Shown: piece after piece, positions 1-64,000 of the stretch
How positions within the stretch are numbered: the stretch's first letter is position 1
How the letters are laid out: each line of letters opens with the position of its first letter
Source of the DNA: Robiginitomaculum sp.
GTDB lineage: Bacteria; Pseudomonadota; Alphaproteobacteria; Caulobacterales; Maricaulaceae
Assembly (NCBI GenBank): GCA_030949705.1
Contig: JAUZSF010000004.1
Span: 17,501 to 81,500, forward strand
Direction of reading: 5' to 3'
DNA length: 64,000 nt
Program-made: the position numbers and the translations under genes
The notes under the pieces: generated by a model
Seen by the model: only the letters and a program-made list of their open reading frames with translations
Database searches by the model: none
Told to the model about the DNA's origin: nothing

Positions 1-374
1 GTCTTTTTTTGCAAGACACCAAGGTGTCTGTCGTCAAAAAACCCGCCGTCGCCCGACCGGGAATGGGGATTTAGTTCCCTTTCGCAGACATAGCAACCCC
101 TAATGTGCGCGAATCTGCATTTCCCTACACATAATTTTCACAAAGCCTATTTTATAAGGGTTTTTGCACTCCCTTTTTATGCGCTTTGTTGGGTCGCAAA
201 GGTTAACAAAGGTTCGTATCTGGCTCTATGCCTGCCAAACTCACTCCCCCTTATGGGACCAACGCCTGAGTCTGCGGCCAGCACACCTGTAAATAAGCCT
301 CCAGGCATGTCGGAAAGGCCCGATTCCCCGATTTGCCCCCTACCAGGATAAGAAGACACAAGTCAGGGGTCTAT

Positions 375-495
375 CCATCCTTCGAGGCTCTCTTCGTTCG
401 CACCTCAGGATAAGGGTCTTGTTCCTTTAACGACCGCCTCATACTGAGGTGTCCTGAGGTGGTGTGTAGCACCCACGAAGGGCCTCGAAGTATGG
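375..495. repeat. Inverted pair of dispersed repeat family A
   Basis: 375-415 (starts CCATCCTTCGAGGCTC, ends GCACCTCAGGATAAGG) and 437-495 (starts CCTCATACTGAGG, ends GGCCTCGAAGTATGG) are related elements in opposite orientation. A close relative of the first lies at 13843-13884 in the other orientation, and a shorter one at 58245-58279. All are between genes, as expected of a dispersed extragenic palindromic repeat. Confidence 0.7.
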
Positions 496-508
496 ATAGA
501 AGTATACC

Positions 509-545
509 CCACCAGCGCCCGTGTGGGATAAGGTTTTCCTATCCC
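509..545. repeat. 37-bp direct repeat, copy 1
   Basis: This copy begins CCACCAGCGCCCGTGTGGG and ends TTTTCCTATCCC. It is identical to 779-815. The sequence between the copies contains palindromes of repeat family B, so the unit may be a composite element duplicated with its neighbours. Confidence 0.75.
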
Positions 546-585
546 CGCCCCAAAAGCATGGCACCGACATAGAAACAATCTCTTT

Positions 586-620
586 CCTCTCCCGGGTGGG
601 AGAGGAATAAGGTGAGGGGG
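586..620. repeat. Palindromic repeat family B (copy 1)
   Basis: CCTCTCCC and GGGAGAGG form a hairpin around GGGT, followed by AATAA and GGTGAGGGGG. The same hairpin plus GGTGAGG tail recurs at 13709-13743, and in the opposite orientation at 660-696. Confidence 0.7.
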
Positions 621-659
621 CATAGGCTTAAAGGCAGAACCCTGACGTTTCTTCACTAT

Positions 660-696
660 CCCCTCACCCCGACCCTCTCCCCAAGGAGAGGGAGAA
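660..696. repeat. Palindromic repeat family B (inverted copy)
   Basis: The order here is CCCCTCACCCC, then CCCTCTCC, CAA and GGAGAGGG. This is the reverse orientation of the element at 586-620. The two face each other about 40 bp apart. Confidence 0.7.
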
Positions 697-778
697 ATCC
701 CGGCTTGGGTTAAGGCTGCTCTGGATTGCCGGGACAGGCCCGGCAAGGGCAGAGGTGGTGAAGTGCAACCATCATACG

Positions 779-815
779 CCACCAGCGCCCGTGTGGGATA
801 AGGTTTTCCTATCCC
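779..815. repeat. 37-bp direct repeat, copy 2
   Basis: Identical to 509-545. It is followed at once by the double palindrome at 821-888. Confidence 0.75.
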
Positions 816-820
816 ACCCC

Positions 821-888
821 GTCATGGCGGCGCAGGCCGCCATCCAACTTGATGCATCAACATGGATCCCGGCCTTCGCCGGGATGAC
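821..888. repeat. Double palindrome with the ATCCCGGC/GCCGGGAT hairpin
   Basis: Two perfect hairpins lie in tandem: ATGGCGGC/GCCGCCAT around GCAG (824-843), and ATCCCGGC/GCCGGGAT around CTTC (866-885). The second is a well-known kind of extragenic palindrome in proteobacterial genomes. No gene overlaps it. Confidence 0.75.
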
Positions 889-1179
889 ACACGAAGAGAA
901 GCAGATGAACTTATCCCCCCGCATAATACGTTTGAGGGGCAATGAGGGGTAAGGCTTACCCCTCGGCATGCCCGCTCTTACCCCTTATCGGCCCCTAAAG
1001 TTTACATAACAGACCCTGAAACGCCCCCCCTTTACCCCTTTTTACCCCTATGTATCCCTCAGATAAGCGGGGATAAAGCCAGGTTATGCCCGCCAGAGGC
1101 TGCTATACTATGATTATGCAATTTGATATGCACATCCGGGCGCAGTAAAAGGCAGGTCCATTAATGAAAGCCCATCATT

Positions 1180-1548
1180 ATGCGCCGCCTGCCCTCTCTT
1201 GCCCTGATTGCGATCCTGCGCGTCTACAAGGTCACGCTCAGCCCGGCCTTTGCCGCCATGGGGGTGCGTTGCCGGCACGAGCCCACCTGTTCCACCTATG
1301 GAATCGAGGCCATTGCCCGCCATGGGGCGTGGCGCGGCGGCTGGTTAACCCTTTCGCGCCTGCTGCGCTGTCATCCATTTGGCTCCCACGGCTTTGATCC
1401 GGTGCCACAAGTATTGGACAAAGCGCCGTTTTGGGCCATAAGCAAGTTGGGGGACTGGTCCTGGCGCGAACGCCCGCTGGATAAGGGTGGTGCAAGAACC
1501 TGTGTCCATGACAAAACAAGCCATGAAGAGCATAAAGAGTATGATTGA
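1180..1548 (+). CDS. yidD: Membrane protein insertion efficiency factor YidD
   Basis: YidD is a small inner-membrane-associated protein that helps YidC/Sec insert proteins into the membrane. The 122-residue product has the family pattern: an amphipathic N-terminus, then the Cys-rich stretch [19 protein letters not shown] at about residues 30-50, and the signature [16 protein letters not shown] near residues 65-80. The family usually ends soon after that, so the last 40 residues are a nonconserved tail. The tail's coding sequence overlaps the start region of thrS in another frame, so the two are probably cotranscribed. In many bacteria yidD sits beside rnpA and yidC; here it is next to thrS, so its role is read from sequence alone. 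Confidence 0.88.
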
Positions 1549-3475
1549 TCTGGAATTTCCCGACGGCTCGCACCGTCAGTTTGAAGACGGGGCAACGGGC
1601 CTGGACGTGGCGATGGATATTTCGCCCGGACTGGCCAAGCAGGCTTTTGCCATCACCCTGAATGGCGAGCTGCGCGATTTAAACCGCGAGATTGAGAAAA
1701 ACGGCACCGTGCGCATTATCACCGCCCGCGATCCCGAAGGGTTGGAGCTGATCCGCCATGATGCCGCCCACGTGCTGGCCGAGGCGGTGCAGGAGCTGTT
1801 TCCCGGCACGCAAGTGACCATCGGCCCCATCATTGAAGATGGCTTTTATTATGACTTTGCGCGCGAAGAGCCGTTTTCCACCGAGGATTTCGAGAAGATC
1901 GAAGCCAAAATGGCCGAAATCATCGCCCGCAATGAACCCATTACGCGCGAAGTGTGGGATCGCAATGAGGCCATCGCGCTGTTTGAAAAAATGGGCGAAA
2001 AATTCAAGGCCGAGCTAATATCGGATCTGCCCGAAGACGAGACCATCACGCTTTACCGTCAGGGAAACTGGGTGGATTTGTGCAAGGGGCCGCATTTGCC
2101 CTCCACGGGCAAAATCCCCAAGGCCTATAAATTGATGAAACTGGCCGGGGCCTATTGGCGCGGTGATTCGTCGCGCGAACAGTTACAGCGTATTTACGGT
2201 ACCGCCTGGACCAACCCCAAAGAGCTGCGCGCCTATCTGACCCGTCTGGAAGAAGCGGAAAAACGCGATCATCGCCGCCTTGGCAACGCGCTGAACCTGT
2301 TTCACTTTCAGGAAGAGGCCCAGGGTCAGGTTTTCTGGCATCCCAATGGCTGGACGCTGTATCGTGCCGTGCAGGATTATATGCGTCGCCGCCAGATCGG
2401 CGCCGGGTATGAGGAAATCCATACGCCGCAATTGATGGACCGCAAGTTCTGGGAACAATCGGGCCATTGGGAAAAATACCGTGAGCACATGTTCATTTCC
2501 TCGATTGATCAGGAAGACAAGGTGCTGGCGGTCAAACCGATGAACTGTCCCTGTCATGTGCAGGTGTTCAACCATGGGCAGAAATCCTATCGCGATCTGC
2601 CCTTGCGCCTGGCCGAATTTGGCTCTTGCCATCGTTATGAACCCTCCGGGGCCTTGCATGGCCTGATGCGGGTGCGCGCCTTTACCCAGGATGATGCGCA
2701 CATTTTCTGTCGCGAAGACCAGATCACCGATGAAGTCAAAGCGTTCTGCACCTTGTTGCAATCGGTCTATGCCGATTTTGGCTTTACGGATGTTCAGGTG
2801 CGCTTTGCCGACCGGCCAGATAAGCGCGTTGGCTCGGACGAGGTCTGGGACAAGGCCGAAGCGGCCTTGAAGACCGCCGCCGATGCGACCGGACTGGAGG
2901 TTGTGCACAATCCCGGCGATGGGGCGTTTTACGGGCCCAAGCTGGACTTTGTGCTTAGAGATGCCATTGGCCGCGAATGGCAAACCGGCACCATACAGGC
3001 GGACTTCACCCTGCCGGAACGTCTGGATGCCTCTTATGTGGGGCAGGATGGCGAAAAACATCGCCCGATCATGTTGCACCGGGCGATTTTGGGATCGTTC
3101 GAGCGCTTTTTGGGCATTTTGCTGGAACACCATGCGGGCAATCTGCCTCTGTGGCTGGCCCCGGTCCAGGTGGTGGTGACCACCATCACCACCGACACCA
3201 ATGCGTATGCCCAGGAAGCCGCCGATATTCTGAGTGCGGCGGGCCTGCGGGTGAAAACCGATCTGCGCAACGAAAAGATTAATTACAAGGTGCGCGAGCA
3301 CAGCCATGCCAAAGTGCCGGTGATTGCCGTGGCCGGGCACCGCGAAGCGGACGAGCGGACATTGGCCCTGCGGTTCCTGGGCGAAGGTGGCAAGCACCAA
3401 CAGGTGATGAGCCTGGACGAGGTGATTGCAGACCTGAGCGTGCGCGCGGCCCCGCCGGACCTGAAACCACACTGA
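1541..3475 (+). CDS. thrS: Threonine--tRNA ligase
   Basis: ThrS charges tRNA-Thr with threonine and hydrolyses mischarged Ser-tRNA-Thr in its editing domain. The order matches the family: an N-terminal TGS domain ([17 protein letters not shown]), an editing domain with [11 protein letters not shown], the class II catalytic core ([10 protein letters not shown] with the zinc-binding Cys, DDAHIF and [12 protein letters not shown] with zinc His and motif 3), and a C-terminal anticodon-binding domain. The ATG at 1541 gives 644 residues, the usual length, and begins exactly at the TGS domain; in-frame ATGs at 1508 and 1523 are alternatives. The gene overlaps the end of yidD, and its stop lies 1 bp before the next start. 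I see no T-box or other leader control. Confidence 0.96.
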
Positions 3476-3476
3476 T

Positions 3477-4682
3477 ATGACAGAGGGTCAGCCAGAACAG
3501 GGTTGGCGTCGCCCCCTGGCTGTGGCCTTCGGGTTTGTCCTGATTGCGCTGTTCGTCATGGCCGGGGCGCTGGGGGTGGCCATTGCGGTGGCACTCACCG
3601 CCCTGATCGCCCTGCCGCCCTGGCGGGATCTGCGGCGTTTATTGCCGCTAGATCTGGCCCATTCAGTGTTTCTGATCTTCATCGCCTGGGCCTGGGCCAG
3701 TACCATTTGGTCCCCCTATGAGCGTTCGGGACAGGCCTTGCACATGGTGGCCGGTGCGTTTTTGTATCCCCTATTTGTGTTTACGGTTTTCACCTTGCAC
3801 GGCCAAGCCAGGCAGATGGTTTTGCGGGTGGCGCTCTTTAGCGGCTCGGTCATGGTACTGCCCTATATTCTGGAGGGCACGACCGGTTTCATTTCACATT
3901 TCTACGCCACCGGCGGCCCGCGGGAAAACATGTTGCGCGATGCCACCCGGGGCATCAGTGCCATTGTCATGGCCACCCCGGCGCTGGCGGCCTTGTGGAT
4001 ACTCAATTATGAAGGACGAACCGGCAAGATTGCCGCCGCGGTGCTGGTGGCGCTGATCGCCATTGTATCCATACAGTTTCATCTGTTTGCCGCGGTGCTG
4101 GCCCTGATTCTGGGGGGCGCTTTTTTCGCCGCGGGTTATCGCTGGCCCCGGTCCACCATTTTGATGGTCACGCTGAGCTTTTTAATCATGCTGTTATTGG
4201 CCCCCATGATCATGCCGGTCTTTGCCAGCCCACTGGATGGTATGGATTTGCCATTTTCCTGGGAATGGCGGGTAAAAATGTGGCCCTATACCGGGGCCCA
4301 GATCAACATTCATCCGCTTTTCGGATGGGGGCTGGATGCCTCGCGATCCTTTACCAGTGATCATTTTGAATTACATGGCTATTCCCTTAAATATCTGGCT
4401 CAGCATCCCCATAATGTAGGCCTGCAGGTCTGGCTGGAAACCGGGCTGATCGGGGCATTATTACTGGCAACCTCCATGGCGCTTTTGGGCATTCGCCTGT
4501 CGGCAACGCCGGGATTGTCGCGCATGCAGGCCGCCGCCATCAGTGCCAGTGCCGGCGTGGTTTTGGTGTTTTTCTCGGTTACCTATGGGGCCTGGCAGGA
4601 ATGGTTATGGGCCAGCATTGCTTGGGTAGCGGCCCTGTGTGTACTGGTCGGCACCCCCAGACATGCCCGGGAATTGCCATGA
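3477..4682 (+). CDS. O-antigen ligase/polymerase family membrane protein
   Basis: This is a polytopic inner-membrane protein of 401 residues, about ten hydrophobic segments long. A large periplasmic loop at about residues 250-310 is followed by HPHNVGLQVWLETGLIG. The pattern PHN-x-LQ-W-LE-G, with its His after a long loop, is typical of the Wzy/WaaL (O-antigen ligase) superfamily, which transfers lipid-linked glycans in the periplasm. Ligase and polymerase cannot be told apart from sequence. The start is 1 bp after the thrS stop, and the end overlaps the next glycosyltransferase by ATGA, so the two are translationally coupled and probably serve the same surface polysaccharide. Confidence 0.85.
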   Translation: MTEGQPEQGWRRPLAVAFGFVLIALFVMAGALGVAIAVALTALIALPPWRDLRRLLPLDLAHSVFLIFIAWAWASTIWSPYERSGQALHMVAGAFLYPLFVFTVFTLHGQARQMVLRVALFSGSVMVLPYILEGTTGFISHFYATGGPRENMLRDATRGISAIVMATPALAALWILNYEGRTGKIAAAVLVALIAIVSIQFHLFAAVLALILGGAFFAAGYRWPRSTILMVTLSFLIMLLLAPMIMPVFASPLDGMDLPFSWEWRVKMWPYTGAQINIHPLFGWGLDASRSFTSDHFELHGYSLKYLAQHPHNVGLQVWLETGLIGALLLATSMALLGIRLSATPGLSRMQAAAISASAGVVLVFFSVTYGAWQEWLWASIAWVAALCVLVGTPRHARELP

Positions 4683-5551
4683 GCATCAGCACCATCATTG
4701 TCAGCTATAAAACCGGCCCGGCCCTGCATGAATGTGTCAAGGCAGTGCTGGCCTCGCCCCGGATTGAAGAGCTGATCATTGTCGATAATGGCAATGATCC
4801 GGCCATGCAGACCTGGATGGATATTCAGGCCCAAAAACATCCCCCCATCACCATTATACGTGGCCAGGGGAATGTGGGGTTTGCCAGAGCCTGTAATCTG
4901 GGCGCGCGGTCTGCCACAGGCGAGGTATTTTTGTTTTTGAACCCGGACGCCATTTTACAGCCCGGCACCATGAACTTGCTGCAAACCGCGCTGGATGAAG
5001 CCCCCGCCGGTTCCATTATCGGGGCACGCCTGATGAACCCCGATGGCAGCGAACAACGCGGTTCGCGCCGGGGGCGACTGACCCCCTGGTCGGCGCTGGT
5101 CAGCATGACCGGCCTGGGGCGCTTTGCTCATGTGCATCCGGTCTTTACCGATATGCATCAGGAAAACCAGCCGGTGCCTGATACCCCCGTGGCGGTTCAT
5201 GCCATTAGCGGCGCGTGTATGCTGATATCGCGGGCGGACTATCAACACCTTGGCGGTTTTGACGAAAGCTATTTTCTGCATGTTGAAGATCTGGACCTGT
5301 GCCGCCGGGTGCGCCAGCAGGGCGGCAAGGTTATTTTCGTGCCCCAGGCCCGCATCATGCATTACGGTTCGACCAGCAAAAGCAATCGCCTGATTGTTGA
5401 CTGGCACAAGGCCACCGGTCTGGTCCGGTATTTTGTGCGCTTTTCTCATTCACCACTGGAAACGCTGGGGGCCTGGCTATTGGCTGCTCCTATTATTGGC
5501 GCCGTGATGCTGCGCTCCATTGCTATCACCTTGAAAGAACGCCTGCTTTAG
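4679..5551 (+). CDS. Family 2 glycosyltransferase (rhamnosyltransferase-like)
   Basis: A GT-A fold glycosyltransferase of 290 residues acting at the cytoplasmic face of the membrane. Visible features are the N-terminal strand and nucleotide site ISTIIVSYKTGP and VDNGND, the metal-site region LFLNPDA, and the acceptor/catalytic motif GGFDESYFLHVEDLDLCRR, which is strongest in WbbL-type rhamnosyltransferases. A hydrophobic C-terminal segment could anchor it. The start overlaps the stop of the ligase-like gene (ATGA). The end overlaps the convergent HMG-CoA lyase gene by 4 bp. The sugar and acceptor cannot be read from sequence. Confidence 0.87.
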   Translation: MSISTIIVSYKTGPALHECVKAVLASPRIEELIIVDNGNDPAMQTWMDIQAQKHPPITIIRGQGNVGFARACNLGARSATGEVFLFLNPDAILQPGTMNLLQTALDEAPAGSIIGARLMNPDGSEQRGSRRGRLTPWSALVSMTGLGRFAHVHPVFTDMHQENQPVPDTPVAVHAISGACMLISRADYQHLGGFDESYFLHVEDLDLCRRVRQQGGKVIFVPQARIMHYGSTSKSNRLIVDWHKATGLVRYFVRFSHSPLETLGAWLLAAPIIGAVMLRSIAITLKERLL

Positions 5552-6444
5552 GTTGGAAACGGTCCGGCCTTGGGCAATAATGCGGGCACATCATGGCCAA
5601 GCGCGTCCGCCAGCCAGCGCGAGGTTTCAATCATTTTTTTCAGGCTTATGCCGGTGTCAAAACCACCGCGATGCAGCATGTAAAGCACGTCTTCGGTTGG
5701 CACATTGCCGGTGGCGGCGGGCGCAAACGGGCAACCGCCAATGCCCCCGCACGAGGCATCGACAATACTGACCCCGGCGGTGATCGCCGCATGAATATTG
5801 GCCAAAGCCGTATTGCGGGTATTGTGAAAATGCACCCTGAGCGGCACGTCCCCCACCGCCGCCCGCACCGCGGCCAGACGCGCCGTCACGTCCCAGGGAT
5901 CGGCCACGCCAATGGTGTCCCCAAGGGCAATTTCGCAGGCCCCGGCGGCCGCCGCGCGCCCGGCCAGAGTCGCCAAACGCGCCATAGGCACCTCGCCATC
6001 AAACGGATCACCAAAGGCCACCGAAATGGTTGCGGCAATGGGCACCCCTTCATCATGGGCCAAAATGGCAATGCGTTCGAACAGGGCTGCGGTTTCATCG
6101 GGCGTGGCCTTTTGATTTTTCAAGCCAAAACCGGCGCTGGCCACCATCACGAAATTGATCTCGTCACAGCCTGCATCCAGCGCCCGGCGCAGGCCCCGTT
6201 CATTCAGGGCCAGACCGATATATTTGACTCCGTCATGACGAGGCAGCGCGCCCATAATGGCATCGCTGTCGGCCATGGCGGGCACCAGTTTGGGATGTAC
6301 GAAGCTGGCCACTTCCATGCGTTTGACCCCGGCATCAACCAGGCGCGCAATGAATTCCAGCTTCACCCCGGTATCCAGCAAAGTCGGGTCATTTTGCAGG
6401 CCGTCCCGGGGGCCGACTTCAACAATTTCAATCTGGCGGCTCAT
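5548..6444 (-). CDS. Hydroxymethylglutaryl-CoA lyase
   Basis: This lyase cleaves HMG-CoA to acetoacetate and acetyl-CoA, the last step of leucine degradation and of the acyclic-terpene route. The 298-residue product is a DRE-TIM barrel enzyme. EVGPRDGLQN carries the metal-binding Asp and catalytic Arg, HFHNTRN carries metal His residues, and GGIGGCPFAPAATGNVPTED contains the active-site Cys loop. The start overlaps the stop of the upstream ArnT-like gene by 17 bp on the same strand, an odd operon partner for a catabolic enzyme. Its natural partners, a carboxylase pair and acyl-CoA dehydrogenases, lie at 38-46 kb. Confidence 0.93.
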   Translation of the reverse strand: MSRQIEIVEVGPRDGLQNDPTLLDTGVKLEFIARLVDAGVKRMEVASFVHPKLVPAMADSDAIMGALPRHDGVKYIGLALNERGLRRALDAGCDEINFVMVASAGFGLKNQKATPDETAALFERIAILAHDEGVPIAATISVAFGDPFDGEVPMARLATLAGRAAAAGACEIALGDTIGVADPWDVTARLAAVRAAVGDVPLRVHFHNTRNTALANIHAAITAGVSIVDASCGGIGGCPFAPAATGNVPTEDVLYMLHRGGFDTGISLKKMIETSRWLADALGHDVPALLPKAGPFPT

Positions 6445-8083
6445 GGTATGATGGTTTCCTTTTGGGGCTCAGCACATACACCCGCGCCGATTGCCCTTTG
6501 GTGTAATTGTATCCTTCAACCACCCCCAGTGTCACGACATCCTGTTCAGTCCCATCCCGTGCCGCATCAAAGCGGGAACGTTGGCGTTCTTCCACCAGCA
6601 CCACCTGCCCCTTTGCAAACGCCTGGGCCGCCGCCTCGGGGGTGGCAAACCAGACCTGACCACCGCTTTGAAACACCAGGCTGGGCAAAGCAATGCCCGT
6701 TGCGGCGATGGCGGGTTGATTGACCAGCCCTTTAGGTAATTGCCCATTTTCTGCCAACAATTCGGTCAGGGTTTGGGCTGGAAAAAGGGCCTGCAAAGCA
6801 GGCAGAGATTTGGCCCGCATTTGAAGATGAAGACTAAGCGCGGTCAGCACGGCCAGCGTTGCCGCCTTGTACGCTTTTTTATCAATAAGGAAGCCAACAG
6901 CACCCAGTGACAGCACGGAAAAACTTATAAAATTTTCCCAGCGGATTTCACCAAGCCCTGTAGTGCGTAACAATAACCCATACAAAACGATAACAGCCGC
7001 CGGCGCCGCCATCGTCAAGACAACACCGGCCCATGAGATCCGGCGCGTTTTGGCCAAATGCTCCACCCCCAGCCCAGCGACCAGCGCCAGGGCGGGGTAG
7101 ACCGGCAAAGGATAGTGCACCAGTTTGGTGGGGATCAGTTCGATCAGCACCCACCAGGGCAGCACCCAGGCCAGCAAAAAATGCCAATCAGGACCGCTTG
7201 CCCCCACGTCATGGCGCGCCGTCCAAAGCCGGGCAATCCCCGCGGGCACAAAGATACTGGCCGGAAACAGCATCAGGATCAATGACACCACATACACCCC
7301 CGGCAAACCGCCATGGGTTTCCTGCGCCCGCCACAATTTGGGCAAGAGATCACCACCCACCGCCTCTTTTATAAAACCGCCATCAGTGCCGCTTTGCATC
7401 AGGATCAGCCATGGGCCCACCATCAGCGCCGCCAGCACCAACCCCGGCCAGTGCCGTAAGGGACGCATCCAGCGGGTCTGCCCTTCCCAGCGCCACAGTA
7501 CCAAAAGCACCAGGGCCGCAATCAAAGGCGTGATCGGGCCCTTAATCAAAATGCCGCCCGCCAAAGCGGGCCAGAAAACCAGCGCCAGACGCCGGTCATC
7601 GCCATGACGAAGATGCGCCAGCGCCGCCATGGCCAGTGTGGTCATACCCACCAGCATGGCATCGGTTTTGGCAATCCCGCCCTCGCTGGCCAGAAGCAGG
7701 CTAGGGGCCAGCAATAGCGACCCCCAAAAGGCGGCGCGCTCCCCCACCAGCGCACACCCACCCCAATACATCGCCAGCGCCGCCAGCAAGGCGCCCAGAA
7801 CCGATGGCAGGCGCCAGGCCCAGATCTGGCGGGTTTCCAATTGACCAAACAGGCGCGCCGAGGCTGCCTGCATCCAATAAATGCCCGCCGGTTTGGCATT
7901 ACGGGGCGCATCCAGAAACCGGATATGCAGATAATCACCACTTTGTGCCATTTGCGCGCTGGCCTGGGCAAAGCGGGCTTCGTCCACATCCAGCACCGGC
8001 ATAGTGAATACACCAGCCAGCGAGGCCACCACCGACACCACCGCGATCAGCAAAGCATGGCGCCCTGAAAACACGTTTTGCAT
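6428..8083 (-). CDS. ArnT-like GT-C family glycosyltransferase
   Basis: An integral membrane transferase of about 551 residues that moves a sugar from a polyprenyl-phosphate donor onto a lipid or protein acceptor in the periplasm. The acidic first-loop motif VLDVDEARFAQASAQM is diagnostic of the PMT/ArnT group. It is followed by SGDYLHIRFLDAPRNAKPAGIYW-type sequence as in ArnT, then many hydrophobic segments and a soluble C-terminal domain. I place the start at the ATG beginning MQNVFSG; a few upstream residues are possible. The divergent GT2 gene at 8126 is a likely donor-making partner. Acceptor and sugar are unknown. Confidence 0.86.
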   Translation of the reverse strand: MQNVFSGRHALLIAVVSVVASLAGVFTMPVLDVDEARFAQASAQMAQSGDYLHIRFLDAPRNAKPAGIYWMQAASARLFGQLETRQIWAWRLPSVLGALLAALAMYWGGCALVGERAAFWGSLLLAPSLLLASEGGIAKTDAMLVGMTTLAMAALAHLRHGDDRRLALVFWPALAGGILIKGPITPLIAALVLLVLWRWEGQTRWMRPLRHWPGLVLAALMVGPWLILMQSGTDGGFIKEAVGGDLLPKLWRAQETHGGLPGVYVVSLILMLFPASIFVPAGIARLWTARHDVGASGPDWHFLLAWVLPWWVLIELIPTKLVHYPLPVYPALALVAGLGVEHLAKTRRISWAGVVLTMAAPAAVIVLYGLLLRTTGLGEIRWENFISFSVLSLGAVGFLIDKKAYKAATLAVLTALSLHLQMRAKSLPALQALFPAQTLTELLAENGQLPKGLVNQPAIAATGIALPSLVFQSGGQVWFATPEAAAQAFAKGQVVLVEERQRSRFDAARDGTEQDVVTLGVVEGYNYTKGQSARVYVLSPKRKPSYHEPPD

Positions 8084-8125
8084 ACTTTCCCTTGCCAATC
8101 ATACCCAGCACGCAATAGTGCGCCC

Positions 8126-8851
8126 ATGGAAGAGGTTAGTCTTAGCATTGTTGTTCCGGTCTTCAATGAAGAAGGCAATGCCGTACGTCTGGCCCACGAA
8201 ATCGCCGACGTTTTTAAAGACACATCCTATGAAATGATCTTTGTCGATGATGCCAGTACCGATGCAACCTTGGGCACCTTAGTGGTGGCCAAGGCCGACC
8301 TGCCCACCTTGCGGGTGTTGCACCACCAAAAAAATGCCGGGCAAAGCCGGGCCATTCGTACCGGCGCCTTGGCGGCCAAAGGGGAAATACTGGGCATTCT
8401 GGACGGAGATGGGCAGAACGATCCGGCGGATCTGCCCATGCTTCTGGATCATTATCAGACCACCGCACCAAGGCCGGGCATGGTGACCGGCGAGCGCCTG
8501 AAACGTCAGGATCATTGGAACAAACGTCTTGCTTCCAAACTGGGCAATGCCATACGTGGCCTTATTTTACGAGATGGCATTCGTGATGCCGGATGCGGAT
8601 TAAAAATATTGTCACGGCAGACCTATCTGCGCTTACCGTTTTTTGATCACCAGCACCGCTATATGGCCGCCCTGACTATCCGCGAGGGCCTTAAGGTGGC
8701 CACCCTGCCGGTCCGCCACCGACCCCGGCAAAGCGGGCAATCCAAATACAGCAATTTTGGGCGTCTGGCCGTTTCCATACGCGATATTCTGGGGGTGATG
8801 TGGCTGCAATCACGGGCGCGCCGGCCAGGGGACATTGCGGAAAAACAATAA
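8126..8851 (+). CDS. Polyprenyl-phosphate glycosyltransferase (DPM/ArnC-like GT2)
   Basis: A GT2 enzyme that most likely loads a sugar onto undecaprenyl phosphate at the cytoplasmic face. The 241-residue product shows SIVVPVFNEEGNAVRL, VDDASTDAT, the metal-binding ILDGDGQNDP, and the catalytic-loop region RDAGCGLKI with QHRYMAA after it, all typical of dolichyl/polyprenyl-phosphate mannosyl- or ArnC-type transferases. It lacks the C-terminal transmembrane pair found in many GtrB/ArnC proteins, so it is probably soluble or peripheral. It is divergent from the ArnT-like gene with only about 40 bp between starts, and the pair probably acts as donor synthase and donor user. Confidence 0.85.
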   Translation: MEEVSLSIVVPVFNEEGNAVRLAHEIADVFKDTSYEMIFVDDASTDATLGTLVVAKADLPTLRVLHHQKNAGQSRAIRTGALAAKGEILGILDGDGQNDPADLPMLLDHYQTTAPRPGMVTGERLKRQDHWNKRLASKLGNAIRGLILRDGIRDAGCGLKILSRQTYLRLPFFDHQHRYMAALTIREGLKVATLPVRHRPRQSGQSKYSNFGRLAVSIRDILGVMWLQSRARRPGDIAEKQ

Positions 8852-8981
8852 TACTTATCTGTCAGCAGCTTAATGAAAAAAATAGCAAATTTCTAAGTGT
8901 ATGAAGAAATACTTTTTATTTATCCAATAATTAGTAGCGCTTTATATTGCAGTAAAATCAAATAAATGGCATACATATTTC

Positions 8982-9515
8982 ATGCGGTGGAACCCTTTTA
9001 TATACGAAGGTATTGAACACGACCTTTCGCATCTGCACCCATTTAATATGGTAGCAATTCAACCCTCTAAAAAGGACCTTCCAGAGAAACAGTTTCACTT
9101 TAGAGTATCTTTTTCGATACACTGCTTTACAAAAGCTAAATCCTCCAAAGAGGAGGATGATCTTTTTTATAGAGACAATAGAGAAACAAGAGTTTTTTGC
9201 TTTGATAGATACCGGCTATCATTCCACTTACCTGAAATAATCAGGGGCATTCACGAAAAACGATGCTTACATACAGGAAAGGGAAATTTTTTTATCATAG
9301 AATTAGTGATAGAAGGAGGTGTTAAAATAGAATACGAAATTTATTTTGATATATCCAAACCTAGATCCAGAAACGATCCTCTACGGATGTACATTCAAAG
9401 CGCTTATGTACGTGATGAAGCAAACAAGAAATTTAGGCCCAAAACTAGGAAAATTAATTTCTTCGTTATTGCCCATAACAGAAGTACAAACAAGCCAATA
9501 AAGGTATCTCCATAA
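8982..9515 (+). CDS. Orphan AT-rich protein of unknown function
   Basis: I do not recognise this family. The 177-residue product reads as a genuine protein: well-spaced hydrophobic residues with no low complexity, conserved-looking aromatic/charged clusters (YEGIEHDLSHLHPF near the start, FDRYRLSFHLPEII and TGKGNFFIIEL in the middle, YIQSAYVRD near the end), and no signal peptide or membrane segment. It looks beta-rich and cytosolic. Base composition is clearly more AT-rich than either neighbour, and codon use is different, suggesting transfer. It stands alone, with an AT-rich leader of 130 bp and a hairpin terminator 4 bp after its stop. Confidence 0.7.
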   Translation: MRWNPFIYEGIEHDLSHLHPFNMVAIQPSKKDLPEKQFHFRVSFSIHCFTKAKSSKEEDDLFYRDNRETRVFCFDRYRLSFHLPEIIRGIHEKRCLHTGKGNFFIIELVIEGGVKIEYEIYFDISKPRSRNDPLRMYIQSAYVRDEANKKFRPKTRKINFFVIAHNRSTNKPIKVSP

Positions 9516-9518
9516 ACG

Positions 9519-9546
9519 AAAGGCCTCGGAATATCCGAGGCCTTTT
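9519..9546. terminator. Bidirectional intrinsic terminator
   Basis: AAAGGCCTCGGA and TCCGAGGCCTTTT form a 12-bp stem around ATA. The stem has A residues on one side and T residues on the other, so it can act in both directions. It lies just after the stop of the orphan gene (plus strand) and would also end a minus-strand transcript starting near 9640. Confidence 0.88.
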
Positions 9547-9640
9547 CACTGGGTGCTCTTAAAATATCCAGACTTGGCTGGAAACCTTTTTCAAGGTGGC
9601 ATGAACTCGCAGCTACCGCTACACCCGTTTGATGCTCACA
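9519..9640 (-). ncRNA. Candidate small structured RNA
   Basis: On the minus strand a sigma70-like promoter (TTGACA at 9669-9674, 16-bp spacer, TATACA at 9647-9652) points into about 120 nt without a coding frame of note. The predicted transcript has a small hairpin ACCTT-GAAA-AAGGT, a second stem CCAG/CTGG, and ends at the strong terminator at 9519-9546. Promoter, structure and terminator together make a plausible sRNA. I do not recognise it as 6S, 4.5S or tmRNA. A short minus-strand frame overlaps but has no good start or domain. Confidence 0.45.
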
Positions 9641-9646
9641 ACCTAG

Positions 9647-9674
9647 TGTATACACCAAACGAACAGATTGTCAA
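9647..9674 (-). promoter_or_regulatory. Sigma70-type promoter for the candidate sRNA
   Basis: The -35 is a perfect TTGACA (minus strand, 9669-9674) and the -10 is TATACA (9647-9652) at 16-bp spacing. There is no protein gene on this strand immediately downstream. Confidence 0.5.
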
Positions 9675-9773
9675 TATTTTAAAAAATTGACATGCAGTTT
9701 GCTGCAAAGCACAGGTTTGTGCATGGAAGAACCATCAAAGATTACCCTGGCATAACTATAATCGCAAAAGCGG

Positions 9774-10187
9774 TTAGGCCTTTTTGCCTTTCTTGGCGCG
9801 GCGGGCGCGGACCTCGGCCATGCCACGTCCCGTTGTACGCTCGGAAATCCGGGCCGCCTTACCGGTCAAGCCGCGCAGATAGTAAAGCTTGGCACGGCGA
9901 ACCTTGCCTTTGCGCTTCACTTCGATGCTTTCCACATTGGGAGAGTATAGTGGGAAGACCCGTTCCACACCTTCACCAAAAGACATTTTGCGCACTGTGA
10001 AGCTCTCGTGAATGCCGCCACCGGAACGGGCAATGCATACCCCTTCAAAGGCTTGCAGACGCTCGCGCGTGCCTTCCTTGATATGCACCTGAACGCGCAG
10101 GGTATCCCCGGCTGAAAAGTCAGGGTGTTTCTTGTCGCCAAGAACCCGTGCGGCTTCTTCGGCTTCGATTTGTTCAATCACGTTCAT
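9774..10187 (-). CDS. rplS: 50S ribosomal protein L19
   Basis: L19 sits at the 30S-50S interface of the ribosome. The 137-residue product has the family core: [57 protein letters not shown] in sequence (residues about 25-80), and [18 protein letters not shown] basic tail of about 20 residues is normal in alphaproteobacteria. It is the last gene of the ffh-rpsP-rimM-trmD-rplS operon, and its start overlaps the trmD stop region by 14 bp. Confidence 0.97.
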
Positions 10188-10890
10188 TTTCGTTCTCCTT
10201 ACCCGCCGCTCTACCCAAAAGGTCGGGCCGACGCGCCCTGGTTATTTTAATCGCTTCATCGCGGCGCCATTTCGCCACCGCGCCATGGTCACCGGACAAA
10301 AGCACCGGCGGCGTTTCCCGCCCCTCCCAGATACGCGGTCGCGTATAGTGAGGGTATTCGAGAAGTCCGCCTTCGAAACTCTCTTCGTCAGTCGATTCCG
10401 CCGCACCCAATACGCCGGGAAGCAATCTTACACAGGCCTCGATCATGGCCTGTGCCGCCACTTCCCCGCCAGCGAGTACGAAATCGCCGACACTGATTTC
10501 CACCATTTCGCGCGCTTCGATGACCCGTTGGTCCAGTCCTTCAAAGCGGCCGCAAAACAGCACCAGCCCCGGACCAGCAGCATACTCACGCACCATGGCC
10601 TGAGTCAGCGGCTTGCCCCGCGGGCTTAGATAGATCAACGGGCGACCCTTAAGGTCCACCGCATCCATCGCCGCCGCCGCCACATCCGGGCGCAGCACCA
10701 TACCAGGGCCGCCGCCAGCAGGCGTGTCGTCAACGGAGGCGTGCTTATGATGGGAAAATGACCGAATGTCCAGCGTTTCTAGCTGCCATTTTTTCTGCGT
10801 TAATGCCCGGCCGATCAAAGACGCCCCCAAAACCCCTGGAAAGGCGTCCGGATAAAGGGTTAAAACCGTTGCTGTAAAGGGCGCGCTCAT
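10174..10890 (-). CDS. trmD: tRNA (guanine-N1-)-methyltransferase
   Basis: TrmD methylates G37 in tRNAs read with a G at position 36, using S-adenosylmethionine, and prevents +1 frameshifting. The 238-residue SPOUT-fold protein shows TLYPDAFPG, the conserved [16 protein letters not shown], the SAM-binding trefoil knot ([34 protein letters not shown]), and the C-terminal [10 protein letters not shown] and [17 protein letters not shown]. The start overlaps the rimM stop by ATGA, indicating translational coupling. Confidence 0.97.
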
Positions 10891-11447
10891 GGCTGCCCCC
10901 CTGCATCGCTCGTGTCCTCTTTGTCGTCCAAAAAGAAGGTTTCGGCCCCCTGTAAAACCACTTTGCCCCCGGCAATATCCACAAGGGGAACATGGGCGCG
11001 GGTAAAGGGAAGGTTCCAGCTGCCATCCACGCCGGGGGTGTCGATGATCTCCAACAGGTCAGAGGCCCCATAATTGACCACCGCCTTGATCCGCCCCAGG
11101 GGGGCACCGTTTTGATCCTCGACCCGCAGACCCAGAAGGTCAGACTGATAAAAGTCATCCTCGTTCAGTTCGGCAAATTTCTCACGCAAGGCATACAGCT
11201 TGGTGGACTTTTTCGCCTCGGCTTCCTCGCGGGTGCTGACCTCATCGGCAAAAACCGCCAGGCCGCCCTTGATCTTGCGCGCCGCCTTGATGTGCAGGAT
11301 CGGTTTGCCATCCTTGTCCACAAAGGGGGCATAATCCAGACAGGCCGCCGGGTTTTCGGTAAAGGATTTCAGACGCACCTCTCCACGCACGCCAAAGGCA
11401 CCGGCAATGGCGGCCACCAGAATGGGTTTTTGATCAGGCTTGGGCAT
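10887..11447 (-). CDS. rimM: Ribosome maturation factor RimM
   Basis: RimM binds S19 and assists 30S head assembly. The 186-residue product starts [29 protein letters not shown], where GxxGVRGE marks the N-terminal beta-barrel. A PRC-barrel follows with [30 protein letters not shown] and [16 protein letters not shown]. The open frame continues 96 bp upstream, but that part reads through an intergenic palindrome (11456-11540), so the internal ATG at 11447 is the better start. It is coupled to trmD by a 4-bp overlap. Confidence 0.94.
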
Positions 11448-11455
11448 GGGCAAAT

Positions 11456-11540
11456 CCCCCCATCCTTCGACAAGCTCGGGATGAGGCCTGTGTGTTTTCA
11501 TGCCCCCCTCATGCTGAGCCTGTCGAAGCACGAGGGGGGA
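11456..11540. repeat. Intergenic palindrome between rpsP and rimM
   Basis: CCTTCGACAAGCTCGG (left arm) and GAGCCTGTCGAAG (right arm) face each other across about 25 bp. Such CTTCGACA/TGTCGAAG palindromes are common extragenic repeats in alphaproteobacteria. Here one is inserted inside an essential translation operon. Confidence 0.75.
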
Positions 11541-11552
11541 CACGGTTACAAC

Positions 11553-11987
11553 TTAACTGTCAGCAGCATCTTCGGCTTTGGCATCTTCCGGGCTAGGGGC
11601 TTCCTCAGCAGGGGCTTCTTCTTTGGGCGCTTCGGCAGCTTCCTTCAAAGCGGCCGCTTTTTCAGCTTTTTCTTCGGCACGTTCCAGCGCCTTGGCATGT
11701 GGCTTGCCTTTATTGGGATTATTGCCATGTTCCCATTTAATCAGGCCTTCGGCGGCCAGAAAACGGGCAACACGATCGGTCGGTTGCGCACCCTGATCCA
11801 GCCAGTATTTGGCCCGTTCCAGATCGATTTTGATCCGGTCATCATGATCTTTGGGCAAAAGCGGATTATGGGTGCCGATCTTTTCGATATAGCGGCCATC
11901 GCGAGGGGCGCGCACATCGGCAATCACGATGCGGTAATAGGGACGTTTCTTGGACCCACCACGGGCCAGACGAATTTTAACAGCCAT
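11553..11987 (-). CDS. rpsP: 30S ribosomal protein S16
   Basis: S16 is an early 30S assembly protein. The first 85 residues are canonical ([45 protein letters not shown]). They are followed by an unusually long Lys-, Ala- and Glu-rich tail of about 50 residues that is probably disordered. Such tails are frequent in alphaproteobacterial S16. The gene follows ffh by 41 bp and is separated from rimM by a palindromic repeat. Confidence 0.97.
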
Positions 11988-12028
11988 TTTTCAATTCCTT
12001 ATTTTGGCAATTTCAATATTCACTAAAC

Positions 12029-13515
12029 TCATTTCTTTTTGGGCAAACCGGGCAATCCGCCGGTCGGCCCAGGAAGGCCCGGCAAGCCACCGCCCCCCAA
12101 ATCCTTCAAGGCATTGGGGTCCATGCCGCCCGGCGGCATGCCCATACCTCCCATACCGGGGGGCATTCCGCCGCCCATGCCCCCAAGGGCGTTCATCATG
12201 CCCTTGCGGCCACCGCGGCCCATTTTCTTCATCATGCCGGCCATTTGCTTGTGCATTTTCAAGAGTTGATTGACCTGCGGCACGCCGGTACCGGAACCGG
12301 CGGCAATGCGTTTTTTGCGTGAAGCCTTGATGATGGCCGGCTTGGCGCGTTCCAACCGCGTCATGGACGAGATAATGGCCTCTTGTTGTTTGAACACGCG
12401 GTCATCCATGTCCATGCCAGCCATTTGTTTTTTGATTTTGCCCATGCCCGGCAACATGCCCAGAATGGACTGCATGCCACCCATTTTCTGAAGCTGCTGT
12501 AATTGTTCGGCCAGATCGTCCAGGTCGAACTCGCCCTTTTTCATCTTGGCGGCCATACGCTCCGCCTTCTCGGCGTCCAGCGTTTCGGCAGCTTTTTCCA
12601 CCAGGGAAACCACATCGCCCTGGCCCAGAATGCGACCGGCTATGCGCTTGGCATCAAAATTATCCAGCCCGTCGAGCTTTTCCGAAACCCCCAACAGTTT
12701 TACCGGCAGGCCGGTTACCGCGCGCATGGACAATGCCGCCCCGCCCCGCGCATCGCCGTCCATACGGGTCAGCACCAGGCCGGTCAGCGGCAGACGTTCA
12801 TGAAAACGCTGTGCTGTTTCCACCGCATCCTGCCCGGTCAGCGCATCAGCCACCAACAGCGTTTCGGCGGGCTTGGCAATGTCGGCAATGGCCGAGGCCT
12901 CGTTCATCAACTCTTCGTCGATCGAGGTGCGCCCGGCAGTATCCAGAATGACCACATCATAACCGCCAAGGCGCGCCGCATTCATGGCGCGCGCGGCAAT
13001 ATCGGTGGCGGTTTGCCCTTCGATAATGGGCAAGAAGCCGACATCAGCCTGTTTGGATAGCTGTTCCAATTGCTGCATGGCGGCGGGGCGACGGGTATCG
13101 AGCGAGGCCAGCAGGACCTTTTTATTTTCACGTTTTTTCAAACGCAAGGCGATCTTAGCCGCCGTGGTGGTTTACCCGAGCCTTGCAGGCCGGTCATCAA
13201 GATGGCCACCGGCGGCGCGGCGTGCAGATTAATCGGTTGGGTTTCCTCGCCCCCGCCCAGCATTTCAATCAGGCCGTCATGGACGATCTTGATCACCTGC
13301 TGGCCCGGGGTGACCGAGCGCAGCACCTTGTCGCCCACCGCCTCGGTCTGCACCTTGGCGATGAAGTCTTTTACCACCGGCAGCGCGACATCGGCTTCCA
13401 GCAGCGCCACGCGCACCTCGCGCATAGCCGCGCGCACGTCTTTCTCGCTTAGGGCTCCCCGGCCGGTAAGCTTGTCAAAGACGCCGCCAAGGCGATCGCT
13501 AAGGGCTTCAAACAT
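12029..13515 (-). CDS. ffh: Signal recognition particle protein Ffh (frameshifted in this sequence)
   Basis: Ffh is the SRP GTPase that, with 4.5S RNA, targets nascent membrane proteins to FtsY. The N domain and the P-loop GLQGSGK are read in one frame up to about 13171. There the frame runs out (GSGKPPRRLRSPCV) while the rest, from LRLKKRENKKVLLASLDTRRPAA through DTAGRTSIDEELMNE, DALTGQDAVE, the closing LTRMDGDARGGAALS and the Met-rich M domain, continues in the next frame. Adding one A to the AAA at 13171-13173 (minus strand) restores GSGKTTTAAKIALRLKK and a protein of about 495 residues. Ffh is essential, so a base-calling or assembly error is the simplest explanation. First gene of the ribosomal operon. 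Confidence 0.93.
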
Positions 13516-13708
13516 GCGTGCTCCTCATGAGCCGTGAAAAAGAGCACAACGCCAAACGCCCCGCTGAGCGAGTCTTCGCCGGGCGGGGTGCCTCGCCTGC
13601 CTCCCCCCCGGATCAGGTCCGGCTGTGCAGGTAAAGCGTACAGAAGCGCTGTACGGATTGAAGCTGCGTATAGAGGGGTGGAACGTATGAGTCAATTGGG
13701 GGTTTTCC

Positions 13709-13743
13709 TCCTCTCCCATTGGGAGAGGATCGAGGTGAGGGGG
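13709..13743. repeat. Palindromic repeat family B (copy 3)
   Basis: CCTCTCCC, ATT and GGGAGAGG are followed by ATCGAGGTGAGGGGG. Hairpin and tail match the element at 586-620, 13 kb away. Confidence 0.7.
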
Positions 13744-13842
13744 CCATGCTTCACAATGTAGACCTCTGTCTAATCCTTATAGCCAGCACCCCTCATCCCA
13801 ACCTTCTCCCACAGGGAGAAGCAGCTAGAACGTTTTTACGGT

Positions 13843-13884
13843 CCTCATCCTGAGGTGCGACCGTAAGGGAGCCTCGAAGGATGG
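13843..13884. repeat. Dispersed repeat family A (copy)
   Basis: CCTCATCCTGAGGTGCGA, CCGTAAGG, then GAGCCTCGAAGGATGG. Its reverse complement matches 375-415 with only a few differences, mostly in the central loop. Confidence 0.72.
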
Positions 13885-13953
13885 AGGTGCACAGAGAATA
13901 AATTTAGCATGGATCCTCCGATCAAACCGGAGGATCACAGGAAAAGAACAGCC

Positions 13954-14760
13954 TTACCCCGCCTGATCCTCATACACCCTTGCCACCATTTCTTTGAGTA
14001 ATTTCAGCGCCACCGCGGCGGTCATATTATTTACGTCCCGGTCCGGGTTCAGCTCGACAATATCGCCGCCAATGAGCGGGCCGGGCAGCGCGCGAAGTAT
14101 GCCCAGCACGTCGCGCACGGTCAGGCCGCCCGGTTCATGATGCGATACCCCCGGGGCAAAGGCCGGGTCCAGCCCATCCAGATCAATGGTGAGATAGGTC
14201 GGTCCGGTGGGCAGGTGTTCAGACAAAACCGGCATTTGGGCGGGGGTAATGACGCGCACATCATATTTATCGATCTGTGCCTGTTGCACTGCATTGATGG
14301 TGCGAATGCCGATCTGGATCAGGGAGGAAAGGCGCCCATTTTCCATCAAACGCGCCATGGGCGAAGCATGAGAATGGGGATTGCCGTCAAAATCCGGATA
14401 AAGGTCCGGGTGCGCATCAATATGCACCAGATGCGGCAGTTGATGACCGGCGCGGGTCAGCCCTTCGATCACTGGCCAGGTGACAAAATGATCCCCGCCC
14501 AGAAACACCGCCGGCCCCTCTGCAAAGGCAGCTTTTGAGGCCATGGCGATACGTTCAAAATCGCCGGGATTTTCCTCTATATCCACATCACCGGCATCGT
14601 GAAAAACACGCGGGTCTGACAGGTCCGTGCCATCCTCGGCGCAAAGATTGCTCATACCCGAGTGCAGCGCACCGCGGATCGCCGCCGGGGCCTTTGCCGG
14701 GCCGCGCCAATGCGATGAATTGCAATCCGTGGGCAAGCCGATCAGCGTTACGGGGGGCAT
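13954..14760 (-). CDS. Ureohydrolase (agmatinase/arginase family)
   Basis: A binuclear manganese hydrolase of 268 residues that releases urea from a guanidino substrate such as agmatine or arginine. The metal ligands are all visible: LGGDHFVTWP, HIDAHPDLYPD and YLTIDLDGLDPAFAPGVSHHEPGG, and the last Asp pair and SHHEPGG fit the family signature. Overall length is slightly short. EHLPTGPTYLTIDLDGL and the missing typical N-terminal extension do not settle agmatinase against arginase or formiminoglutamase, so the substrate is left open. It is followed 17 bp downstream by the methyltransferase gene? In transcription order the methyltransferase (14778-15431) lies upstream, probably in the same operon. 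Confidence 0.86.
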   Translation of the reverse strand: MPPVTLIGLPTDCNSSHWRGPAKAPAAIRGALHSGMSNLCAEDGTDLSDPRVFHDAGDVDIEENPGDFERIAMASKAAFAEGPAVFLGGDHFVTWPVIEGLTRAGHQLPHLVHIDAHPDLYPDFDGNPHSHASPMARLMENGRLSSLIQIGIRTINAVQQAQIDKYDVRVITPAQMPVLSEHLPTGPTYLTIDLDGLDPAFAPGVSHHEPGGLTVRDVLGILRALPGPLIGGDIVELNPDRDVNNMTAAVALKLLKEMVARVYEDQAG

Positions 14761-14777
14761 GGGTGTGCCTTTTCAGA

Positions 14778-15431
14778 TCAAGAGGTTGTTTTTCTGGCCA
14801 CCAGCACTTCGGAGGGCACACCATAGGAGATAATTGTCTGACTATATACCGTTTGCCATATCCCGGGGTTAACTAAAGGGGCCAGGCTTATGGGGCGGCA
14901 ACCGCCGACGATTTTGGGACTAAGGGCATAAAGGCCGCTCCACAGGGATTGCACCAGACGGGAAACGGGCGTGGTGCCATAGGTCAGACAGGCCAGCAGG
15001 ATCAACCCGCCCGGCAATAATACCCGATGAGCTTCGTCCATCAGGGTTTGGGCATCGTCTTCAGATAACAGATCCAGCACATAAGTGGCGATGAAACGGT
15101 CGGCGCTTTGGTCCTGCATAGGGAGTTTGGGCGAACCATCGCTTTGTATACACGTCACGCGATCTTTGAATTTTTCTGTGTTTTTCTTGCAAAGTTCAAT
15201 CATCGTCTGGCTGATATCCATGCCGGTATATTGGCACGTATCGGGCACGTATTCCGCTAACAAGGTGGCGGCCAGCCGGCCCGTACCACAGCCAAATTCA
15301 ACCACTGACCTTGCCGTGGCGAACCCGCCATGGTGGATCAGGCTTTGCAGGGCAGCGGCCTCATAAAACTGTTTGTCCTGTTTTTGCCCAAAGGCATCAT
15401 AGAATTTTCTGATCTGGGCGTGGTTCAGCAT
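14778..15431 (-). CDS. Class I SAM-dependent methyltransferase
   Basis: A soluble methyltransferase of 217 residues with a Rossmann core: motif I VVEFGCGTGRLAATLL, then YTGMDISQTMIEL, IQSDGSPKLPMQDQSADRF (motif II region) and EAHRVLLPGGLILLACL, all of the Methyltransf_11/25 type. Substrate is not readable; the layout is similar to ubiquinone/menaquinone-type and small-molecule methyltransferases. It lies between a GFA-like gene (1 bp upstream) and the ureohydrolase gene (17 bp downstream), all on the minus strand, so the three are probably cotranscribed. Confidence 0.85.
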   Translation of the reverse strand: MLNHAQIRKFYDAFGQKQDKQFYEAAALQSLIHHGGFATARSVVEFGCGTGRLAATLLAEYVPDTCQYTGMDISQTMIELCKKNTEKFKDRVTCIQSDGSPKLPMQDQSADRFIATYVLDLLSEDDAQTLMDEAHRVLLPGGLILLACLTYGTTPVSRLVQSLWSGLYALSPKIVGGCRPISLAPLVNPGIWQTVYSQTIISYGVPSEVLVARKTTS

Positions 15432-15432
15432 A

Positions 15433-15918
15433 TCACTGACCCCGCAATGCCCTCAGCCGCGCCAGGCTCTCTTTGGGCCAAAGTTCGCGCCGGTCATAAA
15501 ATTCTTCCCGGACCGGCACGCCCTCGCCCAGTACCACCCAGGGCTGCTTGGTCGAGGTAAAGATATGCACATCGGGCGAAATACCGTGGCCCGCATCCAG
15601 CGTACCAACGCGCACAAAGGCGATCTGTTCACCCAGACCCGGATAATGACTATAAAGCGCCACCTGACAATGCGGACAGCGGGCAATTACCTGGCCCCTG
15701 CCCGATGCCGATGGGGTGTGGACCAGCGCCACCCGCCCCTTGATCAGTTCCAGCCGGTCGGTCTCCACCATGGCGTTCAGCGCAAAGGCGCTGCCGGTTT
15801 CGCGCTGGCACCAGGTGCAATGGCAACAATGGGTAAAGAGCGGCGCGCCCCGCAGGATGTATCGCACGCCGCCGCAGGCACAACCGCCTTCACGCTTTAT
15901 CGTTTTGCCCATGCCCAA
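15433..15918 (-). CDS. GFA/CENP-V family zinc protein
   Basis: A 161-residue protein of the Gfa fold, named after glutathione-dependent formaldehyde-activating enzyme, though most members have no proven reaction. The zinc ligands are clear: CACGGVRYIL near residue 13, THCCHCTWCQRETGSAFALNAMVE at about 32-55, and ARCPHCQVALYSHYP around residue 95. A sequence after it (HIFTSTKQPWV) also follows the family pattern. It is probably cotranscribed with the two downstream genes. A formaldehyde role is not supported by context here. Confidence 0.85.
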   Translation of the reverse strand: MGMGKTIKREGGCACGGVRYILRGAPLFTHCCHCTWCQRETGSAFALNAMVETDRLELIKGRVALVHTPSASGRGQVIARCPHCQVALYSHYPGLGEQIAFVRVGTLDAGHGISPDVHIFTSTKQPWVVLGEGVPVREEFYDRRELWPKESLARLRALRGQ

Positions 15919-15954
15919 ATTCTGAGCCCAGGGCCGCCTCTGGTCAAGAAGGTC

Positions 15955-16674
15955 TTAGAATGATTTTGACAAACCAATCACCACAACGCCGCTGCCAGTG
16001 ACTCCGGCCAGGCGATAGGCATCATGATAACGCAGATCAATATCATAGCCCGAAAGGGTATAGGTAATGCCGATATTGATATCGGCGTAAGAATCGCCGC
16101 CCTTGGCCTTTTGGTAAAAATCCTGCTGGCCATAACCGGCGCTTAGCGACCAATTGTCATTTACCGCCCAGCTGGCATCCAGGGTCAGATAGCCGGCCTC
16201 GCCGGTATTGCCATAAAAGTCCGGTGAATAGGCATAGGACGCGCCCAGGGTCAGTGGCCCCATGGTTTTGCTGGCCCCGCCATGAAATTCGACAAAGTTC
16301 TGCCCCTTGGGGCTGTCCGGGTACAGATAGGCCAAAATGCCAAAATCAAAATCCAGCCCGGCATAGCTGGGAGAGTAATCCGCATAAACGTCCAGCTCCA
16401 TGGTGGTGGCGTCGTTGAAATCGACGCTCGATCCCCACACCCCGGCCGAAAGCACACCGGCGGCGACATCAAAACCGCCCGAAATGGCCGGACCGCCATT
16501 GGTTTGCGAAATGCCACGATAAATATAGTCAGAGGACAGCGTCACATTGGCGCTGGTCTCGATCTCCTGGGCCGCAACCCAGAATGGCGCCCCAAGACTA
16601 AGTGTGAGTACGACTATACCCGTACGAATTGAGCGAGAAACAAAAGTGGAAGTGCAGGTCAAAATAATCTCCAT
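15955..16674 (-). CDS. TorF-family putative porin (outer membrane beta-barrel)
   Basis: A predicted outer-membrane protein of 239 residues. A signal peptide (hydrophobic run ending SLGAPFWVAAQE, cleavage probably after AAQ or AWVAA) is followed by SANVTLSSDYIYRGISQTNGGPAISGGFDV, the hallmark of the TorF/TIGR02001 family, and repeated alternating beta-strands. The last residue is Phe (VVIGLSKSF), as expected for barrel insertion. I chose the ATG at 16674 because the upstream in-frame part is Arg/Lys-rich and unlike a signal peptide. The transported compound is unknown. Confidence 0.87.
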   Translation of the reverse strand: MEIILTCTSTFVSRSIRTGIVVLTLSLGAPFWVAAQEIETSANVTLSSDYIYRGISQTNGGPAISGGFDVAAGVLSAGVWGSSVDFNDATTMELDVYADYSPSYAGLDFDFGILAYLYPDSPKGQNFVEFHGGASKTMGPLTLGASYAYSPDFYGNTGEAGYLTLDASWAVNDNWSLSAGYGQQDFYQKAKGGDSYADINIGITYTLSGYDIDLRYHDAYRLAGVTGSGVVVIGLSKSF

Positions 16675-16730
16675 AGGGTAAAACAAACAAGCCAATGCGG
16701 GCCCGCCTTTGCATACTTTTGGAAATTTCC

Positions 16731-16773
16731 CCCGGTCGGGCACAGGGCCAGACCTGACCGGGCGAGCTTTTTT
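16731..16773. other. Hairpin followed by a T run
   Basis: CCCGGTCGGG and CCTGACCGGG pair with one mismatch, followed by CGAGCTTTTTT on the plus strand. It resembles an intrinsic terminator, but no plus-strand gene precedes it. It sits in the upstream region of the porin gene, so it may be a 5' leader structure for the minus-strand message. Confidence 0.35.
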
Positions 16774-16938
16774 ATCTCGCGCCAGACCCCTTTGGTTTAC
16801 GGATGATTGTCGCCTTTCCCGATGCCAGATCACTTAAATACGGCCTTTTACACTGTGCTGCCCAAGGATTAGGCGCGCCGTGCCACCATCTGACGCACGC
16901 AGGCCGTGCAAGACTGAAATAGGGGCATGATAAAAACA

Positions 16939-16959
16939 AAAGTGAACACTGTTCACTTT
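16939..16959. promoter_or_regulatory. Perfect 21-bp palindromic operator
   Basis: AAAGTGAACA, a central C, then TGTTCACTTT: the 10-bp arms are exact. The size and symmetry are typical of TetR-family operators. It lies 63 bp before the ferritin-like start codon, and TATTATTATGCTATAGGAT downstream supplies a plausible -10. A repressor bound here would block that promoter. No TetR gene is in the window nearby. Confidence 0.75.
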
Positions 16960-17022
16960 TATATTATTATGCTATAGGATACGCAAAGATCGATCAGCGA
17001 TCAGTTAAGGGAGATAAGAAAC

Positions 17023-18129
17023 ATGGCATCCTTGCGCGACACCTATGCGGTTCCGGATATTGATAAGCACTGGACCGTACCCCAGGAATATGACGTTATT
17101 TTTGACTGGGAATTTGATGAAGGGCGCATGCAGATGATGCACCTTTATCAAAAAGGCAAGGACATGCAGTGGGATGCGGTGAAACGCATCGACTGGTCCC
17201 TTGATCTGGATGCAGAAAACCCCATGCAACTGCCCGAAGAAGCCACCGCGCTTTATGGCACACCGATCTGGAACCGCATGGGCAAAAAAGACCGGATTGA
17301 ATTTCTGCGCCATGGCCAAGCCTGGAATATCTCACAGTTTTTACAAGGCGAACAGGCAGCTCTGATCTGTGCGGCCAAGATTGTCGGTCAGGTACCCGAC
17401 ATGGATGCCAAATTTTATGCCTCCACCCAGACCATGGACGAGGCCCGCCACATCGAAGCCTATAAAAAGCTGCTACAAAAATTTGAAGTTTCCTACCCGA
17501 TGACCAAACCTTTGCAGGAACTGGTTGATCAGGCCCTGCGTGATCCACGCTGGGATATTACCTATCTGGCCATGCAAGTGGTGATCGAAGGGCTGGCGCT
17601 GGCCGCCTTTGCTACCATCCGTGACGTGGCACAAAATCCACTGGCGCAAATGGTCAACGCCTATGTGATGGAAGACGAAGCCCGTCATGTGGCCTTTGGC
17701 CGCCTGACATTACGGGACTATTACCCCAAGCTGACCCAGGCCGAACGCGATGAACGCGAAGAATTTCTGGTTGAGGCCTGTTATCTGATGCGGGATCGCT
17801 TTGAAGGCCGTGAGATTTATGAAGCCCTTGATTTGCCGGTTGAGGAATGCGTGGAACTGACCAAAAACAGCGAGATCAACAAGCTGTTCCGCACCATGTT
17901 GTTCCAGCGTATCGTCCCCGTGGTGAAGGATATTGGTCTGTGGGGACCACGCATTCGCGCCGCCTATGAAGATATGGGTGTGATGCACTTTGCCGATCAG
18001 GACATTGATGCCATGCAGGCCGATGATGAGCGCATTGCCGCAGACTTTGATGCCCGCAAGGCCTATGTATCGGCCATTGCCGCCAAGGGCGGGCTGGGCA
18101 AAGACGCGGACGCCACCGCCGCCGAGTAA
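17023..18129 (+). CDS. Diiron ferritin-like domain protein
   Basis: A soluble protein of 368 residues with a four-helix diiron site. The ligands are spaced as in the ribonucleotide reductase R2/AurF group: Glu110 (FLQGEQAAL), Glu140 and His143 (MDEARHIEAY), Glu189 (VVIEGLALA), Glu219 and His222 (MEDEARHVAFG). The pattern EARH occurs twice. This predicts oxygen activation, so oxidase, oxygenase or desaturase activity is likely, but the substrate cannot be read. It stands alone, with a good ribosome site (GGGAGATAAG) before ATG 17023, a perfect palindrome upstream and an intrinsic terminator downstream. The TetR-type operator hints at lipid- or effector-controlled expression. Confidence 0.85.
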   Translation: MASLRDTYAVPDIDKHWTVPQEYDVIFDWEFDEGRMQMMHLYQKGKDMQWDAVKRIDWSLDLDAENPMQLPEEATALYGTPIWNRMGKKDRIEFLRHGQAWNISQFLQGEQAALICAAKIVGQVPDMDAKFYASTQTMDEARHIEAYKKLLQKFEVSYPMTKPLQELVDQALRDPRWDITYLAMQVVIEGLALAAFATIRDVAQNPLAQMVNAYVMEDEARHVAFGRLTLRDYYPKLTQAERDEREEFLVEACYLMRDRFEGREIYEALDLPVEECVELTKNSEINKLFRTMLFQRIVPVVKDIGLWGPRIRAAYEDMGVMHFADQDIDAMQADDERIAADFDARKAYVSAIAAKGGLGKDADATAAE

Positions 18130-18155
18130 TTACACATATAGCTATGTTTTTTTGA

Positions 18156-18188
18156 GAAAGCCCCGGGTGTCGCCATCCGGGGCTTTCT
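18156..18188 (+). terminator. Intrinsic terminator after the diiron gene
   Basis: GAAAGCCCCGG and CCGGGGCTTTC form an 11-bp stem around GTGTCGCCAT, preceded by a T-rich run and followed by TT. It closes the single-gene transcript. Confidence 0.85.
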
Positions 18189-18452
18189 TGGTATAGCCAG
18201 CCGGGCATGCGTATCAAAGGGATGGCATTGGCCTCTATTCTCTTGTGGGGCCACCAGGGATGTTGTTTTGGGTTTATCAGGTACCCAGTGATCTCATCCT
18301 ACACCTTGACGGCCAGCGCATGGCGGCAAGTGGTTACTAAACACCACTGGGCCGCCGTCTGTTCTGGTGTCAGACAATGCTTGCCCAAAACCAGTGTGAA
18401 ATCACCACTTTATCCGATCATTGTGAATGCCCATCCACGCTAGGGGCAGGCC
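18189..18452. other. Gene-free spacer between two convergent units
   Basis: I find no gene, repeat or clear structure here. A plus-strand frame of 78 codons (18207-18443) is short, has no recognisable domain and no ribosome site, and I do not call it. Confidence 0.5.
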
Positions 18453-20702
18453 TTACAGCTTCACCCGGCGTAATCGCAGCGCATTGGAAATCACCGAGAA
18501 TGAGCTGAAACTCATGGCCGCCGCCGCGATCATCGGCGACAGCAATATCCCAAACACCGGATACAGGACGCCGGCCGCTATGGGCACACCCAAGGCATTA
18601 TAGGCAAAGGCAAAGAACAGGTTCTGCCGGATATTCTTCATCGTTGCTTCAGACAGGCGGCGCGCTCGCACAATGCCGCGCAAATCCCCCCGCAAAAGAG
18701 TAATACCAGCGCTTTCCACCGCCACGTCGGCGCCCGTACCCATGGCAATGCCGACATCGGCCTGGGCCAGCGCCGGCGAATCGTTTACGCCATCCCCAGC
18801 CATGGCGACTTTGTGTCCCTTGGCCTGCAGGCTTTTGACCAGTTCGGCCTTGTCCTCGGGCATCACGCCAGCGCGAATTTCATCAATGCCCAGCTTGTCC
18901 GCTACCGCCTGGGCCGTGCGGGCGTGATCGCCCGTGGCCATGATGATTTTCAGCCCCTCTTTATGCAGGGCCCATATGGCTTCATCTGTACTTTGTTTGA
19001 TCGGATCGGTGACCACCAGCAATGCTGCTGGCTTGCCCTCCATGGCCAAAAACATCACCGTGGCACCTTCTTCGCGCTGAACATCGGCTTTTTGGATAAA
19101 GGCCTCGTCCTGGATGCCGTTCTCCTTCATCATGCGGGCATTGCCAAGCGCCAGCGAGTGTCCACCGACCTGGCCAGTAACGCCCATGCCGGAATGAGAA
19201 TGAAAATCCTCGGCCGGTGGTATCTCCAGGGACTTTGCCTTGGCGGCCTCGACAATGGCCTCGGCCAGAGGGTGGGCACTGCCTTGTTCCAGCGCCGCCG
19301 CCGCCCTCAGTATGTCATCCTCATTACCTTGATTGACGACAATAATACCTGTCAGCTTTGGCTTGCCTTCGGTCAGGGTGCCGGTTTTATCCACGACCAG
19401 CGTGTCCACCTTGGCAAAGCGTTCCAGGGCCTCGGCATTTTTGATCAGAACACCGGCCTGTGCGCCCCGACCGGTCGACACCATAATGGATATGGGCGTT
19501 GCCAGGCCCAGCGCACAGGGACAGGCAATGATTAACACCGAAACCGCGGCGATCAGACCATAGGCCATGGGCGGGTTGGGTCCCCATACGGACCAGGCCA
19601 CAAAGGCAATAATCGCACTGAGCACCACCAAAGGCACAAATATACCGGAAACGGCATCCGCCAGTTTCTGAATGGGCGCACGCGAACGCTGTGCCTCGGC
19701 CACCATGGCCACAATTTGCGAGAGCATGGTATCAGCCCCCACCCGGGTGGCCCGAAACACAAAGGTCCCATTGCCGTTGATCGTACCGCCGGTAACGCTG
19801 TCCCCAGGCTCTTTTTCCGCCGGAACCGGCTCGCCGGTCAACAGGGATTCATCCACATGGGATGTCCCTTCCACAACTTCGCCATCCACCGGAATCTTAT
19901 CGCCGGGGCGAATGCGCAACAAATCCCCCTGATGCACCTCTTCCAGAGGGATGTCTTCTTCGCTCCCGTCTTCACGGACAATACGGGCGGTTTTGGGGGC
20001 CAGATCCAATAGCGCCCGGATGGCGCCACCGGTGCGTTCACGGGCGCGCAGCTCCAACACCTGTCCCAGCAACACCAGGACGATGATAACCGCGGCGGCT
20101 TCAAAATAGACCGCGACACTGCCATCTTCGGCCCGAAAGGTATCGGGGAATATACCCGGCATGATCGCCGCAATGGTGCTGTAAATATAGGCCGCCCCCG
20201 TCCCCATGGCGATCAGGGTAAACATATTGGGACTTTTATTCAGAACCGATTGCCACCCCCGAACGAAAAACGGCCAGCCCGCCCACAGCACCACCGGCGT
20301 CGCCAACAACAGCTCCACCAGTTTAGATAAGTGCGATGGCACCCAATTTTCCACCGGCAAGCCAACATAAGGCCCCATGGACAGGACCAATAGGGGAAGA
20401 GTAAAAATCAGGCCCAACCAAAACCGGATGCTGAAATCCTTTAACTCGGGATTGGGCCCTTCATCTCCGGTGGGTACGCCTTTGGGTTCCAGCGCCATGC
20501 CACAGAGCGGACAAGTGCCCGGCCCTTTTTGCTCAATCTCCGGGTGCATGGGACAAGTATAAATCGCATTTTTATCCACTGGCCCGCTCGGCTTTTTAGC
20601 GGGGCCATGGTCATGGTGACAGGCATGCTCGTGCGCAACCTCTGGCACGTCATGATGACAGTGCGCATGCCCCGCCGATTTATCCTGATGATGGTGGTTC
20701 AT
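18453..20702 (-). CDS. copA: Cu(I)-translocating P1B-type ATPase
   Basis: An inner-membrane pump of about 749 residues that exports Cu+ at the cost of ATP. Instead of a GMxCxxC domain it starts with a His-rich tail and the heavy-metal-binding unit [11 protein letters not shown]...[10 protein letters not shown]. The pump core shows the TGEPVP actuator loop, [30 protein letters not shown] and [10 protein letters not shown]. The membrane signature is exact for P1B-1 copper pumps: N-x6-YN-x4-P in [14 protein letters not shown], and M-x2-SS-x5-N in [11 protein letters not shown]. The start is set at the ATG of MNHHH, with AAGAGA in front. It lies downstream of the Met-rich lipoprotein gene, probably in one operon, separated by a hairpin. 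Confidence 0.94.
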
Positions 20703-20724
20703 TTCTCTTACCCATAAAAAATAA

Positions 20725-20763
20725 GCTGCAAACGAACACAAGGGGGGAGGTGCCGTTTGCAGC
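20725..20763. other. 10-bp inverted repeat between lipoprotein gene and copA
   Basis: GCTGCAAACG and CGTTTGCAGC are perfect arms 19 bp apart, within the 86-bp gap. There is no T run. In a polycistronic message it would fold near the copA ribosome site and may set the relative expression of the two genes or protect the upstream part. Confidence 0.55.
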
Positions 20764-20788
20764 CAGTTAACGCAAAATGTGTGCGCTT

Positions 20789-21403
20789 TTAATGGTTATG
20801 CGCGGCAGGTGCCGCCGCAGCGGCGGCTTCGTTTTGCGCTTCGGCGTTCTTGTGCATTTTATTATGCATCATTTTATGACATTTTTTCTGCATATCGCTC
20901 ATGCCCTCGCCGGATTTCATTTTGGCTTTCATGGCGGCCATATCCATGTCGCCGCTTTTCATCTTTTCATGCATTTTTGCCATCATGGCTTTACATTCCA
21001 TCGGCATGTCTTTCATCTGACCCGCCGATTCCGACATCATGGATTTGTGCCCTTTTTTATCGTCGGCTTTGTGCATTTTAGCATGCATCATTTTATGGCA
21101 TTTTTTCTGCATATCGCTCATGCCTTCGCCGGATTTCATTTTGGCTTTCATGGCAGCCATATCCATGTCGCCGCTTTTCATCTTTTCATGCATTTTTGCC
21201 ATCATGGCTTTGCATTCCATCGGCATGTCTTTCATCTGACTCGCCGATTCCGACATCATGGATTTGTGTGCACCGTGGTCCATCGCCATGGGCCTGGCGT
21301 CTTTGGGCGCCGGATCAGATGGGCCGGTTGTTGTAGTAGCGCAAGCACTTAGCGCCAGCGCACCAGCCCCAATCAATGCAAAACGAAAAATATGGTTGAT
21401 CAT
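20789..21403 (-). CDS. Met/His/Cys-rich lipoprotein with internal duplication
   Basis: A predicted lipoprotein of 204 residues. The signal sequence ends in the lipobox LSAC (Cys21), after which the mature part faces the periplasm. Residues 46-118 form a 73-residue unit, and 119 to about 185 repeat it nearly exactly. Each unit has about 18 Met, 5 His and 2 Cys with many Lys, in motifs such as [19 protein letters not shown] and KKCHKMMH, a composition suited to binding Cu+. The end is Ala-rich with terminal HNH. It is upstream of copA on the same strand. No known domain is recognised; copper scavenging is an inference from composition and neighbour. Confidence 0.82.
20849..21268 (-). repeat. 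219-bp tandem duplication inside the lipoprotein gene
   Basis: The two copies (about 21050-21268 and 20849-21049, the second truncated) have a period of 219 bp, or 73 codons. They differ at only a few scattered bases, for example CCCTCG/CCTTCG and GGCGGCC/GGCAGCC. The frame is kept, so the duplication looks recent. Confidence 0.88.
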
Positions 21404-21419
21404 AAGACACTCCCTTGTT

Positions 21420-21436
21420 CTTGCGTAATACGTAAG
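21420..21436. promoter_or_regulatory. Short dyad before the lipoprotein gene
   Basis: CTTGCGTA, A, TACGTAAG: eight-base arms with one mismatch, 17 bp upstream of the ATG of the lipoprotein gene. It may be an operator or a leader stem. It does not match the classical CueR spacing and sits too close to the start to be a -35/-10 spacer element. Confidence 0.4.
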
Positions 21437-21599
21437 AGAGTGATGAATCCCTCAAATTATCTTGCCTTGGAAACGGACAATGACAGCAAGATATGCAGAG
21501 CCCACCATGCCAATATTCATAGCCCTAGATGCAAAGAAACTCGCGGCGGAATGCATACACATTCCACCGCGAGCTTTGGCCGGTTAAACGGGGCTAGTT

Positions 21600-23681
21600 T
21601 TACCGGTCATTGCTACGTACGTGACCTTTAGGGAAGAGGTCCAGTACCATGCCACTATTGCTATCAGCAGTCATTGCCATCCCACGGATCGCGTTAACAA
21701 CCGAGCTACGGTCGTCATCCTCAACCCGCAGAGTAGCCAGTCCGCTATAGCTTCCAGCCGCTGTGCAGCTTTGCAGAGAAACGGTTACGGTATAGAGGTT
21801 CGTACCCGCGGTGGAGGTTGCAAAGCCACCAGAGACCGTACAAGCCTGTGTGGAACCAGGAACCGTGTACGTTCCGCTAAAGGAACCATCACTGGAAACG
21901 GTCAGGTCACCAATGTCTGCACGGCCATCGTAGAAGTCGAAGCTGCCGCCGAGATTGGAAAGGACGGTGGCCCGATCATAGTCTCTGGAGAAGGCTGCCC
22001 GCAAAGAGCCGCTGCCAATGGAGGCAATCGTGGAACCCGTAGAGGGAACATAGGTGCCAGTCAGTGAGTTTCTGGCATTCCAGCTACCACCAAGTTGGTA
22101 AGCAACACCGCCAACTGTTTTGGCGAGGTCAAGAACCTGGGCGCTGGAAGTCCAGCCACCGGAACCATCGGTGCTGATGGTACCCGCAATAAGCGTAGCC
22201 GAGGCCGTACGGTTTCTTGCATTGTCGTTACCGTCACCATCATTGTCGTTATCATTGGCGCCGTTACCGTCACCGTCATTGTCGTTGTCGCCGGATCCGT
22301 GGTTATCGCCATTACCGTTATGGTCGTTGCCATTATGGTCGCCGGAACCGTTGCCGTCGCCATCATTATCATTGTCGCCAGAGCCGTTTCCGTCACCGTC
22401 GCCATCATTGTCGCCGGAAGCACTGCTTGTGCTATCGCCATGGCCGCCATTATCGCCCTTGCCATTATCACTGGAACCATTGCCGTTATCACCGGAACCG
22501 TTACCGTTATGGTCGTTGCCATTACCGTTATCACCGGAACCGTTGTTATCACCGGACCCGTTGCCGTTATGGTCGTTACCATTATTGTCACCGGAACCGT
22601 TATGGTCGCCTTCGCCACCGCCATCGTGGTTGCCGTTTTCATCGCTATAGATGATGGCATTCAATGTACCGGCTGCCGAGATAAACAGCAGGCCTTCATT
22701 ATAGCCGCCATTGCTGCTGTTAAAGCGGGCTTCCCAGATACCTTCGGGGACAGCCGAAGCGGTTTGAGGGTCAGAATTAGCCGGTGCTGGAGCCGTTACC
22801 GCCAGGCCCGTAGCGCCGCGGCCTTCGCCACGCTGGTCACTTTGAGGGGTCGCTTCTTCATAAAAGCGCAAGTAAACGCGGGAAAGGTCTGGAAACTCCG
22901 GAATACCGGCATCAGGGTCTGCATTCACAAAAACTGTATAGGTCTTGGCCGTGGCCCCAACTTTGGTATGGATAAAGGTGGCCGGGTCGGACAGGCATGC
23001 ACCAGATGATGGGTCGGTTTCACAAACAAACAAGCTAGCGGGAAGAGAAACATTGCCGGTATCCGGCATGGCAATCAGGTCAGCCTCTTCGGCCTTTCCA
23101 TTCGTGCCTGCACCGATATTCACAGCGGAAATGGCCATAGCCTCTGCACCGCCAACAGTTGGAATCCTAACATAGCCGTCACCACTTGGGGATTGCGCAA
23201 TGGTCAACACATCAGGAGAAGGGGTGGCCGAGGCAGAAAAGGCCAGCGCGTTAACGCCATCGACCACCGGAGCTTCTACCTTTGCACCCGCATCATCCAA
23301 ACAGTTGTAGCTGAGCCGCACAGTGCTCGCAGGGACCGGGGCGCTGGCCGTAAAAGATACGACAAAAGCCTGAGAGGTACCGGGTGCGATGTCCACGGGG
23401 GTGTCAACCGCCGCTGCCGGTGTAGCGTTATCGGCCTGCATGGCTTGGTACGAAATACTGATCGGAAGGCTCGCCTTGCGTAAACCAATGCTGCATGAAC
23501 GGGCAATGCTGTTGCCGCCATTGATCATGCTGGCGAAAATCGTTATCGGCGTATTGATCGTGGTTGAGCGACTGGATGGCAGTACAGCTGCTTGTAGTGC
23601 AGGGCCTGCCAGAGCCGGAGTTGATGCACCCATCACCGTCAGGGAAGCTGCACTTAACAAAAATACTTTACGAGAAATCAT
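21600..23681 (-). CDS. Secreted protein with Asp/Asn/Gly-rich interruption
   Basis: A predicted exported protein of about 693 residues. A signal peptide (FLLSAASLTVMGASTPALAG) is followed by a beta-rich region of about 300 residues, then EGIWEARFNSSNGGYNEGLLF and a second beta-domain. Between YSDENGN and SATLIAGTIS sits a low-complexity stretch of about 150 residues of Gly, Asp, Asn, Ser and His. Beyond it the domain resumes with LAGTIS, LGGSWNARNSLTGTY, DGSFSGTYT and a disulfide-like Cys pair. I place the start at the ATG of MISRK because GGAG lies in front of it. No anchor is seen. The gene is divergent from the FecI-type sigma gene. Function is unknown. Confidence 0.75.
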   Translation of the reverse strand: MISRKVFLLSAASLTVMGASTPALAGPALQAAVLPSSRSTTINTPITIFASMINGGNSIARSCSIGLRKASLPISISYQAMQADNATPAAAVDTPVDIAPGTSQAFVVSFTASAPVPASTVRLSYNCLDDAGAKVEAPVVDGVNALAFSASATPSPDVLTIAQSPSGDGYVRIPTVGGAEAMAISAVNIGAGTNGKAEEADLIAMPDTGNVSLPASLFVCETDPSSGACLSDPATFIHTKVGATAKTYTVFVNADPDAGIPEFPDLSRVYLRFYEEATPQSDQRGEGRGATGLAVTAPAPANSDPQTASAVPEGIWEARFNSSNGGYNEGLLFISAAGTLNAIIYSDENGNHDGGGEGDHNGSGDNNGNDHNGNGSGDNNGSGDNGNGNDHNGNGSGDNGNGSSDNGKGDNGGHGDSTSSASGDNDGDGDGNGSGDNDNDGDGNGSGDHNGNDHNGNGDNHGSGDNDNDGDGNGANDNDNDGDGNDNARNRTASATLIAGTISTDGSGGWTSSAQVLDLAKTVGGVAYQLGGSWNARNSLTGTYVPSTGSTIASIGSGSLRAAFSRDYDRATVLSNLGGSFDFYDGRADIGDLTVSSDGSFSGTYTVPGSTQACTVSGGFATSTAGTNLYTVTVSLQSCTAAGSYSGLATLRVEDDDRSSVVNAIRGMAMTADSNSGMVLDLFPKGHVRSNDR
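22205..22640 (-). repeat. Low-complexity coding repeat (Asp/Asn/Gly/Ser/His)
   Basis: The DNA is built from irregular short units such as GGTAACGGC, GGTGATAAC and AACGACCAT on the minus strand, encoding GSGDNDNDGDG and NDHNGNG-type strings. Such tracts expand or contract by slippage in multiples of three. Long stop-free frames on the opposite strand are a by-product of this composition. Confidence 0.8.
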
Positions 23682-23945
23682 CCTAATCTCCATTATTCAA
23701 CATTTCGGCACCAAGCCGTTCAGTGCATTGACGCCGTGGCCGAGAAATATCCTCCACTCTGAATGTGATTTCTTGAAATAAAATGATTTGGAAAAGAGGG
23801 GGTTGATTCAATCATTCCGAAAAAGGTCTATAAATTATAAGCAATTACGATTAGAAACCCGGCCGAATTTTAATTCGCTGATAAAGATAAATTATGGCGC
23901 AATCCTCCATTGCGAAGGACTTTATTCTTGCCCATACTCGGATTT

Positions 23946-24470
23946 ATGCGGGGTGAGGATTTGAAAACCACCTATATGGCACAGCGTGCCAATTTATGCC
24001 GGTTTCTGGCAGCACGTTTGCGCGATGATGCTGTTGCCGAGGACCTGGTACAAGAGCTGTGGGTCAAGGTCAGCAAGCTCGAACTCAAAGAAGAGTTGGA
24101 TAATCCGGTCAGTTATCTTTTCACCATGGCCGGACGCATGGCCCTGGACCATATTCGCCAACGCCAGCGCCGAAACCGCCGTGACGAGAAATGGACCGAT
24201 GAAAGCACGGAAAAGGTCGGTGGTTTTGCCACCAGCGCCGAAGACGATGGGGAAACCCGGCTGTTGCGGGCTGAACGCATCGCCCAGGTCCGTGCTGCCA
24301 TTGAGACCTTGCCGCCAAAGGCACGCAGGGCCTTTCAATTGCACCGAATGGAAGGATTATCCCACAAAGAGGTCGCCGCCGAATTGGGCATTTCCGTCAG
24401 TACCGTGGAAAAACATATCATCCGCGCCATGCGCGAATTAACGCAAATTTTGCGTGAAGCGGATCCTTGA
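23946..24470 (+). CDS. ECF sigma factor, FecI type
   Basis: An extracytoplasmic-function sigma factor of about 174 residues. Region 2 is seen in LVQELWVKVSKLE, DNPVSYLFTMAGRMALDHIRQRQRR, and region 4 in LPPKARRAFQLHRMEGLSHKEVAAELGISVSTVEKHIIRAMREL, which contains the helix-turn-helix. The short linker and the downstream FecR and STN-receptor genes make it FecI-like, active when the receptor senses its ligand. The start is uncertain: ATG 23946 is used; a TTG at 23910 and an ATG at 23976 are possible. A promoter region of about 260 bp separates it from the divergent secreted-protein gene. Confidence 0.9.
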   Translation: MRGEDLKTTYMAQRANLCRFLAARLRDDAVAEDLVQELWVKVSKLELKEELDNPVSYLFTMAGRMALDHIRQRQRRNRRDEKWTDESTEKVGGFATSAEDDGETRLLRAERIAQVRAAIETLPPKARRAFQLHRMEGLSHKEVAAELGISVSTVEKHIIRAMRELTQILREADP

Positions 24471-24567
24471 TATATAGAGTATCAAAATAATTATGCTTTT
24501 TTTGGGAAAAAAGTGGAGGGTTATCCTAGGCGGTGGCGTCACCCCTGTGAGACAGTAGAAAGAGAAC

Positions 24568-25638
24568 ATGACCAACAAGTCACACATCAGCGTTCAAAAC
24601 GCACTGGAAGAGAAGGCCCTGCACTGGCATGTGCGGCTGCACGGTGGCGATGCCACCGAAGCAGACTGGCTGGATTTTACCAGTTGGCTGGAGGCCGAGC
24701 CTGCGCATAATGATGCGTATGACCTGGTTGCCCTTGCTTGGGATGCTGCCGAAGACTTAAAGGACAGTCCTCCCGTTGCTGCCAATGATTCAGAAGACAT
24801 TCCCAATCCTGGCAATAATGTTGTTGCCTTCCCGCTGCATCGACTGCGCAAGGCCATCACGGCCAAACCCATGGCGTTTGGCGGTGGATTTGGGGCGGCC
24901 ATTGCGGCCACCCTGCTGGTATTGATGGCCCCGGTATTTCTTGGGCCGAACGGCTCTATCGACCCAACCCTTTATGCAACCGGGATTGGTGAACAACGTA
25001 CCGTAACTCTGGCCGATGGCAGCACCGTGGTGCTGAACACCGACACCTCGATTGCGGTCACCATGGACAAAAAGGCACGGCACGTCGTGTTGAAAAAGGG
25101 CGAAGCCTACTTTACTGTTCATCATGAAAAGACCCGCTCCTTTACCGTGGCGGCCAATTCCCTGCGGGTAACTGATATTGGCACACGCTTTGATGTGCGT
25201 ATGGATAGCGACCGCACGCTGGTTTCTGTGACCGAAGGTATTGTTGAAGTCGCGCCGCTGGATCTGAAAAGCGATACCGACGACGGACTTTCCTCCACCT
25301 TGCGTCTTGTCAAAGGACAACAGGCCGTACATCAGGTGGATACGGACAAAATCAAGGTACAATCCTTTGACCCCGTACAGATTACCACCTGGCAACAGGG
25401 GTATCTGGTTTTTGAAAATGATGACCTGGGCAGTGTGGTTTCTGAACTGAATCGGTATTTCCCAACGCCTCTTACCCTGGCACAAAATGATCTGGCCAGC
25501 CTTCATTTTTCCGGCATTTTGCAAATTACTGACCAGGATCGGGCAGTGCGGGACCTGACGGCCCTGCTGTCCCTCAGCGCAGAAGAGACCGATAGCGGTA
25601 TTATTTTACACGTAAAAGACAAAGTGCGTAGCCAATAA
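24568..25638 (+). CDS. FecR-type anti-sigma/sigma regulator
   Basis: An inner-membrane regulator of 356 residues that binds the sigma factor in the cytoplasm and the receptor's N-terminal domain in the periplasm. An N-terminal DUF4880-like part (ALEEKALHWHVRLHGGDATEADWLDFTSWLEAEPAH) carries the conserved Trp residues, and the single membrane segment is at about residues 110-130. It is followed by the FecR domain (GEQRTVTLADGSTVVLNTDT, RHVVLKKGEAYFTVHHEKTRSFTV, VTDIGTRFDVR, VTEGIVEV) and a C-terminal secretin/STN-like DUF4974 part. It lies 97 bp after the sigma gene and 24 bp before the receptor gene. Confidence 0.92.
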   Translation: MTNKSHISVQNALEEKALHWHVRLHGGDATEADWLDFTSWLEAEPAHNDAYDLVALAWDAAEDLKDSPPVAANDSEDIPNPGNNVVAFPLHRLRKAITAKPMAFGGGFGAAIAATLLVLMAPVFLGPNGSIDPTLYATGIGEQRTVTLADGSTVVLNTDTSIAVTMDKKARHVVLKKGEAYFTVHHEKTRSFTVAANSLRVTDIGTRFDVRMDSDRTLVSVTEGIVEVAPLDLKSDTDDGLSSTLRLVKGQQAVHQVDTDKIKVQSFDPVQITTWQQGYLVFENDDLGSVVSELNRYFPTPLTLAQNDLASLHFSGILQITDQDRAVRDLTALLSLSAEETDSGIILHVKDKVRSQ

Positions 25639-25662
25639 TCGCTTTTTCGCTATACTGTGAGC

Positions 25663-28152
25663 ATGGTTGGTACGGTTGCTTCCAAAACGGCTATGTCTGG
25701 ACTACGCGCTGGGGTTTGCAGCGTTGCATTTTTCGGGTGCGCTTCGATTGCAGCGGCACAGTCTGAAAAAACTTATATCATTGACCTGCCGGCCCTTAGC
25801 CTTGAACGCTCGCTGACCCATCTGGCGCAACAAATTCGCATTTCCATTGATTTTTCAGACTATGATCTGGAGGAAACAAAGCGCCCGGCCATTTTGGGCC
25901 TTTATTCCCTGGATAATGCTCTGGGGGCGGTGCTGGCCGGCACCGGTTATACCTACAACCAGATCAGCCCGGGGGCGTATCGGATCATACGGGTTCATAA
26001 AAAACCTCAATCCGAAATAGCCCGCCCCCTGGACCTAAAAATGGCGGCAGCGCCCTCCACCAATGATTTAATCATTATTCATGCCACCAAACGGGCCGGT
26101 GTCGCCGCCCGCCTGCCACTGAGCCTGAGCATTACCGACAATGCCAAGCTGGAACAATTGCAAATCACCGACACCAATGCCCTGGCCCTGCATACTGCTG
26201 GCATGTCCTCGACCAATCTGGGGCCTAGCCGGAACAAGATTTTTATCCGCGGCATTTCCGATGGCAGTTTTACGGGTCGCCAACAAGCCACCATCGGGGC
26301 GTATATGGATAATATTCGCCTCAATTATAATGAGCCAGATCCCTATCTGCAGCTGGATGACATTGACCATGTCGAAGTGCTGCGCGGCCCCCAGGGCACC
26401 CTCTATGGTGCCGGATCGCTGGGTGGACTTTACCGGGTGGTGACCAACGCCCCGGATATGCAGCGCTATACCTCGTCTTTGAGTCTGGATACATCCATCA
26501 CCAAAAACGGTGGGAAAAACGGCCGGATCAGCGCCACCATCAACATGCCAATTAAACAGGATCTGCTGGCCTTGCGGGTCACCGGCTATCTCGACCATAA
26601 CAGCGGCTATATTGATGATGTCCGGTTGGGCCTGGAAAACGTCAACACCACCGATGTGTTTGGCACCCGGGCACGGATATTATGGAATGTAGGAGACAAC
26701 TGGGAAGTAAAGGCCGGTATGAACTTTCAGGATGTCCTGGCCGATGACACCCAGTATTTTCTGCAGAAAGTGGGCACATACAAGCGCGAAAACTATGTGC
26801 GCGAACCCCATGAAGATGATTATTTTAACCCGTATATGGAACTGAAAGGACGCTTTGGCTGGGGCGAAGTCATATCCTCATCGGCCTATATTCACCGCTC
26901 GATTGGTGATGAAACCGATGCTTCACTTGGCGTTCCTTTGCTGACCTCATTGCCGGTAACCCCCAGCGTTTACAAGCAGGAACGCAAAATCAGAATGATC
27001 ACCAATGAAACCAGGCTGGTATCACGCCTTGGCGGGCGCTTTGACTGGCTGGTTGGGGCCTTTGCATCCCTGCGTCAGGAAAATTACGCCTCGTCGCTAA
27101 CCATCCCTGGTTCTGCAGCGCTTCTGCCTGGCAGAGGCAGAAGCGGGGATGTGGCGTTCAGGGAACGACGCCATGAACAAACCGAAGAGCTGGCCGCCTT
27201 TGCCGAAACGATCTGGCATTTGCCCTATAATGTTAATCTGACCGGTGGCGTACGCTGGTTTTATTCGGATGAACGTACCCGTTCGCATATTGGTGGTGGT
27301 CTGGGTATGAATACGGTTATTCGTCATGGGAACAGCCGCGATTCTGGCTTTACCCCTAAAGCCGTCATCAGCTGGCAAGCCAATGAAAACACCCTTTTTT
27401 ACGCCCAGCGGGCCCAGGGTTATCGGGTAGGGGGTATCAACATAAACAGTCCCGACAGCGTCTTCTTTGAAGATGGCAGCGGTGATGTTGATACAGAAAA
27501 CGATCAAAGCTTTGAGCCAGACAAGCTGACCATGTATGAAATGGGCGGGAAGTTCTCGTTGATGCATAATAACCTGCGCGTACACGTCTCGGCCTTCACC
27601 TTTAAATGGAACGATATCCAGACCGATCAAATTCTGCCAAACGGGTTCAGCATTATTCTGAACGCCGGTTATGCGCGCAGCCGTGGTGTGGACTTTGATA
27701 TTGCGCTGTCCCCATTTCGCGGCCTGACGGTGAATGCCAATTTTTCATACAATGACCCGGACCTGGTGATTGTGAACCCGTTTCTGGGCTCCCGGATCAA
27801 TGATCACCTGCCCGGTATCCCCACCATGGCCGGAGGTGTAAATGCAGAATACACTTGGCCGGCGGGCGGCGAACGGCACTGGGTGGTCAGTGCCGACTAC
27901 ACCTATAATGGCCGCTCGCAGCTGACCTTTGCCCGCATTGACAACCGCGATTCACAGGCATCGGATATGTTCAATTTAAGACTGGCGCTGGAAAACCCCT
28001 CTCGTTGGAAAATCGGGCTCTATGTACGCAATATCTTTAACGAAAAAAAGAATACTTTTGCCTTTGGCAACCCGTTCAGTTTTCGCCAAAATCTGCAACA
28101 TACTCCCCCCGTCCCCCAGACCATTGGTATTTCTTTCAAGCGACAGTTATAG
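25663..28152 (+). CDS. TonB-dependent receptor with signalling STN domain
   Basis: An outer-membrane transducer of about 829 residues. After the signal peptide (VAFFGCASIAAAQSE) comes an STN domain (residues about 40-100: IDLPALSLERSLTHLAQQIRISIDFSDYDLEE), then a linker, the plug (IFIRGISDGSFTGRQQATIGAYMDNI, VEVLRGPQGTLYGAGSLGGL) and a 22-strand-type barrel ending FKRQL. The STN domain touches the FecR-like protein when ligand is bound, switching on the sigma factor. The ATG at 25663 is preferred over a GTG 6 bp upstream. The ligand (siderophore, haem or other) is not readable and no ligand-processing genes are adjacent. Confidence 0.93.
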   Translation: MVGTVASKTAMSGLRAGVCSVAFFGCASIAAAQSEKTYIIDLPALSLERSLTHLAQQIRISIDFSDYDLEETKRPAILGLYSLDNALGAVLAGTGYTYNQISPGAYRIIRVHKKPQSEIARPLDLKMAAAPSTNDLIIIHATKRAGVAARLPLSLSITDNAKLEQLQITDTNALALHTAGMSSTNLGPSRNKIFIRGISDGSFTGRQQATIGAYMDNIRLNYNEPDPYLQLDDIDHVEVLRGPQGTLYGAGSLGGLYRVVTNAPDMQRYTSSLSLDTSITKNGGKNGRISATINMPIKQDLLALRVTGYLDHNSGYIDDVRLGLENVNTTDVFGTRARILWNVGDNWEVKAGMNFQDVLADDTQYFLQKVGTYKRENYVREPHEDDYFNPYMELKGRFGWGEVISSSAYIHRSIGDETDASLGVPLLTSLPVTPSVYKQERKIRMITNETRLVSRLGGRFDWLVGAFASLRQENYASSLTIPGSAALLPGRGRSGDVAFRERRHEQTEELAAFAETIWHLPYNVNLTGGVRWFYSDERTRSHIGGGLGMNTVIRHGNSRDSGFTPKAVISWQANENTLFYAQRAQGYRVGGININSPDSVFFEDGSGDVDTENDQSFEPDKLTMYEMGGKFSLMHNNLRVHVSAFTFKWNDIQTDQILPNGFSIILNAGYARSRGVDFDIALSPFRGLTVNANFSYNDPDLVIVNPFLGSRINDHLPGIPTMAGGVNAEYTWPAGGERHWVVSADYTYNGRSQLTFARIDNRDSQASDMFNLRLALENPSRWKIGLYVRNIFNEKKNTFAFGNPFSFRQNLQHTPPVPQTIGISFKRQL

Positions 28153-28167
28153 GGCTGCAGTTTTCGC

Positions 28168-28198
28168 TTGAACCTATAGCCACTGTAGGAATTAGAGT
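28168..28198 (+). promoter_or_regulatory. MerR-type promoter of the czc operon
   Basis: The -35 TTGAAC (28168-28173) and the -10 TAGAGT (28193-28198) are 19 bp apart, the abnormal spacing used by MerR-family activators. A dyad CCTATAG-CCA-CTGTAGG fills the spacer (28173-28189). A matching element lies before the second P1B ATPase gene (38167-38197). It starts just after the TonB receptor stop and points at the efflux genes. Confidence 0.8.
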
Positions 28199-28295
28199 AT
28201 CAGCGTTGGATAGGGATAACGGGTCTTTTGTAACTGGTTTACGAACGGCCCCATCATCGCTACAAGACGGCCATTGCGAGTGACTGATTGTTCCT

Positions 28296-28616
28296 ATGAA
28301 AACCATGCTCACCAAAGTCCTGATCCTCTGCCTGATGGCCATTACCTTGCATGGCTTTGGCACGGATGAGCATGTGTTTAAGGCCCAAAAGGCTGACATC
28401 ACCATTGCCAGCACGGATATCGGCAAGGACAAGTCCGGTGACAACATCCCCAATCTGGGGGCTGCCTGTGATATTTGCGAAGTGGTGCACCAATACGTCA
28501 CCCTGGAAAACAATCTGCTGTTGCCGGTACAGCCGGCCATCTTGATGAACACCATGCCGATGTTACTGCCGCCAGGACGAACACCCGGCAGGATAACCCG
28601 CCCCCCCACCATCTGA
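28296..28616 (+). CDS. Small exported protein of the metal-efflux operon
   Basis: A 106-residue protein preceded by the MerR-type promoter, first in the efflux operon. The N-terminus (KVLILCLMAITLHGFG) is a signal peptide, so the mature part is periplasmic. A conserved-looking CDICEVVHQY motif near residue 60 could bind metal through its two Cys and the His. The tail is Pro- and Arg-rich. I do not recognise the family; comparable small proteins precede many CzcCBA pumps. The gap to czcC is 140 bp and contains no terminator. Confidence 0.65.
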   Translation: MKTMLTKVLILCLMAITLHGFGTDEHVFKAQKADITIASTDIGKDKSGDNIPNLGAACDICEVVHQYVTLENNLLLPVQPAILMNTMPMLLPPGRTPGRITRPPTI

Positions 28617-28756
28617 TTACTCCATGGGCGTTTTGCGCGTGCGCGTAATGCCCTCTCATCGCAGGCTCTGGGGTGCCCAATACCCCGCCATGCCTGTCAG
28701 ACAATGACCAAATGCCGCCGGTTCATCACCGACGCATGATTTGCTGAGTAATCACT

Positions 28757-30025
28757 ATGAATTTCAATGCCAAGGCACTTTTTGGTGCCCTGTGGGTCGG
28801 GATCGCTTTTGTGGCGACACCTATGGCCCAATCCCAAGACTCCTCACCTGCCCCACAACAAAGCTCGCGGCCACTGGTCGTGGAATTTGCCAAAGAGGTG
28901 CTGGCCAACCATCCCGGCATAGCCGCGGCCCAGGCCGAACTGGATGCCGCCAGGGCCCGCGCCAAAGGGGCCGGACGGGCACTCTATAACCCGGAAATTG
29001 AAGCCGGTTATGAAAACGCCGCTTCGACCACCACATCGGTGGGCATTTCACAAACCCTGGATATGTCCGGCAAACGCAAGGCCCGCGCCGCCACCGGCCA
29101 GGCCGATGTGATGGCCGCCAGGGCGGCACTGGAGCTGGTGCAAAAATCCCTTCTGGCCAATGTGCTGGAGGCGTTGGCCGTACATCAAAGCGCCTTTGAA
29201 CAATTACAACTGACCGCCTCCAAAGTGCGACTGGCGCGGGATTTTCTGACCCTGTCGCAAACGCGCAAAACCGCCGGGGATTTATCTGAATCCGAACTGT
29301 TGACCGCGCGGCTGGCCCTGTCCCAGGCCATGGCCGAACAAAGCCGGGCCAAGGGTGACCTGTCCCGTGCCCGCGAACGCCTTGCCGCCATTGCCGGCAG
29401 GCCGCGCGAGGTATGGCCGTTTATGGTCGGCACGCCCCAGGGGGTGATGTTGCAAAGCTGGTCTGGTGAGCTAAATCGTTTGCCGGAAATGCGGCTGGTT
29501 CGCGCCCAATCCGACAGCTTTCGCACCCGTATCCTGCTGGCCGATAAAATGCGCAAAGCTGATCCCACTTTGGGGCTCAGTCTTGGGCAGGAAAGCAACG
29601 GTCTTGGCGGCAATGCCACGCTGTTTGGCATTCGTCTGTCGATTCCCTTGCAAATTCGCAATTCCTATAGCGAAAGCGTAACCGCGGCCCGGGCCGAAGC
29701 GGTGGGTGCCGAGGCCAATGCCCGCAAAATGCGCCAGCGCGTCGAGGCGCGCCTGAATGCCACCACCGAGCGCTATCTGGCCGCAGCGTCCGCATGGCAG
29801 GACTGGCAGAATGGCGGGGCCGGCGATCTGGAGGCTCAGCGCACTTTGCTGAAAACCCTGTGGGAAGCCGGCGAGCTGAATGCCGTGTCTTACCTCATTC
29901 AACTTAACCAGACTTTTGATGCACAAGCCGCCGCCATCGACCTGAAAGGGGCGTTATGGCGCTCTTGGTTCGACTGGCTCGATGCATCCAATTCCGCAAC
30001 TTCATGGCTGGAGGCCATCCAATGA
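28757..30025 (+). CDS. czcC: RND efflux outer-membrane protein, CzcC/TolC family
   Basis: The outer-membrane channel of a tripartite heavy-metal pump. The 422-residue product has a signal peptide (GIAFVATPMAQSQ) and two OEP repeats rich in helix with A/E/Q heptads (AKEVLANHPGIAAAQAELDAARARAKGAGRALYNPEIEAGYE, then RQRVEARLNATTERYL-like sequence). GISQTLDMSGKRKARA and LSIPLQIRNSYSESV mark the two beta-strand regions. The end overlaps the start of the adaptor gene (ATGA), so translation is coupled. No lipobox is seen. Confidence 0.88.
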   Translation: MNFNAKALFGALWVGIAFVATPMAQSQDSSPAPQQSSRPLVVEFAKEVLANHPGIAAAQAELDAARARAKGAGRALYNPEIEAGYENAASTTTSVGISQTLDMSGKRKARAATGQADVMAARAALELVQKSLLANVLEALAVHQSAFEQLQLTASKVRLARDFLTLSQTRKTAGDLSESELLTARLALSQAMAEQSRAKGDLSRARERLAAIAGRPREVWPFMVGTPQGVMLQSWSGELNRLPEMRLVRAQSDSFRTRILLADKMRKADPTLGLSLGQESNGLGGNATLFGIRLSIPLQIRNSYSESVTAARAEAVGAEANARKMRQRVEARLNATTERYLAAASAWQDWQNGGAGDLEAQRTLLKTLWEAGELNAVSYLIQLNQTFDAQAAAIDLKGALWRSWFDWLDASNSATSWLEAIQ

Positions 30026-31146
30026 GTTTTTTCAACACCTGTCTTAAAACCCTGCCGGTGATGGCCGCCCTGGTTTTATCCCCCCCCTCGACCCCGGCCT
30101 TTGCCCAGGAAGAGCATGGCGAAGAACATGCCGAAAACCTGGTCCGGATGAGCGCCAGTCAACGTCGCCAGAACGGCGTACAGACCATGACCATCGCCCC
30201 CAAGGCATTGGCTATGGAAATCAGTGCCCCCGGTGAAGTGGGCCTGGATCTTTACAAGACCAGTCAGGTAACGCCGCGCATATCCGCACAAGTGATTACC
30301 CGCCATGCCCGTCTTGGCGATGCTGTCACCCTGAATGCCCCTCTGGTTACCCTCTCCAGCGTGGAAATGGCCAGTGCCCAGGGTGATCTGATCGTTACGG
30401 CCCGCGAATGGGAGCGGGTGAAAAAACTGGGCCGCAAGGTGGTCTCTGATCGCCGCTATGTAGAGGCTCAGGTCGCCGCCCAACAGGCTCGCGCCAAGGT
30501 ATTGGCCTTTGGTATGACCACGGCCGCCGCCGACAAGCTGGTGCGTTTGGCCGATGCCTCCAAAGCTACGGGGGCGTTCACCCTCTATGCCCGCCAAAAC
30601 GGTACCATTATGCGCGATGACTTTGTGGTTGGAGAAATTGTTGATCCCGGCCGCGTGCTGTTTGAAATCACCGACGAGCGCAGTGTCTGGGTGGATGCCC
30701 GTCTGTCCGCCGATGATGCCGCCGCCATTATTGCCGGCGCCCCGGTGCGCATTCGCACCAGTGCAGGCAGTGAATTTGCGGGCAAGGTGCTGCAATTACA
30801 TCATGAAATTGATGAAACCACCCGCACCCTGGCTGCCCGGATCGAGGTTTCCAATACGCAGGATGCCTTACACGCTGGCCAGTTTGTCACCGCCTTTATC
30901 GAGGCCGGCAAAACCAACCCTGTATTGGCCGTACCGCAAGACGCCGTCACCCTGATGAAAGGGGGTAATCATGTGTTTGTCCTCAAAGACAATATGCTGA
31001 CGCCTGAACCGGTACTGACCGGCGCGGTGCGGGGCAATTGGGTCGAGATCAAAAGCGGGCTGAAGCGCGGCGATGAAATCGCCATTAGCCAGATCTTCCT
31101 GCTGAAATCCCTGATCCTGAAATCATCCATTGGCGACGAGCACTAG
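30022..31146 (+). CDS. czcB: RND efflux periplasmic adaptor, CzcB family
   Basis: The membrane-fusion protein that links the inner-membrane pump to the channel. The 374-residue product has a signal sequence (VMAALVLSPPSTPAFAQEEHGEEHAEN), then a His/Glu-rich N-terminal segment, a barrel-sandwich (lipoyl) domain (GEVGLDLYKTSQVTPRISAQVITRHARLGDAV in sequence), a helical hairpin and a beta-barrel (RVLFEITDERSVWVDARLS). The His/Glu segment after the signal may deliver metal. The ATG overlaps the czcC stop; the end is 10 bp before the pump gene. Confidence 0.9.
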   Translation: MSFFNTCLKTLPVMAALVLSPPSTPAFAQEEHGEEHAENLVRMSASQRRQNGVQTMTIAPKALAMEISAPGEVGLDLYKTSQVTPRISAQVITRHARLGDAVTLNAPLVTLSSVEMASAQGDLIVTAREWERVKKLGRKVVSDRRYVEAQVAAQQARAKVLAFGMTTAAADKLVRLADASKATGAFTLYARQNGTIMRDDFVVGEIVDPGRVLFEITDERSVWVDARLSADDAAAIIAGAPVRIRTSAGSEFAGKVLQLHHEIDETTRTLAARIEVSNTQDALHAGQFVTAFIEAGKTNPVLAVPQDAVTLMKGGNHVFVLKDNMLTPEPVLTGAVRGNWVEIKSGLKRGDEIAISQIFLLKSLILKSSIGDEH

Positions 31147-31155
31147 GGGCCGAAA

Positions 31156-34100
31156 ATGTTAAACAAACTTGTTGAATTTTCACTCCAGTACAAAGTGCTG
31201 GTGCTGATTGCATTTGGCGTTGTCGGCTTTTTGGGCTGGCGCGCCGTAACCACCATTCCCATTGATGCCTTTCCCGATGTCACGCCGGTGCAGGTCAATA
31301 TCTACACTGAATCCCCGGGGCTGGCTGCCGAAGATGTGGAACAATTGCTGACCTTCCCGGTGGAATCCGGCATGGCGGGCCTGCCCGATGTGCAGGAAAT
31401 CCGCTCGGTCAGCCTGTTTGGCCTCTCCTATGTGGCGGTCTATTTTGAAGACAGCATGGACATTTATTTTGCCCGCCGTCTGGTGATGGAACGGCTGGCC
31501 GAAGTGGCCGACCGTATCCCCGAAGGCTATGGCACTCCGGAAATGGGGCCCAATACGTCCGGGCTGGGTCAGGTGTTCTGGTACACGCTGGAACGGGCCG
31601 ATGAAAAACTGAACGCCGATATTAGCGATATGGATTTGCGCACGGTGCAGGACTGGAATGTCCGTCTGATCTTGCGCACCGCCCCCGGGGTTGACGATGT
31701 CATGTCCTGGGGCGGTCAGGAACGCCAGTTTCAGGTACAGATCGATCCGCTGAAACTGATCAAATATGACCTTGGCTTTCGCGAAGTGATGGAGGCCCTT
31801 CAGGTCAATAACCGTCAGGTGGGTGGCCAGTATATTGATCGCGGGCCAGAGCAATATCTGGTGCGCGGCCTTGGGCTGGTCAAAAACGAACATGACATTG
31901 GCGATATTGTCGTCAAAGTTGCCGATGGCACCCCCGTCTATTTGCGTGATGTTGCCAATATTGTTCAGGCGCCAGCACTGCGCTTTGGTGCGGTTACCCG
32001 CGATGGCAAAGAGGTCGTCTTGGGCATGGCCCTGTCGCGTATTGGCGAGAATGCCAAGGCGGTGGTCGATAACGTCAAGGAAAAGGTGAAAATCGTTGAT
32101 GGCGCCTTGCCAGAGGGCATGGTCATCAAACCGATTTATGACCGTACCGAGCTGGTGGAAAAGGCCGTGGGCACCGCCGAGCGGGCCTTGATCGAAGGCT
32201 CCATTCTGGTCGCCATTGTACTCTTTTTGTTTTTGGGCGAATTGCGCTCGGCGCTGGTGGTGATCACCGCTTTACCGCTGGCCATGCTGATTGCCTTCAT
32301 TTTTATGGACCTGATGGGCCTGTCGGCTAATCTGATGTCACTGGCGGGTCTCGCCATTGGCATCGGGATGATGGTGGATGGGGCTGTGGTGATGGTGGAG
32401 AACTCGTTTCGCATCATGGCCGAGCGAAAATCCGAAGGCAACGGTCCGGTCAACCGAACCGCGGCGGTACTGACCGCCGCGCGTGAAGTCGCCAACCCGG
32501 TCAGCTTTGCCATCGGCATTATCATTATCGTGTTTATGCCGCTGTTCACGCTGGACGGTCTGGAAGGCAAGCTGTTCAAGCCCATGGCCTTTAACATCAG
32601 TTTTGCCATGGCGGGATCGATGTTGCTGACCTTGACCATCATTCCGGTGCTGGCCTCGCTGATCCTCAAACCCAAAGAGGAAAAGGACACCTTTTTGGTG
32701 CGCTGGCTGAAAAGGGGCTATCTGCCGCTTTTGGCCTTTGGCTTAAGACGCAAGGCCGTGGTGGTCTCAAGCGCCATAGTGTTGCTGATTGCCTCATTGG
32801 GTCTCTTTCCGTTTTTGGGCAAAGAGTTCATGCCGCAGCTTCAGGAAGGTTCGATCATGTGGCGGGTGACCTCCATTCCATCGACCTCGCTGGATCAGTC
32901 GATCAAAATCTCAAAAGATATTGAAAACGCGCTTAGTGCCTTTCCCGAAGTGGAAACCACCATCGCCATGATTGGCCGCGCCGAAAAAGGTGAAACGGCG
33001 GACGTCAATTATATGGAGATTTATACCGCCCTGAAGCCACAAAAAGAATGGCCCGAAAAGCGGTCCTTCGAGCATCTGGCCGATGAAATGCGCGAAAAAC
33101 TGGAAGTGGTGGCGCCAACCTCGGTCATTGCCTTTACCCAGCCGATCCAGATGCGCGTTGAAGAGCTGATCTCGGGCGTGCGTGCCACACTGGCGGCCAA
33201 ACTTTATGGTGAAGATCTGGCTGAGCTGGATCGCCTTAGCGAGCAGATCAAGAACGCCATTGCCGAAGTGCCGGGCGCCGCGGATCTGTCGCTGGAGGCC
33301 AATATCGGCAAGCCGCAAATTCGCATTACAGTGGATCGCGAGGCGCTGGCCCGTTATGGCATGAATGCCGATGATGTGCTGGAACTGGTCCGCACCGGTA
33401 TCGGCAACGAGCCGGTCAGCACCCTGATTGATGGCGTTAAACGCTTTGATATCACGGCCCGGCTGAACGATGCCTCCAAGGCCTCGGTAGAGGCCATTGG
33501 CAATATCCCCCTGCGAACCGGGACCGGGGCGATCCTGCCCCTCAAACGGGTGGCCAAAATCACCACCGCCGAGGGGTATTCCTTTATCCGGCGCGAGCAA
33601 TTGCAACGCTATGCGGTGATCCAGATGGATGTGCGTGGCCGCGATGTGGACAGCTTTGTCAAAGATGCCAACACCGCCATTGCGCAAAATGTGGAGATGC
33701 CGCCGGGATACTGGATCGAATGGGGCGGTGCCTTTGAGAACCAGCAACGGGCCATGAAGAAGCTGGGCGTCATCGTCCCGGTGACCATCTTCTTTATCTT
33801 CGTGCTGCTCTATACGGCATTTAATTCCATGCGCTTTGCCGCGCTGATCATTGCCAATGTGCCCTTTGCCACCATTGGTGGCCTGGTGGCCCTGTTTATC
33901 AGTGGGCAATACTTATCGGTCCCCTCGGCCATCGGCTTTATCGCCGTCTTTGGCGTGGCCATGCTGAACGGCATTGTGTTGATCAGCTTTATCAACGAGC
34001 TGCGCGATAAGGGCCTCAGCATCGCCGAGGCGGTGCGAAAAGGGGCTGAAATGCGCCTGCGTCCGGTGATGATGACCGCCAGTGTGGCCATTTTGGGCCT

Positions 34101-34281
34101 CATCCCCATGCTGCTGTCCAGCGGCGTCGGGGCCGAAACCCAGCGCCCATTGGCCGCGGTGGTGGTGGGCGGGTTGATCACCTCAACTCTGCTGACCCTG
34201 CTGCTGTTGCCAGTCATTTACGAGTGGATGGAGACCCGTATGGAACGCAAACAAACCGCCAAAAGGGAGGCGCAATCATGA
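31156..34281 (+). CDS. czcA: Heavy-metal efflux RND transporter, CzcA/CusA family
   Basis: The proton-driven inner-membrane pump, 1041 residues with the usual 12 segments and two large periplasmic loops. Strong family signatures are IPIDAFPDVTPVQVNIYTESPGLAAEDVEQLLTFPVE (as TIPIDAFPDVTPVQVN), GLSYVAVYFED and GIGMMVDGAVVMVEN in TM4. That TM4 motif has the Asp and Glu of heavy-metal RND pumps but lacks the DFG Asp of classical CzcA, so the transported metal (Zn/Co/Cd, Ni or a monovalent ion) is unsettled. The pore Met residues of CusA also seem absent (MWRVTSIP in place of the YMPST type). It overlaps the PII-like gene by ATGA. Confidence 0.9.
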   Translation: MLNKLVEFSLQYKVLVLIAFGVVGFLGWRAVTTIPIDAFPDVTPVQVNIYTESPGLAAEDVEQLLTFPVESGMAGLPDVQEIRSVSLFGLSYVAVYFEDSMDIYFARRLVMERLAEVADRIPEGYGTPEMGPNTSGLGQVFWYTLERADEKLNADISDMDLRTVQDWNVRLILRTAPGVDDVMSWGGQERQFQVQIDPLKLIKYDLGFREVMEALQVNNRQVGGQYIDRGPEQYLVRGLGLVKNEHDIGDIVVKVADGTPVYLRDVANIVQAPALRFGAVTRDGKEVVLGMALSRIGENAKAVVDNVKEKVKIVDGALPEGMVIKPIYDRTELVEKAVGTAERALIEGSILVAIVLFLFLGELRSALVVITALPLAMLIAFIFMDLMGLSANLMSLAGLAIGIGMMVDGAVVMVENSFRIMAERKSEGNGPVNRTAAVLTAAREVANPVSFAIGIIIIVFMPLFTLDGLEGKLFKPMAFNISFAMAGSMLLTLTIIPVLASLILKPKEEKDTFLVRWLKRGYLPLLAFGLRRKAVVVSSAIVLLIASLGLFPFLGKEFMPQLQEGSIMWRVTSIPSTSLDQSIKISKDIENALSAFPEVETTIAMIGRAEKGETADVNYMEIYTALKPQKEWPEKRSFEHLADEMREKLEVVAPTSVIAFTQPIQMRVEELISGVRATLAAKLYGEDLAELDRLSEQIKNAIAEVPGAADLSLEANIGKPQIRITVDREALARYGMNADDVLELVRTGIGNEPVSTLIDGVKRFDITARLNDASKASVEAIGNIPLRTGTGAILPLKRVAKITTAEGYSFIRREQLQRYAVIQMDVRGRDVDSFVKDANTAIAQNVEMPPGYWIEWGGAFENQQRAMKKLGVIVPVTIFFIFVLLYTAFNSMRFAALIIANVPFATIGGLVALFISGQYLSVPSAIGFIAVFGVAMLNGIVLISFINELRDKGLSIAEAVRKGAEMRLRPVMMTASVAILGLIPMLLSSGVGAETQRPLAAVVVGGLITSTLLTLLLLPVIYEWMETRMERKQTAKREAQS

Positions 34282-34586
34282 AAGAGATCAAAGCCTACAT
34301 CCACAGGAACCGGGCGGCTGATGTCGTCCGGGCCCTGCGCAAGGCCGATTTTGGGCATTTCACTTTGGTAGATGTCAAACAGGTTCTGCAATCGCTGGAA
34401 ACCGCCGATCAGGAATTTTCCACCGAATTTGGCGCCCGGGTGCTGACCGAGGTGAAACTGGAACTGGTCTGTGACAGTGATCGTTTAAAAGAAGCCATCA
34501 TCCTGATCCGTGAAAATGCCAAAACCGGGCAAGAAGATTCAGGGTGCATCTATGTCAGTGAAATTGAAAGCCGGCATAGGATCTAG
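34278..34586 (+). CDS. PII-like protein of the PII-NG group
   Basis: A 102-residue relative of the PII nitrogen regulator. It starts MKEIKAYIHRNRAADVVRALRKADF and ends with a version of the PII C-loop (TGQEDSGCIYVSEIESRHRI, where PII has TGKIGDGKIF). The middle loop has no Tyr at the uridylylation site. This PII-NG subgroup is known to be genetically linked to heavy-metal RND pumps, and here the start overlaps the stop of the pump gene, with strong coupling. It probably binds a nucleotide or ion and modulates the pump, but no function has been shown. Confidence 0.85.
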   Translation: MKEIKAYIHRNRAADVVRALRKADFGHFTLVDVKQVLQSLETADQEFSTEFGARVLTEVKLELVCDSDRLKEAIILIRENAKTGQEDSGCIYVSEIESRHRI

Positions 34587-34599
34587 CTCCCCCAGGAGG

Positions 34600-34642
34600 C
34601 CTTCAGCATCAAAGCGGCCCTAACCCGCGATGGTGCTGAAGG
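34600..34642. terminator. Hairpin after the efflux operon
   Basis: CCTTCAGCA and TGCTGAAGG form a perfect 9-bp stem, 13 bp after the PII-NG stop. There is no T run, so it is an end-of-message structure rather than a sure intrinsic terminator. Confidence 0.4.
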
Positions 34643-34703
34643 CAGCACGGGTTCATAAGCCTGTTACATAGCAAAGCCATCTATTGCCTTGACGGTCACG
34701 GCG

Positions 34704-35816
34704 TTAAAACAAAACGTGGATTACGATGACGGTGGAAAGCGCGAGTATGAACATGCTTGCCGAGACCATCGCCAGGGTCAGCCCCATAGACCGGTTAGCG
34801 GTTTTGACTTTGATACGCAGTTCTTCTGCGGTTTGCGGGAACTCAAGGGCGGCGGAATTAGAAGCTGTCCATACCGTGCTTTTGGCATAGCGCCGTTCTT
34901 CCTGTTTACCACCGGCATGCAGGACCAGCAGAATGGCGATCAGACACATCATGCTGGCCGGCATCCACATGATATACCCGCCAATGGATTCATCGGCCAG
35001 GGGGAGCAGCCCAAACAGACGCCCATCCACATCATAGGCCGTATACACAACCACGGTTTTCAACGTGGTGATGGAACCGATCAGCGTATTGGATACCGCC
35101 GTACCGATCAGCATCAAAATCCGAACGGGATAGGGAATCCCCGCCGGCGTATCGCGCCGGTCAAACATCAGATAAAAGAATAACAATCCCGCCGCCAGCA
35201 TGGTGATATGCATGACATAATGAAGGGCGTCATTTAAAATGGCAGCATTGTGGATGGCGGGAATTTGCCAGAAATACAAAGATACCAAAAACACCAAAAA
35301 CGCAACGGGCGCACGGCTCAGAAAGCGAAAAACGGATCGTACTCCCCCATTGGATACCATAGGGGCCAGCACCCGGCGTCTGACCAAAGTTGGCAGGCCC
35401 GCAATGAACACCCCTTCCGGCCAGGACAGGGTGATCAGCATGGGGCCAAGCATTCTCAGAAGAATATGTTGTACCTGATGAAGTGAAAACAGACGTTCAG
35501 CCATCGGGTCTATGGGCGATTGCAGGGCCAGAAAAACCACCGCCATACCCGCCAAGAACAATACATGACGCCAGACCGAAGGCGGATTAAGCACTTGCCG
35601 TCGCCGGGCCATGCCACGCCCATATACAATCAGCACCAGCACGCTGGTAATGACCATTGCCGGTGTCAGGTTCCAGTGCGTCCAGGCCGTCTTACTGGTC
35701 AGGTCAGCACCCCCATGCGCCACAGCGTTCAGGGCTGACACGCCCCACAAAAACACTGTCCACAGGATCGTGAAACCTGTGATGGTTTTATGGGTAATGC
35801 TGGCAATTTTCCTCAT
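34704..35816 (-). CDS. CtaG-type (caa3) cytochrome oxidase assembly/copper protein
   Basis: A polytopic membrane protein of 370 residues of the CtaG_caa3 family. LFSLHQVQHILLRMLGPMLITLSWP, DALHYVMHITMLAAGLLFFY and several further segments match that fold, and the conserved His pairs (HQVQH, HYVMH) are seen. It is not the Cox11 family that shares the name CtaG. Roles are argued: oxidase copper centre assembly or periplasmic copper handling. It starts 40 bp after the second P1B ATPase gene ends, on the same strand, so it is probably cotranscribed with it. Confidence 0.86.
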   Translation of the reverse strand: MRKIASITHKTITGFTILWTVFLWGVSALNAVAHGGADLTSKTAWTHWNLTPAMVITSVLVLIVYGRGMARRRQVLNPPSVWRHVLFLAGMAVVFLALQSPIDPMAERLFSLHQVQHILLRMLGPMLITLSWPEGVFIAGLPTLVRRRVLAPMVSNGGVRSVFRFLSRAPVAFLVFLVSLYFWQIPAIHNAAILNDALHYVMHITMLAAGLLFFYLMFDRRDTPAGIPYPVRILMLIGTAVSNTLIGSITTLKTVVVYTAYDVDGRLFGLLPLADESIGGYIMWMPASMMCLIAILLVLHAGGKQEERRYAKSTVWTASNSAALEFPQTAEELRIKVKTANRSMGLTLAMVSASMFILALSTVIVIHVLF

Positions 35817-35855
35817 GAAAATCTCTTTGCGCCCGTTGCCGGACAAAGGCAATGA

Positions 35856-38135
35856 TCAATTGACCTTTGTCTGCCCCAACATGCGCAGGGCGTTCGCCAC
35901 CACAATCAGGGAAACCCCGACATCGGCGGCAATGGCCCCCCACATGGAGGCCAGTCCAAACGCCGTCAGGATGACAAACACTGCCTTCACCGCCAAAGAC
36001 AGCCCGATATTTTGGCGTATAATGGCCATGGTCCGCCGCGAATGTTTCACCAGCCATGGCAGCTTGCCAATATCATCGGTCATCAGGGCGATATCAGCGG
36101 TTTCAATGGCCGCATCCGAACCAACCGCCCCCATGGCGATAGCAAAACTGGCCCGGGCCATGGCCGGGGCGTCGTTTACCCCATCCCCGATCATCGCCAC
36201 CACCGGATATTGCGTGATCAGTTCTTCTATGACGGCGACCTTGTCTTCGGGTAACAGCTCGGCGTGGATTTCATCTATGCCCACCGCCCGGGCAACGCTA
36301 TTGGCGGCGCGTTTATTATCGCCGGTCAACATCACCAGTTTTTTGACCCCCAGAGCATGCAGATCCGCCACCAGCCGTTTGGCATCCGGCCGGATCGCAT
36401 CGGCAAGGGCAATCAAACCCAGCGCCTTGTCGCCAGCGCCGATCACCACCACAGTTTCGCCGCGCTCTTCGATTTCTGCCAACAGGGCTGTTGAGATTTG
36501 CGCCCCCACCCCGCGCTCATTGGCATAACGGGGCGAGCCCAGCCACAATTCAGCCTTGCCAAGGCGGCCAGTTACGCCGCGCCCGGGTACAATGGTCACC
36601 TCGTCTGCCGCCTGATACGCCAGCGCCTTTGCATCGGCCTGTGCCAGAATGGCCATGGCCAAAGGATGAGACGAGCGCGCTTCCAAGGCGGCGGCACTGG
36701 CCAATAGCGTATTTTCGTCCGTGCCATTTAAGGGATAAATCCCCACCATTTCGGGCTCCCCCTTGGTGATGGTGCCGGTCTTGTCGAGCGCCAAAACATC
36801 CAGCCGGGAGGGGATTTCAATATAGGCACCGCCCTTGATCAACACCCCCTGCCGTGCCGCGGAAGCCAGCGAGGCCACAATCGACACCGGCGTGGAGATG
36901 ACCAGCGCGCACGGGCAGGCAATGACCAGCAAAACCAGTGCATTATAAAACCAGAAGCCCCATGAAGCGCCCAACAATAAAGGTGGCACAATGGCCACCA
37001 GAATGGCCAGCACCATCACAGAAGGCGTATAAATCCGGGCAAATTTTGCCACCCATTGCTCGACCGGGGCACGGCGTGAATGGGCGTCCCCCACCATGCG
37101 AATGATGCGGGCCAGCACCGTATCGCCGGCGACCTTTGTCGCCCGGACAATCAGCGTGCCTTCGCCATTGACCGTACCGGCATAAACCTCATCACCTGCC
37201 TCTTTGGAAACTGGGGCGCTTTCGCCGGTGATCGGGGCCTGGTTTACCGCGCCCGCCCCGGTCACCACCTCGCCATCCAGCGCGATCCGGTCACCACCAC
37301 GAACAATAAAGCGATCGCCAATGACCACCTCTGTGGCCATAATCTCTGCCTCGGTGCCATCTTCGCGGATCACCCGGGCCGTTGGCGGGGCCAGATCCAA
37401 CAGGGTTGCCACGGCATTGCGGGCGCGCCCGACACTCCAGCTTTCCAGCGTCAGGGACAGGGAAAAGAAAAAGGCAACGGTCGCGGCCTCAAAATACTGG
37501 TTGATCAGAATGGCCCCGCCAACCGCGATCACCATCAACAGATTCATATCCGGTGATAACCGCCGGGCCGATGACCACGCCTTGGGGGCAACAAAACGCG
37601 CCCCAAACACAATCGCCAGCGCAAACAGAAGGATTTCCACCAGCGGCATGGGGCTGGTGCCGTGCCCTTCAAAGATATGCAAGGCCCCCACCAGCCCGGT
37701 TTTGGCAATGTGATAGGCAAGGCCAGCCCCCCAAAACAGACCACTGATCAGCGTAAAGCGTTTTTGGCGATCCAGATTGGCGGCGTGATCGGCCTCGGCG
37801 CTTTGTGCATCCCATGGGCTGGCGCTCATACCCGTTTTGCTGACCGCGCTGATAATGTCTTCATCGCTCAGCGCCTTGCCGCTATCCAACACGGTCATAC
37901 GGGCGTTCAACACATCAAAGGCTAGATGGTCTTCGCCGCCCAAAGATGGCCCCAGCACCTTTTGCAAGGTGCTAACCTCTTCGGCGCAATCAAGACCGTT
38001 TACCCGAAAACTGCGCCCCTTTGCATTGGTGTTGCCAACCGGTCCAATATCACCGCACATGGCGCCGTCATTGGATGCACACGCACCCGTTGCGGCGCTT
38101 TGGTTATGGGCGTGCTTTACATTGTCCGTCATCAT
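35856..38135 (-). CDS. cadA: Zn/Cd/Pb-type P1B ATPase (CadA/ZntA family)
   Basis: A metal-export ATPase of about 759 residues. The N-terminal domain has FRVNGLDCAEEVSTLQKVLG, the form of heavy-metal domain typical of Zn/Cd pumps, plus a Cys- and His-bearing tail. The core shows CPCALVISTP, DKTGTITKGEP, SSHPLAMA and GDGVNDAPAMA. TM8 has DVGVSLIVVAN, the P1B-2 signature for divalent Zn, Cd and Pb, unlike the copper pump at 18453. I set the start at 38135 because the MerR-type promoter's -10 (38167-38172) would otherwise overlap the coding start; AAGG sits before this ATG. It is the first gene of the operon with the CtaG-type gene. Confidence 0.93.
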   Translation of the reverse strand: MMTDNVKHAHNQSAATGACASNDGAMCGDIGPVGNTNAKGRSFRVNGLDCAEEVSTLQKVLGPSLGGEDHLAFDVLNARMTVLDSGKALSDEDIISAVSKTGMSASPWDAQSAEADHAANLDRQKRFTLISGLFWGAGLAYHIAKTGLVGALHIFEGHGTSPMPLVEILLFALAIVFGARFVAPKAWSSARRLSPDMNLLMVIAVGGAILINQYFEAATVAFFFSLSLTLESWSVGRARNAVATLLDLAPPTARVIREDGTEAEIMATEVVIGDRFIVRGGDRIALDGEVVTGAGAVNQAPITGESAPVSKEAGDEVYAGTVNGEGTLIVRATKVAGDTVLARIIRMVGDAHSRRAPVEQWVAKFARIYTPSVMVLAILVAIVPPLLLGASWGFWFYNALVLLVIACPCALVISTPVSIVASLASAARQGVLIKGGAYIEIPSRLDVLALDKTGTITKGEPEMVGIYPLNGTDENTLLASAAALEARSSHPLAMAILAQADAKALAYQAADEVTIVPGRGVTGRLGKAELWLGSPRYANERGVGAQISTALLAEIEERGETVVVIGAGDKALGLIALADAIRPDAKRLVADLHALGVKKLVMLTGDNKRAANSVARAVGIDEIHAELLPEDKVAVIEELITQYPVVAMIGDGVNDAPAMARASFAIAMGAVGSDAAIETADIALMTDDIGKLPWLVKHSRRTMAIIRQNIGLSLAVKAVFVILTAFGLASMWGAIAADVGVSLIVVANALRMLGQTKVN

Positions 38136-38166
38136 AATGCCTTGCCGAAAACTCTTCGCTTGGCAT

Positions 38167-38197
38167 GACATAGCGCCTCTAGGGGCTAGAGGTTCAA
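38167..38197 (-). promoter_or_regulatory. MerR-type promoter of the cadA operon
   Basis: On the minus strand the -35 is TTGAAC (38192-38197), the -10 is TATGTC (38167-38172) and the spacer is exactly 19 bp. A perfect dyad CCTCTAG-CCC-CTAGAGG (38176-38192) fills the spacer. The same TTGAACCT-TAGCC layout is found before the czc operon (28168-28198). Confidence 0.82.
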
Positions 38198-38246
38198 GAG
38201 CCGTTGATGAGTAAGCGCGTCTGGCCCGGCCTGGGCTTGCCAGCGG

Positions 38247-39374
38247 CTATGACGGCAAAATCAGATCGGCCAGTTTTTTGCGGTGATAGGCCGCATCGCC
38301 ATATTGCGAGGCATGCCAGATGGCACTGCGCCGGTATAGCTGGGCATCGCATTCATAGGTAAAGCCAAAGCCCCCATGAAACTGGATAGAGCGATCTGCC
38401 GCATAAGCATAGGCTTTGTCGGCCTGCGCCTTGGCCATGCGCGTGGCGATCTCGCCCGTGCCCTGTTCGTTAAAACTGTGCGCCGCGCTGTAAAGCAGCG
38501 AACGCGCCCGTTCATAACCGGTATAGGCATCGACGCTGGGGTGTTTTAGGGCCTGATAAGACCCAATGGTGCGGCCAAACTGTTTGCGGGTGCGCAAATA
38601 ATCCAGTGTATAATCAATCACATTTTGCGTGCCGCCACACATTTCTGCGGTGCTGAGAAGGTTAGCGCAAAGATGAATATGGGCCAGCGTCACCTCGGCC
38701 TGTGCCATATCCAACAGCGCACTTTTAGGCACGGTAATGCCATCCAGTGTTAAGGCAAAAGAACGTTTGGTTTCATCAATAATGATCTCGCGGCGCAATG
38801 CGTCTTTTGGCAAATCATCCTTGGCAATCAGCACCAGTGCCGGTTTGTCGTCCAAAAGCACAGACGCGATGATCCAGTTTGCCGCCACCGCATCGCGCAC
38901 AAAAAACTTCTCGCCCGACAAAGCCAACCCCTGATCGGTATGACTGGCCCGGGCGGTAATGGCGGTTAAATCCCAATTACCGCTTTGCTCACTCAAGGCC
39001 AGTGTGGCCACGCTGCCGCCTGCAATTTTGGGCAAATAAGTTTGTTTTTGCGCCTCTGTGCCCCCCACCAGCAGCGCCTGCGCCGCCAGCGAGGTCGAGA
39101 AAAACGGCCCGGCCAGAAAATAGCGGCCCATTTGTTCCATAATGGGCACAATTTCCGCCACGCCCAGCCCGGCACCCTCATACGCTTCGGGGATGGCAAT
39201 GCTGAGCCAGCCAAGGGCAGCCATCTCGTCCCACACCTTCGGGTCATGGCCCAGATCGTCTTCCATCAGGGCGCGCACCTTTTGCATGGGGGATTGCTCG
39301 CGGCAGAACCGCTTGGCCACCTCCATCAGGTCTGCTTGCGCTTCGCTAAAGCCTAATTGTCCAAGATTATCCAT
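38247..39374 (-). CDS. Acyl-CoA dehydrogenase
   Basis: A flavoenzyme of 375 residues that introduces the alpha-beta double bond into an acyl-CoA. Motifs include LALSEQSGNWDLTAITA (FAD/substrate region), a central GEKFFVRDAVAANWII and the C-terminal AYAADRSIQFHGGFGFTYECDAQLYRRSAIWHASQYGDAAYHR that closes the FAD site. The active-site Glu is not identified with certainty. The N-terminal in-frame extension is rejected because the ATG of MDNLGQ at 39374 follows the upstream gene by 11 bp. It pairs with the next gene. Confidence 0.9.
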   Translation of the reverse strand: MDNLGQLGFSEAQADLMEVAKRFCREQSPMQKVRALMEDDLGHDPKVWDEMAALGWLSIAIPEAYEGAGLGVAEIVPIMEQMGRYFLAGPFFSTSLAAQALLVGGTEAQKQTYLPKIAGGSVATLALSEQSGNWDLTAITARASHTDQGLALSGEKFFVRDAVAANWIIASVLLDDKPALVLIAKDDLPKDALRREIIIDETKRSFALTLDGITVPKSALLDMAQAEVTLAHIHLCANLLSTAEMCGGTQNVIDYTLDYLRTRKQFGRTIGSYQALKHPSVDAYTGYERARSLLYSAAHSFNEQGTGEIATRMAKAQADKAYAYAADRSIQFHGGFGFTYECDAQLYRRSAIWHASQYGDAAYHRKKLADLILPS

Positions 39375-39385
39375 TTTCCTGGCCC

Positions 39386-40594
39386 CTAACGCTTTGGCAG
39401 GCCGAGCACGTGCTCGGCGATGATATTGTGCTGAATTTCCGAGGTGCCGCCGCCAATGGTGGCCGAAAACGCATTCAGATAACCACGCGTCCACAAACCA
39501 TGATCCACCGCATTGGGATCGCCAACATAATAACCGCCCTTGGTTCCTTGCAAGGTAATGGCAAATTCATTGATACGCCGGGCAAATTCGGTCCACATCA
39601 GCTTGCCTGAAAGCGCCAGCCCAAACGGGCGCTCTTCGTTCAAGGGCGCAAAGGCCCCGCGCGCCTGGCAAAGCTTCAGGCTCTGTGCCTCGATCATAAA
39701 TTCCACCAACGCATCGCGCATCACCGGATCATCCATCACCGGGGCACCATCGCGCTGTAACTTTCGCGCCAGATCAATCACCGCAAAGGCATCCAGCGGC
39801 AACAGGACATAACCGCCCGCCTGACCGCCATGCACGCCGCGCTCATATTCCAGAGTTTTCATGGCCACCTGCCAGCCTTCGCCTTCCTTGCCCATCAGGC
39901 CATCGGCGGGAATGCGCGCATCGGTAAAAAACGTCTGGGTGAAACCATATTCGCCGGTCAGCTTGCGAATCGGGCGAGTTTCCACGCCCGGAATTTTCAT
40001 CGGCGCCAGAAAAAAGCTAAGCCCCGCATATTTATTGGGCGCGTCCGGATTGGTACGCGCCAGCAGGATCATGTATTTCGCGTAATTGCCTTGGGTGGTC
40101 CAGATTTTAGAGCCATTCAGCACATATTCGTCACCATCGCGCACGGCGCGCAATTGGGCATTGCCAAGGTCCGAGCCATTATCGGGTTCGGAAAAGCCCT
40201 GACACCAGATGTCTTCGGCGGACAAAATGCCCTTGATGTGTTTTTTGCAATGGGCCTCGGTACCAATATCCATCAGCAATGGCCCGGTCCAGTTCAGGCC
40301 GATGGCGTTCAGCATGATGGGCGCATGATGCCGGCGCATGGCGTCGGTGGCCACGTCCTGAAAGGCCTGATCCAGCCCGCCGCCGCCATATTCGCTGGGC
40401 CAGGCGGCCCCCAGATAACCGGCCTCATAAACCTTGTTTTGCCAGTCACGCAAAAATTCAAACTGTTGATCGGTGCCGACCTCCATAAAGGTCAGCGGCA
40501 GCATAAAGCCCGGATCAGGATTGACGTTTTCGGCGAACCATGCGTCTGCCTCTTTAGCAAATTCGTCAAGTTCTTGCGGATTAACCTTGCCCAT
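39386..40594 (-). CDS. Acyl-CoA dehydrogenase
   Basis: A second acyl-CoA dehydrogenase, about 402 residues. The pattern WCQGFSEPDNGSDLGNAQLRAVRDGDEYVLNGSKIWTTQGNYAKY is that of the family core with its FAD and substrate loops, and TQTFFTDARIPADGLMGKEGEGWQVAMKTLEYERG is a classic motif. The C-terminus ends IGGGTSEIQHNIIAEHVLGLPKR. Paired dehydrogenases with a carboxylase suit branched or terpenoid acyl-CoAs. ATG 40594 has GGGG in front of it; ATG 40615 is an alternative. It is divergent from the AtuA-like gene with about 110 bp between. Confidence 0.9.
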   Translation of the reverse strand: MGKVNPQELDEFAKEADAWFAENVNPDPGFMLPLTFMEVGTDQQFEFLRDWQNKVYEAGYLGAAWPSEYGGGGLDQAFQDVATDAMRRHHAPIMLNAIGLNWTGPLLMDIGTEAHCKKHIKGILSAEDIWCQGFSEPDNGSDLGNAQLRAVRDGDEYVLNGSKIWTTQGNYAKYMILLARTNPDAPNKYAGLSFFLAPMKIPGVETRPIRKLTGEYGFTQTFFTDARIPADGLMGKEGEGWQVAMKTLEYERGVHGGQAGGYVLLPLDAFAVIDLARKLQRDGAPVMDDPVMRDALVEFMIEAQSLKLCQARGAFAPLNEERPFGLALSGKLMWTEFARRINEFAITLQGTKGGYYVGDPNAVDHGLWTRGYLNAFSATIGGGTSEIQHNIIAEHVLGLPKR

Positions 40595-40704
40595 CAAAAC
40601 CCCATCGTGTTTCATCGTTCCATGATCTCGTGTGCGAGACTAAACATATTTATGGCAAATGGAATTATTTTGATCAAACAAATCCAGAAAACGAGGTCGG
40701 CCCC

Positions 40705-42522
40705 ATGACCCCCAGGCCAAAAAGCATTCGCATTGGCGGGGCCAGCGGCTATTGGGGCGAAAGCGCCATGGCCACGCCGCAGTTTTTGCGCGAAGGCGGG
40801 CTGGACTATATCGTCTATGATTATCTGGCCGAGATCACCATGTCGATCATGGCCCGGGCCAAGGCCAAATCCCCCGATGGCGGCTATGCTACAGATTTTG
40901 TCTCTGCCGTTCTCAAGCCCAATTTACCGGATATCTCCAGCGCCGGGGTGAAGATCATTTCCAATGCCGGGGGCATCAACCCCACCGCCTGTGGCGCGGC
41001 GGTGCGCGATCTGATTGCCAAGGCCAGACTGGACCTGAAAGTGGCGGTGATTACCGGCGATGATCTGATGGCGCAAAAAGACGCCATCACGACCCGTGCG
41101 CCGGACGAAATGTTCACCAATGATGCCTTTCCTGAGCCAGAGAAAATCGCCAGCATCAATGCGTATCTGGGGGCCTTTCCCATTGCGGCGGCGCTGGAGG
41201 CGGGAGCCGATATTGTCATCACCGGGCGCTGCGTCGATAGCGCGGTGACGCTGGGGGCCTGCATCCATGCCTTTGGCTGGACGGCAACCGATTATGACCT
41301 GTTGGCCAGTGGTTCACTGGCCGGGCATATCCTGGAATGCGGGCCACAAGCCACCGGGGGCAATTTCACCGATTGGGATCAGGTACCAGACATTGCCAAC
41401 ATCGGCTATCCCATTGCCAGGATTACGCCCGATGGCGCGTTTCACGTCACCAAGGCCAAGGGCACGGGCGGTCTGGTCAGTGTGGGCACGGTGTCCGAGC
41501 AATTGATCTACGAGATCGGTGATCCGCAGGCCTATATGTTGCCCGATGTGGTGTGTGATTTTTCGGGGGTGAGGGTGCATCAGGAAAGCGCAAACTGCGT
41601 CTCGGTCTCCCCCGCCAAAGGCTATGCGCCGCCGGACACGTACAAAACCTCGCTGACCTGGGCCGATGGCTTTCGCGCCGGTCTGATGATGAGTTATTAT
41701 GGCTTTGACGCCGATAAAAAAGCACGCGCCATGGCCAAGGCCGCCTTTGTGCGCACCAATGCCATTTTGCGAAAATTCAATCTGGGTGATTTTACTGAAA
41801 CCAGTGTCGAAGTGATCGGGGCAGAGAGCCAGTTTGGTGATTATGCCGCCGTCGATGCGCCCCGCGAGGTGGTACTGAAAATCGCCGCACGGCACCCGGA
41901 CGCCATGGGAGTTGGCTTGCTGCTCAAAGAAAGCGTGGGGCTGGGACTGGCCTCACCGCCGGGGCTTAGCGGCTTTGCCGGGGGGCGGCCCAAGCCATCG
42001 CCGGTGGTGCGCCTGTTCTCCTATCTCACCCCCAAGGCGGATATCAATATCCAGATTGATATTGACGGACAGGTGCAGACCTTTGCCGACAAAACAGACA
42101 CTGCCTTTGATGCGGCCAGCATTATACGCCCTGCTCCGCCAGCCCTGCCACAAAATACGGAGGCCATGACCGAGGTCCCCTTGATCAAGCTGGCCTTTGG
42201 GCGCTCGGGCGATAAGGGCGACAAGGCCAATATTGGCATTATTGCCCGCGAGGCGACCTTTATGCCCTATATCTGGGCGGCGCTGGACGAAGCGGCTGTG
42301 GCGGCGCGCTTTGCACACTTTATCCACGGCAAGAACAAGGCGGCGTGCGTAGAACGCTTTTATATGCCGGGCCTGCCGGGGATTAATTTTCTGATTGATT
42401 ATGTGCTGGGCGGTGGCGGCATGGCCTCGATCCGTAATGACCCACAGGGCAAGGGCTATGCGCAAATCCTGCTGGCTCATCCCGTTTCCATTCCTCACAC
42501 TTTGGCAAAGACGCTGACATGA
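40705..42522 (+). CDS. AtuA-family protein (acyclic terpene utilization type)
   Basis: A 605-residue protein of the AtuA/DUF1446 family, whose founding members are needed for citronellol and geraniol degradation in Pseudomonas; the reaction is not known. The large N-terminal domain shows IRIGGASGYWGESAMATPQFL, NAGGINPTACGAAV, ITGRCVDSAVTLGACIHAFGW. A separate C-terminal domain (TEVPLIKLAFGRSGDKGDKANIGIIA to AHPVSIP, about 110 residues) is also typical. The ATG at 40705 is taken because of the in-frame upstream residues being unlike the family. It overlaps the carboxylase gene by 4 bp. Confidence 0.88.
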   Translation: MTPRPKSIRIGGASGYWGESAMATPQFLREGGLDYIVYDYLAEITMSIMARAKAKSPDGGYATDFVSAVLKPNLPDISSAGVKIISNAGGINPTACGAAVRDLIAKARLDLKVAVITGDDLMAQKDAITTRAPDEMFTNDAFPEPEKIASINAYLGAFPIAAALEAGADIVITGRCVDSAVTLGACIHAFGWTATDYDLLASGSLAGHILECGPQATGGNFTDWDQVPDIANIGYPIARITPDGAFHVTKAKGTGGLVSVGTVSEQLIYEIGDPQAYMLPDVVCDFSGVRVHQESANCVSVSPAKGYAPPDTYKTSLTWADGFRAGLMMSYYGFDADKKARAMAKAAFVRTNAILRKFNLGDFTETSVEVIGAESQFGDYAAVDAPREVVLKIAARHPDAMGVGLLLKESVGLGLASPPGLSGFAGGRPKPSPVVRLFSYLTPKADINIQIDIDGQVQTFADKTDTAFDAASIIRPAPPALPQNTEAMTEVPLIKLAFGRSGDKGDKANIGIIAREATFMPYIWAALDEAAVAARFAHFIHGKNKAACVERFYMPGLPGINFLIDYVLGGGGMASIRNDPQGKGYAQILLAHPVSIPHTLAKTLT

Positions 42523-44141
42523 CGGTTTTTCGCTCCACCATTGATACGCAATCCGAGGCTTTTAAGCAGAACCATGCCGACATGACGGCTTTGGTGGACA
42601 AGCTGTCCGAACTGAACGCCCGCGCCCCGGCCCGTTCGGCCAAGCGCAAAGAACGCTTTGCGGCGCGGGGACAATTGCTGCCGCGCGAGCGTCTGGCGCG
42701 GCTTTTGGATCCGGGCATGCCGTATTTTGAGGTGGGCAATATTGCCGGCTATCTGGTGGACACCCCAGAGGAAGAAAAATCCATCCCCGGTTCGACCATC
42801 ATGGCCGGGATCGGCTTCATCAACGGTGTGCGCTGCGCCATTGTCACCGATGATAGCGGTATCAAGGCGGGTTCCATGACCACCGCCGGGGGGTATCGCC
42901 TGCGCCGGGCGCAAGAGATCGCCTTGCAACAAAACCTGCCCTTCATCCATCTGGTGGAGAGCGCGGGCGGCGATCTTTTGAACTATACGGTTGAGGGTTT
43001 TGTCGCTGGCGGGGCGTTGTTTGGCAATCTGGCCCGGCTCAGCAAGGCTGGCCTGCCGGTCATATCGGTGCTGCATGGCTCGTCCACGGCGGGCGGGGCC
43101 TATATGCCCGGGCTGTCGGATTATGTGATTGCGGTAAAGGGACGCGGCAAGGCGTTTCTGGCCGGGCCGCCGCTCTTGAAAGCCGCCACCGGCGAGATCG
43201 CCACCGAAGAAGAACTGGGCGGCGCAATGATGCACGCCAGCGTTTCGGGCCTTGCCGAATATCTGGCCGAGGATGATGGCGAAGGGGTGTTACTGGCCCG
43301 CGAAGTGGTCTCGCGCCTTGGCTGGAATGATCGCTGCCCATCTTTGCCTGCCCACGATTTTGCCGAGCCGCTTTATGATGCGGACGAGATTTTGGGCATT
43401 GTGCCGGTGGATTATCGCAAACCCTATGATGTGCGCGAAGTGATCGCGCGCCTTGTCGATGGCTCGGACTTTACCGATTTCAAACCGCGATACGGCGTCT
43501 CCACCGTGTGTGTGCAGGCCAATGTCTATGGCCTGCCGTGCGGCATTATTGGCAATAACGGCCCGATTGACCCGGACGGGGCGACCAAGGCGGCCCAGTT
43601 TATTCAGCTTTGCGATCAGGCCGATATCCCCCTGGTGTTTTTGCAAAATACCACCGGCTATCTGGTCGGCAAAACCTATGAACAGGCCGGCATGATCAAG
43701 CACGGATCAAAAATGATCCAGGCCATGACCAATACCAGCGTGCCACGCATCACCTTCATGATCGGGGCGAGCTATGGCGCGGGCAATTACGGCATGTGCG
43801 GGCGCGGGTTCGAGCCAGATTTCTGTGTCACCTGGCCCAATGCCTCCATGGGGGTTATGGGCGGCGAGCAGGCCGCCCAGGTGATGTCCATTGTTGCCGA
43901 AGCCGGGGCCGCCAAGGCCGGGGTGCCCTTTGATGCAGACCAGATGGCCGAGCATGGCAAAATGCTGGCCCATCATTTTAACAGCCAGTCCGGGGCGTTT
44001 TATACCTCGGGCCATTGTCTGGATGATGGCATGATCGACCCGCGCCAGACCCGCCAGAGTTTAGGCTTTTTCCTCGCCACCGTCTGGGAGGCCCGCCACC
44101 GCGACGTCAAACCCAACAGTTTTGGCATTGCACGGTTGTAG
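42519..44141 (+). CDS. Acyl-CoA carboxylase carboxyltransferase (beta) subunit
   Basis: The carboxyltransferase half of a biotin-dependent carboxylase of the MCC/GCC group (methylcrotonyl- or geranyl-CoA). The 540-residue product shows RLARLLDPGMPYFEVG, GGAYMPGLSDYVIAVKGRGKAFLAGPPLLKAATGE with the oxyanion-hole Gly pairs, and VFLQNTTGYLVGKTYEQAGMIKHGSKMIQA, TFMIGASYGAGNYGMCGRGFEPDFCVTWPNASMGVMGGEQAAQV, spanning the usual two crotonase folds. It overlaps the AtuA-like gene (ATGA) and is followed 9 bp later by the alpha subunit. Methylcrotonyl-CoA and geranyl-CoA cannot be distinguished from motifs I can read. Confidence 0.93.
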   Translation: MTVFRSTIDTQSEAFKQNHADMTALVDKLSELNARAPARSAKRKERFAARGQLLPRERLARLLDPGMPYFEVGNIAGYLVDTPEEEKSIPGSTIMAGIGFINGVRCAIVTDDSGIKAGSMTTAGGYRLRRAQEIALQQNLPFIHLVESAGGDLLNYTVEGFVAGGALFGNLARLSKAGLPVISVLHGSSTAGGAYMPGLSDYVIAVKGRGKAFLAGPPLLKAATGEIATEEELGGAMMHASVSGLAEYLAEDDGEGVLLAREVVSRLGWNDRCPSLPAHDFAEPLYDADEILGIVPVDYRKPYDVREVIARLVDGSDFTDFKPRYGVSTVCVQANVYGLPCGIIGNNGPIDPDGATKAAQFIQLCDQADIPLVFLQNTTGYLVGKTYEQAGMIKHGSKMIQAMTNTSVPRITFMIGASYGAGNYGMCGRGFEPDFCVTWPNASMGVMGGEQAAQVMSIVAEAGAAKAGVPFDADQMAEHGKMLAHHFNSQSGAFYTSGHCLDDGMIDPRQTRQSLGFFLATVWEARHRDVKPNSFGIARL

Positions 44142-44150
44142 GGGGCAAAT

Positions 44151-46148
44151 ATGAGCACGCAAATGAACAGCATTCTGATTGCCAATCGCGGCGAAATTGC
44201 CTGCCGGATCATCCGCAGCGCCAAGGCATTGGGCCTGCGCACCATTGCGGTTTATTCCGATGCGGATGTGGATGCCCCCCATGTGAGGGCCGCCGACGAG
44301 GCGGTGCGGCTTGGCCCGGCTCCGGCGGCAGGGTCCTATCTGGACAGCGCGCGGGTTCTGGCTGCCGCACGAGATAGCGGCGCGGCCATGATCCACCCGG
44401 GCTATGGGTTTTTGTCTGAAAATGCGCCCTTTGCCACGGCCTGCGAGAAAGCTGGTCTGGTCTTTGTCGGCCCCTTGCCAGAAGCGATCACGCTGATGGG
44501 CGACAAGGCGAAGGCCAAGCGCGCCATGATCAAAGCCGGTATTGCCTGCATTCCCGGTTATCAGGGCAAAGCGCAAAGCGATGACGCCCTGATCAGGGCC
44601 GCCAAAGACATTGGCTATCCCATTATGATCAAGGCCGCCGCCGGGGGCGGGGGGCGGGGCATGCGTCTGGTTCAAGAGGAAAGCGCGCTGAAAGCCGCCC
44701 TTGGCACGGCGCGCAGCGAAGCGGAAAACGCCTTTGGTGAAGGGGCGCTGATCCTGGAACGCGCGCTTGTAAAGGCTCGCCATATTGAGGTGCAAATCCT
44801 TGCCGATGGCCATGGCAATACCGTGCATTTGGGCACCCGCGATTGTTCGGTGCAGCGCCGCCACCAGAAAATTATCGAAGAGGCCCCGGCCCCGGGCCTG
44901 ACGCCTGAACTTTCCGAGGCCATGGGCGCGGTGGCGGTCAAGGCGGCCCAGGATATTGATTATGTGGGGGCGGGCACGATTGAGTTTTTACTGGACCCGG
45001 TCGGTGATTTTTATTTTCTGGAGATGAATACCCGCCTTCAAGTGGAACACCCGGTCACCGAGATGATCACGGGCCTGGATCTGGTCGCCCTGCAAATTCG
45101 CATTGCCCAGGGCGAGGCCCTGCCCTTTGCCCAAGGCGATGTAAAGATGAGCGGCCACGGGATCGAGGCCCGGCTTTATGCCGAAGACCCGGCACAGGAT
45201 TTCCTGCCTTCCAGTGGCAAAATTGCTCTGTGGCGACCCCTGCGCGGCGGCGGCATTCGCGTGGATAGCGGCGTCAGAACCGGCAGCGAGATCACGCCTT
45301 TTTATGACCCGCTGATGGCCAAAATCATCACCCATGGCAAAACCCGCGAAGACGCCCGGCAAAAGTTGGTCCGGGCCTTGAAAAACACCCATGTTTTTGG
45401 CCCGGCCACCAATAAGCACTTTTTGATCCGCGCGCTGGAAACCCCAGATTTTGTGCAAGGCCACGCCAATACCGGCTTTATTGAAACCCATTTTGACAGG
45501 GACGCACTGTCCCCTGCACCGCTCACTTTTTCCGAGGCAGCCATGGCGGCGGTGCTCATGTTTGATCGCGCCCGCACCCGGGCGCAAGAGGCGGCCATTT
45601 CCATGACCCCCGCCTTGCATAACTGGGCCAGCGCCACGCCAATTTCCACGCCCTATGCCTTTGCGGTGGGGGAGGAAACCTTGAACCTCTTCCTGACCCC
45701 CAAAGGGCCAGATGTCTATGAGGTGCGTGGCCCGGACGAGACGACCGCGCACATTCGTGTACTGGATATTCGCGGCCACAAAGCAGTGCTGGAAATTGAT
45801 GGGCATCAGAAAAGACTGGCCTTTCATCAGGCTGGCGCACGCATTTCAGTGTCGATCAAGGGCCGCGAGTTTCATGCTGAAAACCTCTGCGCTTTGGCGA
45901 CCTCATCACAAAAGACAGTAGACAGCGGATCGGTGATTGCCCCCATGCATGGCCTCCTTGGCAAGGTCTTGGTCAAGCCCGGCGATACGGTGTGCAAGGG
46001 CGCGCCGCTGGCCATATTGGAAGCCATGAAAATGCAACATGAATTGTGCGCCGGCATAAACGGCACCATCAAGGCCGTGCATGCCAAACCGGGCACGCAA
46101 ATCGCCGCCCATACGGTACTGATCGAAATTGAAAGCAGTAAAACCTAA
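44151..46148 (+). CDS. Biotin carboxylase/biotin carrier (alpha) subunit
   Basis: The ATP-dependent half of the same carboxylase. The 665-residue product has the biotin carboxylase ATP-grasp domain (LIANRGEIACRIIRSAKALGL, HPGYGFLSENAPFA, PIMIKAAAGGGGRGMRLV, FYFLEMNTRLQVEHPVTEM), a linker domain, and the biotinyl carrier domain with EAMKMQHEL near the C-terminus (Lys in EAMKM is the biotin site). It catalyses carboxybiotin formation, then carboxyl transfer by the beta subunit. It follows by 9 bp and ends 4 bp past the convergent hydrolase. Confidence 0.95.
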   Translation: MSTQMNSILIANRGEIACRIIRSAKALGLRTIAVYSDADVDAPHVRAADEAVRLGPAPAAGSYLDSARVLAAARDSGAAMIHPGYGFLSENAPFATACEKAGLVFVGPLPEAITLMGDKAKAKRAMIKAGIACIPGYQGKAQSDDALIRAAKDIGYPIMIKAAAGGGGRGMRLVQEESALKAALGTARSEAENAFGEGALILERALVKARHIEVQILADGHGNTVHLGTRDCSVQRRHQKIIEEAPAPGLTPELSEAMGAVAVKAAQDIDYVGAGTIEFLLDPVGDFYFLEMNTRLQVEHPVTEMITGLDLVALQIRIAQGEALPFAQGDVKMSGHGIEARLYAEDPAQDFLPSSGKIALWRPLRGGGIRVDSGVRTGSEITPFYDPLMAKIITHGKTREDARQKLVRALKNTHVFGPATNKHFLIRALETPDFVQGHANTGFIETHFDRDALSPAPLTFSEAAMAAVLMFDRARTRAQEAAISMTPALHNWASATPISTPYAFAVGEETLNLFLTPKGPDVYEVRGPDETTAHIRVLDIRGHKAVLEIDGHQKRLAFHQAGARISVSIKGREFHAENLCALATSSQKTVDSGSVIAPMHGLLGKVLVKPGDTVCKGAPLAILEAMKMQHELCAGINGTIKAVHAKPGTQIAAHTVLIEIESSKT

Positions 46149-47065
46149 ACTGAATGCCTGCCCAGCCAATCCAAAATCAGGGTATGGATCATTTCCGGCT
46201 TTTCCAGATGGGCGAAATGACCAGCCCCGACAATACGCTCGACCTTAAAACCTTTGGGGAAATCGCCTTCCTGAAAAAGATGATCATAAAGCCGCGTATC
46301 GATACAGCCATCATCGGCCCCGGTGATCGCCAAGGTGGGCACCGGCACACAGGTCAGGGCGCTGGCCTCGGTTTTTTTTAAGCCAAACATAACCGCCGGT
46401 GAGGCATTTTGCCGGTAATAGGCCAGCATGGCATGCTTGACCCCGGGGGCGGCAAAGGCCTCTCGCATAACCGCCCAGTCCTCTGGCGCAAGATCATACC
46501 CCGGGGACCAGGTTTTCCATAAGCGCTTGATCAAGGCCCAGTCATTGCGTTGCACCATCCAGTCGGCAAGACCGCGCAACTGGAAAAACGTCATATACCA
46601 GGATTTGAGCAATTGGCCGGGCACCGCCTTGATCCCATCGGCAAAGCGCGCCGCATGGGGCACCGCCAAAGTGCTGAGCGCGTAAAAGCGATCCGGTGCC
46701 ATAGCCCCGGCAAGGTAGGATACCGCCGCGCCCCAGTCATGACCCACCAGATGCACCCGGTCTTCACCCAGATCATCGGCCCAGCCAATGACATCGCGGG
46801 CCAGTGTGGTCAGCAAATAATCACCATCGGCGGGCTGGGATGACGGCTCGTAGCCCCGCATCATTGGGGCCACGGCACGATAGCCCGCCGCCGCCAGTGC
46901 CGGCAGTAAAAACCGAAAGCTGTGCGCCGTATCGGGAAAGCCATGCAGGCACAGCACCAAAGGACCGCCCGCATTTTCCGCCATGCCACAGGCCAGCGCC
47001 CCAAAACGCAATCCATTGTAGGACAGCGTGATATGGTCCAGCGCTATACCCTTAGCCGTACTCAT
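46145..47065 (-). CDS. Alpha/beta hydrolase, epoxide-hydrolase-like
   Basis: A soluble hydrolase of 306 residues. The nucleophile elbow is VGHDWGAAVSYL, with Asp in place of Ser, typical of epoxide hydrolases and haloalkane dehalogenases. The oxyanion motif LCLHGFPDTAHSFRFLLPALAAAGYRAVAPMMRGY, a cap region, and the late acid and His (GADDGCI, VGAGHFAHLEKPE) complete the triad. An epoxide hydrolase would suit terpenoid intermediates, but no direct evidence exists. It is convergent with the carboxylase alpha gene. Confidence 0.85.
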   Translation of the reverse strand: MSTAKGIALDHITLSYNGLRFGALACGMAENAGGPLVLCLHGFPDTAHSFRFLLPALAAAGYRAVAPMMRGYEPSSQPADGDYLLTTLARDVIGWADDLGEDRVHLVGHDWGAAVSYLAGAMAPDRFYALSTLAVPHAARFADGIKAVPGQLLKSWYMTFFQLRGLADWMVQRNDWALIKRLWKTWSPGYDLAPEDWAVMREAFAAPGVKHAMLAYYRQNASPAVMFGLKKTEASALTCVPVPTLAITGADDGCIDTRLYDHLFQEGDFPKGFKVERIVGAGHFAHLEKPEMIHTLILDWLGRHSV

Positions 47066-47072
47066 CGCCCAA

Positions 47073-48797
47073 TCACTGCCAGCTGGCGATCAGGGTGTCA
47101 TAGTCGATGGTCACTGGCGTGGGTTTCTCATTATCCAGCTTTAATTGCGGCGCCAGCGTACCGTGCTCGACCGCATAGGCATTCCACCATTTCAGGTTAT
47201 GAGGTTTGGCCAGTTTTGGGCCAAATTCGCCCTGCACCCCGGCGCGCTCGATCCGGCGCATCACCTTTTCCTGTGCCGTACACAGCGCGTCCATGGCCGC
47301 CTGCACGGTTTTGGCACCCGATGACGCATCACCGATATTTTGCCACCATAGCTGCGCCAGTTTGGGGTAGTCCGGCACGTTGGTTCCCGTGGGGGTCCAT
47401 TGCACCCGGGCGGGAGAGCGATAAAACTCGATCAGGCCGCCAAGGGCCGGGGCGCGTTTGGTAAAGCTCTTGTCCATTATGGTGCTTTGGCGAATGAAGG
47501 TCAGGCCCACATGGCTTTTCTTCACGTCCACGGTTTTGGAGGTTACAAATTGCGCATAGAGCCAGGCGGCCTGGGCGCGCTTGACCGGTGTGGATTTCAT
47601 CAAGGTCCACGAACCTGCATCCTGATAGCCCAGCTTCATGCCCTTGTGCCAGTAGGCCCCGTGAGGCGAGGGGGCCATGCGCCATTTGGGCGAACCATCA
47701 TCGTTGACCACCGGCAGGCCGGGCTTGACCATATCGGCGGTAAAGGCGGTGTACCAGAAGGCCTGTTGGGCAATCGCGCCCTGTGCTGGAACCGGCCCGG
47801 CCTCGCCAAAAGTCATGCCTTCGGCGGCTGGCGGCGCATAGTTCTTCAGCCAGTCGACATATTTGCTGACCGCATAAACGGACGCCGGACCATTGGTATC
47901 GCCGCCCCGGGCCACACACGAACCAATGGGGCGGTCGTTTTCGTCCACCCGAATGCCCCATTCATCAACCGGCTTGCCATTGGGCAGGCCTTTATCGCCA
48001 TTACCCGCCATGGAAAGCCAGGCATCGGTAAAGCGCCAGCCAAGGGACGGGTCTTTTTTGCCATAATCCATATTGCCGTAGATCTTGCGCCCATCAATGG
48101 TCTTCCCGGTGAAGAATTTGGCGATGTCTTCATAGGCGGACCAGTTCACCGGCACGCCCAGATCATAGCCATATTGTTCCTTGAACTCGGCCTTGTATTT
48201 CGGATCGGTGAACCAGTCATAGCGAAACCAGTAAAGGTTGGCGAATTGCTGGTCCGGCAATTGATACAACTTGCCATCGGGGGCGGTGGTGAAAGACGCG
48301 CCGATAAAATCATCCATGTCCAGCATGGGGTTGGTTACCGCCTTGCCGTCACCGGCCATCCAGTCGGTCAGATTGCGCACGCTTTGATAGCGCCAATGGG
48401 TGCCGATCAGATCGGAATCATTGACATAGGCATCAAAAATATTCTGCCCGGTCTGCATTTGCGTCTGGATCTTTTCGACCACATCGCCTTCGCCAATCAG
48501 ATCATGAATGACCGTGATGCCGGTAATGGCGGAAAAGGCCGGGGCCAAAACTTCGGATTCATATTTATGGGTGGTCAGGGTTTCAGACACCACATGGATT
48601 TCCATGCCCGCATATGGCTTGGCGGCATCAACAAACCATTGCATTTCCTTTTCCTGATCGGCGCGGGAAAGCGTGGAAAGGTCACCAATTTCCTTGTCCA
48701 GAAAGGCGCGTGCGGCGGCCATATCAGCATGGGCGGCACCCGGCAGCACCAGCATGGAAAAGGATAAAAGGCTTGCGTGTAAAAATCCGGTCTTCAT
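47073..48797 (-). CDS. glpV: Glycerol ABC transporter substrate-binding protein
   Basis: The periplasmic binding protein of a GlpSTPQV-type glycerol importer. The 574-residue product is larger than most sugar-binding proteins, which fits GlpV. The signal peptide (SLLSFSMLVLPGAAHAD) precedes MAAARAFLDKEIGDLSTLSRADQEKEMQWF, then sequence characteristic of the family (VSETLTTHKYESEVLAPAFS, IGEGDVVEKIQTQMQTGQNIFDAYVNDSDL, TPTGTNVPDYPKLAQLWWQNI). The upstream ATG option is rejected because the signal peptide begins at the ATG at 48797. It is the last gene of the six-gene operon and is adjacent to the epoxide-hydrolase-like gene (7 bp). Confidence 0.86.
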   Translation of the reverse strand: MKTGFLHASLLSFSMLVLPGAAHADMAAARAFLDKEIGDLSTLSRADQEKEMQWFVDAAKPYAGMEIHVVSETLTTHKYESEVLAPAFSAITGITVIHDLIGEGDVVEKIQTQMQTGQNIFDAYVNDSDLIGTHWRYQSVRNLTDWMAGDGKAVTNPMLDMDDFIGASFTTAPDGKLYQLPDQQFANLYWFRYDWFTDPKYKAEFKEQYGYDLGVPVNWSAYEDIAKFFTGKTIDGRKIYGNMDYGKKDPSLGWRFTDAWLSMAGNGDKGLPNGKPVDEWGIRVDENDRPIGSCVARGGDTNGPASVYAVSKYVDWLKNYAPPAAEGMTFGEAGPVPAQGAIAQQAFWYTAFTADMVKPGLPVVNDDGSPKWRMAPSPHGAYWHKGMKLGYQDAGSWTLMKSTPVKRAQAAWLYAQFVTSKTVDVKKSHVGLTFIRQSTIMDKSFTKRAPALGGLIEFYRSPARVQWTPTGTNVPDYPKLAQLWWQNIGDASSGAKTVQAAMDALCTAQEKVMRRIERAGVQGEFGPKLAKPHNLKWWNAYAVEHGTLAPQLKLDNEKPTPVTIDYDTLIASWQ

Positions 48798-48840
48798 GAA
48801 AAATACTCCCTGTAACCCACACTCTAAGACGGAACGCCCG

Positions 48841-49116
48841 CTAGACCCAACGAAAAACCGCCAGCGCATAAACAAAACAGATGCCCAGCGCCCACCACAG
48901 ATTTTCCCCCACCAGTCCCAGCCAGGCCAGGCAGATAAAGGCCGAGCCCAACAGGGTAATAAAAAGACGATCCCCGCGGGTGGTTTCCATACGCAATATG
49001 CCCATACGCGGGGTTTCGGGATAACGGATCGCCAACACCGACATGATCAGCAATAACGCCCCGATCACAGCAAAAAAGATCGCGGTGGGCAGGGTCCAGG
49101 CCATCCATCCCATCAT
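48841..49116 (-). CDS. DUF2160 membrane protein of the glycerol transporter operon
   Basis: A 91-residue membrane protein with about three segments (FFAVIGALLLIMSVLAI, LFITLLGSAFICLAWLGL, LWWALGICFVYALAVF). Proteins of this DUF2160 family are regularly found between glpQ and glpV in glycerol transport operons. The role is unknown; a small accessory subunit of the permease complex is a fair guess. 9 bp after glpQ and 43 bp before glpV in transcription order. Confidence 0.82.
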   Translation of the reverse strand: MMGWMAWTLPTAIFFAVIGALLLIMSVLAIRYPETPRMGILRMETTRGDRLFITLLGSAFICLAWLGLVGENLWWALGICFVYALAVFRWV

Positions 49117-49125
49117 CGTTCTCCC

Positions 49126-49959
49126 TTATACCCGGCCAAGGGCAAAACCCTTGGCGATGTAATTGCGTACAAAATAAATCACCAGCGCGCCTGGCACGAT
49201 GGTCAGCACCCCGGCGGCGGCCAACACCCCCCAATCCATGCCCGAGGCCGACACCGTGCGGGTCATCACCGCCGTGATGGGTTTGGCATCAATGGAGGTC
49301 AGCGTGCGCGACAGGAGCAATTCAACCCACGAAAACATGAAACAGAAAAATGCCGCCACACCGATGCCGCTGGCGATCAGTGGCATGAAAATGCGTACAA
49401 AAAACCGGGGAAAGGCATAGCCATCAATATAGGCGGTTTCGTCGATCTCTTTGGGCACGCCGCGCATAAAGCCTTCGAGTATCCACACCGCCAGCGGCAC
49501 GTTAAACAGAGTGTGCGCCAGCGCCACGGCGATATGGGTGTCAAACAGGCCGATGGAGCTGTAGAGCTGGAAAAACGGCAGCGCGAAAACCGCTGGCGGG
49601 GCCATGCGATTGCTGAGCAGCCAGAAAAACAAATGCTTGTCACCCATAAACCGGTAACGGCTGAAGGCGTAGGCCGCCGGCAGCGCCACGGCGAGGGAGA
49701 TCACCACGTTTTGCACCACATAGATCATCGAATTGACATAACCCATATACCAGGCCGGGTCGGTCAATATGGTTTTGTAATTCGCAAAGGTCAGATGGCG
49801 CGGCCAGATGGTAAAAACGCTGATGATCTCTTCATTGGTTTTCAGGCTCATATTGATCAGCCAGTAAATCGGCAGGAGCAAAAACACGATATAGGCAATC
49901 ATCACCAGCGCTTTGGGGTTGATCCATGGGCGGCGGGGGGCGGTGGAAATACTCATCAA
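49126..49959 (-). CDS. glpQ: Glycerol ABC transporter permease GlpQ
   Basis: A permease of 277 residues with six predicted segments. The EAA loop is visible (EGFMRGVPKEIDETAYIDGY, matching the consensus EAA-x3-G) as the contact for the ATPase subunits. It belongs to the carbohydrate/CUT1 MalG-like family. It overlaps glpP by 4 bp (ATGA) and is followed by the DUF2160 gene. Confidence 0.88.
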   Translation of the reverse strand: MMSISTAPRRPWINPKALVMIAYIVFLLLPIYWLINMSLKTNEEIISVFTIWPRHLTFANYKTILTDPAWYMGYVNSMIYVVQNVVISLAVALPAAYAFSRYRFMGDKHLFFWLLSNRMAPPAVFALPFFQLYSSIGLFDTHIAVALAHTLFNVPLAVWILEGFMRGVPKEIDETAYIDGYAFPRFFVRIFMPLIASGIGVAAFFCFMFSWVELLLSRTLTSIDAKPITAVMTRTVSASGMDWGVLAAAGVLTIVPGALVIYFVRNYIAKGFALGRV

Positions 49960-50828
49960 TAACCCGCCTTTTTATCCAGATTGGTCATCACCGTGTAGAA
50001 CACCCACGAAACCAGCATCACGACCAGAAAATACATCAGCGAAAACGCCGCCGCCGGCCCCAGATCAAACTGCCCCAAGGCCATTTTCACCAGATCAATG
50101 GACAAAAATGTGGTGGCATTTCCCGGCCCGCCGCCGGTGACCACAAAGGGTTCGGTATAGATCATGAAACTGTCCATAAAGCGGATCAGAATGGCGATCA
50201 TCAACACGCCCTGCATTTTGGGAAGCTCGATAAACCAGAACACGCTCCAACGGCTGGCCTGATCAATTTTCGCCGCCTGATAATAGGCCTCGGGAATGGA
50301 TTGCAGGCCAGCATAAGACAACAGAGCCACCAAAGACGTCCAGTGCCAGACATCCATGGTGATGATGGTAACCCACGCGGCAAGGGGATCGCGGGTATAG
50401 TTATAATCAATGCCCAGCGCCGCCAGCGTGTGGCCAAGCAGGCCAATATCCACCCGGCCAAAGATCTGCCAGATGGTGCCGACCACATTCCACGGGATCA
50501 GCAAAGGCAGCGCCATCAGCACGAGTGAGAGCGAGGCCCACACCCCTTTTTTGGGCATGTTCAGGGCGACAAACACCCCCAGCGGCACCTCGATCGCCAG
50601 AATAATCGCCGAAAATATGATCTGGCGGCCAAAGGCCGACCACAGGCGTTCGGAATGCAATAATTCCGTATACCATTCCAGCCCGGCCCAGAAAAATTTG
50701 TTATTGCCAAAGGTATCCTGCAAGGAATAATTGACCACGGTCATCAGCGGAATAACCGCCGAAAATGCCACCAGCAGGAACACTGGCAAGACCAGAAACC
50801 AGGCCTTTTGATTGAGCGTCTTTTCCAT
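49956..50828 (-). CDS. glpP: Glycerol ABC transporter permease GlpP
   Basis: The partner permease, 290 residues, MalF-like. The EAA loop is seen in AGLQSIPEAYYQAAKIDQASR. Start at the ATG of MEKTLNQK, which overlaps the glpT stop by ATGA; an upstream extension runs into the glpT coding part. The end overlaps glpQ by 4 bp. Confidence 0.87.
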   Translation of the reverse strand: MEKTLNQKAWFLVLPVFLLVAFSAVIPLMTVVNYSLQDTFGNNKFFWAGLEWYTELLHSERLWSAFGRQIIFSAIILAIEVPLGVFVALNMPKKGVWASLSLVLMALPLLIPWNVVGTIWQIFGRVDIGLLGHTLAALGIDYNYTRDPLAAWVTIITMDVWHWTSLVALLSYAGLQSIPEAYYQAAKIDQASRWSVFWFIELPKMQGVLMIAILIRFMDSFMIYTEPFVVTGGGPGNATTFLSIDLVKMALGQFDLGPAAAFSLMYFLVVMLVSWVFYTVMTNLDKKAGY

Positions 50829-51913
50829 CAGCCTTGTACCCTTTCGCCCGGTTCCAGCCGCCAATCCTCAACGAAAACACTGATGGCATCAGGCTTGAAC
50901 TGGATGCGGGCGGCCTCAGCGGTGATTTCGGTGCCTTCGGGGGCAATCATATTGACCGCCTGCCCGCACAATTCGGCCCGCACAATTTTATGGCGTCCCA
51001 CATCCTCCACCCGGTGGATTTTCGCCGCCATGCCGGTTTGGCTTTGCAGAGAAACAAATTCAGGTCGTATGCCGATCTGCACTTTGCCGCCCGGTCGACC
51101 GTAATCGGCCCCCAGGGCGATTTTTTCATCGCCAATATAGGCAAAGGCCCCCTCGACCCGGGCATCCAACACATTCATGCCCGGCGAGCCGATAAAATAG
51201 CCCACAAAGGTATGCGCCGGGGTTTCAAACAGTTCTTGCGGGGTACCGATCTGCACCACCCGCCCCTCGAACATCACCACCACCTGATCGGCAAAGGTCA
51301 ACGCCTCGGTCTGGTCATGGGTGACATAAATCATGGTATGACCAAGCGCCGCATGAATGGATTTTAATTGCGTGCGCAACGCCCATTTCATCGCCGGGTC
51401 GATCACCGTCAGGGGTTCATCAAACAGGATGGCGTTGACATCCTCGCGCACCAAAGCCCGGCCCAAAGAGATTTTCTGTTTGGCATCGGCGCTTAGCGCC
51501 TGGGCCTTGCGCTCCAGCACATCGGTCATTTCAATCATGGCGGCAATGGCCTCTACCCGGGTGTTGATACTGGCCCGGTCCATGCCACGATTACGCAAGG
51601 GAAAGGCCAGGTTTTTACGCACGCTCATGATGTCATAAACCACCGGGAACTGAAAAACCTGGGCGATATTGCGCGCCGCCGTTGGGGCCTGGGTGACATC
51701 AATATCATCAAACAGAACTCGCCCGTTTGAGGGGGTCAGCAGGCCGGAGATTATGTTCAGCAAAGTGGTTTTGCCACACCCGGACGGCCCCAACAGGGCA
51801 TAGGCCTGTCCATCTTCCCAGATATGGTCCATTTCTTTAAGCGCATAGTCTGCCTCCCCTTGGGGATCAGGCAGATAGGAATGCGCCAGTTTGGACAGGG
51901 TGATTTTGGCCAT
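50828..51913 (-). CDS. glpT: Glycerol ABC transporter ATPase GlpT
   Basis: One of two non-identical ATPases of the importer (361 residues). Walker A is canonical (LLGPSGCGKTTLLN), Walker B is AILFDEPLTVIDP and the H-loop YVTHDQTEA is present. The ABC signature is degenerate: LSADAKQKISLGRA replaces LSGGQ. The C-terminal half is a TOBE-like domain (GIRPEFVSL). It overlaps glpP by 4 bp and glpS by a 2-bp gap. The asymmetry with GlpS is described among the findings. Confidence 0.9.
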   Translation of the reverse strand: MAKITLSKLAHSYLPDPQGEADYALKEMDHIWEDGQAYALLGPSGCGKTTLLNIISGLLTPSNGRVLFDDIDVTQAPTAARNIAQVFQFPVVYDIMSVRKNLAFPLRNRGMDRASINTRVEAIAAMIEMTDVLERKAQALSADAKQKISLGRALVREDVNAILFDEPLTVIDPAMKWALRTQLKSIHAALGHTMIYVTHDQTEALTFADQVVVMFEGRVVQIGTPQELFETPAHTFVGYFIGSPGMNVLDARVEGAFAYIGDEKIALGADYGRPGGKVQIGIRPEFVSLQSQTGMAAKIHRVEDVGRHKIVRAELCGQAVNMIAPEGTEITAEAARIQFKPDAISVFVEDWRLEPGERVQG

Positions 51914-51915
51914 AT

Positions 51916-52995
51916 TTATGCCCCCCGCCCAAAACCGGCCGGGGCCGCCAGCGCGCCATCCCCATCAAAAAGATAGACATGAGCCGGGTCTAAAAATACC
52001 GACAAAGCATCACCAGAGCGCACATCGTGCACGCCGCCGGCCTGCACAATCCAGCGCTCGTCTTTGTGCTCTACATGTAAATACGTCTCTGAGCCGGTGA
52101 TTTCACTGACCATCAGGCGACATTTAAATTCCATTTCTGTTTTGTGGCGGCGATGAATTTCCAGATGATGGGGGCGAAATCCGGCGGTGTAGTGCCCATC
52201 GGCCAGCCCGTCCGGGGCCGGGGCGCTTTGCCCATCCTCAAAATTCAATCGTGATCCGGCCTTTTGCACCGCCATAAAATTCATCGGCGGATCAGAAAAC
52301 ACCTGTGCTGTGATCCGGTCACAGGGGCGGCGGTAAACCTCGGGGGTTTTGCCAAACTGGGTTATGCGCCCCTCATAAAGCGTTACCGTATTGCCGCCCA
52401 GCAACAGGGCCTCTTCGGGCTCGGTGGTGGCATACACAAAAATGGCACCGGAGGCCTCGAAATATCTGGGGATTTCCTCGCGCAATTCCTCGCGCAATTT
52501 GTAATCCAGATTGGCCAGCGGCTCGTCCAGCAAGACCAGACCGGCATCCTTTACGAGCGCCCGCGCCAAGGCACAGCGTTGTTGCTGCCCCCCCGATAGC
52601 GCCAATGGTTTGGCATCAAGGTGCGGCGTCAGCTTCATCAGCACCGCGGTTTTACGCACAGCCATATCGATCTCGTCTTTGGACTTACCCTGTAAACGCA
52701 AGGGCGAGGCAATATTGTCGTAAACACTCATGGCCGGATAATTGATGAATTGCTGGTACACCATGGCAACATGGCGATCTTGAACCCGCATGCCGGTGAC
52801 ATCGGCATCATTCCAGAAAATTTTGCCCGTGGTGGGTTTATCCAGCCCGGCCATCAACCGCATCAGGGAGGTTTTGCCCGATAACGTCGCCCCCAACAGC
52901 ACGTTCATCGTACCCTTTTGCAAGGTCAGATCGGTGTTGTGGATATGCGTTTGGCCAGCAACGGTTTTGCTGATGTCCTGTAATACCAGCGTCAT
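51916..52995 (-). CDS. glpS: Glycerol ABC transporter ATPase GlpS
   Basis: The second ATPase (359 residues), first gene of the operon. Walker A is atypical (LLGATLSGKTSLMRLMAGLD), Walker B is LVLLDEPLANLD and the signature LSGGQQQRCALARALVK is intact. The H-loop His is replaced (YATTEPEEA). A regulatory TOBE-like domain follows. I place the start at MTLVLQDIS (52995); upstream residues look unrelated, and no good ribosome site precedes it. No glycerol kinase or dehydrogenase gene is adjacent. Confidence 0.9.
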   Translation of the reverse strand: MTLVLQDISKTVAGQTHIHNTDLTLQKGTMNVLLGATLSGKTSLMRLMAGLDKPTTGKIFWNDADVTGMRVQDRHVAMVYQQFINYPAMSVYDNIASPLRLQGKSKDEIDMAVRKTAVLMKLTPHLDAKPLALSGGQQQRCALARALVKDAGLVLLDEPLANLDYKLREELREEIPRYFEASGAIFVYATTEPEEALLLGGNTVTLYEGRITQFGKTPEVYRRPCDRITAQVFSDPPMNFMAVQKAGSRLNFEDGQSAPAPDGLADGHYTAGFRPHHLEIHRRHKTEMEFKCRLMVSEITGSETYLHVEHKDERWIVQAGGVHDVRSGDALSVFLDPAHVYLFDGDGALAAPAGFGRGA

Positions 52996-53134
52996 CGGAG
53001 GAATACCCCTGTGAACCGGGGCCGTTTGATCGTGCAAAGCCAAAACATCATCATGGTAAAGTCTTGTGTGGCGGCCGCACCATTTGCAAGAAAAAACTTT
53101 TGCCAACCGGACAGATCAGAATTGTCGAATTATA

Positions 53135-53162
53135 AAAACGGGCCGCACAAGCGGCCCGTTTT
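53135..53162. terminator. Bidirectional intrinsic terminator
   Basis: AAAACGGGCCGC and GCGGCCCGTTTT form a 12-bp stem around ACAA with A and T runs on both sides. It ends the ABC-2/GntR operon on the minus strand (stop 53200), and separates it from the glp operon's start region. Confidence 0.88.
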
Positions 53163-53199
53163 CACGTTTTCCGGGGAGGAAAGTGAGACTTTGCGTCTC

Positions 53200-54132
53200 T
53201 TATATGGCGCGTTTTCGCATGGCGATGGCCCCCATGATGAACCCGGCGGCAATGACCAGACCCAACCAGAACTGGGGGGTGGACAGGGTATAGATCAGAC
53301 CGTCCATTTGCACGTCGCCCAAGATGACGTTCAGTACATCGCCGGGCCTCTTGATATTGTAATCCCCGTTTCCAAAGGCCGCTTCCTGCCAGCCGCCAAG
53401 GTGCAGGCCAATCCAGTTGGCGATAACATGAGAGCGCAGGAACATGGATTCGCTCACCATCAATACGATGGGCACAAGGATCGCCCAGAGAAATGGCATA
53501 CGGCGGGCAAAGGATGACACAAACAACAGCCAGGCCAGAATCGGCATGGCCCAGACCATCCACAGCAGATAATGGGCAAAAAAGACAAACCAGCTACGGA
53601 CCATCAACCCCACCGGCCACAGGTCCAGCACCGGGCCACCCTGAAACATCATCATGATGCTGAGATACAGCGCGGAAAACAATTGGGCCGCAATCACCAC
53701 CGCCAGAAAGGCAGCCGGGGCCAATATGAGCGGCGTAAAAAATTTCGCCGATACTTCCTGCCAGTCGGCAACCGGCATGGATTTCCAGAACAGGATCGAC
53801 CGGTCCCGGCGCTCTTCATAAAGGGCGCCCAATAGCGAGAAAAAGATCACAAACGGAAAGGCCACCCAGGTCAGCGCCGTGGTTGCCCAGTATAACAGGG
53901 CAATGGCCGGCGACATTTCGCTGAGATCCCCTTCGGCGGCCAGCTTCATGATGTCGCCAAAATTGTGAATGCCTTCTTGTTCCATACCGCTGGAATAGGT
54001 GACATTGCCCAGCCCAAGGGTAGACAGAATGAGCAGGAGCAGCGTGATCCCGGTCAGGATGAGCGGCACCCTAATATAACCGTTTTTGCCATCCAGCACT
54101 TCGCGTTTAACCAAAGCGGTAAAGGTTTTCAT
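53200..54132 (-). CDS. ABC-2 type transporter permease
   Basis: A 310-residue membrane protein with six hydrophobic segments and a large extracytoplasmic loop. Charged residues precede the first segment (KTFTALVKREVLDGKNGYI). DRSILFWKSMPVADWQEVSAKFFTPLILAPAAF is the short loop typical of ABC-2/YtrC-type subunits. It pairs with the upstream ATPase, whose stop it overlaps by 4 bp, and with a GntR-type regulator. Substrate unknown: related systems respond to cell-wall antibiotics or handle acetoin-like compounds. Confidence 0.86.
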   Translation of the reverse strand: MKTFTALVKREVLDGKNGYIRVPLILTGITLLLLILSTLGLGNVTYSSGMEQEGIHNFGDIMKLAAEGDLSEMSPAIALLYWATTALTWVAFPFVIFFSLLGALYEERRDRSILFWKSMPVADWQEVSAKFFTPLILAPAAFLAVVIAAQLFSALYLSIMMMFQGGPVLDLWPVGLMVRSWFVFFAHYLLWMVWAMPILAWLLFVSSFARRMPFLWAILVPIVLMVSESMFLRSHVIANWIGLHLGGWQEAAFGNGDYNIKRPGDVLNVILGDVQMDGLIYTLSTPQFWLGLVIAAGFIMGAIAMRKRAI

Positions 54133-55004
54133 TGCCCATCTCCTGTCATTGTCGCCACAAAGATATCGGCCAGTCCAAGGCGGCGGGTTTCGCCCAGCTT
54201 GGACAGCTTTTCGCGATCCACATTTTTGAAGACATAGGTGGATTTGCCAAAGGTGGTGCCCGTCATAATGGGGGCCAGGACTCGGGCTTCGTCTTCTTTG
54301 CCCGGCTCCACCATCACTTCGATAAACTGCTGGGTCAGCTCTTCCATATTGGCTTCCAGCACCAATTCACCGTCTTTGATGAACATCACATCGGTGAGGA
54401 TATGCTCGATCTCGCCCACCTGGTGGGTGGTGATGATGACCGTGCGCTCTTCATCGAAATATTCTTCCAGCAGGCTTTGGTAAAACTGTTTGCGAAAGAG
54501 GATATCCAACCCCAAAGTCGGCTCATCCAGAACCAGCAGTTTGGCATCAATGGACATCACAATGGCCAAATGCAATTGCACGATCATGCCTTTGGAAAGC
54601 GCCCTGATTTTTTTATTCAGCGGCACCTTGGTACGGTCCAAAAACTCCATGGCCTTATCGCGGCTGAATTTCGGATGCACAGCGCCCACATAATCCAGCA
54701 CTTCGGATACTTTCATCCATTTGGGCAAGGTTGCCACGTCGGAAATAAAGCAGGCACTTTTCATCAGGGCACTGCGCTGTTTGGACGGATTAAAGCCCAG
54801 CACGCTCAGTTCGCCTTCATAAGAGGACAGCCCCAGCACCGCATTCAAAAGGGTGGTTTTACCGGCGCCATTGGCTCCAATCACCCCGACAATCCGCCCA
54901 AGGGGGATGTCAAAGCTCACGCCTTTTAAGGCGCGAAACTTGCCATAACGCTTGGACAGGTTGCGCGCCTTTACCACCGGCGCTTTTACTTCAGAATCTG
55001 TCAT
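54129..55004 (-). CDS. ABC transporter ATP-binding protein
   Basis: A 291-residue ATPase with one nucleotide-binding domain: Walker A GVIGANGAGKTTLLNAVLG, signature ALSKGMIVQLHLAIVM (LSKGM in place of LSGGQ, common in this family), Walker B LLVLDEPTLGLD, H-loop ITTHQVGEIE. The C-terminal 80 residues are an extra regulatory part. It lies directly after the GntR gene (1 bp) and overlaps the permease gene. Confidence 0.92.
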   Translation of the reverse strand: MTDSEVKAPVVKARNLSKRYGKFRALKGVSFDIPLGRIVGVIGANGAGKTTLLNAVLGLSSYEGELSVLGFNPSKQRSALMKSACFISDVATLPKWMKVSEVLDYVGAVHPKFSRDKAMEFLDRTKVPLNKKIRALSKGMIVQLHLAIVMSIDAKLLVLDEPTLGLDILFRKQFYQSLLEEYFDEERTVIITTHQVGEIEHILTDVMFIKDGELVLEANMEELTQQFIEVMVEPGKEDEARVLAPIMTGTTFGKSTYVFKNVDREKLSKLGETRRLGLADIFVATMTGDGQ

Positions 55005-55005
55005 C

Positions 55006-55374
55006 CTAGCTTCCCTCTTGATTCAGGCTGTTTTTCAACAACTCATCCGCGCTAAAACCCAGCCGCTTTATGGTCGTCAGCACCCGTGGCCATTCCTTTT
55101 CCATAAAGCGCGTGCGTTCCGCATCCAGTATCTTGCGGCGCGCGCCCTCTACCACAAACATGCCCAGTCCGCGGCGTTTTTCTACAAAACCTTCCATAAC
55201 CAGCTCCTGATAGGCTTTTGAGGCAGTGAACGGATTTATCTGCAAATCCGCAGCAACATTTCGAACCGAGGGTAGCGCTTCGCCTTCCGCCAAGGCCCCC
55301 TCCATGATCGCAGTCACGACCTTGTCCTTCAGTTGCCGGTAGATTGGCTGATCATCCGTCCAATCCGGCGTCAT
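55006..55374 (-). CDS. GntR-family (YtrA-type) transcriptional regulator
   Basis: A small regulator of 122 residues: an N-terminal winged helix (DQPIYRQLKDKVVTAIMEGALAEGEALPSVRNVAADLQINPFTASKAYQELVMEGFVEKRRGLGMFV across residues 8-72) plus a short C-terminal dimerisation helix pair, as in YtrA. It has no large effector domain. The start is set at the ATG of MTPDW. It heads the ABC operon and probably represses it by binding the dyad at 55477-55504. Confidence 0.9.
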   Translation of the reverse strand: MTPDWTDDQPIYRQLKDKVVTAIMEGALAEGEALPSVRNVAADLQINPFTASKAYQELVMEGFVEKRRGLGMFVVEGARRKILDAERTRFMEKEWPRVLTTIKRLGFSADELLKNSLNQEGS

Positions 55375-55476
55375 CGCATTTTCCTTTCCAAAAAAGGGGC
55401 GGCAATCCATGCAGACAAATTTGGCATTTTATAAAACCTCTTCAGCGCAAATATCATTGCACACACACAAATTGTG

Positions 55477-55504
55477 TTGGTGTGTTGGTTATGTAGTACA
55501 CCAA
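55477..55504. promoter_or_regulatory. Candidate operator of the YtrA-type regulator
   Basis: TTGGTGT and ACACCAA are perfect 7-bp arms separated by 14 bp. It lies about 100 bp upstream of the GntR start. On the minus strand a -35-like TTGTCA (55513-55518) and a weak -10 fall on either side of, or inside, the dyad, so binding would occlude transcription. Two half-sites about two helical turns apart are the usual YtrA layout. Confidence 0.5.
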
Positions 55505-55654
55505 GTCACAATTGACAAGCCCCTCACGGGAAACTTTTTAAAAACACAGAGACTTAGGCACTCGCCGAATGGCACAAACTTGTATTGTAGTTTACTGGGA
55601 TGGCGAATTGTTAGATTTCAGCGATTTTACGCTAATATGCCCCAAAGGATACCA

Positions 55655-57500
55655 ATGACAAAATTTCCAAATGTGCGCCCGCCATTGATGGCGACGCTGA
55701 CCACCCGTGGCTATAGCGCCCTGACCCCGATTCAAGAGGCCGTCCTGGCCCCGGGTTTGGATGTGGTGGATCTGTTGGTGTCGGCACAAACCGGCTCGGG
55801 CAAGACCGTTGCCTTTGGTTTGGCCCTGGCCCCGACCTTGCTGGGCGAGAGTAACCGCTTTACGCCAACCAAGGCCCCGCTAGCCGTCGTGATCGCGCCG
55901 ACACGAGAACTGGCTTTGCAGGTAAAACGCGAACTTGAATGGCTTTATAAAGAAGCCGGCGCCCGGCTGGCGACCTGTGTTGGCGGCATGGACATGCGCG
56001 ATGAGCGCAAAGCGCTCGGGCGCGGTGCGCATATCGTGGTCGGCACCCCCGGGCGCCTGTGCGATCATATCAAGCGTGGATCCCTTGATATGCGCACGCT
56101 GAAAGCCATTGTGCTGGATGAAGCCGATGAAATGCTCAAAATGGGCTTTCGCGAAGAGTTGGAGTTAATTCTCACCGCCGCGCCCGAAGATCGTCGGACA
56201 TTAATGTTCTCGGCGACCGTGCCAAAAACCATTATTGGCATGACCAAAAAATATCAAAAAAAATGCCGTGCGCGTAAATCCGGCGGCCCAGGCCAAACAA
56301 CATCTGGACATTGAATACCGCGCCTTGACCGTCGCCAAAACGGATCAGGAAAACGCCATCATCAATGTCTTGCGCTATTATGATGCCAAAAACGCCATTG
56401 TCTTTTGCGATACCCGGGTCGCGGTCAATCGCATGACCAGCCGGTTTAATAATCGCGGGTTTTCCGTGGTCTCCCTGTCGGGAGAATTAAGCCAGAACGA
56501 ACGCAGCCATGCCTTGCAGTCTTTGCGCGATGGGCGTGCCAAAGTCTGTATCGCCACTGACGTGGCTTCGCGTGGTCTTGATTTACCAGACCTGGAGCTG
56601 GTCATCCACGCCACCCTTCCCAAAAATGCCGAAGCGCTGTTACACCGCAGCGGACGTACGGGCCGGGCCGGGCGCAAAGGGGTGAGCGTTCTCATCGTTC
56701 CTCAGGCCGGGCGCAAGCGCGTCGAACGCCTGTTCAGCACCGCCAAAATCAAGGCCGAATGGGCCGCGCCCCCTTCTGCCGAGGATGTACTGAAACGCGA
56801 TGATGAGCGTTTATTGGCCGCGCTTACGGTAAGCCCACCAACTGCGGATAACGAGCACGAGATCGTCGGCAAACTGTTAGAAACCCATACCCCCGAACAA
56901 ATCACGACGGCCTTTGTCCGCCAATACCGCGCCGCCTATACAGCCCCCGAAGAATTGCTGCCGGTTGATCGCTATACCTCAAAAGATCGCCACGGTGCCG
57001 ATAGGGGGGAAGACGCAGGTCCGCGCAAAGCACGAGGTCGTCAGGGTTTTGAAAACAGCGTCTGGTTCTCGCTAAATCTGGGGCGCAAGCAAAAAGCAGA
57101 ACCACGCTGGATTTTGCCCATGCTGTGCAAATCTGGCGGCATAAACAAGAAAGACATCGGGGCCATTAAAATCAGCGAAGCCCAAACCTTTGTTGAAATT
57201 GCTGAGGCCGCCGTCGATGATTTTATCACCAAGATCGGCCCGGAAGGGAAAATTGAAAAGGCCATCACCGCTCATCAATTGGACGGCCAGCCAGATTTCA
57301 GCGCCGCGGATTCAAGGCCTCAATACAAGCCCCGGGACAAAGCCACCTATAAAAAGAAATCTGCCAAGCGGTCAGATGACTTTGCACCGGAGCAGCGCCA
57401 GGAGAGCGCCCCCAAGAAAAGCGGTAAAAAACCACACAAGAAAAAAACTCGCCCGCGCCGCCGCCCGGCTGGAAAAAGAGAACGCACAATCCAAGGGTAA
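55655..57500 (+). CDS. DEAD-box RNA helicase (frameshifted in this sequence)
   Basis: An RNA helicase of about 614 residues once one base is removed. The N-terminal RecA domain has Q-motif ALTPIQEAVL, SAQTGSGKTVAFGLAL, APTRELALQV, GTPGRLCDH, VLDEADEML and SATVPK. The second domain has IVFCDTRVAVNRM, ATDVASRGLDLPDLELVIHA and HRSGRTGRAGRKG. A DbpA-type RNA-binding domain (SVWFSLNLGRKQKAEPRWIL, GAIKI) and a Lys/Arg-rich tail follow. The frame breaks at an A8 run (56256-56263); with A7 it reads YQKNAVRVNPAA. A 244-bp AT-rich leader precedes it. The start at 55655 has AAAGGAT upstream; ATG 55637 is an alternative. Confidence 0.9.
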
Positions 57501-57610
57501 GCCAGCGGGGAATGGCGGGGAGAAGCTGATCCGCAGAAAACGTAAAAAATAGCGTTTTCCATCATATTTTGGGCATTTGGGGTACCGGGGCAAGTTCCCC
57601 CCGACAGTCT

Positions 57611-58039
57611 CTAATCCATATCGACCGGGCCGCGACGCCCTTTTTTAATGGCCCCGCGTTTGCTTTTACGATCAAGGCGGCGCCTTTTGGAGCCCAAGGT
57701 AGGCGGGGTTGCGATGCGCCTTTTGGGCACATGGGCGGCTTTACGGATGACCGCAAACAGCCGGTCATGGGCATCTTTGCGGTTTAGATCCTGCGTCCGG
57801 TGGCGATCGGCAAAAATAACGAAGACCCCGTCTTTTGTTAACCGGCTATCGCCTGAGTTCAGAATTTTTGTCCGCACCGGTTCGGGCAAGTTGGGTGAGC
57901 GGGCGACATCAAAGCGAAGCTGCACCGCACTGGCTGTCTTGTTGACGTTTTGCCCGCCGGGACCGCCCGCGCGCACGAAGCTTTCCTGCAGCTCGCTATC
58001 CAGCAGCGCAATAGAATCAGTGATCTTAATCAAGGCCAT
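57611..58039 (-). CDS. arfB: Alternative ribosome-rescue factor / peptidyl-tRNA hydrolase
   Basis: ArfB releases nascent chains from ribosomes stalled without a stop codon. The 142-residue product has the catalytic GGQ loop in FVRAGGPGGQNVNKTASAVQLRFD, followed by a family core (LNSGDSRLTKDGVFVI) and a basic C-terminal tail (RRRLDRKSKRGAIKKGRRGP) that enters the mRNA channel. The start at the ATG of MALIK at 58039 is typical; an upstream in-frame part is unlike the family. It stands alone. Confidence 0.92.
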   Translation of the reverse strand: MALIKITDSIALLDSELQESFVRAGGPGGQNVNKTASAVQLRFDVARSPNLPEPVRTKILNSGDSRLTKDGVFVIFADRHRTQDLNRKDAHDRLFAVIRKAAHVPKRRIATPPTLGSKRRRLDRKSKRGAIKKGRRGPVDMD

Positions 58040-58165
58040 CAGGTGAGCCTTACAAACCCCGCACCCAGATGCCAAGGGTCGAACGAATAATGCAAGAGGT
58101 TCGATAGGAATACCGAACCGAACCCCATGTGCTCAAACAGGCCAAAGGCCGGTAGTGCTAAGAAA

Positions 58166-58337
58166 AACGCCCTCAAGCAGCGAGGCTTGCCGTCGCGATA
58201 GGACAAAATCAAACGTCCTCAAATAGCGAGCTTTAGCGTCGCGCCCTTCGAGGCCGCTTCGCGGCGCCTCAGGGTGAGGAGCACAAAAAAATAAACGTCC
58301 TCAAATAGCGAGGCTTGCCGTCGCGGTAGGACAAAAT
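58166..58337. repeat. Threefold direct repeat
   Basis: Three related copies (58166-58209, 58212-58243 and 58294-58337) begin AACG(C/T)CCTCAA and continue AGCGAGGCTTGCCGTCGCG(G/A)TAGGACAAAAT; the middle one is truncated and diverged. A family A-type hairpin (58245-58279) is inserted between the second and third. Confidence 0.72.
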
Positions 58338-58348
58338 AAAGAAAAAAA

Positions 58349-58424
<76 letters not shown>

Positions 58425-58502
58425 TTAAGGGTTTGGTGCGAACACATTCGCGCCAGGGAGCGGCAACCTAATCACCGCGTGGTCACCAATCAAGAGTTTT
58501 AA

Positions 58503-58982
58503 TCAGCTCTCATCCAGATCGACGTCCAGATCAATTTCTTCGTCATCGGTATCGACCAGGGCATCGGCGTCATCTTCTACACCTTCCTCGGTAAATCCTT
58601 CGGGCAGAGCCGCCGTAGCATCAGGTGCATCGACATCAGCATCCTCGTCATCACCATCAACACCAACGCCAATGATCGGGTTATCCCCGTCCAGTTCCAG
58701 CGATTTGGCCTCTTCCTCTTCGGCGTCCAGACCTTCAATTTCGACCTCGGCCTCATTGGCCGGTTTGGCACCTGCCTCTTCTGCATCCACCGCATCAACC
58801 GGTATTTCGACCTCAGGTTCCAACTCGCGCTTTTTAACCGGTTTGCTGCCGGCATCCGGGTTGTAACTGTGCTCGCATTTGGGGCACACGGCCGGGCGTT
58901 TGTTCAGATCATAAAACTTGGCGGCGCATTCAGGACAGGTTTGTTTTGTCCCAGCATCAGATTTCGACACGATCAACCTCAT
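58503..58982 (-). CDS. FYDLN-acid zinc-ribbon protein (TIGR02300 family)
   Basis: A 159-residue protein: a zinc ribbon (TCPECAAKFYDLNKRPAVCPKC, at residues about 15-36, with the FYDLN motif) followed by about 110 very acidic residues (Asp/Glu-rich, with few hydrophobics, probably disordered). It is widespread in alphaproteobacteria, usually beside aroA as here; the function is unknown. It is divergent from aroA. The N-terminal residues before the ribbon vary from the family and the start is uncertain. Confidence 0.85.
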   Translation of the reverse strand: MRLIVSKSDAGTKQTCPECAAKFYDLNKRPAVCPKCEHSYNPDAGSKPVKKRELEPEVEIPVDAVDAEEAGAKPANEAEVEIEGLDAEEEEAKSLELDGDNPIIGVGVDGDDEDADVDAPDATAALPEGFTEEGVEDDADALVDTDDEEIDLDVDLDES

Positions 58983-59070
58983 GAGTATTCTTGGCGGCGT
59001 CGCTTGCCATGTTCCTGCGCCGCTGTCAAAACGATTTTTTCAGTCATTCAGGTATGAAGTGTAAATTCTT

Positions 59071-60435
59071 GTGTCAATAATCCCCACATCCGCCCACCCC
59101 AGCTTCAGATTACGTGGCAAACTGCGCGTACCCGGAGATAAATCAATTTCGCACCGCGCCTTGATCCTGGGGGCGATAGCTAACGGGCAAACCCCGATAA
59201 CCGGCCTTTTGGAAGGCGAAGACGTGCTGCACACACTGGCGGCCATGCGGGCCCTGGGGGCACAGATTACGCCCGGCGAAGAAACACACAGCTGGGTGGT
59301 TACCGGCATTGGCAATAGTCCGGCAAAAACACCCGATGCACCGTTGGACTTTGGCAATTCAGGCACTGGCGCCCGCCTGTGCATGGGGCTGGTGGCGGGC
59401 CTGGGGATACGCGCCCGCTTTATCGGCGATCAAAGCCTTTCGGGCCGACCAATGAACCGTGTGCTGAAACCGCTGCAAGCATTAGGGATCAAAGTGGATA
59501 GCCAGGACGGCTGTCTGCCGGTTACCATCCATGGCGACGTACCGGTGCCAGCACACAAAACCCAAACCAATATCGCCTCGGCCCAGGTGAAATCAGCACT
59601 GTTGCTGGCGGCCTTGCGCAGTGAAGGCATCACCGAAGTGATCGAGCCAGCCCTTAGCCGCGATCATACCGAACGCATGCTGCGTGCCTTTGGCGCAGAG
59701 GTCCACAGCGAAAACCTGCCCGATGGGCGACACCGGGTATGTTTATCCGGCCCGGCGCACCTGACCGGCACCCCGGTGGCGGTGCCTGGCGATCCATCCT
59801 CGGCAGCCTTTCCCATGGCGGCGGCCCTGTGCATCCCGGACAGTGACATCATCCTGGAAGGGGTGTTGATGAACCCGACCCGCACCGGCTTTATCAAGGT
59901 GGCGCAGGCCATGGGTGGCCAGATCGACATTTTGAACAAACGCGCCTCTGGCGGCGAAGAAATTGCCGATCTTCGGGTGCGTGGCTCGCGTCTGCACGGC
60001 ACCACCACCAATGCAGACATTGTCCCCTCGATGGTGGATGAATTTCCGGCCCTGGCGGTATTGGCGGCCTTTGCTGAAGGAACCACCAAAATGCAGGGCC
60101 TGGGCGAATTACGGGTAAAAGAAAGCGACCGCATCGCCCGCAGCGAAGACATGTTGCGCGGCATGGGGGTCAAGGTGCAAAGCGGCGAAGACTGGCTGTG
60201 TGTCGAGGGCACCGGCGCGGTCTGGGGAGAAAGTGAACAGGTCGCCCCCGTGCCGGTTCGCACCGATGGGGATCACCGCATTGCCATGGCCGCTCTGATT
60301 TTGGGGCTGGCAGCCTTTCGCCGCATAGAGGTTTCCGAGCCCGAATGCATTGCCACCTCTTACCCCGCCTTTTTTGACGACATGCGCCGCCTGGGTGCCA
60401 TCTTCCAAATGCACAAAGAGGGGATGCCATGCTGA
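59071..60435 (+). CDS. aroA: 3-phosphoshikimate 1-carboxyvinyltransferase
   Basis: EPSP synthase, sixth step of the shikimate pathway, joining PEP to shikimate-3-phosphate. The 454-residue product has KLRVPGDKSISHRALILGAIA, GNSGTGARL, ASAQVKSALLLAAL, PGDPSSAAFP, RVKESDR and HRIAM. It resembles the Agrobacterium CP4 (class II) type, but CP4's Ala in GNAAT is Gly here (GNSGT). The start is a GTG at 59071. Its stop overlaps the cmk start by 7 bp. Confidence 0.96.
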   Translation: MSIIPTSAHPSFRLRGKLRVPGDKSISHRALILGAIANGQTPITGLLEGEDVLHTLAAMRALGAQITPGEETHSWVVTGIGNSPAKTPDAPLDFGNSGTGARLCMGLVAGLGIRARFIGDQSLSGRPMNRVLKPLQALGIKVDSQDGCLPVTIHGDVPVPAHKTQTNIASAQVKSALLLAALRSEGITEVIEPALSRDHTERMLRAFGAEVHSENLPDGRHRVCLSGPAHLTGTPVAVPGDPSSAAFPMAAALCIPDSDIILEGVLMNPTRTGFIKVAQAMGGQIDILNKRASGGEEIADLRVRGSRLHGTTTNADIVPSMVDEFPALAVLAAFAEGTTKMQGLGELRVKESDRIARSEDMLRGMGVKVQSGEDWLCVEGTGAVWGESEQVAPVPVRTDGDHRIAMAALILGLAAFRRIEVSEPECIATSYPAFFDDMRRLGAIFQMHKEGMPC

Positions 60436-61061
60436 TTGCCGTTGATGGCCCGCTGGCCTCGGGCAAGGGTACCATCGCCAAGCATTTGGCCAATTGGTAT
60501 CACCTGCCCTATCTGGACACGGGCCTTTTATATCGCGCCTGTGCTTTGGGAGTATTACAGGCCGAACAGGATCCGACCGACGAGGCCGCCGCCGTTAAAA
60601 GCGCCAGAGCGGTGGATCGGGCGGCACTGGATCATTTCCAGTTGCGCTCAGCCAAAGTGGGGGCCGCAGCCTCCAAAGTGGCGGCCATCCCTGCTGTGCG
60701 CCAGGCCTTGATGGATTATCAGCGCACCTTTGCGGCCCAAGATGGCGGCGCCGTTCTGGATGGCCGCGATATCGGCACGGTCATTTGCCCCCATGCGGAT
60801 GTAAAACTGTGGATCAATGCTCCGGCCGAAGTGCGCGCCGCCCGGCGACACAAGGAATTGGTCGAGCGCGGCGAGAAGATCAGCTTTGATGAGGTGCTGG
60901 CCCAATTGCGCGAAAGAGACGCCCGCGATGCCGGCCGGCCCGATGCGCCCATGCGGCGCGCTGCGGATGCGCACTTGCTAAATACCGGGGACTTGAGTAT
61001 AGACGCCGCGTTCGAGGCGGCTCGGCGCATTGTTGATGCGGCGCAGGCTGAACATTCATAA
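60429..61061 (+). CDS. cmk: Cytidylate kinase
   Basis: Cmk phosphorylates CMP and dCMP. The 210-residue product has the P-loop VDGPLASGKGTIAKHLA, the substrate-binding LDTGLLYRA and DGRDIGTVICPHADVKLWINAP, and the lid RDARDAGRPDAPM. The start overlaps the aroA stop. An rpsA leader follows. Confidence 0.95.
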   Translation: MLIAVDGPLASGKGTIAKHLANWYHLPYLDTGLLYRACALGVLQAEQDPTDEAAAVKSARAVDRAALDHFQLRSAKVGAAASKVAAIPAVRQALMDYQRTFAAQDGGAVLDGRDIGTVICPHADVKLWINAPAEVRAARRHKELVERGEKISFDEVLAQLRERDARDAGRPDAPMRRAADAHLLNTGDLSIDAAFEAARRIVDAAQAEHS

Positions 61062-61209
61062 GGACGGGCCAGAGGGCACGTCGTTGGGGATGAAATCCAA
61101 ACAGCTGGCCCGGTGCTGCGCCTGAACACAATCTGTTTTTTGATGTCGCCTAGGCGGCAAGACCACCGGATTCAACCGGCTGGCCTATTTTGCTTTGGAG
61201 CACACTTAT
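61062..61209 (+). promoter_or_regulatory. Leader between cmk and rpsA
   Basis: 148 bp without a gene. It contains CCACCGG/ACCGGCTGG-type stems (about 61161-61185) before the rpsA ATG. S1 autoregulates in other bacteria through its leader; here only the possibility of such structure can be seen. Confidence 0.3.
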
Positions 61210-62916
61210 ATGTCCGTAACGGAAAGTCTAAACCCTACGCTTGAAGATTTCGAGCAAATGCTTGACGCCAGTTTTGGCGGCAAAGCCATGTTGGAAGGCC
61301 ATGTGGTCTCTGGTCTGGTTACCGCCGTTGAAAACGATGTGGTGATTGTTGATGTCGGTCTGAAGACCGAAGGCCGGATCCCGGTTCGCGAATTCATGTT
61401 CAATGGGGAACGTGAAGATGTAAAACCCGGCGACAAGGTTGATGTTTATCTGGAACGCGTTGAAAACGCCCTGGGCGACGCGGTTCTGTCGCGCGAAAAG
61501 GCACGCCGCGAAGAGGCCTGGGATCGTCTTGAAAAATCCCACGCCGCCGAAGAAACCGTCAACGGCACCATTATTGGTCGCGTCAAAGGTGGCTTTACCG
61601 TAGATCTGGGCGGCGCCAGCGCCTTCCTGCCGGGCAGCCAGGTCGACATCCGTCCGATCCGCGACGTAGGTCCGCTGATGGGTATGGAACAACCGTTTGC
61701 CATTCTTAAAATGGATCGTCCGCGTGGTAATATTGTGGTTTCACGCCGCGCCATTCTGGAAGAATCCCGCGCCGAACAACGTGCCGAGCTGATCAATCAG
61801 CTGCACGAAGGCGAAGTGCGCGAAGGCGTGGTGAAAAACATCACCGATTATGGCGCATTTGTGGACCTGGGCGGCATTGATGGCCTGCTGCACGTCACCG
61901 ATATGAGCTGGCGCCGGGTCAATCACCCCAGTCAGGTTCTGAATGTTGGCGACAAGATCGATGTGCAGATTGTTAAAATCAATCCGGACAGCCAGCGCAT
62001 CTCGCTGGGCATGAAACAGCTTCAGTCTGACCCATGGGAAGGCGTTGCCGCCAAATACCCCGTGGATGCCCGCTTTACCGGCCGCATCACCAATATCACT
62101 GAATATGGTGCCTTTGTGGAACTGGAACCGGGCATTGAAGGTCTGGTCCACGTTTCAGAAATGAGCTGGACCAAGAAAAATGTCCATCCGGGCAAAATCG
62201 TTTCCACTTCTCAGGAAGTAAACGTTGTGGTTCTGGACGTTGATCAGGAAAAACGCCGCATCTCCCTTGGCATCAAACAATGTGCCGACAATCCGTGGGA
62301 TGCGTTCGCCATGGAACACCCGATCGGATCTACCGTTGAAGGTGAAGTTAAAAACATCACCGAATTTGGCCTGTTTATCGGCCTGGATGGGATGATTGAT
62401 GGCATGGCGCATTTGTCCGATCTTTCCTGGGAAAAATCTGGCGACGAAGCCATTGCCGACTTCAAAAAAGGCGACATCGTCAAAGCCAAGGTTCTGGACA
62501 TCGACACCGACAAGGAACGTGTCTCTTTGGGTATCAAGCAACTGAGTGGCGACCCCATGGACGAAGGCGGCTATAAACGCGGTGAGATCGTTACCTGTGT
62601 GGTTAGCGAAATCACCTCCGGTGGGATCGAAGTCACCCTGGGTGAAGACGGCAAGGTCAAAGCGTTCATTCGTAAATCCGACCTGTCCCGTGATCGCAAT
62701 GAACAACGCCCCGAGCGCTTTGCGGTTGGCGACAAGGTTGATGCCAAGGTCACCAGCGTGGACCGGGCCTCACGGCGCATCTCGCTTTCCATCAAAGCCA
62801 TGGAAATGGACCAGGAAAAAGAAGCCATCGCACAATATGGTTCCTCCGATTCCGGTGCTTCTCTTGGCGACATTCTGGGCGAAGCGCTGAAAAGCCAAAG
62901 CGACAAGTCAGAATAA
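61210..62916 (+). CDS. rpsA: 30S ribosomal protein S1
   Basis: S1 binds mRNA on the 30S subunit and assists initiation. The 568-residue product contains six S1 (OB-fold) repeats, at about residues 30-100, 115-180, 200-270, 285-355, 370-440 and 455-525, with typical phrases such as VDLGGASAFLPGSQVD, DYGAFVDLGGIDGLLHVTDMSW, EYGAFVELEPGIEGLVHVSEMSW, and a short acidic C-terminus. Full six-repeat form, as in other proteobacteria. The ATG of MSVTES is used. It ends at a strong terminator. Confidence 0.97.
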   Translation: MSVTESLNPTLEDFEQMLDASFGGKAMLEGHVVSGLVTAVENDVVIVDVGLKTEGRIPVREFMFNGEREDVKPGDKVDVYLERVENALGDAVLSREKARREEAWDRLEKSHAAEETVNGTIIGRVKGGFTVDLGGASAFLPGSQVDIRPIRDVGPLMGMEQPFAILKMDRPRGNIVVSRRAILEESRAEQRAELINQLHEGEVREGVVKNITDYGAFVDLGGIDGLLHVTDMSWRRVNHPSQVLNVGDKIDVQIVKINPDSQRISLGMKQLQSDPWEGVAAKYPVDARFTGRITNITEYGAFVELEPGIEGLVHVSEMSWTKKNVHPGKIVSTSQEVNVVVLDVDQEKRRISLGIKQCADNPWDAFAMEHPIGSTVEGEVKNITEFGLFIGLDGMIDGMAHLSDLSWEKSGDEAIADFKKGDIVKAKVLDIDTDKERVSLGIKQLSGDPMDEGGYKRGEIVTCVVSEITSGGIEVTLGEDGKVKAFIRKSDLSRDRNEQRPERFAVGDKVDAKVTSVDRASRRISLSIKAMEMDQEKEAIAQYGSSDSGASLGDILGEALKSQSDKSE

Positions 62917-62942
62917 AATAGACTTAATTGTCGTAAAACAAG

Positions 62943-62972
62943 AAGACCGGGTCATTTGACCCGGTCTTTTTT
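62943..62972 (+). terminator. Intrinsic terminator after rpsA
   Basis: AAGACCGGGTC and GACCCGGTCTT form an 11-bp stem around ATTT, followed by TTTT. Confidence 0.93.
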
Positions 62973-63095
62973 ACATTCAGTATTAGTTTTTTCTAAAAAA
63001 GCACAGAATCCCTGACAGGCTGGTTGACGGCACGGGGATTCAAATGGCAAGTTCCCCTCTCACGTGTGGGGCACGGAAAAAGGCGGGATGGAAAG

Positions 63096-63389
63096 ATGAT
63101 CAAATCAGAATTGATCAGTACTCTGGTGGATGAAAATCCACATCTATATCAACGCGATATTGAAACCATTGTGGCAACGGTATTTGAAGAAATCACCAAG
63201 GCGCTGGAAAACGGCTCCCGGGTGGAACTGCGCGGCTTTGGCGCGTTTTCCGTTCGGCACCGAGAGGCCCGCACAGGGCGGAACCCGCGTTCGGGTACGT
63301 CGGTGGAGGTCAAGGCCAAGAGCGTGCCATTTTTCAAAGCCGGCAAAGAGCTGCGCGAAAAAGTCGACGCCGCCAGGAAAAAGAAATAA
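63096..63389 (+). CDS. ihfB: Integration host factor subunit beta
   Basis: IhfB pairs with IhfA in a DNA-bending heterodimer used in replication, transcription and recombination. The 97-residue product has the family form: [64 protein letters not shown] with the Pro-tipped beta-arm, then [12 protein letters not shown]. The start is the ATG at 63096, with GGATGGAAAG in front; upstream in-frame residues are not family-like. Confidence 0.96.
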
Positions 63390-63430
63390 CCAGCATCAAC
63401 ATACAAGCCATATAGGGTTTGAAAATATAC

Positions 63431-63460
63431 GGGGCATCTCATCTGCAGATGCCCCTTTTT
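63431..63460 (+). terminator. Intrinsic terminator after ihfB
   Basis: GGGGCATCT and AGATGCCCC form a 9-bp stem around CATCTGC, followed by TTTTT. Confidence 0.92.
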
Positions 63461-63509
63461 ATTATGGTGGGCGGATCATAAAGTGCGCCGCCAATGCGCG
63501 GAGTAAACC

Positions 63510-64000
63510 ATGGCCTTTGTTAAAATTTGTGGCCTGACCGAAACGGGCGGTGTTCGAGCGGCCCTTGATGCGGGTGCAGACATGCTGGGGTTTGTCTTTG
63601 CCGATAACAGCCCGCGCACCGTCACTCCTGCCCAGGCAGCGGCTCTGGCAGGACCGGCACGGGGCAAGGCCAAAATTGTGGCGGTGCTGGTCAATCCCGG
63701 TGACAAAAAGCTTAAAAAAATTGTCGACCAGCTGGCCCCGGATTATCTTCAGCTGCACGGGCGCGAAAAACCGGAACGGGTGCGCACCATCTGGAAAAAA
63801 TTCCATATTCCGGTGATCAAGGCCTTTGCTGTATCCAATGCCCACGATGTGGCCGATGCCAACCGCTATGCCCGCACAGCGGCAATGTTTCTTCTTGATG
63901 CCAGGCCCCCAAAGGGAAGGGCCCAAACCGGCGGCCATGGCCAAACCTTTGATTGGGATATTCTGCACGAAGCCCGTCTGGAAAAACCCTGGTTGCTGGC
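63510..64000 (+). CDS. trpF: Phosphoribosylanthranilate isomerase (3' end beyond window)
   Basis: TrpF isomerises phosphoribosylanthranilate in tryptophan synthesis. The 163 residues present start MAFVKICGLTETGGVRAALDAGADMLGFVFADNSPRTVT in sequence, with the catalytic Cys in VKICGLT. The barrel continues with VAVLVNPGD, DYLQLHGREKPERV and LLDARPPKGRAQTGGHGQTFDW, where the Asp and the glycine-rich phosphate loop are seen. The reading frame is open to base 64000, so the C-terminal 40-50 residues are missing from the window. Start ATG at 63510. Confidence 0.94.
   Translation, partial: MAFVKICGLTETGGVRAALDAGADMLGFVFADNSPRTVTPAQAAALAGPARGKAKIVAVLVNPGDKKLKKIVDQLAPDYLQLHGREKPERVRTIWKKFHIPVIKAFAVSNAHDVADANRYARTAAMFLLDARPPKGRAQTGGHGQTFDWDILHEARLEKPWLL

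Follow-up and report, generated by a model that had tools for sequence, protein, structure and literature searches.

The question raised by this locus is whether two promoters of nearly the same design, standing before separate metal-export operons of a Robiginitomaculum sp., are controlled by one regulator, and by which one. Both were read directly in the window, i.e., the whole stretch of 64,000 nt that was analysed: S1 (28168..28198, plus strand) reads TTGAAC-CTATAGCCACTGTAGGAAT-TAGAGT, and S2 (38167..38197, minus strand), TTGAAC-CTCTAGCCCCTAGAGGCGC-TATGTC, with 19 bp between the –35 and –10 elements in each case. The spacers hold dyads of the 7-3-7 layout, CCTATAG-CCA-CTGTAGG in S1 (six of seven pairs) and the perfect CCTCTAG-CCC-CTAGAGG in S2 (7/7). 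As MerR-family promoters are defined by a palindrome in a 19 or 20 bp spacer between –35 and –10, the initial annotation was right about both the elements and the design.

The sites are present above chance. A search of the window for TTGAACCTNTAGNNNCTNNAGG at up to three mismatches yields three rows, namely S1, S2, and S2 again via the opposite strand, against 0.23 expected, and none of 100 shuffles reaches three. The inner dyad by itself is far less special (14 window rows at up to two mismatches, 7.3 expected). The genome-wide search for further TTGAAC-N19 dyads that had been suggested yields five matches to the 22-base pattern at up to two mismatches and none to the backward-read control; for this pattern, the window shuffles and the genome-wide control rule out a chance origin. 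At two mismatches, looser whole-genome patterns do not stand out from their controls (23 vs. 35 and 26 vs. 22), so weak extra matches were left out of the regulon, and a complete regulon is not claimed; the latter of these searches also contains a one-mismatch match at C21:34496. A generic sigma-70 scan of the window with 16–18 bp spacers lists neither S1 nor S2, as expected for a spacer of 19 bp.

The operon behind S1, on the plus strand, starts with an ORF for a small exported protein of 106 aa (28296..28616) that matches no Pfam or NCBIfam family; a similar small ORF with an ACDIC..VHxY-like stretch precedes czcC in relatives. It is followed by genes for a CzcC-type outer membrane factor (28757..30025; PF02321, 113.9 bits, cut-off 22), a CzcB-type adaptor (29956..31146; PF16576, 122.4 bits, cut-off 30; TIGR00999, 137.1 bits, under its cut-off of 319.3), a CzcA-type heavy-metal RND pump (31156..34281; TIGR00914, 1103.8 bits, cut-off 701.45) whose nearest solved relative is ZneA (1e-212), and a PII-like protein (34278..34586; PF00543, 36.4 bits, cut-off 25). 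The start of the last gene is set at ATG 34278, since the PF00543 match begins at residue 19 of ORF 34224, and by its place beside czcCBA the product is assigned to PII-NG, the clustering of which with czcABC is described in PMC7726332.

S2 precedes the gene of a P1B-2-type (Zn/Cd/Pb) export ATPase (35856..38135, minus strand), which scores 500.9 bits with TIGR01512 (cut-off 313.5) and 381 with the copper model TIGR01511, under the cut-off of 397; it also carries CPC and C-terminal K/D helices, motifs that we take to support the P1B-2 type. The listed ATG 38171 sits within the proposed –10 element of S2, so ATG 38135 is the more probable translation start. The second gene encodes a CtaG-like membrane protein (34704..35852, minus strand; PF09678, 161 bits, cut-off 27.7). 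The gene contents initially proposed for both operons are right. The copper operon of the window had been placed under another control, and this holds insofar as the search for TTGAACCTNTAGNNNCTNNAGG at up to three mismatches over the whole window reveals no TTGAAC-type site there; the CueR-type dyad ACCTTCC..GGAAGGT has no match in the window (2.3 expected).

The regulator was supposed to lie outside the window, and indeed all five MerR genes found in the genome are located on contigs other than that of the window (C4). MerR-A (C5) and MerR-B (C14) are of the mercury type, each heading a MerT/MerP-type operon with its own operator. The genes on C3 and C29, with acetyltransferase-like and fabH/ihf-like neighbors, respectively, as judged from translations, match none of the metal-sensor models above its cut-off. 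The fifth, MerR-C (143 aa; G000:C19:74313-74741, minus strand), identified by the whole-genome search, is solitary and is the sole metal-type MerR gene of the five without an operon of its own. It has the MerR HTH and DNA-binding domains (PF00376, PF13411, and PF09278 over cut-off) and, where two of the three metal cysteines suffice for the metal type, all of Cys79, Cys114, and Cys122. MerR-C is not a member of the CadR, ZntR, PbrR, or CueR models that had been named with the promoter design, scoring under the NCBIfam cut-offs for CueR (TIGR02044, the best model, 121.9 bits of 147.4), CadR/PbrR (TIGR02047, 111.4 of 151.45), and ZntR (TIGR02043, 100.4 of 167.95). A degenerate TTGAAC dyad, S6, is found at the start of MerR-C itself. 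As the assembly is 92% complete, an additional MerR gene could be absent from it. Still, comparative evidence supports the early proposal of a single off-window regulator, and we consider it quite probable that a single activator of the MerR family uses both S1 and S2 as operators, with MerR-C as the named candidate.

This assignment draws on operator profiles built from 51 MerR-C-type and 14 mercury-type operators, with our own sites excluded. The site finder took the best dyad, and three noisy non-operators thus remained in the MerR-C set; in leave-one-out, 47/51 MerR-C-type and 14/14 mercury-type operators are classified correctly. Regulators of relatives were classed by the best BLAST score, by which L169 was assigned, although in the tree it groups with mercury regulators; eight of 19 regulators tallied as MerR-C beside exact sites (L073–L076, L091–L094) belong to a separate nine-row clade and were left out of the operator profile. 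The S1 core scores 31.4 bits as a MerR-C operator vs. 22.1 as a mercury-type one, and the S2 core, 28.7 vs. 16.9 (margins of 9.3 and 11.8 bits). S6 (5.3 bits) and S5 (7.2 bits), a third MerR-C-type site at C15:134890 before the gene of a PEMT/isoprenylcysteine-methyltransferase-like membrane protein, have margins in the same direction, and S3 and S4, toward the mercury type (9.4 and 7.3 bits). The classes are separated by base 19, C in mercury-type operators and G or T in MerR-C-type ones, and it is T, G, and T in S1, S2, and S5. The frame is common with the CadR/PbrR operator CCTGTAGTTACTACAGG, from which the MerR-C-type operators differ by G/T instead of C at this base.

The genomic context of the relatives points the same way. 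In G124, G128, G130, and G131, the MerR-C ortholog (79–97% identical) lies opposite a CDF exporter, with TTGAACCT(AC/CT)AG-NNN-CTGTAG between them, and among the 80 listed relatives from named genomes the nearest opposite-strand neighbor is a ZntA-like ATPase in at least 30 cases and a CDF in at least 20. A 107-row clade of the tree (97/96) holds all 45 CDF-neighbored, 27 of 28 ZntA-neighbored, and five PEMT-neighbored regulators, and none of the 20 mer-neighbored ones, which are placed in another clade (89/90). No CDF gene was found in the studied genome by a search run without a positive control. Cys79 and Cys122 are present in all 119 BLAST-assigned MerR-C relatives, and Cys114, in 112. The 80 genome-contig loci were chosen with a pattern containing His131, and the C-terminal tail was hence tallied separately (67/70 selected and 35/49 unselected relatives).

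Control of S1 and S2 by MerR-A or MerR-B, with the operons answering mercury or a broader range of metals, might be suspected from the matching TTGA..-N19 dyads at the genes of these regulators, their Cys79/114/122, and the similarity of the sites, and the czc site of G122 scores marginally better with the mercury-type profile (28.3 vs. 26.5). Against this, base 19 and 7 to 12 bits in S1, S2, and S5 are contrary, and the relatives of these regulators in the tree adjoin MerT/MerP-type genes and never CDF, so that on the profiles and the tree we rejected the mercury-type regulators, considering such control very unlikely. It seems even harder to believe that MerR-C is a sensor of Cu(I) or another metal and both promoters respond to copper and not to Zn/Cd/Pb. 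While CueR is the best NCBIfam model, though under the cut-off, and the eight-residue spacing of Cys114 and Cys122 is presumably CueR-like, Cys79, conserved in all 119 relatives, corresponds to Ser in CueR, the nearest solved structures are the MerR-family protein 5gpe and CadR, ahead of CueR, the neighbors of relatives are CDF and ZntA-like, the cargo consists of a ZneA-like CzcA and a ZntA-like ATPase, and a site of this kind is lacking at the window's copper ATPase operon. From the cysteines, the cargo, and the neighbors, sensing of Zn, Cd, or Pb by MerR-C is plausible.

Conservation of the sites bears on a further alternative, that the dyads are maintained and czcCBA is chiefly under Zur, CzcRS-like, or other control, S1 being minor. 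The profile scan finds S1 upstream of czcC in seven of ten congeners (a stricter scan also failed in G119 and G123) and not in G126, G131, and G133, two of which carry MerR-C. S2 is retained in the same position in 4/4 ATPase orthologs of at least 70% identity, our own included. Invariant columns constitute 21/31 of S1 in five genomes, vs. 16/45 before and 9/60 after it, and 22/31 of S2 in four genomes, vs. 19/60 and 14/60 in the flanks, with none in the three-base loop of either site. The G133 site retains pairing via CCTCCAG/CTGGAGG; S2 is kept in this genome, yet no MerR-C ortholog was found in its 86% complete assembly. In G119, S1 has only 4/7 pairs. Base 4 coincides in the own operator and the czc site of G000, G120, G124, and G128 (A), G122 (C), and G123 (T), and in G122 S2 differs at this base from the genome's own operator. 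Outside the genus, two of 13 czcC loci in 12 genomes beat their own shuffles (G208, 19.8; G284, 15.1) and 11 do not, hence S1 looks like a genus-level trait. Other control of czcCBA is suggested by the absence of S1 in three congeners and by the reported Zur activation of the homologous small ORF-czrCBA-zntA operon of Caulobacter (PMC4176598) and by CzcRS governing Pseudomonas czcCBA (PMC7242495, PMC8469834). However, S1 is conserved better than its flanks, and the Zur-like pattern GTTA-N5-TAAC, as given in PMC4176598, does not occur near S1 or S2 and has four matches in the window vs. 7.65 expected. A second Zur pattern likewise lends no support to Zur sites. We thus regard this alternative as unlikely.

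Returning to common control by MerR-C, the sites, their conservation, gene contexts, and operator classes are directly seen, and from them we infer binding, activation, the metal, and the order of events. Zn(II), Cd(II), or Pb(II) would bind Cys79, Cys114, and Cys122, perhaps together with His131/Cys134, and the metal-loaded regulator would twist the operator DNA, enabling RNA polymerase to start. This would simultaneously switch on export from the cytoplasm to the periplasm, by the P1B-2 ATPase with the CtaG-like protein, and export to the outside, by the CzcCBA pump with the PII-like protein, as well as, via S5, the methyltransferase-like membrane protein. S6 is a degenerate copy of the operator that close relatives keep intact and share with the divergent CDF exporter.

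A single MerR activator, GolS, serves both the golT P1B ATPase and the gesABC RND pump in Salmonella; it differs in being a gold/copper sensor and is not known to have CDF ancestry. E. coli ZntR is solitary, as MerR-C is, with a distant P1B-2 ATPase gene as the target, but it has a 20-bp spacer, another palindrome, and no site of its own (PMC1526738). According to PMC12301328 and PMC7242495, Pseudomonas CadR (PaCadR) is likewise a MerR-type activator of a P1B ATPase gene, CadA, from a 19-bp-spacer promoter, and its consensus AACCCTGTAGTTACTACAGGGTT has the CCT-TAG..CTA-AGG frame in common with S1 and S2; yet it is divergent from its target, differs at base 19, and reaches czcCBA via CzcRS only, and MerR-C is under the CadR-PbrR cut-off. 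In plasmid CadR-CDF divergons (Permina et al. 2006; PMC1526738), the MerR-type regulator and a CDF exporter stand on either side of a CadR-like dyad, an arrangement that recurs with the MerR-C orthologs; the latter, however, reside on chromosome-scale alphaproteobacterial contigs, and in the studied genome the other targets stand apart. The Caulobacter czrCBA-zntA locus also has the small ORF first, the RND genes next, and the ATPase nearby, with the promoter before the small ORF and a start site raised by Cd (PMC3637150); the difference is the reported Zn activation through Zur there (PMC4176598) and a MerR-type operator here. In those portions of the open-access literature that were searched, no MerR regulator is reported to act directly on czcCBA.

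The biology of this probably marine alphaproteobacterium is mostly familiar, with unusual wiring of the pump genes. Tentatively, MerR-C may represent a large unnamed class of alphaproteobacterial sensors in which the C-terminal H-x2-C beside the three cysteines creates a different metal site, and in this genus direct control of czcCBA would have replaced Zur or two-component regulation, the ancestral CDF partner having been lost; we hold this possible, with considerable doubt. Direct MerR control of czcCBA would depart from the published wiring, i.e., Zur in Caulobacter and the CadA/CadR-to-CzcRS relay in Pseudomonas, and, if true, one cytoplasmic sensor of divalent metals would switch on inner-membrane and whole-envelope export together. 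A sequence impression is thereby turned into a testable regulon. Within this group of bacteria, base 19 provides a simple rule by which MerR targets of the Zn/Cd type can be distinguished from those of the mercury type, and a concrete residue-level question on the choice of metal is posed by the H-x2-C tail.

Direct reading of the window bore out two TTGAAC–19 bp–(–10) sites with internal dyads: S1 (28168–28198, plus strand; TTGAAC, 19 bp, TAGAGT; dyad of 6 pairs with a 3-base loop) and S2 (38197–38167, minus strand; TTGAAC, 19 bp, TATGTC; 7 pairs, 3-base loop). The 22-base pattern with up to 3 mismatches gives three rows in the window, S1 once and S2 on both strands, where chance would give 0.23, and with up to 2 mismatches, five matches in the 2.83-Mb genome against none for the backward control; relaxed patterns do not outperform their controls. 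In layout and presumed mode of action, the sites correspond to the CadR, ZntR, and PbrR systems (PMC1526738, PMC7242495, PMC12301328).

Downstream of S1 come genes for a small exported protein (106 aa, no family match), CzcC, CzcB, CzcA (ZneA being its closest solved relative), and a PII-like protein; S2 precedes the gene for a P1B ATPase of the Zn/Cd/Pb type, followed by that for a CtaG-like protein. As the ATPase start set by the ORF caller (38171; ORF 35856–38171) falls within the –10 of S2, ATG 38135 is the likelier start, compatible with a predicted transcription start near 38160. The small protein (28296–28616) has a short Cys-x2-Cys…His stretch, ACDICEVVHQY; such a protein is kept 5′ of czcC in relatives (L138, L139, L141, L142; L118:7512–7760), and Caulobacter CCNA_02805 occupies the same position. 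Elsewhere in the window (18453–21403), a CopA-like ATPase with an HMBD domain adjoins a 204-aa Met/His/Lys-rich protein that consists of a duplicated unit; no CueR-type dyad was found in the window, and no MerR above the CueR-model cut-off in the genome.

The initial annotation placed the regulator outside the window and called for a genome-wide search for further sites. Two Pfam searches agree on a set of five MerR genes, all on contigs other than that of the window (C4), and three more sites exist: S3 (C5:131383), adjoining MerR-A and a porin-like/HMA/MerT-like operon; S4 (C14:6138), adjoining MerR-B and MerT/MerP-like genes; and S5 (C15:134890), upstream of a PEMT-family membrane protein, which we take to resemble CzcN. 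The genome carries two separate MerR–MerT/MerP-like modules (C5:131166 and C14:5896), one with a porin-like gene. MerR-C (C19:74313–74741) is the only metal-type MerR without an adjoining operon; just 5′ of it lies S6, TTGAAC-CTACATCTATTGTAGAAAT-AAGAGT, with a weak dyad oriented away from the gene.

In a tree of 142 regulators, a 107-row clade (97/96) contains CDF (45), ZntA-like (27 of 28), and PEMT (5) neighbors, and a 23-row clade (89/90), all 20 mercury-type ones. Profiles were built from 51 distinct MerR-C-type and 14 mercury-type operators, own sites excluded; the main difference between them is at base 19, which is C in the mercury type and G or T in the MerR-C type. They favor MerR-C for S1, S2, S5, and S6 (margins 9.3, 11.8, 7.2, and 5.3 bits), and the mercury type for S3 and S4 (9.4 and 7.3 bits); leave-one-out assignment is correct for 47/51 and 14/14 operators, respectively.

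S2 is found at the same place in all four ATPase loci of at least 70% identity (own, G119, G122, G133), with both arms changed and pairing retained in G133. An S1-type site precedes czcC in seven of ten congeners having this gene (G000, G119, G120, G122, G123, G124, G128) and was not found upstream of it in G126, G131, and G133. Sites are more conserved than flanks, with invariant columns in the dyad arms and none in the loop. The czc site and the operator at the regulator gene itself share base 4 in six genomes: A in G000, G120, G124, and G128, C in G122, and T in G123; S2 of G122 departs from this agreement. No MerR-C ortholog was found in G133 although S2 is present, and G131 and G126 have MerR-C and lack S1.

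Within the genus, a CDF exporter is divergent from the MerR-C ortholog over a good dyad in G124, G128, G130, and G131; in G000, G119, G120, and G135 it is absent from this locus, and dyads are weaker or missing. No CDF was found in G000 by a search lacking a positive control, the same query matching homologs at other loci. Among the 80 named-genome relatives in the matches listed, the closest recognized opposite-strand neighbor is a ZntA-like ATPase in 30, CDF in 20, and none in 27. Exact TTGAACCTNTAGNNNNTNNAG sites number 36, in 30 of 137 family genomes, against two for the backward pattern. Of the 29 loci retrieved around these sites, 19 carry, within tens of bases, a regulator best matching MerR-C (in the tree, 11 of these join the MerR-C clade and 8 a different one), four a mercury-type regulator, two mercury-type genes with no regulator in view, two a czc operon, and two nothing recognized. 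Nine MerR regulators (L073–L076, L091–L094, L172) form a clade of their own, with near-identical operators, no C-terminal H-x2-C, and unrecognized neighbors. In Roseobacter- and Aurantimonas-type relatives of MerR-C (L195, L200, L203, L211–L213, and similar), a TTGAACCT dyad lies some 110 bp upstream, and no neighboring gene was recognized.

Among 119 MerR-C relatives, 70 of them from a set picked with a pattern including His131, Cys79 and Cys122 are present in all, Cys114 in 112, His131 in 104, and Cys134 in 103. The tail C-x2-[ILM]-x2-L-x2-[HT]-x2-C occurs in 102 (35 of the 49 unselected) and in none of 23 mercury-type regulators. Cys79 and the exported cargo favor a divalent metal as the MerR-C signal; on the other hand, the best NCBIfam model for MerR-C is CueR, which counts against it, this model, like the others, scoring below cut-off.

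GolS is a known case of a single MerR protein that regulates an ATPase as well as an RND pump. CadR-like regulators opposite CDF exporters are described in an earlier study (PMC1526738). The homologous Caulobacter small ORF–czrCBA–zntA operon is Cd-induced from a promoter 5′ of the small ORF (PMC3637150) and reportedly Zur-activated (PMC4176598), and in P. putida, CadR targets czcRS3, the product of which turns on czcCBA (PMC8469834). In the open-access literature searched, no Czc operon was found to be reported as a direct target of a MerR regulator. Given the Zur and CadR–czcRS3 routes, the direct MerR control of the Czc operon predicted here is a wiring unlike that of Caulobacter and P. putida.
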